The notes beneath the pieces are model-generated. The model had not been told where the DNA came from. It made no database searches and saw only the letters and a program-made list of their open reading frames with translations. The position numbers and the translations under genes are program-made. A DNA stretch of 54,759 nt from positions 1 through 54,759 of the forward strand of contig JAFGBH010000081.1 in the NCBI GenBank assembly GCA_016933215.1. Direction: 5' to 3'. Of the stretch, positions 1 through 54,759 are shown in pieces; the first letter of the stretch is position 1; every line of letters begins with the position of its first letter. Origin of the DNA: Deltaproteobacteria bacterium. Lineage in GTDB: Bacteria; Desulfobacterota; Syntrophia; Syntrophales; UBA2210.

Positions 1-3
1 ACA

Positions 4-1008
4 TTATAGTCCGCCATTTTCCGCCTCCTTGTGAAGCATAAACTCCTTCATGCGCAACGCATTAATCTTCGCCATTCCACCGTTGAGCTCTATGTAGTCG
101 AAATTATCTGCACAGTCATAGATGTTACGCTTCAGAAAGGTTTCAAACTTTTCCGGATCCCTCTCCATTTTCAGCCATTCCTGAAGATGCTCCTCGTCCG
201 AGAAATACTCATAGGGCATGGTTCCCGGATATGCTCCGAAAGGAACCTCACAGACTGCATCAACAAGATAATAGGGAATTACCGTGTCGGTGGGATTCTG
301 GCGTATTTCCTCATTGGAAATCAACCGTTCCGCGGTGATGATTAATCGCTTGGATGCCCTGGCAAGATCATCGTCAGAGATCATGATTCCTTTGATTCGG
401 CAATTACCGAAGACATCGGCCTCATGAACATGAATCACCGATATGTCGGGATAGAGTGCAGGCTGCAGCATCATCTTCTTTCCCGTGAAGGGACATTCAA
501 CCACCTTGCCGCCGCTGTACTTAAAGGTATCGGTCCCCAGCACATTGCGCGTGGGTACGAAAGGCACGCCCATGGCTGCCGCCTTGAGCCTCGCCGAAAG
601 GCTGTAGTTGGTCCATTCGCAGAGTTCCACCTTTCCGCTCTCTATGTACTTTCTTGCACAGGAAGAAAGCCCTCGCGCCTCAAGGCCGATAATGTAGGCA
701 ATGTCCAGCCTGTCAAAAACCTCACCCGCCGAAAGAATCTGGAAATCATGGGTGGAGGTATGCCCGGCAAAGGCCATCTTCTTTTTTCCCTGACGGACGA
801 TCTCATGGCACGCGGCAACAGGGGTCCTGTTTGCCCCGAAACCGCCTATTGCAAGGTAATCTCCATCATGAACGAATTTTTCAACGGCCCTCTTGAGGCT
901 CATCAGCTTGTTCTCCATCTTCCGCGATTTTGTGCGAAAGAATGCCCGTGCCTTGTCCGGATCAGGATCGGTAAAAAGACGTCCCTTCCCTTCTTCTATT
1001 ACAACCAC
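4..1008 (-). CDS. CoA-transferase, alpha subunit (class I, GctA/IpdA-like)
   Basis: Predicted alpha subunit of a class I CoA-transferase, 334 aa, moving CoA between carboxylic acids or, as in IpdAB, acting on a ring-derived CoA ester. The N-terminal GGFGANRTPVAA glycine-rich turn and the HVHEADVFGN segment are typical of the family. I place the start at the GTG at 1008, because AAGGAGGAAT lies just upstream on the minus strand; the open frame continues to 1071, but that would overlap the ligase gene and add a very basic, unlikely N-terminus. The catalytic Glu of class I enzymes sits in the beta subunit, which is expected immediately past the left edge. It is the last visible gene of the left catabolic run. 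The substrate cannot be read from the sequence. Confidence 0.85.
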   Translation of the reverse strand: MVVIEEGKGRLFTDPDPDKARAFFRTKSRKMENKLMSLKRAVEKFVHDGDYLAIGGFGANRTPVAACHEIVRQGKKKMAFAGHTSTHDFQILSAGEVFDRLDIAYIIGLEARGLSSCARKYIESGKVELCEWTNYSLSARLKAAAMGVPFVPTRNVLGTDTFKYSGGKVVECPFTGKKMMLQPALYPDISVIHVHEADVFGNCRIKGIMISDDDLARASKRLIITAERLISNEEIRQNPTDTVIPYYLVDAVCEVPFGAYPGTMPYEYFSDEEHLQEWLKMERDPEKFETFLKRNIYDCADNFDYIELNGGMAKINALRMKEFMLHKEAENGGL

Positions 1009-1042
1009 TGCCCTATTCCTCCTTCTTTCCCTCGTTCTCTTT

Positions 1043-2842
1043 TTATTCTGCCGGATACATACTCTCAACAATATCCTTGTGTTTCTCCATTACGACTTTC
1101 CGTTTTACCTTGAGTGACGGTGTCAGCTCTCCCGTTTCTTCCGAGAAAACATGCTTCGCAATATGGTAGTACTTGATGGTTTCGTACTGGGCGAGATGGC
1201 TGTTTCTCTCCTCTACAAATTTGTCCACGATGGCCTTGAAATCCTCCCTCTCGAGCAGCTCTTCAGGGGTTGCAAACGTAAGGTTTGCCTCCCTGGCAAG
1301 CCGGGCCGCCTCATCGAGATTAATATTGACGAGCGCCACAAGGTATTTTTTCGCATCGCCAATCACGACAAACTGTTCGAAGAGCGGATTCTGCTTGAAA
1401 TGTCCCTCAATATTCTGAGGGGCAATATTCTTTCCGCCCGCCGTGATAATAAGGTCCTTTTTCCGGTCCGTTATTGTGAGGAAACCGTCTTGATCGATGG
1501 TACCGATATCACCCGACATGAGCCACCCGTCATCGGTAAAGGCATTCTTCGTCTCTTCGGGCATCTTCCAGTATCCTCTGATGATATTTCCCCCCTTGAT
1601 GAGGACTTCACCGTCATCGGCAATCCTGACCTCATTGCAGGAAAGGGGCGTTCCCGCCGTTCCGAATTTGTAATTATCGAGTTTATTAAGCGTGGCCGGG
1701 GCACTGCACTCGGTCATGCCGTAACCCTCGATAAGGAAGATGCCGGCAGCATTAAAAAAGTCGGCAATATCCCGGGCCAGGGGCGCCCCCGAGGCAACCA
1801 TCCATCTTGTCCGTCCGCCAAGGGCCTGTCGCAATTTTTCAAAAACCATCTTGTAAGCGACTTTGTATTTTAGGTTGAGGATCGTCGGAATCGGTTTTTT
1901 CCGCTCCATCAATTTACTGACCTCGGCCCCGACACCCACGGCCCAGTTGAAAACTGACTGTTTCCACTGCGGCTGCTCCTTCGCCTGACCGAGAATCTTT
2001 GCATAGACCTTCTCACATACCCTGGGTACGGCAAGCAATATGGTAGGTTTCTTTGACTGGATATCCTCGACAACCGTATCGAAGCTTTCCGTATAGTGTG
2101 AGTAAATACCGACGTACATTGCAAAGAAATGACCGGCAACCCTCTGAAATACGTGGCTGAGAGGCAAAAAAGCCACAAGGACATCCGTATCATCGGCCCA
2201 TTTCATCTCATCAAGTGCGTCAATCACCGCAAGGACATTACTGTGAGATATCATTGCCCCCTTGGGGGGACCCGTTGTTCCTGAGGTGTATACGATTGTG
2301 GCCAGATCTTCCGGTTCTATCTCGTCGGTCAGCCGATCGAACAGTCCCGGTTCCCTCCTCAACAGATCACGACCCAGACCTTTCAGGTCTTCATAGCTCA
2401 TGACAATGTCCGCCGACATATCGCATCCATCCGTATCGATGACGACGATCTTCTCAAGGGAAGGACATTCATCCCGGACATCGAGTGCCTTTTGAAGGGC
2501 AACCTTGTCTTCGGCAATATAGACCTTGGATTCCGAGTTGCTGATGATGTAGCCGACTTCATGCGCAGGAAGTGTTGTGTATATTGGGATCGTAACAGCA
2601 CCGATTCCTATTATTCCCATGTCGGATTCGACCCATTCAAGCCTGTTCTGGGCAAGGAGAGAGACCCGATCACCTTTCCTTACCCCCAGGCCATAGAGAC
2701 CGAGACCCACTGCACGGGCCGACTCGTAGTATTCCCTCCAGGAGATACCCTGCCATTCACCGCTCAGTCTTTTTTCAACGGCAAGCCGCTCCCCGTATTT
2801 CCGTGCTTGCCCACGGAGTATTGTGGACAGATTGGTTCCCAT
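1043..2842 (-). CDS. Long-chain acyl-CoA ligase (AMP-forming, FadD15-like)
   Basis: AMP-forming acyl-CoA synthetase of 599 aa, which activates a fatty or other hydrophobic acid to its CoA ester via an acyl-adenylate. The phosphate-binding loop YTSGTTGPPKGA is at about residues 185-196, the GYGMTE motif and the D-G-W-x-x-S-GD motif follow, and the C-terminal LTPSLKVKRK carries the likely catalytic lysine. The length of about 600 aa fits the FadD15/long-chain group rather than the shorter ligases in the right block. A GGGGGG ribosome site precedes the ATG. It lies between BKACE and the CoA-transferase, so it probably feeds acids released by the pathway back into CoA esters. The chain-length preference is not known. 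Confidence 0.9.
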   Translation of the reverse strand: MGTNLSTILRGQARKYGERLAVEKRLSGEWQGISWREYYESARAVGLGLYGLGVRKGDRVSLLAQNRLEWVESDMGIIGIGAVTIPIYTTLPAHEVGYIISNSESKVYIAEDKVALQKALDVRDECPSLEKIVVIDTDGCDMSADIVMSYEDLKGLGRDLLRREPGLFDRLTDEIEPEDLATIVYTSGTTGPPKGAMISHSNVLAVIDALDEMKWADDTDVLVAFLPLSHVFQRVAGHFFAMYVGIYSHYTESFDTVVEDIQSKKPTILLAVPRVCEKVYAKILGQAKEQPQWKQSVFNWAVGVGAEVSKLMERKKPIPTILNLKYKVAYKMVFEKLRQALGGRTRWMVASGAPLARDIADFFNAAGIFLIEGYGMTECSAPATLNKLDNYKFGTAGTPLSCNEVRIADDGEVLIKGGNIIRGYWKMPEETKNAFTDDGWLMSGDIGTIDQDGFLTITDRKKDLIITAGGKNIAPQNIEGHFKQNPLFEQFVVIGDAKKYLVALVNINLDEAARLAREANLTFATPEELLEREDFKAIVDKFVEERNSHLAQYETIKYYHIAKHVFSEETGELTPSLKVKRKVVMEKHKDIVESMYPAE

Positions 2843-2913
2843 TTTTATTGTTCCCCCCTTTTTTTAACACCGGTGCCTCCTCACAAAGAGAAGGCGTACT
2901 CCCCCCCCCGTGG

Positions 2914-3777
2914 TTACTTCTGCTTTATACCCATGAGCTTCCGTGCTTCATCGGGTGTAGCGGGTTCCCTTCCAAAAGTGGAAGCTATCTTGACCGCCCA
3001 TTCAACCTGCTCGTAGCTTCCCTTCGCCAACTCCCCGTTCGGTACACGGATATTGTCTTCGAGACCCACTCTCATATGTCCCCCCATCATGCACGACAGC
3101 GTGATTGCGGGAATCTGCTCGATACCCACACCGCAGGTGGTAAAATTGGCACCCTCGGGAAGAGCATTCATCATGGCGACAAAGGTCTCCGGCCTGAAGT
3201 GCTGCCCCCCGGCAACCCCCCAGACAAAATTGAAGTTCATCGGATCGGAGAACATCCCCTGCTTTCCGATGAGAACGGCGTTGTCGAGGCCGCCCATGTC
3301 GTAACATTCGATCTCGGGCTTCACGCCGTTCTCCTCCATGGCCTTCCCGAAGTCCTGAAGCATGGTGAAGGTGTTCTCGAAGACATAGTCAATCAAAATC
3401 TGTCCCGAGGCCCTGTCCACAATACCGAAATTCATGGTATTCGTGTTCAGCGACGCCATGGCCGGCTTGACCGCCACAATCTGTGCAATCCTCTGCTCCT
3501 TTGTAGCTCCCATTCCGACGGCAGAACTGAGATTCACAATCAGCTCGGGTGTCTTTTCCTTGATGGCGTCATGTGTTGCCTGAATCCTGTCGATATCATG
3601 AGTCGGCATGCCGTTATCGTCCCTGGCATGCACGTGGACCATGGCGGCGCCCGCCTTATAGCATCGTGCCGATTCCTCGGCGAATTCCTCCGGCGTATGG
3701 GGCACGGCAGGATTCTGGTTCCTGAACGTCCCGGCACCCGCCAATGCGGCGCAAATGATAACCTTCTTTTCCGACAT
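2914..3777 (-). CDS. Beta-keto acid cleavage enzyme (BKACE, DUF849)
   Basis: A 287 aa member of the BKACE family (first known as 3-keto-5-aminohexanoate cleavage enzyme). Family members use Zn2+ to condense a beta-keto acid with acetyl-CoA and release acetoacetate plus a new acyl-CoA. The metal-binding pair H48 and H50 is visible in MVHVHARDDNG, and the GVGIEQ segment near residue 220 is also typical. The ribosome site GAGGAGGG precedes the ATG. Family members differ in substrate and this one cannot be assigned by eye. Its place between DUF35/thiolase proteins and an acyl-CoA ligase suggests it cleaves a beta-keto intermediate of the pathway. A run of nine C (2901-2909) lies just after its stop. 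Confidence 0.9.
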   Translation of the reverse strand: MSEKKVIICAALAGAGTFRNQNPAVPHTPEEFAEESARCYKAGAAMVHVHARDDNGMPTHDIDRIQATHDAIKEKTPELIVNLSSAVGMGATKEQRIAQIVAVKPAMASLNTNTMNFGIVDRASGQILIDYVFENTFTMLQDFGKAMEENGVKPEIECYDMGGLDNAVLIGKQGMFSDPMNFNFVWGVAGGQHFRPETFVAMMNALPEGANFTTCGVGIEQIPAITLSCMMGGHMRVGLEDNIRVPNGELAKGSYEQVEWAVKIASTFGREPATPDEARKLMGIKQK

Positions 3778-3818
3778 AATTATCCCTCCTCTTCCTTGAA
3801 TTCTCCTTGCTCGTGAGC

Positions 3819-4283
3819 CTACAACGGCTCAAAATGATCGAGATCACGTATGGTGTTCGTCGTCTCCTCGGCAAAGACCGCCTTCACCTTCATTCCCACC
3901 TTTACGTCTTCAACATCGATACCCTCCACGATATGGGGAAAAGGGGTATCGGCACCATCAACCTTTACGAGGGCGAGTATGTAGGGCGCCCTCCGTGGCA
4001 GATGTTTGTCGTTATAGTTGACCACTGTATAGTTCGTAATGACCCCTTCATTTGAAAGCTCAACCCAGCTCTCATCCAGTTTTGAGAGACACTTCTCGCA
4101 GTACTCCCTGGGAGGTACGAACACCTTGTTACACTTCTCGCACCTGACGCCGAGAATCTTATGCTCATCTCTCAGTGCGATGATGAACTTTGATCCTACC
4201 CTCCCGGCAAAATACTGGTTGGGAAGGGCCATCTTGCCTGTCATGACCTTACAATCTTTTGTATTTTCATAGGATATTTCCAT
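3819..4283 (-). CDS. Zn-ribbon/OB-fold protein (DUF35)
   Basis: Small 154 aa DUF35 protein with an N-terminal rubredoxin-like zinc ribbon (C48, C51, C62, C65 in CEKC...CEKC) and a C-terminal OB fold. DUF35 proteins are obligate partners of thiolase-superfamily enzymes; known examples are BbsA in benzoylsuccinyl-CoA thiolysis, the archaeal HMG-CoA synthase complex and ChsH2 with Ltp2 in steroid side-chain cleavage. It is the second DUF35 module in this operon, next to a DUF35 fused to SCP2 domains, and there are two thiolase-fold proteins upstream, so one DUF35 per thiolase is the natural reading. The ribosome site is GAAGGAGG. Confidence 0.88.
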   Translation of the reverse strand: MEISYENTKDCKVMTGKMALPNQYFAGRVGSKFIIALRDEHKILGVRCEKCNKVFVPPREYCEKCLSKLDESWVELSNEGVITNYTVVNYNDKHLPRRAPYILALVKVDGADTPFPHIVEGIDVEDVKVGMKVKAVFAEETTNTIRDLDHFEPL

Positions 4284-4299
4284 TGATACCTTTCCTCCT

Positions 4300-5457
4300 T
4301 CAGTCGGCGATCTCGAAATAGAGGAGATCCTTGTAACTCCCCGTCCGCTTCTCAGCCCATACAGGTCGTACCTTCATGCCCGGTTTTATACGGTCGATGT
4401 CCTTCGGATTGAGATCGTGGGCAAAGCTCTCATCCCGAGAGGCACCGTCTAAAACCATAAAAAGTGCCGTATAGGGCGTCTCGCGTATCTTTCCCGTCAG
4501 CGGGTCCGGACTTGCATAATAGACGACATCGATCAGTGTGACTGTTCCCTCGGGACCTACCTCAACAAATTCATTGCAGCGAACCCTGCACTCGGCACAG
4601 ATTTCCCGGGGCGGTACCAGGGTCCTTTCACAGTTGGGACACTTTGACGCATAGAACTTCTTTTCCTTCAAACCGTCAAACCATCTTCCCACCGCAGGGC
4701 CTGTGGCATACCGCTGATTGATAGAGGGCACACACTTGAGCGATATCAGTTCCTCGCCCTTCTCTTCGGCGGCGCCTTCGGCCACATATTTTTCGAAGAG
4801 CGATGCCGTCTGACCGGCCGCGCCGATATCTCCGTCGATCTTGACCTTTCCGGAGGTAAATGCCGTTGCCCCGTCCAGCTTGCCCTGGTTAAGGTCAACA
4901 AAAACCGGTGCCTCCATCCGCATCACGACGGTACAATCGTCATCGAGAACCTCCTTCAGATCACAGGTCTGGTCCTTGACGACCACCGTCCACTGGCCGC
5001 CTCCTTCACCGGAAAGGTCATATCCTATTTTCATGTTAACGCCCTCGGCCTTTTCGGGCCGGAAACGTTCACGGACGGTCGCCAGAATATCCCTCGCCCA
5101 TATCACAGGGGTGAACTGGCGGAATGCCTTCGGAAGCACATTGACAAGGATTGTGATGTCGCCATCGACCCTTATTTTCCCGCCCGAAAAGGCCTCACCC
5201 GCATCGATTTTGCCAAGCGTCACCCCCACAAAGGTTTCGGCTTCTGCGTTGAGGGTCACGGCACAGCCCGTTACCTCGGCATCCAGCCTCTCAACCTTCA
5301 GGGTTCCCTCTTTGAGCGTGACCTTCCAGTTGCCGCCACCCTCTCCGGAGATGTTGTAGCCTATGGTTGCATCCACGCCATGGGTACCCTCGGGAATGAA
5401 ACGCTCCTCCATAGTATTGAATATATCTTCAACTGCCGTTCCAAAATATTCAGCCAT
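4300..5457 (-). CDS. Tandem SCP2 lipid-binding domains fused to DUF35
   Basis: A 385 aa protein with three parts. Two SCP2 (sterol carrier) domains occupy about residues 6-110 and 120-225; they are internal repeats, with IGYNISGEGGGNWKV matched by IGYDLSGEGGGQWTV and GKIRVDGDI matched by GKVKIDGDI. A DUF35 module follows from about 255, with zinc ligands C273, C276, C287 and C290 and an OB fold. SCP2 domains bind sterols or long acyl-CoAs in a hydrophobic pocket, and DUF35 docks on a thiolase-type enzyme, so the fusion probably delivers a hydrophobic CoA ester to the adjacent thiolase-fold partner encoded 1 bp upstream. Strong AGGAGGT ribosome site. The function is inferred from domains only. 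Confidence 0.88.
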   Translation of the reverse strand: MAEYFGTAVEDIFNTMEERFIPEGTHGVDATIGYNISGEGGGNWKVTLKEGTLKVERLDAEVTGCAVTLNAEAETFVGVTLGKIDAGEAFSGGKIRVDGDITILVNVLPKAFRQFTPVIWARDILATVRERFRPEKAEGVNMKIGYDLSGEGGGQWTVVVKDQTCDLKEVLDDDCTVVMRMEAPVFVDLNQGKLDGATAFTSGKVKIDGDIGAAGQTASLFEKYVAEGAAEEKGEELISLKCVPSINQRYATGPAVGRWFDGLKEKKFYASKCPNCERTLVPPREICAECRVRCNEFVEVGPEGTVTLIDVVYYASPDPLTGKIRETPYTALFMVLDGASRDESFAHDLNPKDIDRIKPGMKVRPVWAEKRTGSYKDLLYFEIAD

Positions 5458-5458
5458 T

Positions 5459-6652
5459 TCATACCTCCTGCCAGTCTAAGTCTTTTTCAAGCATGATCAG
5501 GACAGACCACAAGGTGCCGCCGAATCCCGAGGCAAGCGCATGTTTTACTTCCTTCTTGATCTGCTGCGGCCCCGCATCTCCGCGTATCTGCATGGCGGCC
5601 TCCGCCGGTCTCAGCATGGCCGTTGCACCGATGGGATTGCTCGCCGTTACACCACCCGACGGATTGACCGGAAGTTTTCCATCAAGATCGAACTCGCCGT
5701 CCTCGAGCAATTTAAGATGCTCGTCATCTTTAAGCTGAAGAAATTCCCGTAACCAGTCGAGGCCCCACCATGCGGAGGGATCATACATCTCGAAGACATC
5801 GAAATATTCCACAGGGTCGGTGATACCGTTTCTCTCAAAGAGCTTTCGCCCCGCATAATGATGCGTCATCTCAGGCATTTCTAATCCGAAATTGTTAAAG
5901 GTCTCTTCACGGTGAACGGTGATATGATCGCGTATCCATACAGGGTTCTTGCACATCGCCTTTGCCTTTTCTTCCGAAGCAAAGATCATGACGCATGCCC
6001 CGTCGCTCTGGGAACACATATGGATAAGCCTCAGCTCACCAACGAGCTTTGGCGATGTATTCATGAGGTCTTCCAGCTGGTCGTATTCCAGACCGAACCG
6101 TCTGTGGGCACGGGGATTCAGACAGGCATGTTTGTCCATCAGTATCCTGTATTTCATGGCGGCCCGCTTTGCCCGGTCCTCTCCGAATTCCTCCATCATC
6201 ATCGTGGCCGTCGTTGCAGTGAGTGCTCCCGTCTGCAGGTGTCGAAACCAGAGCGGATCGGCCATATTGGTAATGCCACCGGTGGTATGTCCCTCCTGAA
6301 GTTTTTCAAGACCGATCGCCATGACCACGTCATACATACCCGATGCGACCAGATTATCGGCAGCACAGACAAGGCTTGCACCCGTTGTCCCACCGGTAGT
6401 GATTCTCAGCTGATCCTTCCCGTAGGCCCCCGAGCCGAGAGCGTGCCACATGTCGGGCTGGTGTACCATTTCGAAGAGCTCCATATTCCCATGGACGACG
6501 CAGTCGATATCATCAAGAGTGATATTGGCATCCTCAAGGGCATACCGTACCGCCTCGTTGACCATTTCAGCCTGGTTCTGGTGTTCCTTGTGGCTGGAAT
6601 ACTCGGTCTGCCCTATGCCGATTACTCCCACATTTCTGTTTTTCTTCGCCAT
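5459..6652 (-). CDS. Thiolase-fold protein lacking catalytic Cys/His (SCP-x/Ltp2-like)
   Basis: A 397 aa thiolase-superfamily protein of the lipid-transfer/SCP-x branch. At the position of the nucleophilic Cys the sequence reads TTGGTTGAS (85-93) with no Cys, and the usual GHP motif is SNP (N339), so the normal thiolase Cys/His set is absent. Related DUF35-dependent proteins such as Ltp2 are retro-aldolases rather than thiolases, which is the most attractive alternative here. Only 1 bp separates it from the SCP2-DUF35 fusion gene, so the two products are likely a complex. It could also be a non-catalytic scaffold for the neighbouring homologue. The start is supported by a GGAGGAGA ribosome site. 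Confidence 0.88.
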   Translation of the reverse strand: MAKKNRNVGVIGIGQTEYSSHKEHQNQAEMVNEAVRYALEDANITLDDIDCVVHGNMELFEMVHQPDMWHALGSGAYGKDQLRITTGGTTGASLVCAADNLVASGMYDVVMAIGLEKLQEGHTTGGITNMADPLWFRHLQTGALTATTATMMMEEFGEDRAKRAAMKYRILMDKHACLNPRAHRRFGLEYDQLEDLMNTSPKLVGELRLIHMCSQSDGACVMIFASEEKAKAMCKNPVWIRDHITVHREETFNNFGLEMPEMTHHYAGRKLFERNGITDPVEYFDVFEMYDPSAWWGLDWLREFLQLKDDEHLKLLEDGEFDLDGKLPVNPSGGVTASNPIGATAMLRPAEAAMQIRGDAGPQQIKKEVKHALASGFGGTLWSVLIMLEKDLDWQEV

Positions 6653-6664
6653 AACATCTCCTCC

Positions 6665-7807
6665 TTATTTCTCCAACACGAGAACCGTGTGAAATTGGCC
6701 GGCTCCGCCCGTTGTGCTCTGGGCAACGGCACAGTTCACATCGGCAGCCTGATGGTCACCGGCCTTTCCCATAAGCTGAAGTACCGCCTCGGCCGCCCTG
6801 TAGAGGCCACCTGTCATAACCGGATTGCCAGCCAGCATTCCCCCCGAGAGGTTCACGTTGTATTTCGCGGGACCCTCGTCATCGATAAATTGCCCTCCCT
6901 CACCGTCGCCGCAGAAACCGAGACCCTCGAGCCACATCGGCTGCTGATAGGCAAAACAGTCCATCACTTCGACCAGATTGACTGACTTCCTGACATCGGT
7001 AATACCCGCCATTTTGTAGGCACGCGCTGCAGCACGCTTCAGGGCGAAATTACTCGCCAGATCCCTGTCACCCAGGAAGTAGCTGTCCATACAGCACCCG
7101 AAACCGGTCAGCCATACGGGGTTGTCGGTAAATTCATGGGCCTTCTCTTCAGAGGCAAGAAGAAACCCGACGGCACCATCCGATACCGGATAAGCGTGCA
7201 TGGTCCTGATCGGATCACAGAGCATGGGAGAATACATCACCTCCCCCAGTTCAACCTGTTTGGTGGCATTTGCATAGGGGTTCTTTGCGGCCCACTCACG
7301 CGCCCTCACGACGACCTTGGCCAACTGTTCTTCCGTAAGACCGGACTTTTCCATGTAGGCCCGTGCCTGGAGAGCTGCGACATTGGTGTAATCGAGCCCC
7401 ATTGCCCTGCCGTAAAAGGGATCGTAAGAGAGGTTCGTGCACATATTACGGCTTTCTCCCTGAGATTCCTTGCAGTGCCCGGCAACGTATACCGCATCTT
7501 CATGGCCTGAGAGTATTACTGACATTGCATATCCAAGTCCATTCAACCCCTCCTGGGCCATTTTTTCTTCTTCGCGGTAATGAGCACCAAGGACATCTGT
7601 CATACCGTTGTCGGATATTGTTCTGGCATCAAAGACATCGTCCGATGCTGAGACGATACTTTTCACACCCCCCTCTTCGGAAAAGTTCATACCCGTCTGT
7701 TCCTTAATATCTTCAAGCACATCCAGGAGCATGCCCTGAAATCGCTTCTGCCAGATATTAGAATCACACTTGTGCTGCGCGACAGCACAGACAGCAACTC
7801 TCTTCAT
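6665..7807 (-). CDS. Thiolase-fold protein, second copy, lacking catalytic Cys/His
   Basis: A 380 aa thiolase-superfamily protein, clearly divergent from its neighbour. The nucleophile region reads QEGLNGLGYAM (85-95), again without Cys, and the C-terminal glycine-rich motif is NLSGGMLAGNP, with Asn328 where thiolases have His. The 12 bp gap to the next thiolase-fold gene suggests translational coupling and a hetero-oligomer, each chain perhaps paired with one of the two DUF35 modules downstream. Ribosome site AAGGAGGAT. The reaction is unknown; a retro-aldol or acyl-transfer step on a CoA ester is an inference from family context. Confidence 0.83.
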   Translation of the reverse strand: MKRVAVCAVAQHKCDSNIWQKRFQGMLLDVLEDIKEQTGMNFSEEGGVKSIVSASDDVFDARTISDNGMTDVLGAHYREEEKMAQEGLNGLGYAMSVILSGHEDAVYVAGHCKESQGESRNMCTNLSYDPFYGRAMGLDYTNVAALQARAYMEKSGLTEEQLAKVVVRAREWAAKNPYANATKQVELGEVMYSPMLCDPIRTMHAYPVSDGAVGFLLASEEKAHEFTDNPVWLTGFGCCMDSYFLGDRDLASNFALKRAAARAYKMAGITDVRKSVNLVEVMDCFAYQQPMWLEGLGFCGDGEGGQFIDDEGPAKYNVNLSGGMLAGNPVMTGGLYRAAEAVLQLMGKAGDHQAADVNCAVAQSTTGGAGQFHTVLVLEK

Positions 7808-7846
7808 CTCAATACCTATCCTCCTTTTTTCTTTTTTATTCAGATA

Positions 7847-8434
7847 TTAAGCCAGAACCATTGCCGCTGCCCGTGAATGGCCCCTGGCATAACCGTTCAT
7901 AAAATCACCTGATTTAACCGCCCTCAGGATGGAGTCCTTGTCCCGTGCCGAGTTCAACTCTATCCACGCCCGTCCGCAACCCAGCCGTGTATGGGAATCG
8001 TCAGAAGCCACCTTGGGATAGGCTATCTCTTCAATATCGTAATCTGGTGTGTAGAATCCGTGGTGTGTTACCTCAACGGCATCAATATGAATCTGCTCGG
8101 CAATATCATTGATGCAGCTAATGGTCTGCTTGAGTGTAAAACCATAGTCACCGGGGTGATTGAAGGTATGGAGGATTTCACTTTGCCCTTCTATCCTGCT
8201 TACGTGCACGTATCCAAGTTTTGTACCCACCGTAAGCTCGATCCCGAAAAAGACAATAAGATCGGTCTTGATTTCTTCAATGGCTCTTCGGTAACTCGGC
8301 TTTAACAGATGATCATGATCGGTAATAGCAATAAAATCAAAGCCCTGCCTCTTATAGAGGTCAGCCGCCTGCTGAGGTGTCAGTCTTCCATCGGAGTATG
8401 TTGTATGAATATGGAGCTGACCCTTTAAATACAT
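7847..8434 (-). CDS. PHP-domain metal-dependent hydrolase
   Basis: A 195 aa PHP-fold protein. Metal-binding signatures are visible: HIHTTYSDG (H8, H10), the ITDHDH segment at 37-42, HTFNHPGD and SDDSHT. PHP proteins are phosphoesterases or related hydrolases acting on phosphate esters, nucleotides or polymerase substrates. This one is at the short end of the family and lacks extra domains. It is the first gene after the putative operator at 8513-8528, and 39 bp separate it from the thiolase-fold genes, so it appears to be transcribed with the catabolic run. A role in that pathway is unclear; a regulatory or housekeeping hydrolase is equally possible. The ribosome site (GGGTGG) is weak. Confidence 0.8.
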   Translation of the reverse strand: MYLKGQLHIHTTYSDGRLTPQQAADLYKRQGFDFIAITDHDHLLKPSYRRAIEEIKTDLIVFFGIELTVGTKLGYVHVSRIEGQSEILHTFNHPGDYGFTLKQTISCINDIAEQIHIDAVEVTHHGFYTPDYDIEEIAYPKVASDDSHTRLGCGRAWIELNSARDKDSILRAVKSGDFMNGYARGHSRAAAMVLA

Positions 8435-8512
8435 TTATTACCACCCGAGGGATGTGTCCGCGGTTCCCCCTTTTCTATGGAAATTCCCACTGGAGGTACC
8501 CGCATATATTTC

Positions 8513-8528
8513 GATTGACGCATCAATC
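8513..8528. promoter_or_regulatory. Palindromic operator candidate upstream of the catabolic run
   Basis: GATTGA-CGCA-TCAATC, a 16 bp palindrome with 6 bp perfect arms, in the 126 bp between tetR and the first catabolic gene. The same palindrome occurs upstream of tetR (9194-9209); read on the opposite strand the two differ at only two central bases. It is a likely binding site for the TetR protein encoded next to it. Confidence 0.7.
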
Positions 8529-8560
8529 TTTCTATCTCAAAAAACCGTCGTACTACTATT

Positions 8561-9172
8561 TCACAGCGCGGGAAGGGGATTACTCTCCACCTTCGCACCG
8601 CAGAGAAAAACCTGTATGACCCCGTTTATGGTCCTTTCCTTTCGTTCCCTGTTGACCGCCTCTTTCCCGAGAACCATGACGGAGATAAAGGCCTCAATTG
8701 CTCCAAGAAATATATAGGTGAGATAGTGCGGGCCGATGTCACGTCGCAGAAAACCGACCTTCTGACCTTCTGCCATTACATCTTCCGTAAGGCTGAAGAA
8801 GGTCCGGAATTTGGCGAGACCTCTCGCCGTGTGGTAGACAGAGCTTCTCGAAACCTCGGTGATAAAAATTGAAAGGAGATTGGGTTTTTCCGCATACATA
8901 TCGAGAAAAAACTTGATGATATTTTCAAGCTTCTTCTGAAACGCACTATCGGACTGCCTTTCATCTTTCAGCATCTGGTAGAGCCTGTCCCACCAACCCT
9001 CGACGATGACATCGAAAAGCACTTCTTTGCTCTCAAAATAATGATAGACAAGGCCGTAGGATACCCCTGCCCTTCGTGCGATATCAGCCATGCGCGTATT
9101 TGCGTACCCCTTGTCCCGAAAAACCTCGAGGGCCGCATCGACGATTATTTCCTGCTTATTGTTTTTTACCAT
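8561..9172 (-). CDS. TetR-family transcriptional regulator
   Basis: A 203 aa TetR-type repressor. Residues about 5-50 form the HTH domain (RMADIARRAGVSYGLVYHYF), and the rest is the all-helical ligand-binding domain with the size seen in acyl-CoA-responsive members such as FadR/PsrA. It stands at the head of a minus-strand block of CoA-ester genes. A perfect-armed palindrome lies 22 bp before its start codon and a second copy lies between it and the operon, so autoregulation plus control of the downstream catabolic genes is the simplest reading. The inducer is probably a CoA ester of the pathway (inference). Confidence 0.92.
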   Translation of the reverse strand: MVKNNKQEIIVDAALEVFRDKGYANTRMADIARRAGVSYGLVYHYFESKEVLFDVIVEGWWDRLYQMLKDERQSDSAFQKKLENIIKFFLDMYAEKPNLLSIFITEVSRSSVYHTARGLAKFRTFFSLTEDVMAEGQKVGFLRRDIGPHYLTYIFLGAIEAFISVMVLGKEAVNRERKERTINGVIQVFLCGAKVESNPLPAL

Positions 9173-9193
9173 GGCAAATCCCTAACCCAGACT

Positions 9194-9209
9194 GATTGAT
9201 ATGTCAATC
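9194..9209. promoter_or_regulatory. Palindromic operator candidate upstream of tetR
   Basis: GATTGA-TATG-TCAATC, 16 bp with 6 bp perfect arms, centred about 30 bp before the tetR start codon. It matches the palindrome at 8513-8528 (consensus GATTGACRYATCAATC on one strand), suggesting TetR autoregulation. The spacing of the arms (TTGA-N4-TCAA) does not fit an FNR box. Confidence 0.7.
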
Positions 9210-9316
9210 TATTTTTTAATAATTTTTTACAATTCTTATTATTGCAGTAATTACAATGAGTTGATTGATGGTATGTGGAGTTCTTCCAAGAAAAAAGCAA
9301 TCACGCCGGCGCGAAG

Positions 9317-9424
9317 TTGCAGCTCCCTGCAATCCCGTATAAGCGGGATTAAGGAAAATGTTTATTTTTTATTCGCTCGCTTACCCCGCTGAAAGCAACG
9401 GGAAATACACTCGCTGTTCAGTTC
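9317..9424 (+). repeat. Dispersed two-hairpin repeat, copy A
   Basis: First of three copies of a 108-130 bp element (others 15733-15846 and 33841-33970). Shared blocks are GCTCCC(C)GCA near the start, AAGGAAAATGTT and ATTCGCTCGCT in the middle, an imperfect CCCCGCT/ACGGG hairpin, and CTCGCTGTTCAGTTC at the end. In this degenerate copy the end overlaps the stop codon (9418-9420) of the prenyltransferase gene. No ORF is inside; it resembles a REP or MITE-like non-coding element. The rest of the 9173-9417 interval shows nothing beyond the tetR operator. Confidence 0.8.
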
Positions 9425-10335
9425 ATTCCGCTCAGGTAGATGACCAGAACAGAGGAAATCAGCCAGAGTATACCCGTAATCCAGATCACCCTGTCCTTCA
9501 GCAGTATCGCTATCGTATCCTCGGAGGCGGATGTCAGAGAGAGGCAGTAGTAGCGGAATATGCCGTAGACAACGAAGGGGATCGTCCACACCATATGGAT
9601 GGAGCCGATTCGCTCCTGCGTTTGAAGTGATACGCAGTAGAGGCTGTAGCTCATTATCGCGAGACTCGCCGTGACAGCCAGAATATGTTCAAGTCGCTCG
9701 GGCGTATAGAAGGCATTTGCATTTCTCACCTTCCTGGCGACATTGGATGAATATGCCCTGACTTCACTCCGCCGCTTCGTCGTGCCGATAAAAAGGGACA
9801 GCATGAAGGTACATATCACCAGCCAGGGGCTGATCGGGACCTGAATCGCAAGGGCGCCGGCGACAACACGGATAACAAAACCTGCTGATATGAAAATGAT
9901 ATCGAGGATGGCGATCTCTTTTATCCCAAAGGTATAGAGAATATTCAGCACCACATAAAGAACCGCGCAAAAGGTGATCACCGGAAAGCGGAGCACAAGC
10001 TCTGTATCAACATAACAGGCTGCTGCGATCGAAAGCGCGAAAAGAATAATCGACCCGGCAATTGCGGATGCAGTACTAAGGCGTCCCGAGGCGACAGCCC
10101 GTTTTTTCTTCTCGGGATGAAGCCTGTCCGCATCACGGTCCCGCACGTCGTTTATCAGATAGACGGCACTTGCCAGACCGCAGAATATGAAAAATACCCC
10201 CCCGCACATGAGCCAGGCGTCTTTGAAAAACAGTTTTTCTCCGAAGGGCATGGCCGCAAAAACAAAGATATTCTTTATCCAGTGAGCGGGTCTCATGCCA
10301 TTAATCATCGCCCTCAAGACAGAACCATTATTCAT
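9418..10335 (-). CDS. UbiA-type prenyltransferase (decaprenyl-phosphate phosphoribosyltransferase-like)
   Basis: Integral membrane prenyltransferase of about 305 aa with roughly eight hydrophobic segments. The diagnostic motif NDVRDRDADRLHPEKKKR (first Asp-rich site) and a second polar loop around TKRRSE match the UbiA subgroup that transfers phosphoribose from PRPP to polyprenyl phosphate for arabinan-like or other envelope sugars. I place the start at the ATG at 10335 (GAAGGGAG upstream); the open frame reaches 10464, but that extension does not look like protein of this family. Repeat copy A overlaps its stop codon. It sits with glycosyltransferase genes that point the same way, fitting envelope polysaccharide or glycolipid synthesis. 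Confidence 0.85.
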   Translation of the reverse strand: MNNGSVLRAMINGMRPAHWIKNIFVFAAMPFGEKLFFKDAWLMCGGVFFIFCGLASAVYLINDVRDRDADRLHPEKKKRAVASGRLSTASAIAGSIILFALSIAAACYVDTELVLRFPVITFCAVLYVVLNILYTFGIKEIAILDIIFISAGFVIRVVAGALAIQVPISPWLVICTFMLSLFIGTTKRRSEVRAYSSNVARKVRNANAFYTPERLEHILAVTASLAIMSYSLYCVSLQTQERIGSIHMVWTIPFVVYGIFRYYCLSLTSASEDTIAILLKDRVIWITGILWLISSVLVIYLSGMN

Positions 10336-10525
10336 ATGCCGAAGCTCCCTTCGAATTGTGGTAACTTCTCCCCGAATATTTCGGAGAGGACCAGAGATCA
10401 ATACGTCAGATACATACAATACCACCTTCCATCCCGCAACAGATAAAATCGTGAAGCTCTCCACCCACAGGGCGGGGCGTGTGGCACGCTCCCGGTCAAG
10501 TACTCAAAAAGAAAGTTCCTTCTCT

Positions 10526-10551
10526 CCCCCTCCGATAAAAGAAGGAGGGGG
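10526..10551. other. GC-rich stem-loop between prenyltransferase and secreted protein genes
   Basis: CCCCCTCC (10526-10533) pairs perfectly with GGAGGGGG (10544-10551) around a 10 nt A-rich loop. It lies in the 286 bp divergent interval and has no adjacent T-run on either strand, so it is not a clear terminator. It may be a structured leader of one of the flanking genes. Nothing else is recognised in 10336-10621. Confidence 0.5.
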
Positions 10552-10621
10552 TGCCGAGACGATTGCACCCACACCGTTGTGATGATATGCTACTCATCCA
10601 CGCCATGGGAGGAAAGAGGAC

Positions 10622-11422
10622 ATGAAAAAAACCGCTGCTGTTATGCTTGTACTTCTTATCGTTCTTTCGGCTCATTCGGTTTTCGCAGGACACATACGCC
10701 TCGATACCGGGGTAACCTGTGGTGTCGAAAATGAGAAGCTGAAGGTATCGATCACCCTGACAAACCGGGGAAACGAACCGGCATATAACCTCCAGGGTGA
10801 GATAGAAAGGGGAGATAAAGGCACGCCTATCGCGGGAAAAGAGGAACTCGCCGTCGACGAATCGTACCGTGTCGAGTCGCTCATCGATCTGGATCTGAAA
10901 AAACTGGGAACCTACCCCCTTACCGTCACAATTTACTACACCGACCGTAACCGACATCCCTTTTCTTCAGTAACCTGCACAACCTTCGTTTACGAGAAAG
11001 AACCCCTCCCCCGAATCTTCGGGCAGATAAAACCGGCAACGTTTTCAAGAAAGGCGATACTCACACTGACACTGACAAATCTGGACGAGAATGAACTGAG
11101 AACATCGACGCGGCTTGTCGTGCCGCGCGAAGTGACAGTGGAAGACGGGGCAAAGGAATGCGTCGTACCACCAAGGTCAGATACGTCATTACGCTTTCAT
11201 GTTAAGAATTTCAGCGCCCTCCCCGGAAGCACCTACCCCGTCTTTTGCATAACGGAATTCGAGAGGGGAGAGAATCATCATACAGCGATTTCACAGGGCT
11301 CAGTCTCAATCATCAAACGGAATTTCATCAAAGAATACCGGGACTATCTCGTTGCCCTCATCGTAATTCTCTTGATTTTCTTCATCGCACTTCAGTTTGT
11401 GACGAGGGCGTCAAAAACCTAA
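10622..11422 (+). CDS. Exported membrane-anchored protein of unknown function
   Basis: A 266 aa protein I do not recognise. The first 22 residues form a clear Sec signal peptide ending in SVFA, the body is beta-rich with two Ig/CARDB-like stretches (VSITLTNRGNEPAYNL and LTLTLTNLDENELRTS), and a C-terminal transmembrane helix (about 245-262) is followed by a short basic tail. The predicted topology is a periplasmic domain anchored at its C-terminus. Its 3' end overlaps the convergent GT9 gene by 12 bp. It may take part in envelope polysaccharide handling with the flanking glycosyltransferase genes, but that is only neighbourhood inference. Confidence 0.75.
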   Translation: MKKTAAVMLVLLIVLSAHSVFAGHIRLDTGVTCGVENEKLKVSITLTNRGNEPAYNLQGEIERGDKGTPIAGKEELAVDESYRVESLIDLDLKKLGTYPLTVTIYYTDRNRHPFSSVTCTTFVYEKEPLPRIFGQIKPATFSRKAILTLTLTNLDENELRTSTRLVVPREVTVEDGAKECVVPPRSDTSLRFHVKNFSALPGSTYPVFCITEFERGENHHTAISQGSVSIIKRNFIKEYRDYLVALIVILLIFFIALQFVTRASKT

Positions 11423-12538
11423 CTGCTCGATGGCGGAGATTACCTCACGGGAGGTGATCTTCTCCATACAATCGATGTTCCTGCAGGCCTTGAACTTTCC
11501 GAGCACCTGACAGGGCGAGCAGGGCAGTGTTCCCCTCACGATTATATGATTCTCCCCGGCAACCCCCCACTTCTTTTCATCGGCGGAACCGAACAAGGTT
11601 ACACTGGGCACACCGAGGAGAACCGCCAGAATAGCCGCCCCGGAATCGCATCCGAAGAAGAGATTCGACATTTTGAGAGTTGCGCAGAGTTCCAGAAAGG
11701 AGGTCTTCTCCACAAGCGAGAGTATCTGCCCCCTTGAGTCGGGAAACTGGTACAGTATCCTCTCTACAATAGCTGACTCCGTTTTGCCCCCCACAATGAC
11801 AACGGCCATGTCCGGTTTTCGTGTCAGATACCGGATCACCTCTCCGTACTTTCCCGGAGACCAGCGGCGATATTTTGCCCTTCCCCGGGGAGCGACGACG
11901 GTCACCGTTTCATACTTCTCCCTCAGGGCGTGAACGTCATCCCTCAGGGGAGTTTCTTCAATGGCAGCGGTCGAGACGATGTCGGGAAAGGAAATGTTCC
12001 TTTCGCTGATACCGAGGGGCTCCAAAAGCCTCATAAATTCCCCTGCCTCCTGTCCATCGAAGGAGTAATTGACGAGATGGGTGTAACAATGATTCCGCGA
12101 GGGGTTGGATTTGAAGCCTATCCGGATCTTCGCCCTCGTGATATAGCCAAAGAAAGCGGAGAGGTTGTGGTACTGCTCGGAGTCGATAACGATATCGTAC
12201 CCCCCCCTTAAAAGTGTCAGGAGCGTTCGGAGCGTATCGTCATCGTAACAGAATATGTCATCCACAAGATCGGAGAGGTAGGCAGCCTGCCCATTCCTCT
12301 TTTCGCACATGACGTGAAGGGCCGCATCGGGGAAGCGTCTCTTCACCATGGCAATTGCCGGCAGAAGATAGAGAAAATCTCCCATACCTCCGGGGCGAAT
12401 AAAAAGGATCTTCTCCGGCGCGCAGGGTATCCCTGTCTCCTTCGATGTCCACTCAAAAAGAGCGTCTAAAAGGCCCACGAGAAGGCAGAGCGTCTTCCCC
12501 ACCGTTTGATCAATGAGCTTGAGTACCCTTATCCTCAT
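11411..12538 (-). CDS. Glycosyltransferase family 9 (heptosyltransferase-like)
   Basis: A 375 aa GT9 protein, the ADP-heptose:LPS heptosyltransferase family with GT-B fold. The N-terminal domain contains LFIRPGGMGDFLYLLPAI, and the nucleotide-sugar-binding domain has VAPRGRAKYRRWSPGKYGEV and FFGCDSGAAILAVLLGVPSV, both typical. It overlaps the upstream membrane protein gene by 29 bp, implying translational coupling. A role in LPS core or a related envelope glycan is likely. Acceptor and donor sugar are not determinable here. Confidence 0.88.
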   Translation of the reverse strand: MRIRVLKLIDQTVGKTLCLLVGLLDALFEWTSKETGIPCAPEKILFIRPGGMGDFLYLLPAIAMVKRRFPDAALHVMCEKRNGQAAYLSDLVDDIFCYDDDTLRTLLTLLRGGYDIVIDSEQYHNLSAFFGYITRAKIRIGFKSNPSRNHCYTHLVNYSFDGQEAGEFMRLLEPLGISERNISFPDIVSTAAIEETPLRDDVHALREKYETVTVVAPRGRAKYRRWSPGKYGEVIRYLTRKPDMAVVIVGGKTESAIVERILYQFPDSRGQILSLVEKTSFLELCATLKMSNLFFGCDSGAAILAVLLGVPSVTLFGSADEKKWGVAGENHIIVRGTLPCSPCQVLGKFKACRNIDCMEKITSREVISAIEQLGF

Positions 12539-15212
12539 TTTTTGCTTTCCCTTTCGTGATATGCATAATCAGTATTCCCAGGAAAATGATAATCCCAAGG
12601 CAGGTGAGCAGTCTTCCAACAGTATCGGACATAAGGCTGCCGTAGTACAGTGTCACCTCTTCGCGCTCCGGATAGACGAGCATGAAGTTGGGCGTCACAT
12701 GATAGATTGTTTCCGCGCCCTCGACCTTCCAGTTCGGAAAGTATGAACATTTTATGAGGTGAGGACGGTGAAGTGCCCCGGTTGTAAATCGTATCGTTCG
12801 ATCGGTACATTCCTCTTCCTGAAGGGCCCGGGTAGAAAGCTTTTCAAGTTTTCTAGACTCAAAATCGGGCGTTTCGGGAAAGATCGAATAGTCGATGCTA
12901 TCGAGCGGCTTATTGTCGAGACCGGTTATTTTTGCATGGAAATATACCCCTCCCACGGACTGTTCGAGCTTGTAGAGAAGGGGATTATTACCCCTTTTTA
13001 GAGCTATCGCTACGGTCTTGTAGTTATTCAAGCCGGTAAATGAGGCCTTCTGGATCAGTTCTCCATTCAGATATATCCTGGCGTGATCGTCATTGCTGTA
13101 GTGGAGAAGCACCCTCTGATCTTCCTCGGACCTGATATTCGCATAGTTGTAACTGATGAAATTATACTTCGGCTGGTATAATCCGTCCAAGAATATGGGT
13201 CCCTCTCTCAGAATGGGTCTCCACGTGCGACCGAACTGCCCCCTGCCCGCTTCCGGTTTCAGGAGGGATCTATCGACCATCTCGAGATCGGCGGCCTCTT
13301 CGTCGGCAAGTCCGGCGGGAAAATAGAAGGGCCCCAGGGTAAGCCAGAGTGATATCTCTCCTCCATTCCTGGATAAACCGGCAAGATGACTTAAATATTC
13401 CTCTTCACGAAGGACCGCCGACACCTCATCGGGGTTTTCCTCCATCCCCCCATAGAGCAGAATAACGGGGGTATCGATCGCCTCGATGGTATAGAGCCAC
13501 TCCATGGCGGACTCCTTCCAGTCCTCAGTTTTCACCGCCAGGGGGATATGTTCAAGTACCTCTATATACCGCCCGTCATTGCTCGTAAGCTCGAAAAGCT
13601 GATAGGGACCCGCTGTCTTCAAGAGTTTCCAGTCAGGATGCTCAAGCATCGCCTTCCGCGTCCTTTCCGAGTAGGCGATGAAATGACGGACGTTGGCAAG
13701 TTTGAGATGAGCGGTGGCTCTCTCGATATCAAAGGTCGTGGGGTTGACGACCGTGGGAAATCCGGCGCAGCTGTCGGACGTCTCACACTGAATATAGTAG
13801 GAGAGCATCGATCCCGTGGCCGAGTTTACGATGCCTCCTTCAAGGATATCTTTGTTGATGAGGGCGGGAACCGTTTCGAAAACCCTGGTTGATCCCAGCC
13901 GGTTATTGTCACCGTGGAGATCGTTGGCGAGGCGCCCGGGCGTATTGTCGAGAGGAAGAACGAGACTCTCAAAGAAAGGGTAATCAGCCTTCTTCTCGAG
14001 CCCCTCATAGTTCCACTTCGCCCACTCTGAAACGTCATTGCCGGTGGAGCTCGCCGCCATCAGCGAGAGGACGAAAAGGACGACCACAAGAATCTCCCTT
14101 CCGCGTACAATCCTTGCGATATACCCTGCGCCTGTCGAGGCCAGGACCACAAGGAAAAAAAAGATGAAGGGCCAGAATCGAATATTCGTAAAACTGGAAT
14201 TTATCTTTCCCCCGACGAAGAAGGCCACGATCGAAAGGAGAAGGAGAAGGAGAATGGAGATACAATTTTTCTCCTTCTTTACAATCCCCCACAGAAGGGC
14301 CCAGACGACGAAGGGCAGGAGCCAGAGGAGGAAGTGCGGAAAGGTTTTCCAGAGGACGACATCCCAGTCTCCCCCGAACTCCATCGAATAGGACCGCTTT
14401 GCCATAAGGGGAATGAGCCACCATGCTACCATGAGAAACGTCAGCCCCCCCGTTTTACAATAAACCACGGCCCGCCTTCGAAAGCGATCGGTGCAAAAAA
14501 CGAGAAAAATGAGAAAGGAACCGAAACAGGCGATGACCGAGGTAAAAAAGTGACTGTAAAATATCAGGGTCAGGAGAACGACCGTTCGAAGGCGAAAGCG
14601 GGCCTCCTTCATATCGCTGTAAAACTGACCGATGAAAAGGACAAAAAAGACGAAGCTGATGCTGTTCGATATCTCTCCCGCCAGCGTCGAGTAGATATTC
14701 ACCCCCCACATGGTATGACTATCGACAAAGAGGAAGGGGGTCATGGCAATTGCCGAGATAAGCGGTATCGGCTCATCAAATTTCAGCCATCGGAGGGAGA
14801 AATAGACACCGAGGGGAAGAAAAAGGACCCCTGAGATGGACACTATCTTGAAGGCGATATTCATGGGGATAAGAAGGCTGAGCATCGCCATCACGGCATA
14901 GGGAAGAGGAAAATAGTACTGGTACATGGGAAACCCGCACCACCACCCCTTCGCCCATCCTATGATTGATCCATGAGCGAGTATGGTTTCTCTCAGATGC
15001 GTTGCCAGGTAATTATGGGCCGGCGTATCACCGCCCGTCGGCGTGGTATCCAGAAGAATATAGGTGAGATCAAAATAATCGAGGAGAAAGAAAAACTGCA
15101 CGGCAAGAATCGCGGCGGCAAGAAGTCCTCCCCCGTGTCGCAGGGCAAAACCGTACAGTCCCGCACAACTCCTCCCCACCCATTTTCTCGACCGATCCGG
15201 ATTATCCGCCAT
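12510..15212 (-). CDS. Large polytopic membrane protein, GT-C/YfhO-like
   Basis: A 900 aa protein with about a dozen transmembrane segments in the first 400 residues, a long soluble part from about 400 to 860, and a final transmembrane helix near the C-terminus. The first extracytoplasmic loop has the acidic motif TPTGGDTPAHNY, as in GT-C glycosyltransferases that use lipid-linked sugars, and overall architecture resembles YfhO-type proteins. The soluble part includes a beta-rich stretch (LHYSNDDHARIYLNGE) that looks like a carbohydrate-binding fold. It is coupled to the GT9 gene and lies 20 bp after yjbQ. The likely role is glycosylation of a surface polymer; the specific sugar is unknown. 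Confidence 0.75.
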   Translation of the reverse strand: MADNPDRSRKWVGRSCAGLYGFALRHGGGLLAAAILAVQFFFLLDYFDLTYILLDTTPTGGDTPAHNYLATHLRETILAHGSIIGWAKGWWCGFPMYQYYFPLPYAVMAMLSLLIPMNIAFKIVSISGVLFLPLGVYFSLRWLKFDEPIPLISAIAMTPFLFVDSHTMWGVNIYSTLAGEISNSISFVFFVLFIGQFYSDMKEARFRLRTVVLLTLIFYSHFFTSVIACFGSFLIFLVFCTDRFRRRAVVYCKTGGLTFLMVAWWLIPLMAKRSYSMEFGGDWDVVLWKTFPHFLLWLLPFVVWALLWGIVKKEKNCISILLLLLLSIVAFFVGGKINSSFTNIRFWPFIFFFLVVLASTGAGYIARIVRGREILVVVLFVLSLMAASSTGNDVSEWAKWNYEGLEKKADYPFFESLVLPLDNTPGRLANDLHGDNNRLGSTRVFETVPALINKDILEGGIVNSATGSMLSYYIQCETSDSCAGFPTVVNPTTFDIERATAHLKLANVRHFIAYSERTRKAMLEHPDWKLLKTAGPYQLFELTSNDGRYIEVLEHIPLAVKTEDWKESAMEWLYTIEAIDTPVILLYGGMEENPDEVSAVLREEEYLSHLAGLSRNGGEISLWLTLGPFYFPAGLADEEAADLEMVDRSLLKPEAGRGQFGRTWRPILREGPIFLDGLYQPKYNFISYNYANIRSEEDQRVLLHYSNDDHARIYLNGELIQKASFTGLNNYKTVAIALKRGNNPLLYKLEQSVGGVYFHAKITGLDNKPLDSIDYSIFPETPDFESRKLEKLSTRALQEEECTDRTIRFTTGALHRPHLIKCSYFPNWKVEGAETIYHVTPNFMLVYPEREEVTLYYGSLMSDTVGRLLTCLGIIIFLGILIMHITKGKAKNEDKGTQAH

Positions 15213-15232
15213 TTTTTGAACTCTTTCGAGGT

Positions 15233-15622
15233 CTATTCAACCCTGACGATCACATTTCTCTTCCTCGGACCGTCAAATTCGCAGAAAAATATAGACTGCC
15301 ATGTACCGAGGATAAGCCTCCCGCTTTCTACGAGAACAGTCTCTGACGAACCTACCAGCGAGGCCTTGATATGGGCCGCCGAGTTTCCCTCTCTGTGCCG
15401 GTAACCATCACTCAGAGGAATCACCTTGTCCAGCTCCATCAGGATGTCTCTCGGGACATCGGGATCGGCATTTTCGTTTATCGTGACGGCCGCTGTCGTG
15501 TGAGGCACAAAGACATGACATATCCCGTCCTTGACACCGCTTTCCCTGAGAACCCGGGTTACCTCGCCGGTAATATCGATCATATCGGACCTTGAACGGG
15601 TAGCAACGGTAAATGTTTTCAT
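15233..15622 (-). CDS. yjbQ: YjbQ family protein (UPF0047)
   Basis: A 129 aa UPF0047/YjbQ protein, often annotated as secondary thiamine-phosphate synthase enzyme because some members have weak thiamine phosphate synthase activity. Signatures present are VFVPHTTAAVTINENADPDV, YRHREGNSAAHIKAS and the GTWQSIFFCEFDGPR tail with conserved His and Glu residues around the presumed active site. Length is normal. It is the first gene of a minus-strand set with the GT-C and GT9 genes but is functionally unrelated to them. Confidence 0.92.
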   Translation of the reverse strand: MKTFTVATRSRSDMIDITGEVTRVLRESGVKDGICHVFVPHTTAAVTINENADPDVPRDILMELDKVIPLSDGYRHREGNSAAHIKASLVGSSETVLVESGRLILGTWQSIFFCEFDGPRKRNVIVRVE

Positions 15623-15662
15623 AAAGAACCCTCAAATATAATCTTTGACTTCACTATCCCTA

Positions 15663-15690
15663 TTGATTTATAAACATTGGTGACTATAGA
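15663..15690 (+). promoter_or_regulatory. Sigma70-type promoter candidate for the crp/fnr gene
   Basis: TTGATT (15663-15668), 16 bp spacer, TATAGA (15685-15690). It points toward the Crp/Fnr gene about 170 bp downstream; the leader would include repeat copy B. Assigned by match to the consensus only. Confidence 0.45.
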
Positions 15691-15732
15691 TGAGAACTGC
15701 TGTTTTTTCAACAAGAGGATTAAAACTATGGA

Positions 15733-15846
15733 TTGAGGCTCCCCGCATCACGTTGCGGGGAATTTCCGACTGCTAAGGAACAATTTATTTTTTAATCGCT
15801 CGCTAACCCCGCCGCATAAAGCGGGGAATGGCTTGCTTTTCAGTTC
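15733..15846 (+). repeat. Dispersed two-hairpin repeat, copy B
   Basis: Second copy of the element. CCCCGCATCACGTTGCGGGG forms the first hairpin, the spacer is AATTTCCGACTGCTAAGGAA, TAATCGCTCGCTAACCCCGC leads into the second hairpin (GCGGGG), and it ends with CAGTTC. It finishes 11 bp before the Crp/Fnr start codon, so it lies in that gene's leader and may affect translation or transcript stability. Confidence 0.85.
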
Positions 15847-15857
15847 GGGGTAATGCC

Positions 15858-16547
15858 ATGAAACCTAATCAGATCTTGAAGGAAGTCATCCTTTTTCATT
15901 CACTCAGCGATGAAGACCTGGAAGGTCTCATTTCCAAGCTTAAGCGCCGATCCCTAAAAAAGGGAGAGGCCCTCTTCAGAAAAGGTGATGAAGGAAACAC
16001 TCTCTATATAGTCAAAGAGGGGAGTATCAAGATTGTTCTCCCGTCAGAGATGGGGGACGAGGTCACACCGGCAATCCTCACGGCAGGCGATTTTTTTGGT
16101 GAGATGGCCCTCCTGGACGGCCTGCCCCGTTCGGCCGATGCCGTGGCGCTTGAAGCCTCCGAACTGCTCGCCCTCAAGAGGGATGATTTCCTCAATTTTC
16201 TGACGAACAATGAAGAGGCAATCAGGGCTGTATTCTCCGCCGTCTCACAGCGTCTCCGTAAAACTGATGACCTTCTCGAAGATGCCTGTTTTCTCAATAT
16301 CTCCACACGGCTTGCCAGGAGACTTATTGATCTGGCATCGACCTACGGTTCAGAGGGAGAAGGAGACGAGGTGATAAAGATTGACATGCAGCTGACCCAG
16401 AAGGATCTCGCAAGCATGGTGGGGGCAACACGGGAAAGCATCAACAAGGAACTGAGGCTCCTGAGAGAAAAGGGTATCGTCGATACGTCGGGGAACTTTA
16501 TACAGATCATTAACATGGACCGCCTCAAAAGGCGCGCCCGCCTGTAG
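15858..16547 (+). CDS. Crp/Fnr-family transcriptional regulator
   Basis: A 229 aa Crp/Fnr regulator. The N-terminal cyclic-nucleotide-binding fold has the phosphate-binding-cassette pattern GEMALLDGLPRSADAVA (Glu and Arg-Ser retained), so cAMP or a similar ligand is plausible; there is no N-terminal Cys cluster as in FNR. The C-terminal winged helix contains TQKDLASMVGATRESINKE. I place the start at the ATG at 15858; an ATG at 15828 lies inside repeat copy B and would add ten unconserved residues. It is followed by the pilin operon and may or may not control it. Confidence 0.9.
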   Translation: MKPNQILKEVILFHSLSDEDLEGLISKLKRRSLKKGEALFRKGDEGNTLYIVKEGSIKIVLPSEMGDEVTPAILTAGDFFGEMALLDGLPRSADAVALEASELLALKRDDFLNFLTNNEEAIRAVFSAVSQRLRKTDDLLEDACFLNISTRLARRLIDLASTYGSEGEGDEVIKIDMQLTQKDLASMVGATRESINKELRLLREKGIVDTSGNFIQIINMDRLKRRARL

Positions 16548-16588
16548 CACCGGTGAAGCATTTCACAGTGAAGCGGTGAATGGTTTCA

Positions 16589-16617
16589 TTGAGTTTTTCT
16601 CCCATGGTAAGTATAGA
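16589..16617 (+). promoter_or_regulatory. Sigma70-type promoter candidate for the pilD/minor pilin operon
   Basis: TTGAGT (16589-16594), 17 bp spacer, TATAGA (16612-16617), with a start expected near 16624, about 50 bp ahead of the prepilin peptidase start codon. It lies in the gap after the Crp/Fnr gene, so the pilin run can be transcribed on its own. Confidence 0.55.
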
Positions 16618-16672
16618 ATTACTCGCGTGCGCTGTCTTTATCGGAGTTTAAGGGGTGGGAGGAATCGGGCCG

Positions 16673-17449
16673 ATGATTTTCGTACTGGCACATCTGTTGA
16701 ACATCTTCTCTTTCGTTTTCGGAGCCGTTGTGGGAAGCTTCCTCAATGTCTGCATCTACAGGATACCTGCCGGTTCCTCTATCGCAACACCATCCTCTCA
16801 CTGTCCACACTGCAAGAAACCCATTCGATTTTATGACAATATACCGATTCTCAGTTATGTGGTCCTCAGGGGACGGTGCAGGACATGTAACGAAAAAATA
16901 CCCATCATCTACCCGGCGGTCGAGGCCCTGACGGCCCTCATATCACTTTCCCTCTTTTTAAAATACGGGCCTTCACTCCAGTATCTTATCGCCTTTCTCT
17001 TCGCCTCGGCCCTTATCGTCATTACCTTCATCGACCTGGAACACCAGATCATACCCGATGTCATATCGCTCCCCGGCATTCCCCTTTTCGCCATTGCGGC
17101 CGTGCTCGTCATGGATATAACCCTCTGGGAATCGCTGATCGGCGTTCTCATCGGGGGTGGTGTCCTCTTTGCCATTGCCTTCGGATACGAACTTATAACG
17201 AAGAGAGAGGGGATGGGCGGGGGAGACATAAAGCTCCTTGCCATGATCGGCGGCTTCTTCGGATGGAAGTCTCTCATATTTATACTCCTGGTCAGTTCTT
17301 TCGTTGGTGCAATTATCGGAATTTCTGTTATACTCTTCAAGGGGCAGGACATGAAATACGCCATACCCTTTGGTCCCTTCCTTTCGATTGCGGCGGTGGC
17401 ATACATATTCTGGGGAACACATTTTATGAACTTTTTACTGTACAGGTAA
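16673..17449 (+). CDS. pilD: Type IV prepilin peptidase/N-methyltransferase
   Basis: A 258 aa bifunctional membrane enzyme that cleaves the leader of type IV prepilins and methylates the new N-terminus. The cytoplasmic zinc motif is complete (CPHC and CRTC), the first catalytic Asp is in FIDLEHQIIPD and the second in MGGGDIKLLAMIGGFFGW (GxGD-type aspartyl protease). About seven or eight transmembrane helices follow. I choose the ATG at 16673 because GGGAGGAA sits 8 bp before it; an upstream GTG at 16655 would place that ribosome site inside the gene. Its substrates are probably the pilins encoded immediately downstream. Confidence 0.92.
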   Translation: MIFVLAHLLNIFSFVFGAVVGSFLNVCIYRIPAGSSIATPSSHCPHCKKPIRFYDNIPILSYVVLRGRCRTCNEKIPIIYPAVEALTALISLSLFLKYGPSLQYLIAFLFASALIVITFIDLEHQIIPDVISLPGIPLFAIAAVLVMDITLWESLIGVLIGGGVLFAIAFGYELITKREGMGGGDIKLLAMIGGFFGWKSLIFILLVSSFVGAIIGISVILFKGQDMKYAIPFGPFLSIAAVAYIFWGTHFMNFLLYR

Positions 17450-17917
17450 GTGACGGGCATGAGATGTTTTTGTGAGAAAAGAGGTCAGGGATTCACCCTC
17501 GTGGAACTCATCATTTCCATAGCCATTGCTGCAATCATCATGGCCATCCTCGCACCGCAGCTGCAGAAAATGATGACGCGAAACCGCCTGAACGGGGCCG
17601 CACGACAGATCGTGAACGACCTCATGAATTCACGAATGAAGGCGTCGTCGCAAAACAACAGGTTCAGGGTCATCTTTCTGGACAATCACCGTTATATGAT
17701 ACACGACGACGACAATAACAATAATTCCATCGACACGGGAGAGGCAACCATTACCAAGGATATTGCCAGCTCCTATCGTGATGTCACCTTCTCCTCGACG
17801 GCCAATCCGATCTTCTATCCACGAGGAACGTCCTGGGGAACGACCGTCACGGTCAGCAATTCGATCGGTTCGAAAACCGTCAGCGTCTCAACGGCGGGAA
17901 GGATAAAGATAGATTGA
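17450..17917 (+). CDS. Minor pseudopilin, FimT/GspH type
   Basis: About 155 aa type IV pilin-like protein. A short basic leader is followed by GFTLVELIISIAIAAIIMA, a canonical class III prepilin cleavage site (after Gly) with Glu at +5 and a hydrophobic helix. The globular part has the GspH/FimT pattern and ends in TAGRIKID, typical for FimT (G-R near the C-terminus). The start is either the GTG abutting the pilD stop (17450) or the ATG at 17459; neither has a strong ribosome site. It is likely part of the minor pilin complex that primes pilus assembly. Confidence 0.85.
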   Translation: MTGMRCFCEKRGQGFTLVELIISIAIAAIIMAILAPQLQKMMTRNRLNGAARQIVNDLMNSRMKASSQNNRFRVIFLDNHRYMIHDDDNNNNSIDTGEATITKDIASSYRDVTFSSTANPIFYPRGTSWGTTVTVSNSIGSKTVSVSTAGRIKID

Positions 17918-17928
17918 GGGTTTATGTC

Positions 17929-18279
17929 ATGAAAATTCAGGACAACCGCGGCTTTACACTGATAGAGATCATCATCGCCATATTTATCCTCGTGGTGGCC
18001 CTGACGGGCCTCGCCGGCGTTGCCTCCACGGTTATTAACGGAAACGCCTTCAGCAAGGAGATAACCACGGCAACAACCCTCGCCCAGGAAAAGATCGAGG
18101 AGCTTAAAAACACCAATTACCAGAATCTCGCAGACGGGAGCGACACGCAGTCCATCTATACGAGGACATGGACCATAACCCAGACGGCCACCCACATGAA
18201 AACCATGGAGGTGGTGATTCAGTGGAATCGCTATGGCAACAGCCACGATGTGACACTGAGATCGATCGTCACCGAGTGA
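17929..18279 (+). CDS. pilV: Minor pilin PilV-like
   Basis: A 116 aa prepilin with the cleavage/helix motif GFTLIEIIIAIFILVVAL and a small C-terminal domain, matching the PilV/GspI group (QEKIEELKNTNY is a typical stretch after the helix). The ATG at 17929 has GAGGG nine bases upstream; the frame also opens at a TTG overlapping the preceding stop, but that start is less likely. It is placed between FimT-like and PilW-like genes as in other minor pilin operons. Confidence 0.85.
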   Translation: MKIQDNRGFTLIEIIIAIFILVVALTGLAGVASTVINGNAFSKEITTATTLAQEKIEELKNTNYQNLADGSDTQSIYTRTWTITQTATHMKTMEVVIQWNRYGNSHDVTLRSIVTE

Positions 18280-18289
18280 TGAGGACACT

Positions 18290-19474
18290 ATGAGAATCCC
18301 TGAAACACAAAAAGAGAGAGGCTTTACGCTGGTCGAGGTCATGGTGGCCATGGCCCTCGGTCTCGTGATCCTCATCGGCGTCTACAACCTTCTCACCTAT
18401 ACCAGTAAGTCCTACAGGGTCCAGGACCGGGTCGTTGAAATGCATCAGAATGCCCGGACCGCCATGGATATCATGACGAGGGAGCTCAAGATGGCGGGCT
18501 ATGACCCTCTGGGTATCGCAAATGCCAGGGTGACCTCCGCCCAGGCGAACTCGATACGCTTTACCCTGGATATAACCAGCACCTCTATCGGTGATCACCC
18601 CGACGGTGACACCCAGGATCCCAACGAGGATGTCACCTACGCACTCTACACACCGGCCGACGGGATACAGAAGCTCGGAAGGGCTCCCCATGGCGGAACC
18701 TTCCAGCCCATCGCCGAGAATATCCAGTCGCTCCAGTTCGCCTACCGGAACGAGAACGGCACGCTTCTCGGGACACCGGTGGCTAATACTTCCGACATCA
18801 GGAGTATCGATATAACCCTGACGGCGAGAACCTCCGACCCTGACCCGGATTATCCGCATAACGGCGGGTACCGGACCTATGTCCTCACCGCCCAGGTGAT
18901 ACCGAGGAATCTCTCAATCGGCGCTCCCAATATAATTGCAACAACAACGACAACAACAACGGTGCCGACGACGACCACCGTACCTCCAACGACAACGGTG
19001 GCACCGACGACGACAACACCGCCGACGACGACCACTCCTCCGCCAACAACGATAGCACCAACGACGACGACAGTAGCGCCGACCACCACAACAACGACGA
19101 CGACACCGTCAGTATCGACAACAACAATAACGGTCACGCCGACAACGACGACGCCACCGACGACGACGACCACGACGATTCCGGAATACAACCCCCCCTC
19201 GATCACCAATGTCGTGCAGACCCCCCCGGGAAGCTTCGTACCCAAGAACATGTCGATACAGGTCTGCGCAACGGTCACCGACGATTCGGGACTGGCGAGC
19301 GTTATCCTGCATACGAATAAGGGGGATCTAAGCCCTGTATCGGTGGGAGGCGATACTTACTGCTTCAGTATTCCCAGTTACAATAACTGGACAATCAGCT
19401 ACTACGTTATCGCAGAGGATATCTACGAAAACACATTCTTCAGCGCCACCTACTCCTATAAACAAAACCAGTAA
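18290..19474 (+). CDS. pilW: PilW-like minor pilin with Thr-rich stalk and C-terminal Ig-like domain
   Basis: A 394 aa PilW-type prepilin. GFTLVEVMVAMALGLVI (about 11-27) is the leader cleavage and helix, and about 30-215 is the normal PilW body. From about 218 to 302 the chain is almost only Thr, Pro, Val, Ala and Ser, encoded by dense ACN triplets (about 18940-19185). The last about 95 residues (from PPSITNVVQTPPGSF) look like an Ig-like beta domain with two Cys (CATV and CFSIP). PilW is normally around 200-350 aa without this stalk, so the extension probably projects an adhesive or binding domain from the pilus tip. The role is inferred. Confidence 0.85.
   Translation: MRIPETQKERGFTLVEVMVAMALGLVILIGVYNLLTYTSKSYRVQDRVVEMHQNARTAMDIMTRELKMAGYDPLGIANARVTSAQANSIRFTLDITSTSIGDHPDGDTQDPNEDVTYALYTPADGIQKLGRAPHGGTFQPIAENIQSLQFAYRNENGTLLGTPVANTSDIRSIDITLTARTSDPDPDYPHNGGYRTYVLTAQVIPRNLSIGAPNIIATTTTTTTVPTTTTVPPTTTVAPTTTTPPTTTTPPPTTIAPTTTTVAPTTTTTTTTPSVSTTTITVTPTTTTPPTTTTTTIPEYNPPSITNVVQTPPGSFVPKNMSIQVCATVTDDSGLASVILHTNKGDLSPVSVGGDTYCFSIPSYNNWTISYYVIAEDIYENTFFSATYSYKQNQ
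18940..19185 (+). repeat. ACN triplet low-complexity tract inside pilW
   Basis: An imperfect triplet tract of ACA, ACG, ACC, CCG and GTA codons encoding the Thr/Pro/Val-rich stalk. Variation in triplet number would alter stalk length without shifting the frame. Long open frames on the minus strand here are by-products of the repeat. Confidence 0.85.
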
Positions 19475-19489
19475 ATAAAACGGTGCACT

Positions 19490-20800
19490 ATGAAAACAAA
19501 TCGATATAGCTACGAAAGAGACAGCGAGAGGGGAAATGTCCTCGTCACCGTCATCCTCATGATGGCCGTCCTCATCGGTCTCGGAACGACGGCGGTGGTC
19601 CAGACATCGACGGACATGAATATCAGTACCAACTACCGCCTCGGCGAGGAGGCCTTCTACGCCGCCGAGGCGGCGGCGGAAGAGGCCCGTGCCCGCCTGA
19701 GGGGCACGAACACCGACCCGAACTACGCGGGAGATCCCGCGACAACCCCTGACACGTGGTGGTCCGCCTATCTCCTGACAGGCACACAACAGCCGACGGA
19801 CGACCCCGACTACAACAGCACCTACAGAAACTACGTCCCCACCACCTCTTCACACACGAGTACGACTGTCACGGCGAACAGCCTCCAGTCGGCGATCCCC
19901 TACATGGTGAAGATCCGACACAAGCTCGAATACGACGCCGAAGTGAGGGGTCATCAGCCTTCGACGCCGATGTACTACGACGGTGACGGAAATTCGGGCG
20001 TCCACACTGCCGCTTCACCGGGAAATATCATCTACTACGGCTACGGCAATCCAGCCCAGCCCACCACGGCCGTCCAGTTCACCACTTCGGGCGGCTCGGC
20101 ATTCAGGCCAGTCAATATCATCACCGCTTACGGGATCGTGGGAAACAGCATCAAGACCGTCGAGGTTGAGGTAACACGTCCGCCGGGACCTCCCATAAAG
20201 GCGGCCATCTATGCAAAGGGCGACGTGACGGGAAACGGCTCGTCACTCACCGTGGACGGAAATGACAACTGCGGCGTTGCATCGCCTCTGGATACCATCT
20301 ATACGCTGAATCCCGCCGTTACGACTCTGAACGGCACACCGACGATGATACCCACTGCCCCGACATCGGGCACGGACAATATCGACATCATCGGCACGGT
20401 GAACAGCATGCGCTCCAGCGCCACCGTTGCCATCACCTCCGATCAGAACGGGGCGAACTACGGCAGCGCCGCCAACTATGTCACCTGTTACTCCGACACC
20501 TCGAATCCTTACAATGTTCAAGGTTTAAAAATGCAGAACATACTCGGCTACGGGACGCTCCTCGTAAGGGGTGATCTCACAATGGGCGGCGGATTTACCT
20601 GGAACGGCCTGATTCTCGTCACCGGAACGGTCACCTTCAACGGCGGCGGCGGCGGCATCAACATACGGGGCGCCGTCCTCGCCAACCAGACCGTCGATCT
20701 GGACGGCGGGATCGACGTCGCCTACGACAGCTGCCATATCAACGACGCCCTCTCGAATCAGGCGGTGACGAAGCTGAGCTGGCGCGAGATCACTCACTGA
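19490..20800 (+). CDS. PilX-like pilus assembly protein
   Basis: A 436 aa protein with the PilX N-terminal pattern: ERGNVLVTVILMMAVLIGLGT, a hydrophobic helix without the canonical GFTLVE (no Glu at +5), followed by YRLGEEAFYAAEAAAEEA, which is typical of PilX. The large C-terminal part is Gly/Asn/Thr-rich and repetitive (VRGDLTMGGGFTWNGLILVTGTVTFNGGG), suggesting a beta-helix-like fold. It completes the fimT-pilV-pilW-pilX order, but no pilY1 follows; the next gene is convergent and overlaps the stop region by 7 bp. Confidence 0.8.
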   Translation: MKTNRYSYERDSERGNVLVTVILMMAVLIGLGTTAVVQTSTDMNISTNYRLGEEAFYAAEAAAEEARARLRGTNTDPNYAGDPATTPDTWWSAYLLTGTQQPTDDPDYNSTYRNYVPTTSSHTSTTVTANSLQSAIPYMVKIRHKLEYDAEVRGHQPSTPMYYDGDGNSGVHTAASPGNIIYYGYGNPAQPTTAVQFTTSGGSAFRPVNIITAYGIVGNSIKTVEVEVTRPPGPPIKAAIYAKGDVTGNGSSLTVDGNDNCGVASPLDTIYTLNPAVTTLNGTPTMIPTAPTSGTDNIDIIGTVNSMRSSATVAITSDQNGANYGSAANYVTCYSDTSNPYNVQGLKMQNILGYGTLLVRGDLTMGGGFTWNGLILVTGTVTFNGGGGGINIRGAVLANQTVDLDGGIDVAYDSCHINDALSNQAVTKLSWREITH

Positions 20801-21342
20801 CCCCTGCTTTTCAGAATGGCCTCTATCTCATCACCCATCGAGTAGAGCTCGACGAGCTGGTCCGAATAGACGAAGCCGAGACGGCTCTCGAGGACCCTGT
20901 CCCTGAAGGCGGTCATATCCTTCGAGAGGGTGATGAGCTCATCCGTCGCCAGGCTTCCGGCAACGGCATACCTTCCCTTGAGGGCGTTGAACTCATCCAT
21001 GAGCTTATTATCGACGGGTGCCTTTTCTTCGGGGGGAGCCTCCCCAGAGATATCCTCCTCTTCAAAGGCAGCCTCTTTTTCAGTCTCGGCGGGCTTCGGC
21101 GCAGGCGGGGCCACCACCCTGACGGCAACCTCCGATTCTTCTATCTTTTTGACGGAATCTTTCTCGACCCCCACAATACCCCCGGCGGTGTAGAAGAGCA
21201 CCTGCCCCCCCTCCTTCCAGTAGTGCCCGGCATAGAGGACGGAACCGTTTGTGAGGGTGATCTTGTAGGATGCCAGACCGGCGGAAGGATAGATACAAAA
21301 GGCAAGGGCAATAAGCACGATCAGGAGAATATATTTTTTCAT
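20794..21342 (-). CDS. Exported protein of unknown function, Glu/Pro-rich linker
   Basis: A 182 aa protein I do not recognise by name. It has a signal peptide (MKKYILLIVLIALAF..., cleavage probable after GLA near residue 24), a short beta-rich domain (YKITLTNGSVLYAGHYWKEG) that resembles small SH3-like domains seen in many deltaproteobacterial exported proteins, an acidic/Pro linker at about 75-115, and a helical C-terminus. The start at 21342 has GAGGAG upstream; the open frame runs to 21387, but the extra residues are not signal-like. It is convergent with the pilX-like gene and overlaps it by 7 bp. Confidence 0.7.
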   Translation of the reverse strand: MKKYILLIVLIALAFCIYPSAGLASYKITLTNGSVLYAGHYWKEGGQVLFYTAGGIVGVEKDSVKKIEESEVAVRVVAPPAPKPAETEKEAAFEEEDISGEAPPEEKAPVDNKLMDEFNALKGRYAVAGSLATDELITLSKDMTAFRDRVLESRLGFVYSDQLVELYSMGDEIEAILKSRGQ

Positions 21343-21520
21343 GGGAATCTCCTCAATAAAGGAATATGATTCATTTGATTTAAACATTATGATAGTACCC
21401 GCTCATCTGTCCAAAGTCAATAACGATTCTCTTCCTCACAGATCTGCCACGACATTTTTGACGGGGGCAATCCAAAATGTCTTGACTTCTCATTCCCATA
21501 CATATTAGACAAGAAAGGGA

Positions 21521-21550
21521 TTGACAACAGGAGAACAGGTAGTGTACATA
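21521..21550 (+). promoter_or_regulatory. Promoter candidate for argS
   Basis: Consensus -35 TTGACA (21521-21526), 18 bp spacer, TACATA (21545-21550). Transcription would start near 21557 and run into the terminator-like hairpin 20 bp downstream before reaching argS. Confidence 0.5.
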
Positions 21551-21577
21551 CCGCCCGTTTTGATACCTGACGAGATA

Positions 21578-21602
21578 GTTGGCCCGAGGGCCAACTTTTT
21601 TT
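21578..21602 (+). terminator. Rho-independent terminator in the argS leader (possible attenuator)
   Basis: GTTGGCC and GGCCAAC around a CGAG loop, followed directly by seven T (21596-21602). It is a textbook intrinsic terminator on the plus strand, only about 25 bp ahead of the argS start codon. It would stop readthrough from the pilin operon or attenuate argS. Confidence 0.75.
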
Positions 21603-21626
21603 ATACGTGATGAGACCGGATACCCT

Positions 21627-23291
21627 ATGAAAAAGAAACTGAGAGACCTGCTGGAACGATCAATCGACACCTGCATCAGAGAGGGGATATTAAAGGAATG
21701 CGCGATCCCCTTCGTCGAGGTGGAGCTTCCGAGGGAAGGCTCCCACGGTGATTATGCCTCGAACATCGCCATGGTGCTCGCCTCGACACAGAGAGAAAAT
21801 CCGAGAAAAATAGCGCAAAGGATAACCGATACTATTGAAGACCCCGAAGGAATCCTCGAAAAGGTGGAGGTGGCGGGCCCCGGATTTATCAATTTTTTCG
21901 TCAGGGACTCCCTCTGGGTAACACTCCTCAAAGAGGTGGACGACATGAAGGAGCACTACGGCAAATCCGATCTGGGAGCCGGCCGAAGGGTCCAGGTTGA
22001 ATTTGTAAGTGCCAACCCGACGGGCCCCCTCCATATAGGACACGCCCGGGGCGCCGTGACAGGGGATGTTATTGCACGTATCCTCGAAGCGTCGGGATTT
22101 TCCGTCTCCAGGGAATACTACATCAACGACGCCGGAAATCAGATGAATATACTGGGCGAGTCAGTCTGGCACCGATACCTTGAGATTCTGGGAGAGGACA
22201 TCACATTGCCCGAGAACTGCTATCAGGGAGAGTATATATCGAATATAGCGAAAGAGGTGGCCGGGAAATACGGCGATTCCCTGAAGTCCGAAGCGAAAGA
22301 CACGGTCTTTGCCCTTCTTACGGATCTTGCAGCGGGAAAAATCCTGGAGGAGATCAAGGACGACCTCATGGCCTTCGGCGTCGTCTTTGACTGTTTCTTC
22401 AGTGAGCGCGAGCTCTACCGGGATAACGGCGTCACGGCCCTTTTGAAAGAACTTGAGGAGCAAAACTTCATCTACCGGGAGGAGGACACCCTCTGGTTCA
22501 GGACCACCGATTACGGCGACGAGAAGGACCGCGTCGTGGTGAGAGAAAACGGTGAACCCACCTATTTTGCAGCCGATATCGCCTATCACAAGAACAAGTA
22601 TGAACGGGGTTTCGATACCGTCATCGACGTGTGGGGGGCGGACCACCACGGCTATATACCCAGGATGTATGCCGGTATCCAGGCGCTGGGCAAAGAAAAA
22701 GAGGCCCTCGAGATCGTCCTGGTTCAGCTTGTGAATCTTTTACGAAGCGGAAAACCGGTGGCCATGTCCACCCGTGCCGGAAAATTTGTGACCCTTCGGG
22801 AGGTGATCGACGAGGTAGGCAGAGATGCCGCGCGGTTCAATTTCCTCATGCGCAGGTCCAACAGCCATCTCGATTTTGACCTGGAGCTTGCAAAAGAAGC
22901 GTCGAGCGAAAATCCCGTCTATTACGTGCAGTACGCCCATGCTCGGATCTCCAGCATAATGAGAACGGCCCTCGAACGGGGTTATGAAATTCCCGCGTAC
23001 CACGACGTGGACCTGAATCTGCTTATACTGCCCGAGGAGCATACACTGGTCAAGGCAATCGATATGTTTCCCGAGCTTATCGAGGGGAGCGCGCGGACCT
23101 TCGAGCCTCATCGGATCACCTTTTACAGCAGCGACCTTGCGTCCATATTTCACAGCTATTACAATAAAAACAGGGTCGTCAACGATGATGTGGAGCTCAC
23201 AAAGGCGAGACTCTTCCTTGTCAAATGCGTGGGGATCGTTCTCAGAAATGCCCTCACTCTCCTCGGTGTCTCGGCACCCGAGAGGATGTAG
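21627..23291 (+). CDS. argS: Arginyl-tRNA synthetase
   Basis: Class I aminoacyl-tRNA synthetase charging tRNA-Arg, 554 aa, normal length. An N-terminal Arg-tRNA-synthetase additional domain (about 1-85) is followed by the HIGH motif in [15 protein letters not shown] and, in place of [17 protein letters not shown], as usual for many ArgRS. The C-terminal helical anticodon-binding domain follows. The start at 21627 gives the usual [11 protein letters not shown]-terminus; the frame is open from 21579 through the terminator hairpin, which is surely leader. A putative promoter and a terminator hairpin lie upstream. Confidence 0.97.
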
Positions 23292-23383
23292 CGGTTCTCT
23301 TCCTTTCCATCGCAGGGGGGGTCCCGTGGTGCGCACTCGGAAGAGAAGGGGTCGGTGGAAAAACAAAAAGGGGTGAAGCGTAC

Positions 23384-23992
23384 ATGACGTCACTGAAATC
23401 AGGAGATTTTGAATTCAAACTGGGTAAATTCGGTCTCATGGTTTTCACCTTTGGAATCTCGCTTCTCCTTCTGTTTTCCTTCATATTCGGCGTCATCGTG
23501 GGAAAACATATCGAAAGTTATCCCGAGAAGATAGCGATAGGCATCCCGAGCGCGATCAAGGAGAAGATAACAAAAAGAGTTGATGAAGAAACGGAATTGA
23601 AGGCCGGCGAGAAGGAGGAATTCGAGCTCACCTTTTATGACACGCTTCCTAAAAAGAGTGAAGGGGAAGAACTGCAGGAAGCGTCTGGAGAAAAGCCTGC
23701 ACAGAGGGTCCTCTCAAAGGCCCCCGAATCAGAAAAAACGGTCCCGGCGGAGTCCTATCTCATCCAGGTCGCTTCCTTTAAGGACGAAGAGCGGATGGAA
23801 AGGCTGAAAAAGAGACTTTCCGCCATGGGGTATACGCCCCGTGTTGATAAAATCAGCCTCACATCGAGCGGGAACTGGTTCAGGGTAAAACTCGAGGGAT
23901 TTCCCACCTTCGATGAGGCAGCAACGGCGGCAACATCGATAGAAAAAAATATCGGTGGGCTGAAGTGTATGGTCACAAAGTACAAGGAATAA
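23384..23992 (+). CDS. SPOR-domain membrane protein
   Basis: A 202 aa inner-membrane protein with one transmembrane helix (about 19-41), an acidic and coiled linker, and a C-terminal SPOR domain (SYLIQVASFKDEERMERLKK onward, about 127-202). SPOR domains bind denuded septal peptidoglycan, so it probably acts at the division site. The ATG at 23384 has GGGGTGAAG upstream. It lies 92 bp after argS and 37 bp before ffh; linkage of argS to a SPOR gene is common in this group of bacteria. Confidence 0.88.
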   Translation: MTSLKSGDFEFKLGKFGLMVFTFGISLLLLFSFIFGVIVGKHIESYPEKIAIGIPSAIKEKITKRVDEETELKAGEKEEFELTFYDTLPKKSEGEELQEASGEKPAQRVLSKAPESEKTVPAESYLIQVASFKDEERMERLKKRLSAMGYTPRVDKISLTSSGNWFRVKLEGFPTFDEAATAATSIEKNIGGLKCMVTKYKE

Positions 23993-24029
23993 ACGACCTG
24001 CGATAACGACAGCAGGTTTCGGTGCGATA

Positions 24030-25364
24030 ATGTTCGAAAATCTTACAGAAAAACTGGATAACGTTTTCAAAAAGCTCAAAGGGAGAGGAGTTCTTGACGA
24101 GGAAAGCGTCAGTGCCGCCCTCAAAGATATCCGGATCGCCCTTCTTGAAGCGGATGTAAATTTCCGCGTCGTCAAGGAATTTGTCGAGGACGTCAGGGAG
24201 CGTGCCGTTGGCCAGGGCGTACTCGAAAGTATCACTCCCGGTCAGCAGATCGTAAAAATCGTACACGACAGGCTCGTACATCTCATGGGCCAGGAGAAAA
24301 GCCATCTTAATCTCTCCGGGAGTTTTCCCGCACCGGTCATGCTCGTGGGACTTCAGGGTTGCGGAAAGACCACCACGGCGGCGAAGCTCTCGCTGCACCT
24401 GGCAAATCAGGAAAGGCGCGTGGCCCTGGTATCGGCTGACGTATACAGACCGGCAGCGATCGAACAGCTCGAGATACTGGGGAAACAAACGGGTGCAGGG
24501 ATATTCGATTCGAAAAACATGAAAGACCCTGTCAGGATATGTGTCGACGCCGTCGCATATGCCAGGTCGAACGGATTCGACACGCTCATAATCGATACGG
24601 CGGGACGACTCCATATCGACGAGGCGTTGATGGACGAGCTGAAAAGGATAAAGGCTGCCATAAATCCGGCAGAGATCCTCTTTGTCGCCGACGCCATGAC
24701 GGGACAGGATGCCGTCTCCGTGGCGGCGACATTCAACGAGATCCTTGGTATCGACGGCGTGATCCTGACGAAGATGGATGGCGATGCCCGCGGCGGTGCT
24801 GCCCTCTCGCTCAAGAGGGTGACGGAAAAGCCGATCAAGTTTATCGGCTCCGGAGAAAAGATGGATGCCCTCGAGATATTCCATCCGGAGCGCATGGCAT
24901 CGAGGATCCTCGGTATGGGGGATATCCTAACCCTTGTCGAGAAGGCCCAGACGACGATCGATGAAAAGGCGGCGCAGGAACTCGAAAGGAAGATAAGAAA
25001 AGATTCCTTCACCCTGGAAGACCTGAAAAAACAGATGCTGCAGATACGAAAAATGGGACCGCTGCAGGATATCCTGGGAATGATACCGGGATTTGGCAAG
25101 ATAAAGGCGCTGAAGGACGCCACGCCTGACGAGCGAGAACTCGTGAAAACGGTCGCCATTATCGATTCGATGACGATAAAAGAGCGCTGCAACTACCAGA
25201 TCATCGACGGCAGGCGCCGAAAAAGGATCGCGAAGGGGAGCGGCACAACGGTCCAGGATGTGAACAGGCTCCTAAAAAGCTATATTGAAATGAGGAAAAT
25301 GATGAAGAAGCTCTCGAAGGGTGGAATGAAATCATTTGCCAGGGGCAATTTACCCTTTAAATAA
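24030..25364 (+). CDS. ffh: Signal recognition particle protein Ffh
   Basis: A 444 aa SRP54-type GTPase that, with 4.5S RNA, targets membrane proteins to FtsY and SecYEG. The N domain (1-85) precedes the G domain with GLQGCGKTTTAAKL (G1), DTAGR (G3) and TKMDGDARGG (G4), and the C-terminal M domain contains the RNA-binding segment (RIAKGSGTTVQDVN) and a Met-rich tail (MRKMMKKLSKGGM). It starts a conserved translation and RNA-processing gene run. Confidence 0.97.
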   Translation: MFENLTEKLDNVFKKLKGRGVLDEESVSAALKDIRIALLEADVNFRVVKEFVEDVRERAVGQGVLESITPGQQIVKIVHDRLVHLMGQEKSHLNLSGSFPAPVMLVGLQGCGKTTTAAKLSLHLANQERRVALVSADVYRPAAIEQLEILGKQTGAGIFDSKNMKDPVRICVDAVAYARSNGFDTLIIDTAGRLHIDEALMDELKRIKAAINPAEILFVADAMTGQDAVSVAATFNEILGIDGVILTKMDGDARGGAALSLKRVTEKPIKFIGSGEKMDALEIFHPERMASRILGMGDILTLVEKAQTTIDEKAAQELERKIRKDSFTLEDLKKQMLQIRKMGPLQDILGMIPGFGKIKALKDATPDERELVKTVAIIDSMTIKERCNYQIIDGRRRKRIAKGSGTTVQDVNRLLKSYIEMRKMMKKLSKGGMKSFARGNLPFK

Positions 25365-25432
25365 AATGATATCTATGATATGCAGATGTCTTGCAGCAAA
25401 ATATCCTTAGCAGGAGGTGATAATAAAAAGGC

Positions 25433-25702
25433 ATGGCAGTAAAAATAAGATTAACACGCATGGGCACGAAGAAGAAGCCGTTTTACAGGATCGTTGTGGC
25501 CGACAGCGAAGCACCCCGGGATGGAAGCTTTATCGAAATCGTGGGGAATTATGATCCCCTCAAGGATCCGGCGGAGATTAACCTGAAGGAAGAGCGGATA
25601 GAGGACTGGCTGTCAAAGGGAGCCAAGCCATCGGTCACCGTTTTAAGCCTCTTAAAAAAGAAAGGGCTGATGACAAAAGCAGCAAAAACGGAAGCGGGAT
25701 AA
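25433..25702 (+). CDS. rpsP: 30S ribosomal protein S16
   Basis: An 89 aa S16 protein of the small subunit body. The start [20 protein letters not shown] and [13 protein letters not shown] are invariant. A near-perfect ribosome site AGGAGGTGA lies at 25412-25420 with slightly long spacing. It stands 68 bp after ffh, as in many Gram-negative genomes. Confidence 0.98.
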
Positions 25703-25751
25703 CAGGTTCAAACATCTTTTTAACGTATAAGAATCGGTGGAGGTTGTTACG

Positions 25752-25982
25752 ATGAAAGATTTGATCAAGTACATTGCGCAGGCATTGGTTGATTATCCTG
25801 AAGATGTTAATTGTACCGAGGTGATCGGTGAACAGACGTCCGTTATTGAACTGAGAGTCAGAAAGGAAGACCTTGGGAAGGTCATAGGAAAACAGGGAAA
25901 AACTGCAAAGGCGATGAGGACTATCTTGAGCGCCGCATCATCAAAGCTTCACAAGAGGGCCGTTTTAGAGATTATAGAATAG
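25752..25982 (+). CDS. khpA: KH-domain RNA-binding protein KhpA
   Basis: A 76 aa single KH domain protein (YlqC/KhpA). The RNA-binding GxxG loop is GKQG in [19 protein letters not shown]. In Gram-positive bacteria KhpA pairs with KhpB and affects cell elongation and small RNAs; in this gene order (rpsP-khpA-rimM) it is conserved across many phyla. The ATG at 25752 follows GGAGG; an in-frame GTG at 25737 overlaps that site and is rejected. Confidence 0.93.
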
Positions 25983-25984
25983 GC

Positions 25985-26488
25985 GTGGCTGATCTTATCC
26001 AAATAGGCAAGGCAGTCAAACCCAAGGGGCTTAAGGGCTGTATCAAGGCGGTCTCTTTCTGCGAATCTCCCGAACTGCTCCTCTCCCTGAAAGAGGTTTT
26101 CCTTGGTCGGGAGATACAGCATGTAACCCCTTTTGCAGTAGAAAAAATAGTATTGAGGGGTACTTTTTTTCTTCTCGATCTTGATGGCGTAAAGACCCGT
26201 GATGCCTCTGAAGTGCTTATAGGGTGTTCTATCTTTGCACCCTCTTACACATTGAAGAAACTTCCCGAGGGTGAATATTACTGGCATGACATAATAGGGC
26301 TTGAAGTCGTTACGGACGATGGGCTCAGTCTGGGACGGATTGAGACTATTGTTCCCACGGGGAGCAATGACGTCTACGTTTGTACCGGCGGTGAACGAGA
26401 AATTCTCCTCCCGGCGATCGATGACGTCATAAAAGAGATAGATGTGGAAAAAGGCACCATGGTTGTCACATTAATCGAGGGGCTGTAA
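25985..26488 (+). CDS. rimM: Ribosome maturation factor RimM
   Basis: A 167 aa RimM, which assists 16S 3'-domain assembly and binds S19. The N-terminal barrel begins with LIQIGKAVKPKGLKGCIK, and the C-terminal PRC barrel includes YYWHDIIGLEVVTDDG and SNDVYVCTGG. The likely GTG start at 25985 lies 2 bp after khpA, so translation is coupled. Confidence 0.94.
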   Translation: MADLIQIGKAVKPKGLKGCIKAVSFCESPELLLSLKEVFLGREIQHVTPFAVEKIVLRGTFFLLDLDGVKTRDASEVLIGCSIFAPSYTLKKLPEGEYYWHDIIGLEVVTDDGLSLGRIETIVPTGSNDVYVCTGGEREILLPAIDDVIKEIDVEKGTMVVTLIEGL

Positions 26489-26494
26489 AATGAA

Positions 26495-27232
26495 ATGATC
26501 CAGTTTGACATTCTCACACTCTTCCCGGAGATCTTTCAATCCTCCTTCGGCAGCAGCCTGACAAAGAAGGCCTGTGATAAAGGATTAATAAAAACAAATC
26601 TTCATAACATTCGCGACCATGCCCCGGGAAAGCATCATGTTACCGATGATGCTCCCTTTGGCGGCGGCGGCGGAATGGTTATGAAGATCGAACCTGTTCA
26701 CAGGACTCTCGAAACCGTTCTTTCGGGAGGAAATGATTCGATAGTCATCCTCCTTTCGCCTCAGGGCAGTACCTTCAATCAGGAAATCGCCGAAAACTTA
26801 ACCCGTTATTCGCAGATCGTATTAATCTGCGGACACTATGAAGGAATCGACGAGAGGATACGGGCCCACCTTATCGACGATGAGATATCCATCGGTGATT
26901 ATGTCCTCTCGGGGGGTGAGTTTCCGGCAATGGTCGTTGTTGACGCAGTATCAAGGCTCATCCCGGGATTTGTGGGGAATGAAAGCTCGGTCCTGTCCGA
27001 TTCCTATACCACGGGACTCCTTGAGGGACCGCATTATACCCGGCCGAGAGAATACAAAGGATGGAAGGTTCCCGATGTGCTCATATCAGGGCATGAAAAG
27101 AGGATTGATGAATGGCGGCGCAGGGAGTCCCTGAGAAGAACGCTCGCGAGAAGACCCGATCTTTTGAAAAAGGTCAGACTCACCGACAAAGACGTGAAAA
27201 TGCTCAAAGAGATTGAGAAAGAAAACGCCTGA
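26495..27232 (+). CDS. trmD: tRNA (guanine-N1)-methyltransferase
   Basis: A 245 aa SPOUT enzyme that makes m1G37 in tRNAs with G36G37. Signatures include [24 protein letters not shown], the trefoil knot [11 protein letters not shown] and [10 protein letters not shown], and the C-terminal helical domain ([15 protein letters not shown]). Its start overlaps closely with the rimM end (6 bp gap). Confidence 0.97.
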
Positions 27233-27237
27233 ATTAT

Positions 27238-27804
27238 ATGTGCAGCCATGATCTCTATATCGCTCTTTTACACTACCCCGTGTATAACAAGAGGCGTGCT
27301 GTCGTAACAACGGCGGTAACCAACATGGATATACACGACATATCCCGGGCCGCCAGAACCTACGGTGCCAAAAGGTTCTACATCGTGACGCCGATTGAAA
27401 AGCAGCAGGTATTCGTGAAGCGGATTCTTCACCACTGGCAGGAGGGACACGGGGTTCATTATAATCCATCGAGAAAAGAGGCCTTCGACATCGTCGATAC
27501 AGAGGGCTCTCTCGACGATGTCATACAAAATATCGCAGAAAGGGTTGGAAAAAAAGTCCGTTTAGTGGTAACCAGTGCAACCCGCCAGGAATCCTCGGTC
27601 AGATTCGAGGACCTGAGGGACACGATATCAGATAACCGTGATGCCTATCTGTTGGCTTTTGGAACAGGATGGGGCGTTTCGGAAGAAATAATTGAACGCG
27701 CTGATTTTGTCCTGGAACCGATAACGGGACCGTCGGACTACAATCACTTATCCGTCAGATCTGCCGTGACGGTGGTACTGGACAGGCTCTGCGGAAAAAA
27801 ATAA
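27238..27804 (+). CDS. SPOUT-type RNA methyltransferase (TrmD-associated, PF09936-like)
   Basis: A 188 aa protein of the SAM-dependent RNA methyltransferase family usually encoded next to trmD (Methyltrn_RNA_4). The N-terminal half reads VTTAVTNMDIHDISRAARTYG, and the C-terminal knot region contains LAFGTGWGVSEEI and ITGPSDYNHLSVRSA, which resemble the SAM-binding knot. It lies between trmD and rplS. The RNA target is not established for the family as far as I know, so the function beyond RNA methylation is open. Confidence 0.85.
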   Translation: MCSHDLYIALLHYPVYNKRRAVVTTAVTNMDIHDISRAARTYGAKRFYIVTPIEKQQVFVKRILHHWQEGHGVHYNPSRKEAFDIVDTEGSLDDVIQNIAERVGKKVRLVVTSATRQESSVRFEDLRDTISDNRDAYLLAFGTGWGVSEEIIERADFVLEPITGPSDYNHLSVRSAVTVVLDRLCGKK

Positions 27805-27840
27805 AAGGAATTTTAAACTTCGTAAGGAGGATTTTATACA

Positions 27841-28188
27841 ATGAATGTGCTCGACATGATCGAAAAGGAACAGATGAGAGCAGATATTCCCGATTTTAAG
27901 TCGGGTGATACAGTAAAGGTGCATGCAAAAATCGTGGAAGGCCAGAAAGAGAGAATTCAGATCTTTCAGGGCGTGGTTGTTCGGAAAAGGGGCGGTCAGA
28001 ACCGTGCCACCTTTACCGTGAGAAAGATGTCCTCAGGTGTGGGCGTGGAGAGAACATTCCCCCTGAATTCGCCGATTATCAACAAGATAGAAGTTATAAC
28101 AAAGGGCAGGGTCAGGCGTTCGAGGCTCTACTACCTGAGAGAACTAAGAGGTAAAAAGGCACGGATCAAGGAAGTGGGCAGACGATGA
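27841..28188 (+). CDS. rplS: 50S ribosomal protein L19
   Basis: A 115 aa L19 protein at the 30S-50S interface. [34 protein letters not shown] and [20 protein letters not shown] are conserved. Strong AAGGAGG ribosome site. Confidence 0.98.
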
Positions 28189-28189
28189 A

Positions 28190-28789
28190 ATGGACAGCTT
28201 TGAACTCTTTGCCCGGAATCTCGGTTTCAAGTTCATTGCAGGTATAGACGAGGCCGGAAGGGGGCCTCTGGCGGGCCCCGTTGTGGCGGCAGCCGTCATT
28301 CTCCCTCCCGGCTATAAAAACGGCGACATCAAAGACTCGAAAAGGCTTTCCCCCCGAAAGAGGGAGGCACTATTCGACATCATAGAAAAAGATGCTCTTT
28401 CCATCGGCCTCGGCATGGTTGAGCCCTCTCTCATTGATACAATCAATATCCTGAGAGCAACATTGCGGGCGATGGAACAGGCCGTTTCAAATCTCAGCAA
28501 TTCCCCTGATTACATCCTTATCGACGGCATCAACACCATCAATGTCCCTATTCCCCAGAAAACAATCATCGGCGGGGATTCCCTTTCTGTCTCCGTGGCG
28601 GCAGCCTCCATTATCGCAAAGGTATCGAGAGACCGTATAATGGACCGATATCATGACGACTATTCGGTATATAATTTCAAAAAGAACAAGGGATACGGCA
28701 CAAAGGAGCATCGCGAGGCGATACTAAAACACGGATACTGTGAAATCCACAGAAAATCCTTCAAGCTCAAGACACCCTATGAGAAATAA
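28190..28789 (+). CDS. rnhB: Ribonuclease HII
   Basis: A 199 aa RNase HII that removes ribonucleotides from DNA and degrades RNA-DNA hybrids. The acidic active site is seen in AGIDEAGRGPLAGPVVAAAV (Asp, Glu), KDSKRLSPRKRE, and Asp in YILIDG. The start is 1 bp after rplS, and yraN overlaps its 3' end by 11 bp. Confidence 0.97.
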   Translation: MDSFELFARNLGFKFIAGIDEAGRGPLAGPVVAAAVILPPGYKNGDIKDSKRLSPRKREALFDIIEKDALSIGLGMVEPSLIDTINILRATLRAMEQAVSNLSNSPDYILIDGINTINVPIPQKTIIGGDSLSVSVAAASIIAKVSRDRIMDRYHDDYSVYNFKKNKGYGTKEHREAILKHGYCEIHRKSFKLKTPYEK

Positions 28790-29147
28790 TACGAAAGAGA
28801 CGGGGAAGAAAGGCGAAGAGATCGCCTTCGCCTATCTGAAAAACAAAGGCTATCGCATAAGGGAAAGAAACTACCGGTGCCCCTTCGGCGAAATCGACAT
28901 TATTGCCCTCGATGGCGAAGCGGTGGTGTTCGTCGAGGTCAAGAGCAGAAAGTCGGACGATTTCGGCGATCCCGAGGCGGCCGTCGATACCAGGAAACAG
29001 GCGAAACTCTCCAGGGCCGCCCTCAACTATATTAACGAACACAATCTCAATGATCGCAATGCGCGGTTTGACGTGGTGGCAGTCAGCTTTTTCAAAGAGG
29101 TCGACCGCGTACGGCTTATCAAAGACGCCTTCGATCTTACCTCTTGA
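28779..29147 (+). CDS. yraN: YraN family endonuclease-like protein (UPF0102)
   Basis: A 122 aa UPF0102 protein with a Holliday-junction-resolvase-like nuclease fold: GEEIAFAYLKNKGYRIRERN, then FGEIDIIALDG and FVEVKSRK, giving the D-EVK catalytic pattern. Members are thought to process DNA, although the biological role is unclear. The ATG at 28779 overlaps the rnhB end; an upstream GTG at 28740 would add 13 unconserved residues. Confidence 0.92.
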   Translation: MRNNTKETGKKGEEIAFAYLKNKGYRIRERNYRCPFGEIDIIALDGEAVVFVEVKSRKSDDFGDPEAAVDTRKQAKLSRAALNYINEHNLNDRNARFDVVAVSFFKEVDRVRLIKDAFDLTS

Positions 29148-29159
29148 GAGGAACAGCCC

Positions 29160-29999
29160 ATGAAAAAAGGCATACTCTATATTGTCGCCACCCCGATAGG
29201 CAATCTAGAAGACATTACGCTCCGTGCACTCCGGGTCCTCAAAGAAGTTGCGCTTATTGCGGCGGAGGATACGAGGAGGACCAGAAAACTCCTTAATGCC
29301 TACGGAATAAAGACACCCGTGACGAGTCTCTACGATCAGAACGAGCTTGCGAAAAGCGCCTCCATCATCTCAAGGCTCGAAGAGGGAGAGGATATCGCCT
29401 ATGTTTCCGATGCGGGAACACCCGGCATATCCGACCCCGGATACATCCTCATAACGAGGGCCATCGAGCACTCGATCAAGGTCATGACCGTTCCCGGTCC
29501 TGTCGCCGCCATCGCGGCCCTCAGCATTTCAGGCCTCCCGATGGACAGCTTCGCCTTTTATGCATTTCTCCCCTCCCGTCTGACAAAGCGGCGACAGTTT
29601 CTGGAGTCGCTGAGGGATGAGACAAAGACGATGATCTTTTATGAATCGCCCCGGCGACTGGCCTCGGCACTCAACGATATTTATACAATTCTCGGCGACA
29701 GAAAGATGGTCCTCTCCAGAGAGCTGACCAAGCTTTATGAAGAGACCATCCGGGGAACCGTTTCCGAGGTACTGAAAATCATCGAGGGGACAACTGTAAA
29801 AGGGGAAATTACACTCATCCTGTCGGGAGCCCAAAAAAAGAGTGTCTCAGACCAGAAGGAGGCCATAAAAGAGACGCTTCAGGTATTGCGGGAAGATCCT
29901 CGCCTTACAACCCGCGATATCGTCGATAGAATCTCGGAAGAGCTGAGCTTATCGCGGAAGGAGGTATACCAGGAGGTACTGAAGCTCTTGGGGTCATAG
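29160..29999 (+). CDS. rsmI: 16S rRNA (cytidine1402-2'-O)-methyltransferase
   Basis: A 279 aa RsmI, which 2'-O-methylates C1402 in the decoding centre. Signatures are LYIVATPIGNLEDITLRAL, EDTRRTRKLLNAYGI, YVSDAGTPGISDPG and YESPRRL. The C-terminal extension with TRDIVDRISEELSLSRKEVY is usual. It is the last gene of the ffh-rsmI run. Confidence 0.97.
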   Translation: MKKGILYIVATPIGNLEDITLRALRVLKEVALIAAEDTRRTRKLLNAYGIKTPVTSLYDQNELAKSASIISRLEEGEDIAYVSDAGTPGISDPGYILITRAIEHSIKVMTVPGPVAAIAALSISGLPMDSFAFYAFLPSRLTKRRQFLESLRDETKTMIFYESPRRLASALNDIYTILGDRKMVLSRELTKLYEETIRGTVSEVLKIIEGTTVKGEITLILSGAQKKSVSDQKEAIKETLQVLREDPRLTTRDIVDRISEELSLSRKEVYQEVLKLLGS

Positions 30000-30098
30000 A
30001 TACTTATCCCCGCCGGAAGGAAAACCAATGACAGTCGGTCCTGAGATCAAGAATAATTAAAATTACCGCGCCGGATCGAGCGTTTTTACGATTTTGCC

Positions 30099-30127
30099 TT
30101 GATAATATTCATGTATTCATCTATCAT
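30099..30127 (+). promoter_or_regulatory. Sigma70-type promoter candidate for the HD-GYP gene
   Basis: TTGATA (30099-30104), 17 bp spacer, TATCAT (30122-30127), in the 234 bp gap between rsmI and the response regulator gene, with an expected start about 100 bp ahead of the GTG start codon. Confidence 0.5.
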
Positions 30128-30233
30128 GCGCCCATAAAATCAGATGAAATGCTACCAATCATCGTAGATTGAAGCGGGGGGCGGATTTCTACCGGATTTT
30201 TCCATTAATTGCAGTTGAGGCAGGCTGATAGCG

Positions 30234-31634
30234 GTGGAGACTGAATCATTAACGAATCTTCGTGCGATTATCATAGAGGATAATCCTGTTGACACCGAGA
30301 TGTTTGGAAGTATTCTTCGCACCGCAGGATACGAGGTTCTGTGGGACCGTGTTGCGACCGAGTCGGAATACGTCTCATCCCTGAAACACTCCCCCGATAT
30401 CGTCATTGCCGATTACTCCTCTCCCCGGTTCGACGTCTCCAGGGCACTGCAAATCCTTAAAGAAAAAGGATCGGACATACCCTTTATCATGGTAACGGGC
30501 ACCATCTGTGAGACCACGGCCATCGACTGTATGCAGAAGGGGGCATCGGACTATCTCTTCAGGGACCGTCTGACACGCCTGGGACATTCGGTTGCACAGG
30601 CACTCAGCAACAATGGTGCTGTCAGTGGCAGGGAAAGGGCAGATGAAATCCTGAAAAGAAGCGAAGAACGGTACAAAAACATTATCGATACCATCCACGA
30701 GGGATACTTCGAGGTTAATCTTGCCGGTAATTTCACCTTCTTTAATGACTCCCTCTGCAGGATTTTCGGTTATCCCCGACATGAATTGATGGGGATGAAC
30801 AACAGAGACTACACAACACCAAAAACGGCAAAAAAAATCTTTACAATATATAACGAAATGTACCGAAAGGGGACAGGCTGCGAGTTCTATGATTATGACA
30901 TCATCAAAAAGGACGGTTCCCGCAGCGTCCTCGAGATATCGACGTCCCCATCACGAGACACATCGGGTGCCATTGTCGGATTCCAGGGTATCGCACGGGA
31001 TGTAACGAAACACCGCCGGGTGGAAGAGGAGCTTCAAAAGAGTTTGAGCAGGTTACAGAAGACCCTCGAGGATACCATCGATGCTCTCGGTTTTGCACTT
31101 CAAACGAAAGACCCCTTCACTGCCGGCCACCAGAGAAGGGTGGCAGAGCTCTCCTCAAGAATTGCCGAAAAAATGAACTACGATAGAAACGCTATCCGTG
31201 GTATCCATCTCGCCGCACTGGTCCACGACATCGGCAAGATACATGTTCCCACGGAAATCCTGAGCAAGCCCGGCGAACTGACTGATGTCGAGTTTGTTTT
31301 AATAAAAACCCACTCGCAGGCCGGATACGATATAATCAAGTCCATTGCGTTTCCCTGGCCGATCGCTACAATCGTCCTTCAGCATCACGAGCGGCTGGAT
31401 GGTTCGGGATATCCCCAGGGCCTCACGGAAGATGAGATTCTGAAAGAAGCAAAAATCATGGCCGTCGCCGATGTGGTCGAATCCATAAGCTCTCACCGGC
31501 CTTACAGGCCCGCCCTCGGCATCGATGTGGCACTGGATGAGCTTTCCAGTAAAAAGGGTATTCTTTACGACCCCGAGGCTGCAGAGGCCTGCATAAAACT
31601 TTTTGAAGAAGATTCTTTCCGCTTTACGTCCTGA
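30234..31634 (+). CDS. REC-PAS-HD-GYP response regulator (c-di-GMP phosphodiesterase)
   Basis: A 466 aa signalling protein in three parts. A receiver domain (about 10-125) has acidic residues in IIIEDNPVD and phospho-acceptor Asp60. A PAS sensor domain follows (about 138-260, EGYFEVNLAGNFTFFNDS). The HD-GYP domain (about 285-460) has HDIGK and HHERLDGSGYP, both complete, so cyclic-di-GMP hydrolysis is likely. The GTG start at 30234 has only a weak ribosome site. It is encoded alone between rsmI and a convergent gene, with no histidine kinase gene in the window. Motility, biofilm or pilus control is possible. Confidence 0.92.
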   Translation: METESLTNLRAIIIEDNPVDTEMFGSILRTAGYEVLWDRVATESEYVSSLKHSPDIVIADYSSPRFDVSRALQILKEKGSDIPFIMVTGTICETTAIDCMQKGASDYLFRDRLTRLGHSVAQALSNNGAVSGRERADEILKRSEERYKNIIDTIHEGYFEVNLAGNFTFFNDSLCRIFGYPRHELMGMNNRDYTTPKTAKKIFTIYNEMYRKGTGCEFYDYDIIKKDGSRSVLEISTSPSRDTSGAIVGFQGIARDVTKHRRVEEELQKSLSRLQKTLEDTIDALGFALQTKDPFTAGHQRRVAELSSRIAEKMNYDRNAIRGIHLAALVHDIGKIHVPTEILSKPGELTDVEFVLIKTHSQAGYDIIKSIAFPWPIATIVLQHHERLDGSGYPQGLTEDEILKEAKIMAVADVVESISSHRPYRPALGIDVALDELSSKKGILYDPEAAEACIKLFEEDSFRFTS

Positions 31635-31690
31635 CTTTTGATTTGCACCGGGACTTTGCCGTGTAAAAAGATGAACGGCATTGCGCAGTC

Positions 31691-33823
31691 CTACATATTC
31701 TTCACAAAAAGGGCATCGACAACCTTCGGTTTTCCCTCGACGATGATTATCGGATTCAGATCTATCTCTCCTATCTCTGGAAAATGGAGGGCGAGCTGAC
31801 CGAGTGCCACAAGGATGGAGGCAAGGACATCCCTGTCCACCGCTTTCATTCCCCGATAGGGTCCGAGAAGTTCACGGGATGAGAGGGATTCCATCATGGA
31901 AAAAGCATCGTCCTTACTGAGCGGGGCCAAGCGAATGGCGTTGTCCTTCAGTGTCTCCGTAAAGACCCCGCCGAGTCCGAACATGATGCAGGGAGGAAAT
32001 CCGGGAAAATAACTCATACCGGCCATGAACTCCCTGTCACCGTGAAGCATCTCTGAAACCAGGATCGGCACATCTCTTCTCTTTTCTCTCATGCCGTGAA
32101 ATGCCTTTGTGAGCTCCTCCTCGTTTTTGATGCCGAGACAAACCATCCCCCCTTCCGTTTTGTGCAGTATATCGGGAGAGCAGACTTTCAGAACAACGGG
32201 ATATCCTATTTCGCCGGCACTCGAGATCGCCTCTTCCAGTGTATCGACAAGGGTCTCCCGAGTCGTGGGAATTCCGCAGGCCCCGAGTACCTTCTTGGCC
32301 CTGTACTCATCAAGTGCCCTTCCCTTCCACGCTTCCATGATGCGCCGGGCATCTTCGGAAATTGTCATATCCTGGAAGGGTTGAAAGGGGGGACGTTTTC
32401 GTATCAGGTAATGTTTATGAAGAGCAGCCATTGCCCGTGCCGCCTTTTCGGGAGCATCCAAAACGGGGATGCCCTTTTCGTGAAAGACCCTGACCGCATG
32501 ATCCTCCTTGCCGAAGAAGGACGACATGATAAGGGGTTTTCGATGACTGAAGGGCATTTCGACGAGCCTGTCCAGGTTCGTCTCCCACATCTTCAAGAAG
32601 TCTTCCTCGGAAACATCCAGTAACTTTCCGAAGATCGGATAGACATCGTTGAAAAATCCGGTATCCATAATTCCGTGAATGACGACCCCGTCTATATCGT
32701 CCGCATCAAAGAGGATCTGCGGTATCTTTTCCGTGAGCGCATCCATATCGATATGGAAGGTCAGGTCGACGGGATTTCGTGCACTGGCATGACCGGCGAG
32801 GTACTGACTTATCTCCTTCTGAACGCCTGTTGAAAACTCAGGCACCTCGAGGCCTTCCCTGTTTAACGTATTGGCTATTGCCGTACCGGGACCTCCTGAA
32901 TTGGTAAGGATGGCAATTCGCGAGCCGGCAAGCGGCGGCTGTGACGCCAGGGCCCATCCGATTTTGTACACCTCTTCAATCGTATCCACGCGTATGACCC
33001 CGGCCTGTTCGAAGAGACCTTCGTAGACATAATCGGGACCGGCCATGGCGCCGGTATGGCTCGAACCGGAGCGGGCACCCGCCTCCGTACCCCCGACATA
33101 CTGGGCAACAATCGGTTTTTTTCTGCTTATTTCCCGCGCAACCTCGAGGAAGCGGTCGGCACGTCTGATACCCTCTATGTAAAGGGCTATCGCCTTTGTC
33201 GAATCATCCTCTCCGAGGTATTCGAGGCAGTCCACGATATCGATATTCGCCTCGTTCCCGACACTCATCGCCTTGCTGATGGCAATACCGTTCCTGTGAA
33301 GATAGGAGAGTGTCTGGGCCACATAGGTGCCGCTCTGAGAAGCGAGGCCCAGTTTTCCATCCCTGTGGTGTACCGGCATCACCGTTATATTGAGCGGCAA
33401 CTGTGTATTGATAATACCAAGGCAGTTCGGGCCGAGAAAACGCATGTGGTAACGTTCTGCAATCTCGACAATCGTATTTTCGAGATCACGTCCCTCTTCT
33501 CCCGTTTCCTTGAAACCCGCCGTAATGACGACCGCATGCCGTGTCCCGATGCTTCCGAAATCCTCCAGCATCTCGGGAACAAGTCCGGAAGGAACCACCA
33601 GGATTGCGAGATCGGGGGCATAGGGAAGCTCCCCGATGGCCGGATAGGCCTTCTTGCCGAGAACAGTTTCCTCCTGAGGATTAACGGGAAGGACATCGCC
33701 TGGAAAACCGCTGTTTATGAGATTGAGACACTGAATTGTTCCCATCTTCATGAGGTTGTTACTGGCACCCACAATCGCAATTGAAGATGGGTTCATTATT
33801 TTTCGTACCGCACCGGATCGCAT
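31691..33823 (-). CDS. ADP-forming acetyl/acyl-CoA synthetase (fused alpha-beta)
   Basis: A 710 aa NDP-forming acyl-CoA synthetase with CoA-binding domain (NPSSIAIVGASNNLMKMGTI), succinyl-CoA-synthetase-like domains with the phosphorylated His in SGSSHTGAMAG (H256), and a C-terminal ATP-grasp domain (from about 480, GYPVVLKVCSPDILHKTEGGM). It makes ATP from an acyl-CoA, or the reverse. I start at 33823, with AGGGGGG upstream; the open frame into repeat copy C (to 33856) is rejected. An enzyme like this would let the organism harvest ATP from CoA esters made by the catabolic blocks, although it is not linked to either in an operon. Confidence 0.93.
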   Translation of the reverse strand: MRSGAVRKIMNPSSIAIVGASNNLMKMGTIQCLNLINSGFPGDVLPVNPQEETVLGKKAYPAIGELPYAPDLAILVVPSGLVPEMLEDFGSIGTRHAVVITAGFKETGEEGRDLENTIVEIAERYHMRFLGPNCLGIINTQLPLNITVMPVHHRDGKLGLASQSGTYVAQTLSYLHRNGIAISKAMSVGNEANIDIVDCLEYLGEDDSTKAIALYIEGIRRADRFLEVAREISRKKPIVAQYVGGTEAGARSGSSHTGAMAGPDYVYEGLFEQAGVIRVDTIEEVYKIGWALASQPPLAGSRIAILTNSGGPGTAIANTLNREGLEVPEFSTGVQKEISQYLAGHASARNPVDLTFHIDMDALTEKIPQILFDADDIDGVVIHGIMDTGFFNDVYPIFGKLLDVSEEDFLKMWETNLDRLVEMPFSHRKPLIMSSFFGKEDHAVRVFHEKGIPVLDAPEKAARAMAALHKHYLIRKRPPFQPFQDMTISEDARRIMEAWKGRALDEYRAKKVLGACGIPTTRETLVDTLEEAISSAGEIGYPVVLKVCSPDILHKTEGGMVCLGIKNEEELTKAFHGMREKRRDVPILVSEMLHGDREFMAGMSYFPGFPPCIMFGLGGVFTETLKDNAIRLAPLSKDDAFSMMESLSSRELLGPYRGMKAVDRDVLASILVALGQLALHFPEIGEIDLNPIIIVEGKPKVVDALFVKNM

Positions 33824-33840
33824 GATATACCCCCCTTTTA

Positions 33841-33970
33841 TTGAAGCTCCCCGCAATCCCGTATAACTCCGACAGTTGCGGGGAATCTCCGACTGTCAAG
33901 GAAAATGTTATTTCGTATTCGCTCGCTAACCCCGCTGCAGAGAGCGGGGAATGCGCTCGCTGTTCAGTTC
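33841..33970 (+). repeat. Dispersed two-hairpin repeat, copy C
   Basis: Longest and best preserved copy. CCCCGCAA (33849-33856) pairs with TTGCGGGG (33876-33883), and CCCCGCT (33930-33936) pairs with AGCGGGG (33943-33949). Shared blocks are AATCTCCGACTGTCAAGG, TATTCGCTCGCTAACCCCGC and GCTCGCTGTTCAGTTC. It lies just ahead of the ADP-forming synthetase gene, in a 381 bp divergent interval otherwise lacking recognisable features (33971-34204 shows no clear promoter). Confidence 0.85.
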
Positions 33971-34204
33971 AGCTTCCGCAAGATCACGAGATTTAAAAAC
34001 CGCTTGGTTTATATACCTTGCATCGGTTTAGTCAAGGTAAAATTCCCGAGGGGAGAGAGGAAACTCTGACAAGTTCTTGATTCCCTTTAAATAATGAAGA
34101 GAATAATTTTAAAAAGAATGACCGGTTGTGCCAACTTTTTCCTTTGTTTCAATCCGCAAGGGTGGTATCGTACATCAGATCATCTCTTCGGGGCCGTAAG
34201 AGAC

Positions 34205-36094
34205 ATGACAAAACATCACCTCTACTCAACGGAAGATATCAAAAAGACCTACGAATCGATCCAAAATCATATACGCACAAAGCATATCATCCTGAATTAC
34301 TCCAAAAATGCGGGGGACATACGAAAGGTTGCCCTCGAAGGACTGGATCTCTCGAAGGTAGAAAGGGTGCTGGACCTCGGCTGTGGATACGGCTTTTTTA
34401 CCGAGAGTCTCGATGGCCTCCTGAAAAAGGGAACCTTGATCCTCGGAATGGACCTGATAGACGAAAACAACCGGGATTCCTTTCTCACTACCGTCGAGGG
34501 GATGGGATACAGGGGCGAATTCATCGCTGAAAACGCAAGCTCAATAAAGACCATGGGGGATTCCAGCTTTGATCTGATTATCGCAAGCTATTCCCTCTAC
34601 TTTTTCCCTTATCTCATCGATGAGATTGCCCGCATCCTCTCTCGTGAAGGGATTTTTATCGCCGTAACCCATACGGAATATTCCCTTCAAGAGGTGATCC
34701 AGATGATACCCCGGTGCATCGAGGGTCTGGGCCTCATACCCCCCGACGAGATCCTTATTTCCAGGCTCTTCAGGACCTTCTCCATGGAAAACGGAGAGGG
34801 GCAGCTTGCCCCCTATTTTGAAGAGACGGAAAAGATCGTCTTTGAAAATTCCCTCACCTTCCCTTCGGAGAAGGTGAACGATTGCATCGAATACCTGGAG
34901 CAGAAAAAACACCTTCTCTTCAAAGACATCGAGGCCAGCTATCCCGAAAGGATGGATGATATCATTTCCTCCTTTTACCGGGATATCCTTGCGTTCGCCC
35001 AGAAAGGAGAGAGGATTGCCCTCACCAAGGACGATGTCGTGTTTCGATGCCACAAACCACGAGAGGCAAAGAGCTTAAAAGGGCTTAACAAACAAAGACT
35101 CTTCTGCTGTTACTGTGGAAGTTCCCTCACGCAGGCGGAGATAGAAGGAAAGCTCCGCGATCACTGCCCCCATTGCGAGACCGTCTTCTATGAAAACCCT
35201 CTTCCCGTGGCAAGTTCTATCGTCGTTAATGAAGCGAGGGAGGTACTCCTCGTAAAGAGAAAAAACGAACCCTACGGCGGTATGTGGTGTCTCCCCATCG
35301 GTTTTGCCGAAACGGGCGAAGAGATACGGGATGCCGCACTGAGGGAGCTCAGGGAAGAAACGGGAATAAGGGGTAGCATCAAACGGCTGATCGACGTGGA
35401 TACGATCGACAATTACTTTTATGGCAGCATGGCGATCATAACCTACGAGGCCGAGGCCACGGGGGGAACACTTCGTCCCGGTGACGACGCCTGCGATGCG
35501 TACTATTTTCCGCTCACCGATCTTCCGCCCCTTGCATGGTCATCGAACAGGAAGGCCCTCGACATATATATCGAACTCAACAGAGATACCTGGGCAATGG
35601 TTGATTCCTTCAAACAGCTCTTTCCCGATATCGATACAAAGGAGGGGTTGGCCCCCGAGGTCGAAAAGCAGAAGAAATTTCTCTCCAACGTACTCACGAA
35701 AATGATCGGACGGGACCTAGAGGAGATATCCCGAAACTGGGCCGAGGATGTCCAGTCTATCGCACCGGCCCTCACCCCTCATCTCGAAACACTCCTGACC
35801 ATGAACAGAAAGGTACTGAGAAGCGTTCAGGTATGGTTAAAGGGTACGTCGCAGGCCATTGATTTTGACGAGTTCCTGAAAAAGGGGAAAACACTTTCCG
35901 ATCTCGATATTCCGCTTCCCGACGTACTGAACGCAATGGCGCTCAGCAGGAAATCGATATGGATGCATGTGGTGAAGAAAAAGATCCTCTCCTCGCCGCT
36001 CGAGATTTACACGACACTGGAGCTGAACAATCAGATAATCTTTCTCTATGACAAGATAAATTATTATCTTACGGCGGGATACTTTAAAGAATAA
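34205..36094 (+). CDS. Fusion: SAM methyltransferase + zinc-ribbon Nudix hydrolase + helical domain
   Basis: A 629 aa protein with an unusual domain order. Residues about 20-180 are a class I methyltransferase (VLDLGCGYG, 55-63). About 298-450 is an NudC-like zinc ribbon (C301/C304, C321/C324) plus Nudix domain with a complete box (G366, E372, R380, E381, E384, E385, G387). About 485-629 is all-helical and looks like the RsbR N-terminal sensor family (IPLPDVLNAMALSRKSIW). The start is the ATG at 34205 (MTKHHLYSTEDIKKTY); the frame is open from 34094, but that ATG has no ribosome site. It is a single gene between divergent and long intergenic regions. The substrate is unknown; a nucleotide or nucleotide-linked cofactor is plausible for the Nudix part. 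Confidence 0.8.
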   Translation: MTKHHLYSTEDIKKTYESIQNHIRTKHIILNYSKNAGDIRKVALEGLDLSKVERVLDLGCGYGFFTESLDGLLKKGTLILGMDLIDENNRDSFLTTVEGMGYRGEFIAENASSIKTMGDSSFDLIIASYSLYFFPYLIDEIARILSREGIFIAVTHTEYSLQEVIQMIPRCIEGLGLIPPDEILISRLFRTFSMENGEGQLAPYFEETEKIVFENSLTFPSEKVNDCIEYLEQKKHLLFKDIEASYPERMDDIISSFYRDILAFAQKGERIALTKDDVVFRCHKPREAKSLKGLNKQRLFCCYCGSSLTQAEIEGKLRDHCPHCETVFYENPLPVASSIVVNEAREVLLVKRKNEPYGGMWCLPIGFAETGEEIRDAALRELREETGIRGSIKRLIDVDTIDNYFYGSMAIITYEAEATGGTLRPGDDACDAYYFPLTDLPPLAWSSNRKALDIYIELNRDTWAMVDSFKQLFPDIDTKEGLAPEVEKQKKFLSNVLTKMIGRDLEEISRNWAEDVQSIAPALTPHLETLLTMNRKVLRSVQVWLKGTSQAIDFDEFLKKGKTLSDLDIPLPDVLNAMALSRKSIWMHVVKKKILSSPLEIYTTLELNNQIIFLYDKINYYLTAGYFKE

Positions 36095-36169
36095 GAAAAC
36101 CACGACGCTGCACGAGAACAGAAACAAAAAAAAAACGAACCCCGGTCAGGAATTTTCCACATTAATCAC

Positions 36170-36198
36170 TTGTAGGGAAACGTATTTGTTTGTATAGT
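36170..36198 (+). promoter_or_regulatory. Promoter candidate for the right catabolic operon
   Basis: TTGTAG (36170-36175), 17 bp spacer, TATAGT (36193-36198). Transcription would start near 36205 and leave a leader of about 190 nt before the SCP2 gene. The rest of 36095-36398 has A-runs and G-runs but no terminator or palindrome matching the left operator. Confidence 0.55.
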
Positions 36199-36398
36199 AA
36201 TTTCGATTTGTCCGCCGACAGATCGTAAAAAAAGGGGGGAAGGAGGTATCAGCAAGCACATCTGAAAATACCAATCACATAACTGACCTGACATAGAATC
36301 TGAATACGCGCTTTCCCATACTCTTTCTTTTGTAAGCGCACCCCTTAAGGGAACGGGGGGTGAATGCCAATGACAACTCAAATGAAAAGGAGGGTACC

Positions 36399-36797
36399 AT
36401 GCCAGTATTTGAAAGTACGGAAAAGATGTATGAGGTATTAGGCAGTCTCTTTGAATTATTGATGAACGACCCCGTTGTCGGTCCCAAGTACGCTGAGTCT
36501 AATATCACCATCAAATTTATCATCAACGACCCCGATGGGACCATCTGGCTCACCAATGAAGAACCGGGTGTCATATGTGGTGATGCAGACCTCAAACCAA
36601 CCATCCAGATGGCACTGAGCGGTGATTCCTGCCATAAGTTCTGGCTCAAGGAACTCACCCTTCCCATCGCCCTGGCAAAAGGCCATGTAAAGGCCAAGGG
36701 TCCATTGCCCAAGGTACTGAAGCTTCTTCCGCTTCTGAAACCCGCCTACGAGGCATACCCGGATATAGCAAGGAAACATAATCTCCCCATCGCTTAG
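36399..36797 (+). CDS. SCP2 sterol-carrier domain protein
   Basis: A 132 aa stand-alone SCP2-like protein. The core has the family pattern of IKFIINDPDGTIWLTNEEPG, then PTIQMALSGDSCHKFWLKEL and the amphipathic C-terminal helices. SCP2 proteins bind sterols, fatty acids or long acyl-CoAs. The ATG at 36399 follows an excellent AGGAGGG; the GTG at 36360 is rejected. It heads the right catabolic block, as double SCP2 domains sit in the left block, so both pathways probably handle very hydrophobic substrates. Confidence 0.85.
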   Translation: MPVFESTEKMYEVLGSLFELLMNDPVVGPKYAESNITIKFIINDPDGTIWLTNEEPGVICGDADLKPTIQMALSGDSCHKFWLKELTLPIALAKGHVKAKGPLPKVLKLLPLLKPAYEAYPDIARKHNLPIA

Positions 36798-36825
36798 ATA
36801 TTTTTTCATGTAAGGAGGAAATAGC

Positions 36826-37503
36826 ATGAGCTTAGAGAGAAGTTTGCGCCAGTTTGAAGAAGACAGAGCCGAGGCTGTCAGAATAGCGGCACGCCTCCTT
36901 CTCGCCTCAGCGACTACCACGCCCCGTGTCGGCGGCGTGGGTGAATGCACCACCCATATTTTCGACGATGAGTGCGATATCGAGGATCTCTGTCAGCAGA
37001 TCGAAAAGATGTCCGAGGAAAACGATGCCTGGGGGTTTTTCAAGCGGGACGCCGTGATCCTGCGCGACGCCGATGCGGTCCTCATTGTAACGTCATTGAG
37101 AAGCCTCACCGATCCTTCCGACATCAACTGCAACATGTGCGGAAAGCTCACCTGCGAGTATCTGCGGGAAGAGGAAAAACTCCCGAAGGAGCCGGGAGTC
37201 GCCTTCACGGGTCCCCTGTGCTCTTTCAGGGCAAACAATATCGCCTATGCAATCGACGGCATCGTATCGATGGCGAGAAATCTCGGGATCGACTACGGCG
37301 TCTACTGGTCCCTCGGTGCGGCAGCCATGAGGATGGGACTTCTCCCCAAGGCTACCGGTTTTGCCCTCGGTGTGGGCATCTCCGTCACCGAGAAGAGTCC
37401 CTTCAGAGATGTACCCCTCAGATACGACGAGATAAACGAGAGAACGATGAATGACCGCATCATTCAGAGGCTCTGGCCGCAGTTCAGGTCAATATACAGT
37501 TAA
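36826..37503 (+). CDS. DUF2148 ferredoxin-domain protein, copy 1
   Basis: A 225 aa protein of the DUF2148 family. A Cys cluster, C102-x2-C105-x4-C110 with C132 further on, probably binds an iron-sulfur cluster. The C-terminal half (SMARNLGIDYGVYWSLGAAA) is conserved in family members, as is LGVGISVTEKSPF. The function is unknown; its partner gene follows 14 bp later. Strong TAAGGAGGA ribosome site. Electron transfer linked to the neighbouring acyl-CoA dehydrogenase is only a suggestion. Confidence 0.85.
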   Translation: MSLERSLRQFEEDRAEAVRIAARLLLASATTTPRVGGVGECTTHIFDDECDIEDLCQQIEKMSEENDAWGFFKRDAVILRDADAVLIVTSLRSLTDPSDINCNMCGKLTCEYLREEEKLPKEPGVAFTGPLCSFRANNIAYAIDGIVSMARNLGIDYGVYWSLGAAAMRMGLLPKATGFALGVGISVTEKSPFRDVPLRYDEINERTMNDRIIQRLWPQFRSIYS

Positions 37504-37517
37504 AAAAGGAGGTCGTG

Positions 37518-38177
37518 ATGGCTATTATTGAAATGGACAGTTTGATCAGAAACGGCCTGGATAAAGCTGTTGAGCTCATGGCGGTAGCGGCCCATAACAG
37601 CTTCAGGTTCGGCAAGAGAAACACCATGAAGATGATCGCCGTGGGAAACGAGGAGCTTGAACAGATTGCGGAATTCTGCTTTTCCCTCGGCGACATGTCT
37701 CCTCTGGCCGCGCGCGACGGCCGGTTTGTCATGGAACTGATTAAGGAACCCACCTCGCTTTTGCTTTTTGGCGATACGCGAAAATCACCCTACAATTTCA
37801 ACTGCGGTGCCTGCGGATACAGAACATGCGCGGAGATGAACAAGGCGGAAGAGGTGGAATCATTGACGGCGAACGGTCCCAGCTGCCAGTTCAAAAATAT
37901 AAACCTGAATATCGCTGCAAACGCGGCCGCCTCACTCGCCTGGCGCCTGGGTCTTCACTGCCGTGTCTTCAGCACCCTTGGATTTGCCGCCCGCGCCCTC
38001 GAAATCATAGAGGGTGTCGATCTCGCCGTCAGCGTATCGGTGAGCGTCGCAAAGATTGATCCCTATTTCGGCAGGCACAAATTCTGGACCCAGGAATACT
38101 GGGACGAGATATTCAAGAAGGAATTTCCTACCTTCGACAGGGGTTTTATCGGCGCCGTTGAAGACGAGGACTGGTAA
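37518..38177 (+). CDS. DUF2148 ferredoxin-domain protein, copy 2
   Basis: A 219 aa DUF2148 paralogue of the preceding gene. Its Cys pattern is C96-x2-C99-x4-C104 and C123 (NCGACGYRTCAEM), close to that of copy 1, and the tail (VAKIDPYFGRHKFWTQEYWDEIF) corresponds to the tail of copy 1. The two likely form a heterodimer. The start is the ATG at 37518, after AAAGGAGGT; a GTG lies one codon earlier. Function unknown. Confidence 0.85.
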   Translation: MAIIEMDSLIRNGLDKAVELMAVAAHNSFRFGKRNTMKMIAVGNEELEQIAEFCFSLGDMSPLAARDGRFVMELIKEPTSLLLFGDTRKSPYNFNCGACGYRTCAEMNKAEEVESLTANGPSCQFKNINLNIAANAAASLAWRLGLHCRVFSTLGFAARALEIIEGVDLAVSVSVSVAKIDPYFGRHKFWTQEYWDEIFKKEFPTFDRGFIGAVEDEDW

Positions 38178-38201
38178 ATTAAACGGAAAAGGAGGTGTTC
38201 A

Positions 38202-39815
38202 ATGTCATCAAAGGCTCATCTTAACCAGGTCATCGCATCGCATATGGTTGAGATAAAGGCGGATCAGACGCCGGATAAGGAAATATACGTCTTTGAAAAG
38301 GGTGAGCATGGTGAGGACATCCTGACCTACAGGGACCTTTACGAGAATTCCAACAAGATCGCGCGGCTGATGCTTGATGCGGGAATTGAAAAGGGGGACA
38401 CCTACGGGGTATTCATGAGGAACCACCCCGAATTTGTCTATGCGCTTCTGGCGGGGCCGACAATCGGGGCGATGATGGTCCCCATCGATCCGAGATCGAG
38501 AGGGGACAGGCTCAGATTCCTCCTCAACAATTCGGGTGTCAAGGCCGTTTTTGTCTCCGATGAATGTCTGGAGCAGCTCGAAGAGGTGATCGCCGATACA
38601 CCAAAGGTGAAACTTGTTTCCGTTGCAAAGAGGCCCGAGCACGATCTTCCTCCCCCTAAAAACTATCCCCTTCTCAACGAAACGCTCGAGAAGGATTCCT
38701 GGGAGCATGTGGACCAGAAGATAATGGATGTACGGCATCCGATGCAGATTATCTATACCTCCGGTACAACAGGCGATCCGAAGGGGGTCAAGATCCGCAA
38801 CAACAGGACGGGGCTCTTCACCATTCTTACCCGGCTCGTGTGGAAATACAAACCGAACGATATCCTCTACAACGGTCTCTCCCTCACCCACGGAAACGCC
38901 CAGGCGGTGACGCTCTTTCCGGCGCTCTACATGGGAATCAAGGCGGTCTTCAGCCCTCGATTCACGAAAAGCAGGATATGGGACATCTGCAGAAAGTACG
39001 GCTGTACCTCCTTCTCGCTCCTCGGGGGAATGGCCTCGGGAATCTACAACGAACCGGAAAAGCCGGACGATGCGGACAATCCTGTCAAGGTTGTCATCAG
39101 TGCCGGCACACCGGCTCCGATCTGGGAATCCTTTGAGAAGAGGTTTAACGTTCAGATTCTCGAGTGGTACGGTGCCGTCGAAGGGGGGTTCGCCTATAAA
39201 CCCATCGGAAAGGGCCCCGTCGGCTCCTTCGGAAAGCCGGTGCCGGGCGTCATGGAATTCAAGGTGGTGGACGATGAGGATAACGCCGTTCCTCCGGGAG
39301 AACGGGGAGAGCTTATCTGCCGCATGATAAAAGGCGACACAAAGGTCGACTATCTCGGCCTTCCCGACGTATCGAAGGACAAGACACGGGGGGGATGGCT
39401 CCGAACGGGTGATATCGTCCACAGGAACGACGAAGGGTGGTATTTCTTCGACTACCGGAAGGGAACGGAACTGAGGCGGGCGGGAGACTTCATTCAGCCC
39501 GAGCATGTGGAAAAGGTCATCGGTGAACACCCCGATGTCAGCGAGGCATGCGTCTACGGAATACCGGCGGCATCGGGCGCTCCCGGCGAGAGCGATCTTG
39601 TGGCGGCCCTTTCACCTTTTGAAGGAAAGTCTATCGACCCCTCGCTCATCTACGAAAAATGCCGGCAGGATCTGGAGGCCAATTTCATCCCGTCATTTTT
39701 ACAGGTCGTCGATGAGATACCGAAGACGGTGTCTGAAAAGGCGCTGGATCGGAAATTAAAAGAGGCCTTCGAAAAAGGTGAAGGCACCATATACCGATAT
39801 GAGGACTACCGGTAG
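38202..39815 (+). CDS. AMP-dependent acyl-CoA ligase, copy 1
   Basis: A 537 aa acyl-CoA synthetase of the CaiC-like medium-size group. Motifs: YTSGTTGDPKGVKI, EWYGAVEGG (A5-type), GWLRTGDIV and the C-terminal EIPKTVSEKALDR that holds the catalytic Lys. It is a clear paralogue of the ligase three genes downstream (same motifs and nearly the same length). An AAAGGAGGTG ribosome site precedes the start. It probably activates a carboxylic acid for the acyl-CoA dehydrogenase encoded next to it. Confidence 0.92.
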   Translation: MSSKAHLNQVIASHMVEIKADQTPDKEIYVFEKGEHGEDILTYRDLYENSNKIARLMLDAGIEKGDTYGVFMRNHPEFVYALLAGPTIGAMMVPIDPRSRGDRLRFLLNNSGVKAVFVSDECLEQLEEVIADTPKVKLVSVAKRPEHDLPPPKNYPLLNETLEKDSWEHVDQKIMDVRHPMQIIYTSGTTGDPKGVKIRNNRTGLFTILTRLVWKYKPNDILYNGLSLTHGNAQAVTLFPALYMGIKAVFSPRFTKSRIWDICRKYGCTSFSLLGGMASGIYNEPEKPDDADNPVKVVISAGTPAPIWESFEKRFNVQILEWYGAVEGGFAYKPIGKGPVGSFGKPVPGVMEFKVVDDEDNAVPPGERGELICRMIKGDTKVDYLGLPDVSKDKTRGGWLRTGDIVHRNDEGWYFFDYRKGTELRRAGDFIQPEHVEKVIGEHPDVSEACVYGIPAASGAPGESDLVAALSPFEGKSIDPSLIYEKCRQDLEANFIPSFLQVVDEIPKTVSEKALDRKLKEAFEKGEGTIYRYEDYR

Positions 39816-39877
39816 CGGAGACATTCCGTCGTAACGATCGGAACACCAACAGGCATTGCACAAAAAAGGAGGAAGCT

Positions 39878-41113
39878 ATGGCCTATACGGAACTCAATCT
39901 CGAACTCTCTGATGAGCATATGGCGTTGAAGGAGAATGTCCATAAATTCGCCATGGAGGTATTACGCCCCGCCTCACTCGAGCTGGATCAGATGTCACCC
40001 GAGGAGGTTATCGCAGAAGGTTCGATATACTGGGACTGCATGAAAAAGATGTACGAAAACGGCTATCACGCCGTTCTGATACCGGACGAGTACGGTGGTC
40101 TCGGCCTGGATCCCCTCGGTATTCACATCGTCTTCGAGGAGTTGTCCTATGGGAGCGTGGGATTTACCATCTCTCTCGGTGTCTCCTGTTTCTCCGCCTT
40201 CTATGCATCGCTCATTGCGGAGGAAGACCTGATAAACGACTTCATCCTCCCCTTCGTGAACTGCAGGGATGCGAGCGTCATGTCCTGCTGGGCTATTACC
40301 GAGCCTGAACACGGCTCCGATATCCTGATGCCCTTTACCCCCTTCTTCAACTCACCCGGGATCACGCAGCAGATACGGGCGGAAAAGAAGGGTAACAAGT
40401 GGATCATCAACGGACAGAAGGCGGCATGGGTTTCCAACGGTCCCATTGCAACACAGGCATCGCTCTTCGTGGGCATCGACAAATCTCAGGGAATGGCGGG
40501 CGGAGGGATCTGTCTCGTCGACCTGACACAGCCCGGCGTCTCGAGGGGAAAACCACTCGACAAGATGGGACAGCGGGAGCTGCCGCAGGGGGAAATCTTC
40601 TTCGACGATGCCGAGTGCATGGAAGAGCATATGATCATCGATCCCGACAGTTACGAGATGTTCACTGATATCACCCTCGCAACGGCAAATGCCTGCATGG
40701 GGGCATTTTTCACCGGCGTCTCCCAGGCCGCCTATGATCTCGCCATCGACTACTGCAGGGAGCGGGTCCAGGGGGGAAAGCTGCTCTGCGAGCACGCAAC
40801 GGTCCAGAGGATGCTCTTCGACATGTTCACAAAGATTGAGACATCGAGGGCCTATTCCCGCGCGGCGCTGCAGTACAATATGTCGATAAGTCCCCCGGCA
40901 ACGCAGTACTCGATTGCCGCGAAGGTCTACTGCACGCAGGCGGCCTTTGAGGTAACCAGCACGGCGCTTCAACTCTTCGGAGGAAATGGGCTGACAAAAG
41001 AGTATCCCATCGAGAAACTCTTCAGGGACGCCCGGGCGGGAATGATCGAGGACGGGTCGAACGAAAGCCTCGCCCTGGCGGCGGCCAACCTGCTCCTCAG
41101 ACGTGAAGAGTAG
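39878..41113 (+). CDS. Acyl-CoA dehydrogenase
   Basis: A 411 aa flavoprotein of the acyl-CoA dehydrogenase family (alpha-beta-alpha domains). FAD contact segment SCWAITEPEHGSD and the C-terminal QLFGGNGLTKEYPIEKLFRDA are conserved. At the place where most members carry the catalytic Glu (IYEGTS), this one reads IEDGSNE (Asp392 at the Glu position), so the base may be Asp or be elsewhere as in isovaleryl-type enzymes. It lies between two ligase paralogues. Electrons would normally go to ETF; none is in the window. Confidence 0.93.
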   Translation: MAYTELNLELSDEHMALKENVHKFAMEVLRPASLELDQMSPEEVIAEGSIYWDCMKKMYENGYHAVLIPDEYGGLGLDPLGIHIVFEELSYGSVGFTISLGVSCFSAFYASLIAEEDLINDFILPFVNCRDASVMSCWAITEPEHGSDILMPFTPFFNSPGITQQIRAEKKGNKWIINGQKAAWVSNGPIATQASLFVGIDKSQGMAGGGICLVDLTQPGVSRGKPLDKMGQRELPQGEIFFDDAECMEEHMIIDPDSYEMFTDITLATANACMGAFFTGVSQAAYDLAIDYCRERVQGGKLLCEHATVQRMLFDMFTKIETSRAYSRAALQYNMSISPPATQYSIAAKVYCTQAAFEVTSTALQLFGGNGLTKEYPIEKLFRDARAGMIEDGSNESLALAAANLLLRREE

Positions 41114-41143
41114 CTGCGTCATCGTTCTTTGCCACAAAGGTAC

Positions 41144-41191
41144 CGCGGCATTGAGAGATGAAGATTCCCCTCTTTTCCCTTCAGTGCCGCG
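41144..41191 (+). other. Long intercistronic stem-loop
   Basis: CGCGGCATTGA (41144-41154) pairs over 11 bp (one G-T pair) with TCAGTGCCGCG (41181-41191), with a 26 nt loop. It sits in the 144 bp gap between the acyl-CoA dehydrogenase and the second ligase. No T-run follows, so processing or partial termination inside the operon is more likely than a full terminator. Confidence 0.5.
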
Positions 41192-41257
41192 ATCGACCTC
41201 ATCACCACCATGGTCTTCGCAACACCGCAAGCGGATAAAGAGCGAAAGGACAGTGCC

Positions 41258-42874
41258 ATGACGAAAGATTTCATAGAGGGCCTCTTTTCCTACGAACTCG
41301 AGGCCCAGTTCGAGAAGATGCCGGATTTCGAGGTGATTACCTTCGATAACGGCGAGTTTGCCGACGAAGCGGTTACCTATGCCGATCTCTATCTGAAGGG
41401 GTGCAAGCTCGCACGGACACTGACGAATGCCGATATCGGGAAGGGAGACAGGTTCAGTCTCGTTATGAGAAATCACCCGGAATTTCTCTACGCCATGGTG
41501 GCCGCATCGCTCACCGGCGCCATCATCGTCTCCATCGACCCGCGCTCAAAGGGGGGCAAACTGAGCTACCAGATACGGGACTCAGGCTCAAAGGGGATAT
41601 TTCTCACCAATGAATTCACGCCCGATGTGGAGGCAGTCCTCAAGGAGACGCCCGACGTAAAAGTCCTCGGTATCTCCTATAAAGATGGTTTTGAAGAACC
41701 GATCAACGACCGCTATCCGAACCTCAACGAAATCATCGACGGGCCTCCCTCCCCTCCTCCCGATAACAGAAACAGGGACGCAAACTCACCATTTCAGATC
41801 ATTTACACATCGGGAACGACAGGGGATCCGAAGGGTGTGGTCATAAAGTCTCACCGGATGCCGATGTTCAAGCTCCTTGCCCAGCTCATCTGGCAGTATA
41901 CTGAAAATGATAAACTTTACACGGGTCTCTCCCTCACGCACGGAAACGCCCAGGCCGTGACCGTTGTCCCCTCGCTCATGCTGGGAATACCCTCGGTCAT
42001 CAGCCGGAAATTTACGAAGAGCAGAATCTGGGACATCTGCAGAAAACACGGTGCGACGAGCTTTTCCCTCCTCGGCGGTATGATGATGGGAATCTACAGC
42101 GAACCGGCCAGGGGAAACGACGGTGACAACCCGGTCCGGCTGGTTCTCAGCGCGGGAACCCCTGCCCCCATATGGAACGATTTCGAGCGAAGATTCAATG
42201 TCAAAATTCATGAATGGTACGGCGCCATCGAGGGTGGATTTGCCCATAACCCTCCTGGTACCGGTCCGATCGGTTCATTCGGCAAACCGATCGAGGGAAT
42301 AATGGAGATGCAGGTCGTCCGTGACGACGATTCCGAATGCGAACCCGGCGAGACAGGAGAGCTAATCTCCAGAACGATAGGCGCGAAGGAGGAGGTCCTC
42401 TATCACGGCAAAAAGGGCGCCTCCGAGGAGAAGACGCGGGGCGGCTGGCTGAGGACGGGAGATATGTGCCACAGGGATGAAGAGGGCTGGCTCTACTTCG
42501 ATTTCAGAAAGGGCGGCGGCCTCAGGCGACAGGGCGACTTTATCCAGCCCGAAACCATTGAAAAGGTGCTCGCAGAGCTTCCCGAGGTCTCCGATGTCTG
42601 TGCCTACGGTATCCCCGCGGAATCGGGCGCACCCGGCGAGAGCGACATCGTTGCCGCCATCGTCCCCGTCGCCGGCATGACGATCGTGCCGGAGACAATA
42701 TTCGAGGCCCTTTCGTCCGGCCTCGACAACAATTCCGTGCCCTCCTATCTCCAGGTGGTTGATGAGATTCCCAAGACCGCATCGGAAAAGAATCTCGACC
42801 GCATCCTGAGAGACGACTTCGCGAAGGAGGCGCCTAATATCCATGCCCTTTCCGACTACCGGCACCAGGCGTAA
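41258..42874 (+). CDS. AMP-dependent acyl-CoA ligase, copy 2
   Basis: A 538 aa paralogue of the ligase at 38202-39815. YTSGTTGDPKGVVI, EWYGAIEGG, GWLRTGDMC and EIPKTASEKNLDR are shared, and the two align almost without gaps. I start at 41258 (GAAAGGAC upstream), giving an N-terminus the same length as the paralogue; the frame opens at 41210. Two ligases flanking one dehydrogenase suggest two related acids are activated, or that one copy acts at a later step. Confidence 0.92.
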   Translation: MTKDFIEGLFSYELEAQFEKMPDFEVITFDNGEFADEAVTYADLYLKGCKLARTLTNADIGKGDRFSLVMRNHPEFLYAMVAASLTGAIIVSIDPRSKGGKLSYQIRDSGSKGIFLTNEFTPDVEAVLKETPDVKVLGISYKDGFEEPINDRYPNLNEIIDGPPSPPPDNRNRDANSPFQIIYTSGTTGDPKGVVIKSHRMPMFKLLAQLIWQYTENDKLYTGLSLTHGNAQAVTVVPSLMLGIPSVISRKFTKSRIWDICRKHGATSFSLLGGMMMGIYSEPARGNDGDNPVRLVLSAGTPAPIWNDFERRFNVKIHEWYGAIEGGFAHNPPGTGPIGSFGKPIEGIMEMQVVRDDDSECEPGETGELISRTIGAKEEVLYHGKKGASEEKTRGGWLRTGDMCHRDEEGWLYFDFRKGGGLRRQGDFIQPETIEKVLAELPEVSDVCAYGIPAESGAPGESDIVAAIVPVAGMTIVPETIFEALSSGLDNNSVPSYLQVVDEIPKTASEKNLDRILRDDFAKEAPNIHALSDYRHQA

Positions 42875-42915
42875 CGGAGAGTATATGGTCGGGTAAGTAG
42901 AGAGAGGTGAGACCG

Positions 42916-43443
42916 ATGAAGTGGATCCAGCATTTCTATTCGAAGATCGTGTGGCGCATCATAAAAAACAGAAGCGGCTACACGAAAAGAGAAATCGATG
43001 AACTCAAGAAAACGAAATGGCTCCCGCAACTGACCGATATCTCGAGGGGCTTCTACTGGTTCAGGGCCGAGATGGTCAAGACGAACCGCTGTTCCGTGGG
43101 ATGGAAGAAGGGAGATTCTCTCTACTTTGACTTCACGGGGATGCTCATCACCCGAAAGAGCCCGAAGCTCATCTGTCCACACGCCATCGCCGCTCTCTCA
43201 CCGGTAATGTATACCTGCCTCGACAGGATCGGGAGGGGCGCAGATCCCAAAGAGATGCAGTTCGATCATGTCTGCTGCACCGATCCGGGATTCGACAAGA
43301 AGGGCCTCGGAAACAATGTGATGAAGGTTACCTGCGAACGGATACCGCTTTGGGATTATCTCAGAAACATGATTGCCCTTCAGCCATATCTTTTCTTCTA
43401 TTCGCGGAAGGCCCGCGGGACGGAACCGGGAGGGATTGAGTGA
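42916..43443 (+). CDS. TIGR04076 family protein, copy 1
   Basis: A 175 aa protein of the TIGR04076 family, function unknown. The family core is visible in NRCSVGWKKGDSLYFD, the CPHAIAALSPVMYTCL segment, and Cys residues in VCCTDPGFD and VTCER. This copy has an extra N-terminal helical region of about 50 residues. It overlaps copy 2 by one base (ATGA). The ATG at 42916 has GAGAGGTGAG upstream. Confidence 0.75.
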   Translation: MKWIQHFYSKIVWRIIKNRSGYTKREIDELKKTKWLPQLTDISRGFYWFRAEMVKTNRCSVGWKKGDSLYFDFTGMLITRKSPKLICPHAIAALSPVMYTCLDRIGRGADPKEMQFDHVCCTDPGFDKKGLGNNVMKVTCERIPLWDYLRNMIALQPYLFFYSRKARGTEPGGIE

Positions 43444-43964
43444 TGACAACATACGACGAAACATCGAAAAAGAGAGAGCACGAGGTCATACCTGACACCT
43501 GGCCGAACCCCTTCGATCCCGATGCCGTTTCGGCGGCGGGAAGGCTCCTCAAGGGATACCCCATCACGGAAGAGGAACGAATCGCCTTTCTGCAGTCGAA
43601 AAAACGGATCGGCAAGATCCTCGGAATTGAGAAGTACCGGGATTACACAATCATTGCCGAAATCGTCGAGTCGACGGCATGCATCGCCGGTCACCGGAGG
43701 GGCGACAGATTCTGCTTTGACTCGAAGGGATGTCTCCTCGCTGAGAGAACAAAGGGCCCCGTCTGTGCACGGCTCCTGAACAAGATCTGGTACCGCCTGA
43801 TCATGATCATGGACCGGATGGCGGACGGGACGGCAGATTACATAGGAAACGGTACTTTCGAGGGAGAACTCCCCGAGGTGCGCATGACCTGTTACGGGGC
43901 CGATTTTCCCTACGGGGACTGCGGGCAGGTCCTCATGAAGGTCACCGTTGAGAAGGAAACCTGA
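43443..43964 (+). CDS. TIGR04076 family protein, copy 2
   Basis: A 173 aa second TIGR04076-like protein. ACIAGHRRGDRFCFDSKGCLLAE aligns with the core of copy 1, and VCARLLNKIWYRLIMIMDRM matches the CPHAIAALSP segment. Translation is coupled by an ATGA overlap. Two unlike copies next to each other suggest a heteromeric unit. Function unknown. Confidence 0.72.
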   Translation: MTTYDETSKKREHEVIPDTWPNPFDPDAVSAAGRLLKGYPITEEERIAFLQSKKRIGKILGIEKYRDYTIIAEIVESTACIAGHRRGDRFCFDSKGCLLAERTKGPVCARLLNKIWYRLIMIMDRMADGTADYIGNGTFEGELPEVRMTCYGADFPYGDCGQVLMKVTVEKET

Positions 43965-44002
43965 AAGAATTTTGGCTATTACCATACGGAGAGGATTACG
44001 CC

Positions 44003-45013
44003 ATGGCAAAGATACTCGAGCGATATACCGGAGCGCATCTTCCGCTCACCCAATGGCCGCGCTTTGAATTCGAGATTGAAAAGTGCACCCACTGCAGGGC
44101 CTGCTACGAGTCCTGCCCCACCTCATGTATTCAATGGGACGAGGTCAACAAAATCCCCTATGCCACCGGATACGGGGACATAGAACTCGCCTGCCTCTCG
44201 TGCAACAATTGCGAGGCGGTCTGTCCCGCACAGTGCATTCGGACGAGGGGTGAATACCGCGTGCTGCACGGGAGGTACAAAACAGTCGAGGAACGCTTCG
44301 GCGAGATGTATCCTCCCTGTCCCTTCGGAGAGGGTGACCTGACACGGAACTTTGCCGATATCGAAGCGGAACTGACGGAGACGGAGAAAGTCATCTACCG
44401 GCGACGGAGCATCCGACTCTTCAAAAAGAAACCGGTTCCGAAGGAGCTGCTGCAGCGGATCATCGAGGCGGCCCGTTTCGCGCCCTCCGCCGGCAACAAC
44501 ACCCCATGGAAATTTATCGTCCTTACGAACAAGAAACTGATTGAAAAGATAGACAGACAAAGTACCAAACTTCTCGACGTGGTTAAGTGGATGTATGCAA
44601 GAAAAAGTCTCTGGAGGACGATCGCCGTCACCCTCTTCAGCTACCTTCAGGTGAACAACATGGATCAGCGGCCGATCGCGGCGATCGAAAAGGCCCATCA
44701 GATCGGGGGGTCAATCACCTGGGGTGCGCCGGTGGTCATATACGTCCTCGCCGACAGAAGGGCCATCGGAAGTGCCGATCTGGATACGGGACTCGCCGCC
44801 GAGAATCTGGTCCTTGCCGCCCATTCCCTGGGACTCGGGACGTGCTTCATCGGCCTTACCTCGAACGCACTGAAATACATGCCCTGGCTCAGAAAAGAAC
44901 TCGGTATCACCTATCCCTACAAACTGGTAACGAGTATCTGTGTGGGCTATCCCCGGGGGAAGCTCGACAACCCCGTCTGGCGGGGAAAGGTCCCGATAGA
45001 CTGGATCGAATAA
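44003..45013 (+). CDS. Ferredoxin-nitroreductase fusion protein
   Basis: A 336 aa protein with an N-terminal 2[4Fe-4S] ferredoxin module (C28, C31, C34, C38 and C64, C67, C70, C74, both CxxCxxCxxxCP) joined to a nitroreductase-type FMN domain (RRRSIRLFKKKPVPKELL, FAPSAGNNTPWKFIV, GLGTCFIGL). Such proteins reduce flavin-bound substrates with ferredoxin electrons. Here, with acyl-CoA and redox proteins, reduction of a C=C or C=O bond of a CoA ester is possible but not shown. Confidence 0.92.
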   Translation: MAKILERYTGAHLPLTQWPRFEFEIEKCTHCRACYESCPTSCIQWDEVNKIPYATGYGDIELACLSCNNCEAVCPAQCIRTRGEYRVLHGRYKTVEERFGEMYPPCPFGEGDLTRNFADIEAELTETEKVIYRRRSIRLFKKKPVPKELLQRIIEAARFAPSAGNNTPWKFIVLTNKKLIEKIDRQSTKLLDVVKWMYARKSLWRTIAVTLFSYLQVNNMDQRPIAAIEKAHQIGGSITWGAPVVIYVLADRRAIGSADLDTGLAAENLVLAAHSLGLGTCFIGLTSNALKYMPWLRKELGITYPYKLVTSICVGYPRGKLDNPVWRGKVPIDWIE

Positions 45014-45048
45014 AACAACTACGGTGAAACAAGGAGGGTTTGAAAAGA

Positions 45049-46287
45049 ATGGATGATGTCTATGTGATCGGTATCGGAATGATTCGCTTCAACAAATACC
45101 CACAGGCGACGGTCACGGGTATGGCGAAGGATGCGGTTGATCTCGTGCTGAAGGACGCTGGCCTGGAGAAAAATGACATTCAGGCGGCCTATGTTTCGAA
45201 CACCTTCTGGGGCATGTTTTCAAACCAGCACTCCATCAGGGGGGAGGTAATGCTCTGGCACATGGGTATCGACAAAATACCCATCGTCAATGTCGAGAAT
45301 GCCTGCGCCGGTGCTTCGACGGCCTTTCTTCTCGGCTACACGGCCATAAAGGCGGGGATGCACGATGTGGTCCTTGCCCTCGGTTCGGAAAAGATTACCC
45401 ATGAAAACAAGGCGCTTTCGCTGGGGGCCTATGCGAGCTGCATGGATGTGGAGCACTTCGATGAACACATCAAGATGTTTGAAGAGGTGAGTAAACAGAT
45501 AAAGGTCACTGTTCCCGAGGGACAGACACCGCCCGGTGAAGGACGGAGCATCTTTATGGACGCCTACGCCATGGGAACGAGGTGGCACATGGGTAAATAC
45601 GGCTCCACCCAGCGGCAACTGGCCGTCATCTGCGCCAAAAACCACTGGCACGGGTCACTCAATCCCCTCTCCCAGTATCAGCAGGACATGACCGTCGAAG
45701 AGGTGCTCGCCGACAGACCGGTGGCATGGCCCCTGACAAGGGCAATGTGCGCACCCGTGGGAGACGGAGCAGCGGCAGCGATTCTCTGTTCGGCCTCATA
45801 TCTTAAAAAACTAAACGATGCCAGGCCGGTGAAGATCAGGGCGGCAGTTCTGGGCTCCGGTTCGGACAGGGAACTCGATGGTCCCGATATCGGCGAGCGT
45901 CTCTCGAGGCAGGCTTACGAAATGGCGGGCCTGGGTCCCCAAGACATCGATCTTGCGGAGCTCCACGACGCAACGGCCTACGGCGAATTGCACCAGGCCG
46001 AGGTCATGGGATTCTGCCCCGTCGGTGAGGGTGGAATCTTCGCCGAAACGGGTGCCACAAAGCTTGGCGGGACGATGCCCATCAATACGAGCGGCGGTCT
46101 GGAATGCCGTGGTCATCCAATCGGCGCCTCGGGTCTTGCACAGATATACGAGATCGTGCACCAGCTCCGGGGAGAGGCGGGAAAACGTCAGGTTGAGGGT
46201 GCCAAGATAGGTCTCACCGAAAACGGCGGAGGGAACATCGGCGTCGAGGAGGCATCGATGGCAATCCACATCCTTGAGAAGGCCTGA
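45049..46287 (+). CDS. Thiolase (SCP-x type, catalytic Cys and His retained)
   Basis: A 412 aa thiolase. Unlike the two left-block relatives it keeps the nucleophile in NVENACAGAS (C86) and the His in RGHPIGASG (H356), so acyl-CoA C-C cleavage is likely. The C-terminal third Cys of classical thiolases is Asn in ENGGGNIG, as in SCP-x enzymes. The start is the ATG at 45049 (AAGGAGGG 11 bp upstream) rather than the TTG at 45040. A DUF35 partner is not encoded beside it. Confidence 0.9.
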   Translation: MDDVYVIGIGMIRFNKYPQATVTGMAKDAVDLVLKDAGLEKNDIQAAYVSNTFWGMFSNQHSIRGEVMLWHMGIDKIPIVNVENACAGASTAFLLGYTAIKAGMHDVVLALGSEKITHENKALSLGAYASCMDVEHFDEHIKMFEEVSKQIKVTVPEGQTPPGEGRSIFMDAYAMGTRWHMGKYGSTQRQLAVICAKNHWHGSLNPLSQYQQDMTVEEVLADRPVAWPLTRAMCAPVGDGAAAAILCSASYLKKLNDARPVKIRAAVLGSGSDRELDGPDIGERLSRQAYEMAGLGPQDIDLAELHDATAYGELHQAEVMGFCPVGEGGIFAETGATKLGGTMPINTSGGLECRGHPIGASGLAQIYEIVHQLRGEAGKRQVEGAKIGLTENGGGNIGVEEASMAIHILEKA

Positions 46288-46340
46288 GATACAAAGCATG
46301 ATTGTAATCGACTGTTAGAAAAAACGGGGAAAGACTCCCG

Positions 46341-47312
46341 ATGAAAAAGGATTCTCAAAGCCGGAAATTGAAGGGGTGGTTCTATTTCCTGAAGGACCTC
46401 AACTGAGCGCTCGCAACCCTGGAGGTCTTCCAGGACATGACGGGACGAAAAGACGACACCCTGTTAAAGGCCGCAACCGGTTTCGAGGGGGGCCTCGTGG
46501 CAAACGGTTCAACCTGCGGGGTAGTAACGGGCGGAGCACTTGGCCTTGCCCTTCTGCATGAAAAGGACCTTGCAAGAGGCGGACATGCCGCCGAGATTGC
46601 CGTCATCGCGCGAATCCGCGAGTACATCGAATGGTTCGAGAAGGAGTTTGCCACCACACAATGCAGTGAAAGAATGGGCGTCGATTTCTACAGACCGGGT
46701 GGACAGATACGCTACCTCCTTCCCGGTGACAAGGTGGGCCGCTGTTTTCTGCAAATCAGACGGGCGGCGGGGAAACTCGACTCCCTGTCGAGAAGAGCGC
46801 TCCCCGATGAGGAGAAGTTCCCCGACATCGAAACGGACGGAATTCCCCATTGTGCGACTCCCGTTCTCGAGGGCATAGGCAGAAAAACCGGTGTCAGCGA
46901 TCCCCTTCTCGAGCGTCTGTCCTTTATCTTTGACGGCGGGGTCGCCCTGACGGGGGGGATATGCGGTGCACTGGCCGGATCGATCATGGCGATCAACCTG
47001 ATTCTGGGCATGAACACTCGAAGGATGAACTACACCGATATAATACGAGATTTCCTTATCGGCCACATCAATCTCCTTCTCGAAACACCCCGTTCAATGC
47101 CCGAACCCTTCGGGGTGGGAAGAGACATCGTGCGGGGATTCAGGGAAAAGGCCGGGTCGATCAACTGCCTCGATATCACGAAACGGCGATTCGAAAACGG
47201 AAAGGACTTTATCGAATACAGAAATTCCTCCGATCGCTGCAGAGAATTGATCGAATTTTCCATAGAAGGGACATCGAAGGTCATTGAGGGCCTGATAGGA
47301 CGCACGGCATGA
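46341..47312 (+). CDS. C-GCAxxG-C-C family (seleno)protein with UGA-encoded selenocysteine
   Basis: A probable 323 aa selenoprotein made of two homologous C-GCAxxG-C-C redox domains. Domain 1 has Sec22, C59 (STCGVVTGG), C108 and C135. Domain 2 has C171, C208 (GICGALAG), C276 and C300. The in-frame TGA (46404-46406) stands where domain 2 has C171; both are exactly 37 residues ahead of the next conserved Cys. A SECIS-type hairpin follows. A normal gene call would start at the ATG at 46437 and lose the Sec and half of domain 1. The proposed ATG at 46341 is the only one after the last stop at 46305 and has only a weak ribosome site. The cellular role of the family is unclear; a thiol or electron-transfer redox role is inferred. 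Confidence 0.85.
46404..46434 (+). promoter_or_regulatory. UGA codon plus bacterial SECIS hairpin
   Basis: TGA (46404-46406), then 17 nt, then loop GGTCT (46424-46428) on a 6 bp perfect stem CCTGGA (46418-46423)/TCCAGG (46429-46434). The spacing and the GGTCT loop match the E. coli fdhF SECIS element that SelB recognises. selA, selB, selC and selD are not in this window. Confidence 0.8.
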
Positions 47313-47325
47313 TGGGAGCGTGACA

Positions 47326-48270
47326 GTGACAAACGTATTTATAACGGGTGTCTCGGGCTACTTCGGAGCGAAGCTGGTTTCTCTTTTTGACTCGAAGGAG
47401 GATATACAAACCATCGTCGGAGTTGATGTAAATCCTCCCGGTTTTTCATCGAAAAAGCTGCAATTCATACGGCACGATGTCAGGAACGACATGGAAACAC
47501 TCATAGGCCGCTGTCATATCGACTGGGCAATCCACACGGCCTTTATCCTTCCGCCCCTTCACGACAAAGCCCTCATGGAGGACATCAATATAAACGGGAC
47601 GAGAAATTTCCTGAAGGCCTGTGAAAAGGCGAAGGTGAAACAGATACTGCACTGCTCGTCCACAACCGCCTACGGCTTTCACCAAGACAACCCACCCCTT
47701 CTCACCGAGGAAAGTCCTCTCAGGGGAAATGACGACTTCACCTATTCGAAGAACAAGAAGGAATTAGAGTTGGTGGTGAGGGAATTCAGTGAGTTGCACC
47801 CGGAGATTGTGCTGACAATCGTGAGGCCCTGTTTTGTCGTCGGCCCCGGATTCGACAACCCCCTCTCACGATACCTGTTAAAGAAGGTAGTCCCCCTTCC
47901 CTTTCGTACTGCTCCCTTCCAGTTTATTCACGAGGACGATCTCGCGGAGATCATCTACCGACTCCTCAAGGAGAAGAAAAAGGGTGTCTTCAACCTTGCC
48001 GCCGACGGTACCATGAACTTTGACGAAATGGTCCATACTCTCGGCAACTGGCTCATCAGGCTGCCCGTAGCCGTCATGTCACCGATGAACAGCCTGATGT
48101 GGTTTCTCCGCCTGAGATGGATCACCGAATTTCCAAGCCCGGGGTTGAATCTGGCGCTCTATCCCTGGATTGCGAGTAATGAAAAGATAAAGAGGGAACT
48201 CAACTATCAATTCAAGTACACGACGCGGGAGGCATTCGAAGACTTCGCCCATCACGTCAGGACAACCTGA
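47326..48270 (+). CDS. NAD-dependent epimerase/dehydratase-type oxidoreductase
   Basis: A 314 aa extended-SDR protein. The Rossmann motif is ITGVSGYFGAK and the active-site YxxxK is YSKNK, with the upstream Ser in HCSSTTAYG. The extended-SDR family includes sugar epimerases and hydroxysteroid-type dehydrogenases; the operon context favours a hydroxyacyl or sterol-like substrate. The start is probably the GTG at 47326 (GGGAG upstream), with GTG 47320 as alternative. Confidence 0.85.
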   Translation: MTNVFITGVSGYFGAKLVSLFDSKEDIQTIVGVDVNPPGFSSKKLQFIRHDVRNDMETLIGRCHIDWAIHTAFILPPLHDKALMEDININGTRNFLKACEKAKVKQILHCSSTTAYGFHQDNPPLLTEESPLRGNDDFTYSKNKKELELVVREFSELHPEIVLTIVRPCFVVGPGFDNPLSRYLLKKVVPLPFRTAPFQFIHEDDLAEIIYRLLKEKKKGVFNLAADGTMNFDEMVHTLGNWLIRLPVAVMSPMNSLMWFLRLRWITEFPSPGLNLALYPWIASNEKIKRELNYQFKYTTREAFEDFAHHVRTT

Positions 48271-48306
48271 GTTTTTTAAAACAGGATTCGACAAGGGGAG
48301 AAATGA

Positions 48307-49161
48307 ATGAAATTAAACTTCACAGGCAAAACGGTTCTTATTACAGGAGCTTCCATGGGAATCGGCAGGGGACTGTCCCGGTGCTTTGCCGAAGACGGGG
48401 CGAATCTTGCCATCACGGACCTCTCATCGGAGGAAGAAAACCTGAAAAGCCTTGCCGATGAACTTTCATCTTCCTACGGCATAAAAACATGGACCTTCAC
48501 CGCCGACCTGACCGATCCAAAGGGTCCGGAAACACTCTACCGGAAGGTCATAGAGAAAACAGGCGGTGTTTTCGGACTGGTAAATAATGCGGGAATCTGC
48601 TGGTGGGGTCCCTTCGCCGACATGCCCTTCGAAGACCGTCTTGAAAGGATGATATATCTCAACTGCATGGCCTACGCTAAATTATCGCGCCTCGTCTTGC
48701 CTTCCATGATAGAGAAAGATGAAGGTGCTATTCTCAACGTATCCTCCGTTGCCGCTTTTCAGCCCCTTGCAAACATGGCGCTTTACTCAGCCACAAAGGC
48801 ATTCACCCAGTCTCTCTCCGAATCGATCCTCTACGAACTGCCGCGGAAAAGCAAAATAGTCGTATCCACGCTGAATCCGTCATTTACGAAAACCCGTCTT
48901 CTGAAAGACGCCTGCATGCCTGATGATTTTATCCCTTTCTGGGTGTCCTTCAAAGAGGTTAGTGCGGTTGCAAAAGCAGGATATCGTGCCTTCAAAAGAG
49001 GTAAAATGCATTATGTCGTCGGCTGGCAGAATAAATATTTTCATCTCTTCTTTCCCCGACTTCTCCCCCGGAAGGCAGTCAACCGGACATCCTGGTTCCT
49101 TTGCCATCGCTGGTCCGACATTCCGTTTCCGAAGATAGCCGGATTTATAAGAGGCAGATAA
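48307..49161 (+). CDS. Short-chain dehydrogenase/reductase
   Basis: A 284 aa classical SDR. The NAD(P)-binding motif ITGASMGIGRGLSR, NNAG, the active-site Ser in LNVSSVAAF and YSATK (YxxxK) are all present. It probably oxidises a hydroxyl on a CoA ester or alicyclic ring. A ribosome site (AAGGGGAG) lies just upstream. The C-terminal tail (about 240-284) is basic and hydrophobic and may touch the membrane. Confidence 0.9.
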   Translation: MKLNFTGKTVLITGASMGIGRGLSRCFAEDGANLAITDLSSEEENLKSLADELSSSYGIKTWTFTADLTDPKGPETLYRKVIEKTGGVFGLVNNAGICWWGPFADMPFEDRLERMIYLNCMAYAKLSRLVLPSMIEKDEGAILNVSSVAAFQPLANMALYSATKAFTQSLSESILYELPRKSKIVVSTLNPSFTKTRLLKDACMPDDFIPFWVSFKEVSAVAKAGYRAFKRGKMHYVVGWQNKYFHLFFPRLLPRKAVNRTSWFLCHRWSDIPFPKIAGFIRGR

Positions 49162-49236
49162 AATAAAAGATAAAAGTTTTTTAATCAGGAGAAATTCGAT
49201 ACTATCCAAAATAAGATCAGATAAAGGAGGGGTATT

Positions 49237-50904
49237 ATGTCGAAGATTTACGGCGGTCATCTGGTGGCCAAATATCTTAAGGATGTGGAAGGGATAGACA
49301 CCATTTTCTCTCTCGTTGGGGGTCATATTGACAAAATATATGACGGATGTTTTGAACAAAATCTCAAAATTATCGATGTACGGCACGAACAGGCGGCTGC
49401 AATGATGGCACAGGCATGGTCGGTCTGTACCGGCAAACCGGGTGTATGCCTCGTCACCGCGGGCCCCGGTTTTACCAATGTCCTCACCGGCGTTGTCAAT
49501 GCCTCTATGGAGAATGCACCCCTGGTGGTATTGTGCGGCACGGCACCGGTCAGGGACTGGATAAGGGGCGCCCTCCAGGACATGAAGCAGGCCGATATGA
49601 TCAAGTCAGTCGTAAAGTGGCACGAGATCTGTTACGACATCAAACGCATACCTGAGTATCTTTCAACGGCTTTCAGACAGGCAGTTTCAGGCCGTCCTGG
49701 TCCCGTATTCCTTGAACTGCCGCCTGACATACTGAATATAAAAGTCGACGAAGATACTTTGCCAGCGGTAAAAAAGGGAAGCACGGTGTACCGATTCCGG
49801 CCTGATCCTTCATCGATTCTCGAAGCCGTCGCTCTCATCAATCAGGCGCAACGACCCGTGATTCTCGGAGGTAACGGCGTCTGTTGGAGCGATTGTGACA
49901 GGGAGCTCGCTGAATTCGTTGACAAGACGGGGGCTTCCTTCTTTCTCATGAATGCCGGGAGGGGTGCCCTCCCCGACGATCATCCCCAGTCAATCTGGGA
50001 TGGCGGCATGTCCGCCGCCCTGACCGCTTTCGCCATGACCGATTGTGTGATTTCCCTCGGTATCAGGATGAACTGGCTTCAGATGTATGGCGAGACCTTT
50101 CCCCAGGCAAAAGTTATTCGGGTCGATGTGGAGGCGAGCGAAATCGACCGAAATCGAGCATCCGATGTGGGTCTCGTCGGTGATATCGGGCTTACACTCC
50201 GGGACATAAATCGCCTTATTGAAACAAAAGACCGCTCTGACTGGGTAAAGATGCTGAAGGACAGCTATCTTCCGCTCGTTGCAGATGAAATTGCGGCACG
50301 TGAGACGCCATCGGACCCGATACATCCCGCACGGCTTGTGGAACAGATACGAAAAGCCGTTGGTGATGACGCGATTTACGCAGTCGACGGCGGTGATGCC
50401 TCATACTTTGGCCTCGTGGGGCTGAGAGCTCAGGAAAAATCATTTGTAATTCCCGGCTCGGGCGGGCTTTTCGGCTGCCTGGGAACGGGGATACCCTTCG
50501 GTATCGGCGCAAAAGTGGCGCGGCCCGACAAAACCGTTGTTGTCATAACGGGTGATGGGTCCTTCGGACTCAACGCGATGGAATTCGATACAGCAGCACG
50601 TCATGCAATCCCATTTGTCTGTATTATCTGTAACGACAAGGCATGGGGCATGATCAAGCACGGCCAGGAAATGGTCTACGGAAGCGACCGGCTCATAGGT
50701 TCGGAGCTCACGTCCGGAAATTACGAAAAGATGGTCGAGGCTTTAGGCGGATACGGAGAGCTGGTTGTGAAAGATGAAGACATCATACCCGCCGTGAAAA
50801 GGGCCCTGGAATCGGGAAAACCGGCCTGTATCAATGTGCTGACAGACCCGACGGTCACCAGCCCGGCAACACTGCTTCTGGTTGACGGACTGAAGATGGA
50901 GTAA
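49237..50904 (+). CDS. Thiamine-diphosphate enzyme (acetolactate synthase/2-hydroxyacyl-CoA lyase-like)
   Basis: A 555 aa ThDP-dependent enzyme with the three-domain acetolactate-synthase layout. The catalytic Glu is E51 in VRHEQAAAM, and the Mg-ThDP motif is GDGSFGLN (439-446) with Asn466. Family members range from acetolactate synthase to oxalyl-CoA decarboxylase and 2-hydroxyacyl-CoA lyase; no regulatory subunit gene is nearby, and the setting of CoA ligases suggests a lyase acting on 2-hydroxyacyl-CoA. Strong AAAGGAGGGG ribosome site. The exact reaction is inferred. Confidence 0.88.
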   Translation: MSKIYGGHLVAKYLKDVEGIDTIFSLVGGHIDKIYDGCFEQNLKIIDVRHEQAAAMMAQAWSVCTGKPGVCLVTAGPGFTNVLTGVVNASMENAPLVVLCGTAPVRDWIRGALQDMKQADMIKSVVKWHEICYDIKRIPEYLSTAFRQAVSGRPGPVFLELPPDILNIKVDEDTLPAVKKGSTVYRFRPDPSSILEAVALINQAQRPVILGGNGVCWSDCDRELAEFVDKTGASFFLMNAGRGALPDDHPQSIWDGGMSAALTAFAMTDCVISLGIRMNWLQMYGETFPQAKVIRVDVEASEIDRNRASDVGLVGDIGLTLRDINRLIETKDRSDWVKMLKDSYLPLVADEIAARETPSDPIHPARLVEQIRKAVGDDAIYAVDGGDASYFGLVGLRAQEKSFVIPGSGGLFGCLGTGIPFGIGAKVARPDKTVVVITGDGSFGLNAMEFDTAARHAIPFVCIICNDKAWGMIKHGQEMVYGSDRLIGSELTSGNYEKMVEALGGYGELVVKDEDIIPAVKRALESGKPACINVLTDPTVTSPATLLLVDGLKME

Positions 50905-50909
50905 AAAAA

Positions 50910-52127
50910 ATGAAGGCACTTCAATTTTCCGTAACTATTCCTCAGTGGGTGGCACTGAAGGCCCTCGGGCTCGCGACCAAGAAGTTGTTCTACACGGGGC
51001 CGCTCGCCACGGTGAAGCTCTCGGAGATACCGGAGCCTGCCCTCCCCTCCGGGGAGTGGGTAAAGATAAAAACGCTCCTCTGCGGCTTCTGCGCCAGCGA
51101 TCTCAATCTGCTTTTATTAAGGGACTCGCCGAGTGCCAGTCCCTTCACCTCTTTTCCCTGTACCATAGGGCACGAAATCTGCGGTGAGATCGTTGAGACA
51201 GGTCCTGATGTGAAGGAATTAACGGTGGGTGATGTGGTCACCATCTTCCCCCAACTAAGCTGCGCGGCGCGGGGAATCGATCCACCCTGCCGTGCCTGCA
51301 GAACCGGGCGGGTGGGAAATTGTGAAAATTTTGCAGAGGGAGCTCTCCCTCCCGGGATGTTCAACGGTATCTGTCGGGATGTAGGGGGCGGCTTCGGAGA
51401 ATACTTCGTGGCTCACCAAAGCCAGGTATTCATAATTCCTGAAGAATTGTCACATGAGGAGGGAGCGCTCATTGAACCATTCTCCGTCGGCGTTCAGGCC
51501 GTTACCGACAATAGACCGCAAAGGGGAGATCAGGTACTTATTATCGGAGGCGGTGTAATCGGCACCATGATTGTCAAAACAATCAGGGCACTCGATATCG
51601 ACTGCCGGATAACCGTCTCCGAACCCTCGGCATTTCAGGCCGAGCTTATCAAAAAGGCGGGGGCCGACGAGGTCATTTCCGATGGAGACCTTTTCTCCCA
51701 TACGGTAGGAATAACGGGCGCAAAACGATACAAACCTCTGATAGGACCCGATATACTTATGGGAGGTTTCAACAGGATCTTCGATGTCGTGGGAAATTCG
51801 AAGACGCTGAATCAGGCATTACGATCTCTGGCCGTCGAAGGGGTTCTGAGCATCGTTGGGATCGGCCATGATGTAAAACTTGATCTTACCCCCCTGTGGC
51901 TTAAACTTCAGACCATACGGGGCGTTTTCGCATGCGGGTACACCGGTGCCTACGGAGAAGAAAAACATATTTTCCAGGTAGCGATAGATCTGGTAAAGGA
52001 GAAAAAAGTCGAGATAAAGGATATGGCCACCCATACCTTCCGCATTGAAGATTTCGATAGAATGATCGAGGTCAACCTCGACAAGGCACGAAACAGGGCC
52101 GTCAAGACCATGGTATCGTTCAGATAG
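50910..52127 (+). CDS. Zinc-dependent alcohol dehydrogenase (MDR family)
   Basis: A 405 aa medium-chain dehydrogenase. Catalytic zinc ligands fit C61 (GFCASD) and the GHE motif (87-89), structural zinc ligands C118, C127, C130 and C138, and the Rossmann motif is IIGGGVIGTM. It has an N-terminal extension of about 30 residues over typical MDR proteins. It starts 5 bp after the ThDP enzyme, so the two are co-translated and may act in sequence, for example on the aldehyde released by a lyase. Confidence 0.92.
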   Translation: MKALQFSVTIPQWVALKALGLATKKLFYTGPLATVKLSEIPEPALPSGEWVKIKTLLCGFCASDLNLLLLRDSPSASPFTSFPCTIGHEICGEIVETGPDVKELTVGDVVTIFPQLSCAARGIDPPCRACRTGRVGNCENFAEGALPPGMFNGICRDVGGGFGEYFVAHQSQVFIIPEELSHEEGALIEPFSVGVQAVTDNRPQRGDQVLIIGGGVIGTMIVKTIRALDIDCRITVSEPSAFQAELIKKAGADEVISDGDLFSHTVGITGAKRYKPLIGPDILMGGFNRIFDVVGNSKTLNQALRSLAVEGVLSIVGIGHDVKLDLTPLWLKLQTIRGVFACGYTGAYGEEKHIFQVAIDLVKEKKVEIKDMATHTFRIEDFDRMIEVNLDKARNRAVKTMVSFR

Positions 52128-52141
52128 AAAAAGGGGCAAGA

Positions 52142-53116
52142 ATGAAAATACTTGTAACAGGTGCAACGGGTTTCATAGGATTAAACCTCTGCAGAGAACT
52201 CTCAAAGAGAGACTTCGCGGTAACTGCCCTTGTCCTCCCCGGTGAGGATGTAAGCGAGATAGAGGATCATGTTGTGAGGATTCTCTACGGCGATATAACC
52301 AATCCTCCCAGTCTCGAAGGTATTTCGGAGGATATCGACGCCGTGTTCCACCTCGCCGCCAGGGTAACCGACTGGGGATCGCCAAAGGCATTCTATTCCA
52401 CCATTCTGGAAGGGACCCGGAACCTCCTCGAAGAATGCTCCGGAAAGGTGTCACGGTTTCTCTATGTGAGTTCGATGGCGGCCTGCGGCCTGGGAAGACA
52501 TCTCGAGGACCTGACGGAAAAAGATGAGGCCCTCAAGTCGGGTGTCCCTTACAACGATGCGAAGCTCGATGCGGAACGACTGGTGCAATCATACCGCGGC
52601 AAGGTAAAGACCAGCTATACGATAGTGAGACCGGCAAACGTGACAGGCCCCGGAAGTGTCTGGGTCAGGGACATTATCGAGCGATACCGGGGACTTTTCG
52701 TTCCCTTGATCGATAAGGGTAAATACAGTGCCAGCCTCATATATATCGACAACCTGGTGGACGGGATAATTCTGGCAGGAACCATGGATATAGCAAAGGG
52801 GAAGACCTATTTTCTGTTAGATGACTGGTCCGTCACTTGGAAACAATACGTGACGGACCTCGGCTCGATCATAGAGAGAAAGCCCTTCGGAAGTATCTCC
52901 TTCAAAACGGCATGGACTATTGGAGCAGTTCTTGAGAAAATCCTCACGCCTCTCCATATCAGACCTCCCGTCACACGGCTCGCAGCGGGAGTGATGGGAA
53001 GAAACAATGATGTGAATGCCTCGCTGGCACGGAAGGAGCTTGGATGGAATACCAAAGTCTCCTATGAAGATGCCATGGAAACAATTCGCCTCTGGGTATT
53101 GGAAAATATGGTCTGA
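52142..53116 (+). CDS. NAD-dependent epimerase/3-beta-HSD-like oxidoreductase
   Basis: A 324 aa extended SDR. ILVTGATGFIGLNLCREL is the Rossmann motif and PYNDAKLDAE contains YxxxK; the body, with AVFHLAARVTDWG, resembles the 3-beta-hydroxysteroid dehydrogenase-like group. It follows the alcohol dehydrogenase after 14 bp. A role on a hydroxylated acyl or alicyclic CoA ester is inferred from the operon. Confidence 0.85.
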   Translation: MKILVTGATGFIGLNLCRELSKRDFAVTALVLPGEDVSEIEDHVVRILYGDITNPPSLEGISEDIDAVFHLAARVTDWGSPKAFYSTILEGTRNLLEECSGKVSRFLYVSSMAACGLGRHLEDLTEKDEALKSGVPYNDAKLDAERLVQSYRGKVKTSYTIVRPANVTGPGSVWVRDIIERYRGLFVPLIDKGKYSASLIYIDNLVDGIILAGTMDIAKGKTYFLLDDWSVTWKQYVTDLGSIIERKPFGSISFKTAWTIGAVLEKILTPLHIRPPVTRLAAGVMGRNNDVNASLARKELGWNTKVSYEDAMETIRLWVLENMV

Positions 53117-53337
53117 CACCGTGGTCTGAAGGTCATCTTTCTTAATCGCTCAGGGCTCCATCTACCGAAAATTTATCAGATAGGCATTGTTAAAAATGGA
53201 CCGGTAAAGGGAGTATTTAATTCTGAAATTGCCGCAGCGGGGAAACAGTTATCTCTCTGTTTTCAGTCATCATTTTCTCTGCTCTTAGAAGTAAGCAAGT
53301 TCACGATTTTTAACTTGAGAGGAAAGGAGTAAATATT

Positions 53338-54759
53338 ATGGAAGACATATATTCCCAAAAACCGTGGTTGAAATTCTACGACAAACACGTTCCTCAGAAT
53401 CTTGAATACCCGGAAAAGACCTACGCAGAGGTCTTTCGGGAGGCTGCTGAACTTGTTCCTGACAGGGTCGCCCTGTATTACATGGGCAAAGGTATCGCCT
53501 TTCGTGAACTTGACACTCTTTCAAACAAGTTTGCACATTTTATCAAATCCAAGGGACTTAACCCCGGAGATGTGGTAGGGGTCAATCTTCCCAATATCCC
53601 TGCATATTATATCTCCATTTTGGGTATCCAGAAGGCGGGGTGTGTCCTTACGGGGGTGAGCCCCCTCCTCCAGCCCGAGGAGCTCGAATTTCAGCTTAAT
53701 GACTCCGGCGCAAAGATACTTGTTACGCTGGACATTCTCTTCGATAAGGCAGAGGAAGCGGTTCCGAAAACCGGTGTTACGGCCGTGGCCGTCGCCGAGA
53801 TTGCGGATTTCCTCCCCCCTGTAAAAAGAATTCTCGGAAAACTGTTGAAGAAGATCCCCACCGGAGCGGTAAATCCCATACCGGGTATCGAGGTCGGGAA
53901 ATATATGGACTTCCTTGAGGAGATGCCGCCTGAGCGAGTCGAGGTGACAATAACACCGGACGCCCCAATGCTGATGCAGTATACGGGGGGAACCACCGGT
54001 CCTCCGAAGGGGGCCGTTCTCACACACAGAAACCTTGTGTCTCACATCACTCAGATGAGTGTCTGGATGGATATTAAAGTTGGCGATGAAGGCAACGTAA
54101 TGTCCGCCTTTCCACTCTTTCACCAGGCGGGTCTCTTTCTGGGGTTGATCACCATGTCTCTCGGGATGACCCAGGTTGCAATACCGAACCCGCGGGACCT
54201 GAAATTCATCGTTTCGGCAATGAAAAAATACAAACCAGTCGCGATGGTAAATGTTCCCACCATCTTTATGGAACTGATGAAAAGGCCGGATTTCCGTGCC
54301 CTCGATTTCTCGGGGCTTGAGTGGTTCCTCAGTGGTGCGGCCCCCTTTCCTCCTGAATACATAAAGGAATTTGAGGGGATCGTGGGAAAAAGCAAGCTTG
54401 TGGAAGTTCTGGGAATGACCGAGACGAGTCCCGTCATAGTAAGCCTGCCACGCTACGGGAAAAAGAAACCGGGATCGGTGGGGATACCGCTTTCTGACAC
54501 GGAGGTGAAGCTGGTAGACCCGGAGACGGGGAAGCTGGCACCTCTGGGAGAACCGGGAGAGTTTGTGGCCAGGGGGCCCCAGGTTTTTACCATGGGATAC
54601 CACAACAGACCTGAGGATAATGCCAATACGTTGAGAGACGGCTGGATATACACGGGCGACATCTGCGAGATGGATGAAGATGGATACTTCTACGTCGTGG
54701 ACAGGCTGAAGGACATGGTCATCGTTTCGGGATTCAAGGTTTTCACCCGCCCGTTGGAT
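53338..54759 (+). CDS. Long-chain acyl-CoA ligase, cut by the right window edge
   Basis: First 474 residues of a FadD-like AMP-forming ligase, read from the sequence (it runs off the end). YTGGTTGPPKGAVLTHRN is the phosphate loop, EVLGMTETSP the adenine-binding motif, and GWIYTGDI the hinge region. The C-terminal catalytic Lys is beyond the window. Ribosome site AAAGGAG 9 bp before the ATG. The 221 bp before it (53117-53337) have no gene and no clear promoter. Confidence 0.9.
   Translation, partial: MEDIYSQKPWLKFYDKHVPQNLEYPEKTYAEVFREAAELVPDRVALYYMGKGIAFRELDTLSNKFAHFIKSKGLNPGDVVGVNLPNIPAYYISILGIQKAGCVLTGVSPLLQPEELEFQLNDSGAKILVTLDILFDKAEEAVPKTGVTAVAVAEIADFLPPVKRILGKLLKKIPTGAVNPIPGIEVGKYMDFLEEMPPERVEVTITPDAPMLMQYTGGTTGPPKGAVLTHRNLVSHITQMSVWMDIKVGDEGNVMSAFPLFHQAGLFLGLITMSLGMTQVAIPNPRDLKFIVSAMKKYKPVAMVNVPTIFMELMKRPDFRALDFSGLEWFLSGAAPFPPEYIKEFEGIVGKSKLVEVLGMTETSPVIVSLPRYGKKKPGSVGIPLSDTEVKLVDPETGKLAPLGEPGEFVARGPQVFTMGYHNRPEDNANTLRDGWIYTGDICEMDEDGYFYVVDRLKDMVIVSGFKVFTRPLD

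Follow-up and report, generated by a model that had tools for sequence, protein, structure and literature searches.

A predicted selenoprotein of the C_GCAxxG_C_C family with one selenocysteine domain and one cysteine domain in tandem

The window, that is, the whole stretch of 54,759 nucleotides analysed here, is a contig from a metagenome-assembled genome (MAG) of the Syntrophales (2.69 Mb in 102 contigs, 97.8% complete). Its right part carries a run of acyl-CoA-related genes, in the middle of which lies the gene that is the subject of this work. The features are as follows.

38202–39815, forward strand: first acyl-CoA synthetase (AMP-binding)
39878–41113, forward strand: acyl-CoA dehydrogenase
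41210–42874, forward strand: second acyl-CoA synthetase (AMP-binding)
44003–45013, forward strand: ferredoxin–nitroreductase fusion
45040–46287, forward strand: thiolase-like protein, directly upstream of the selenoprotein gene, which such a gene also adjoins in L059 and L100
46341–47312, forward strand: predicted selenoprotein gene encoding a 323-residue tandem C_GCAxxG_C_C protein, with UGA codon 22 as selenocysteine (Sec) and the final TGA as stop
46374–46790, forward strand: domain 1, the Sec domain (Sec22, Cys59, Cys108 and Cys135; PF09719 covers residues 21–118)
46404–46406, forward strand: UGA predicted to be read as Sec, residue 22
46418–46434, forward strand: upper stem–loop of a putative bacterial SECIS element (bSECIS), CCUGGA-GGUCU-UCCAGG, with a stem of 6 bp and its loop 17 nt past the UGA
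46437–47312, forward strand: 291-residue open reading frame (ORF) from mechanical annotation, a truncated product
46842–47285, forward strand: domain 2, the Cys domain (Cys171, Cys208, Cys276 and Cys300; TIGR01909 covers residues 171–315)
47320–48270, forward strand: NAD-dependent epimerase-like protein, whose gene also adjoins the selenoprotein gene in L058, L059 and L100
48307–49161, forward strand: short-chain dehydrogenase (SDR)
49237–50904, forward strand: ThDP-dependent enzyme resembling acetolactate synthase and 2-hydroxyacyl-CoA lyase, below curated cut-offs
50910–52127, forward strand: Zn-dependent alcohol dehydrogenase-like protein
52142–53116, forward strand: OleD-like 3-oxo reductase family protein, below cut-off

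When TGA is translated as U, the frame 46341–47309 yields 323 residues with a lone internal UGA, at codon 22; the terminal TGA (47310–47312) is the stop. The ATG at 46341 is the only start codon (ATG, GTG or TTG) that follows the previous in-frame stop and precedes the UGA. Standard ORF calling returns only 46437–47312, as would be expected if the UGA were a real stop, translation restarted at the ATG at 46437 and the upstream stretch lay outside the protein. A start at 46437, however, would cost domain 1 its first conserved Cys and its first helices, and the comparisons described below make this explanation very improbable.

Profile searches place the protein in a known family. Both PF09719 (118 bits against a cut-off of 27, E = 3.2e-34) and TIGR01909 (74.9 bits against 47.4), the curated name of which includes '(seleno)protein', match in two stretches. 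BLASTP aligned domain 1 with domain 2 without gaps (E = 1e-6), placing position 22 on Cys171. The spacing from Sec22 to Cys59 is the same as that from Cys171 to Cys208, 37 residues, which bears out an earlier note on this DNA that had proposed Cys171 as the counterpart of the UGA position, each 37 residues before the next Cys. The C-GC-C-C order is present in both domains, with the four Cys/Sec positions of each conserved in close relatives. The product would thus consist of two homologous helical domains in tandem, each of the form (U/C)-x36-C-G-...-C-...-C, with Sec in first place in domain 1 and Cys in domain 2. An AlphaFold2 model is confident and helical (mean pLDDT 86.9, pTM 0.89), and a Foldseek search of the model against the PDB returned no significant match that would support a fold assignment.

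A first set of relatives, obtained by searching 60 related genomes, has TGA at codon 22 in L027 and L028 (about 52% identical) and TGC in L029. A profile search of genome contigs using a four-sequence alignment recovered 19 loci; none was recovered with a single protein query. In the enlarged set, codon 22 is UGA in 19 of the 25 two-domain tree rows and Cys (TGC or TGT) in the other 6. The earlier note had called for homologues to be aligned at position 22 and had regarded a lack of conservation upstream of 46437 as fatal to its proposal; the alignment found U or Cys at that codon in a conserved context, typically FYLLKDLN-(U/C)-ALATLEVFQD. The remaining seven Cys positions are conserved in every full-length close relative. 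Because the Cys forms run continuously through codons 13–32 as an uninterrupted ORF, the stretch upstream of the UGA is coding, as the note had supposed from its appearance, and the position given there for the in-frame TGA holds. A conserved context and a Cys at codon 22 in continuous relatives are difficult to reconcile with a real stop.

The relatives also bear on whether the TGA arose by nonsense mutation or through faulty assembly, a concern with one MAG in 102 contigs. Yet the TGA recurs in separately assembled relatives, 19 tree rows in total, with the SECIS-like stem mostly kept, and we consider the probability of such an accident to be negligible. The tree requires four Sec/Cys label changes, at least two of which are forced by well-supported branches. 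The named public contigs that carry relatives are all MAGs, labelled Syntrophaceae, Smithella, Desulfobacterales, Thermodesulfobacteriota, Deltaproteobacteria and the like; one locus, L098, from a genome of the same order as the source (G363), matches the Smithella locus L079 within the aligned region, in keeping with an assignment of the source genome to the Syntrophales. The source genome also encodes a single-domain C_GCAxxG_C_C paralogue, L023 (G000:C43:15291-15677, minus strand), with a TGA at the same family position and a stem CCUGCA/UGCAGG. A single-domain UGA protein like it is found in the same-family genomes G012, G014, G017 and G018.

The UGA is followed by a hairpin. The earlier note had described a GGTCT loop on a six-base-pair stem 17 nt after the UGA, at 46418–46434, and these coordinates check. 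With a loop of 5 nt, a stem of 6 bp, GG at the start of the loop and a spacing of 17 nt, the hairpin agrees with every constraint of the bSECIS model as given in the text of a 2026 selenoproteome inventory (loop 3–9 nt, stem 4–16 bp, G in the first two loop positions, spacing 16–37 nt and minimum free energy at or below −7.5; PMC13188914). Its minimum free energy is −12.6 kcal/mol when counted from the UGA and −10.6 kcal/mol downstream of it. Nevertheless, the fold of the single sequence is unexceptional (z = −0.56) and useless as evidence. Of 40 further TGA read-throughs with a comparable layout in the window, about 6 have a stem of at least 6 bp, a frequency that favours the real-stop explanation, and Rfam at gathering thresholds gave no match within the window. 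In our reading of the sequences, the hairpin is weak evidence when taken singly and its comparison across relatives is decisive.

Across 24 UGA sequences, three single-domain ones included, the six-pair stem has 95.8% of its cells paired, against 52.1% in eight Cys sequences, which is no better than in shuffles. Seven cells in the UGA set have changed on both sides, 0 of 500 shuffles scored as high, and sliding the stem partner lowers pairing in this set to 23–51%. Because the conserved LEVFQ codons tend to pair on their own, synonymous codons were also redrawn for the same proteins (5,000 draws). All six pairs are present in 18 of 21 two-domain UGA forms, compared with 2.0 on average and at most 7 under the redraw, and a complete stem occurs in none of the eight Cys forms; as the stem sequences are mutually related, these stem statistics are not strict probabilities. 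Joint changes of the two strands, which alter the protein and keep the stem, are seen in L091 and L107, where the protein reads LRVTQ, and in L023, L046 and L049, which are paralogues with LQGLQ. Three UGA forms with incomplete stems (L090, L092 and L093) may use a different stem register. An RNA stem kept at synonymous sites in UGA forms only is not what a real stop followed by a restart would leave behind.

Position 27 is His or Gln in five of the six close Cys forms (L029, L079, L081, L097 and L099) and Leu in most UGA forms, as if this residue had been freed by loss of the SECIS element in the Cys forms. The RNA element would in this way shape the protein sequence: Leu27 and the paired codons are kept in most UGA forms, and the stem is lost in the Cys forms.

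Decoding of codon 22 as Sec would be carried out by SelB and tRNA-Sec, which would recognize the hairpin starting 11 nt past the UGA. The earlier note had named selA, selB, selC and selD as the genes to look for and their absence as an argument against a selenoprotein. Three of them are present in the source genome, with scores of 595 bits for selA, 348 for selB and 375 for selD. The fragmented assembly of 102 contigs yielded no selC over cut-off, and a direct DNA search gave only short fragments. The selD gene (L024:1501-2430; G000:C61:84488-85417) has an in-frame TGA of its own, in GAGUACKIGPGDL, and is thus predicted to encode a selenoprotein itself. In the relatives search, tRNA-Sec scored over cut-off in 25 of 31 genomes, including nearly all same-family ones (G003, for example), and in four of these cases ARAGORN confirmed the tRNA-Sec and its TCA anticodon. 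In G005 the selC match is broken off at a contig end, and therefore assembly gaps at selC do occur. Since most same-family genomes have selC and such gaps occur, we read the missing selC, a point against the Sec reading, as a probable assembly gap rather than as a refutation. A 26-nt segment in the source genome (L073; G000:C102:6468-6493, minus strand) matches the 3′ end of the tRNA-Sec of relatives at 92%, with no surrounding tRNA. The idea that it is a relic of integration at selC was dropped, as the neighbouring ORFs, inspected by eye, include no obvious integrase.

Among the relatives' genomes checked, 17 of 19 contain selA. The other two, G325 and G126 (loci L103 and L105, both UGA forms), gave no selA match and have selB over cut-off. 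In both, one end of the selenoprotein gene lies no more than about 210 bases from where its contig stops, and the result may be due to mis-binning, to a contig lost from the assembly or to a SelA that has diverged.

Recoding of UGA exists in other lineages, and codon 22 could in principle be read as an amino acid other than Sec, through a reassigned code or near-cognate read-through. However, TGA terminates genes in the window, this one included (47310–47312), the genome carries selA, selB and a Sec-type selD, and UGA at codon 22 alternates with Cys only. We regard this explanation as vanishingly unlikely.

The observation is secured because UGA and Cys occupy the same codon in relatives and the stem is conserved beyond the level forced by the protein. 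Recoding at codon 22 is thus a strongly supported prediction, and 46341–47312 almost certainly encodes a true bacterial selenoprotein that belongs to the C_GCAxxG_C_C family and has a two-domain anatomy. The division into one Sec domain and one Cys domain that the earlier note had put forward is correct, and it is conserved in relatives. A mechanically truncated gene is thereby corrected; the same error probably affects about 20 relatives. As the protein occurs naturally in both a Sec and a Cys form, the contribution of Sec can be tested directly.

The gene neighbourhood is shared with a few relatives. The order thiolase–selenoprotein–epimerase–SDR is kept in L059 and L100; L058 and L059 share the downstream gene run, and L100 shares the immediate neighbours. 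Elsewhere the neighbours vary and include a flavin reductase, an FAD oxidase, a Lar_N protein and a methyltransferase. A role in this operon as a general property was rejected, since most relatives, those beyond four genomes, have other neighbours. The term 'catabolic', which the earlier note applied to the operon, derives from neighbouring gene families only. Two adjacent DUF2148 (ferredoxin-domain) genes lie ahead of the acyl-CoA operon, at 36826–38177 of the window, and the pair is also found in L059.

A function in redox chemistry or electron transfer, possibly with Fe–S binding, is suggested by family and context, and is much less certain than the recoding. The protein would be a soluble redox or electron-transfer protein, the Sec/Cys sites of which either form a reactive selenenylsulfide or disulfide or ligate an Fe–S centre, and it may serve an anaerobic acyl-CoA operon comprising ligases, acyl-CoA dehydrogenase, thiolase, ThDP enzyme and dehydrogenases. 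Interchange of Sec and Cys at one position, as seen here, is typical of catalytic redox residues, and the Pfam family is named 'putative redox-active protein'. Both fit a thiol/selenol oxidoreductase operating by selenenylsulfide chemistry with no Fe–S centre, an alternative that leaves the Sec reading untouched and to which we give an even chance. Against it, the Sec lacks a CxxC-like vicinal pair (context LNUALATLE), the four separated conserved Cys/Sec residues per domain also fit a cluster or metal site, and there is weak similarity to split-Soret cytochrome c. The iron centre reported in that cytochrome may be a [2Fe-2S] centre.

In a profile search of PDB sequences, the best match, a weak one, was split-Soret cytochrome c (1h21, E = 0.0053); the match spans the GG..CGA motif, and the last Cys is aligned as well. 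Abreu et al., as cited in PMC5701242, reported a novel iron centre in this protein, and it is because of this profile likeness that an Fe–S centre is proposed for the four Cys/Sec residues of each domain. We rate such a centre and simple selenol/thiol chemistry as roughly equally probable. The NF047622 model also matches (E = 0.003), at 17 bits against a cut-off of 400. The known protein is a cytochrome, whereas the protein described here has no heme family match, and membership is not claimed. The fullest version of the proposal, an uncatalogued tandem Sec/Cys subfamily of anaerobic Desulfobacterota in which Sec22 ligates a metal or Fe–S centre and passes electrons for acyl-CoA catabolism, is speculative and in our estimate unlikely; if true, it would provide a natural Sec-ligated cluster.

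A possible parallel exists in Desulfococcus biacutus, in which acetone strongly induces the PF09719 protein DebiaDRAFT_04510, whose adjoining locus tag belongs to a thiolase. Its cluster B likewise includes a Zn-alcohol dehydrogenase, and co-induction extends to a ThDP enzyme (PMC4103992). The likeness, which is a lead only, is one of family and neighbours, and the cluster there differs in containing benzoyl-CoA reductase subunit genes.

Selenoproteins are already known in the C_GCAxxG_C_C family. PF09719 is on a 2022 selenoprotein list (PMC9312934) and the 2026 inventory (PMC13188914) has two entries for it, called forms 1 and 2; the tandem protein may equal one of these forms, the architectures of which are not given in the inventory text. 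Among NCBIfam models, none is dedicated to a Sec/Cys tandem, and only the general TIGR01909 scores over cut-off. Domain 1 covers most of the model of the DVU_1555 family C-GCAxxG-C-C protein (NF045669) at 66 bits, below its cut-off of 103 bits, but that model has a single domain. The HUGP/GUXX-star fusion selenoprotein (NF045501) has a related C_GCAxxG_C_C-type domain (52.6 bits against a cut-off of 325, residues 18–140), but its second half is by name another domain, whereas the present protein has a further C_GCAxxG_C_C domain in that place. Finally, the protein shares with the known TIGR01909/PF09719 family the domain itself and, as in the single-domain relatives found here, a UGA at the first family Cys; it differs in having two domains per chain, one with Sec and one with Cys, and a longer insert in domain 2.
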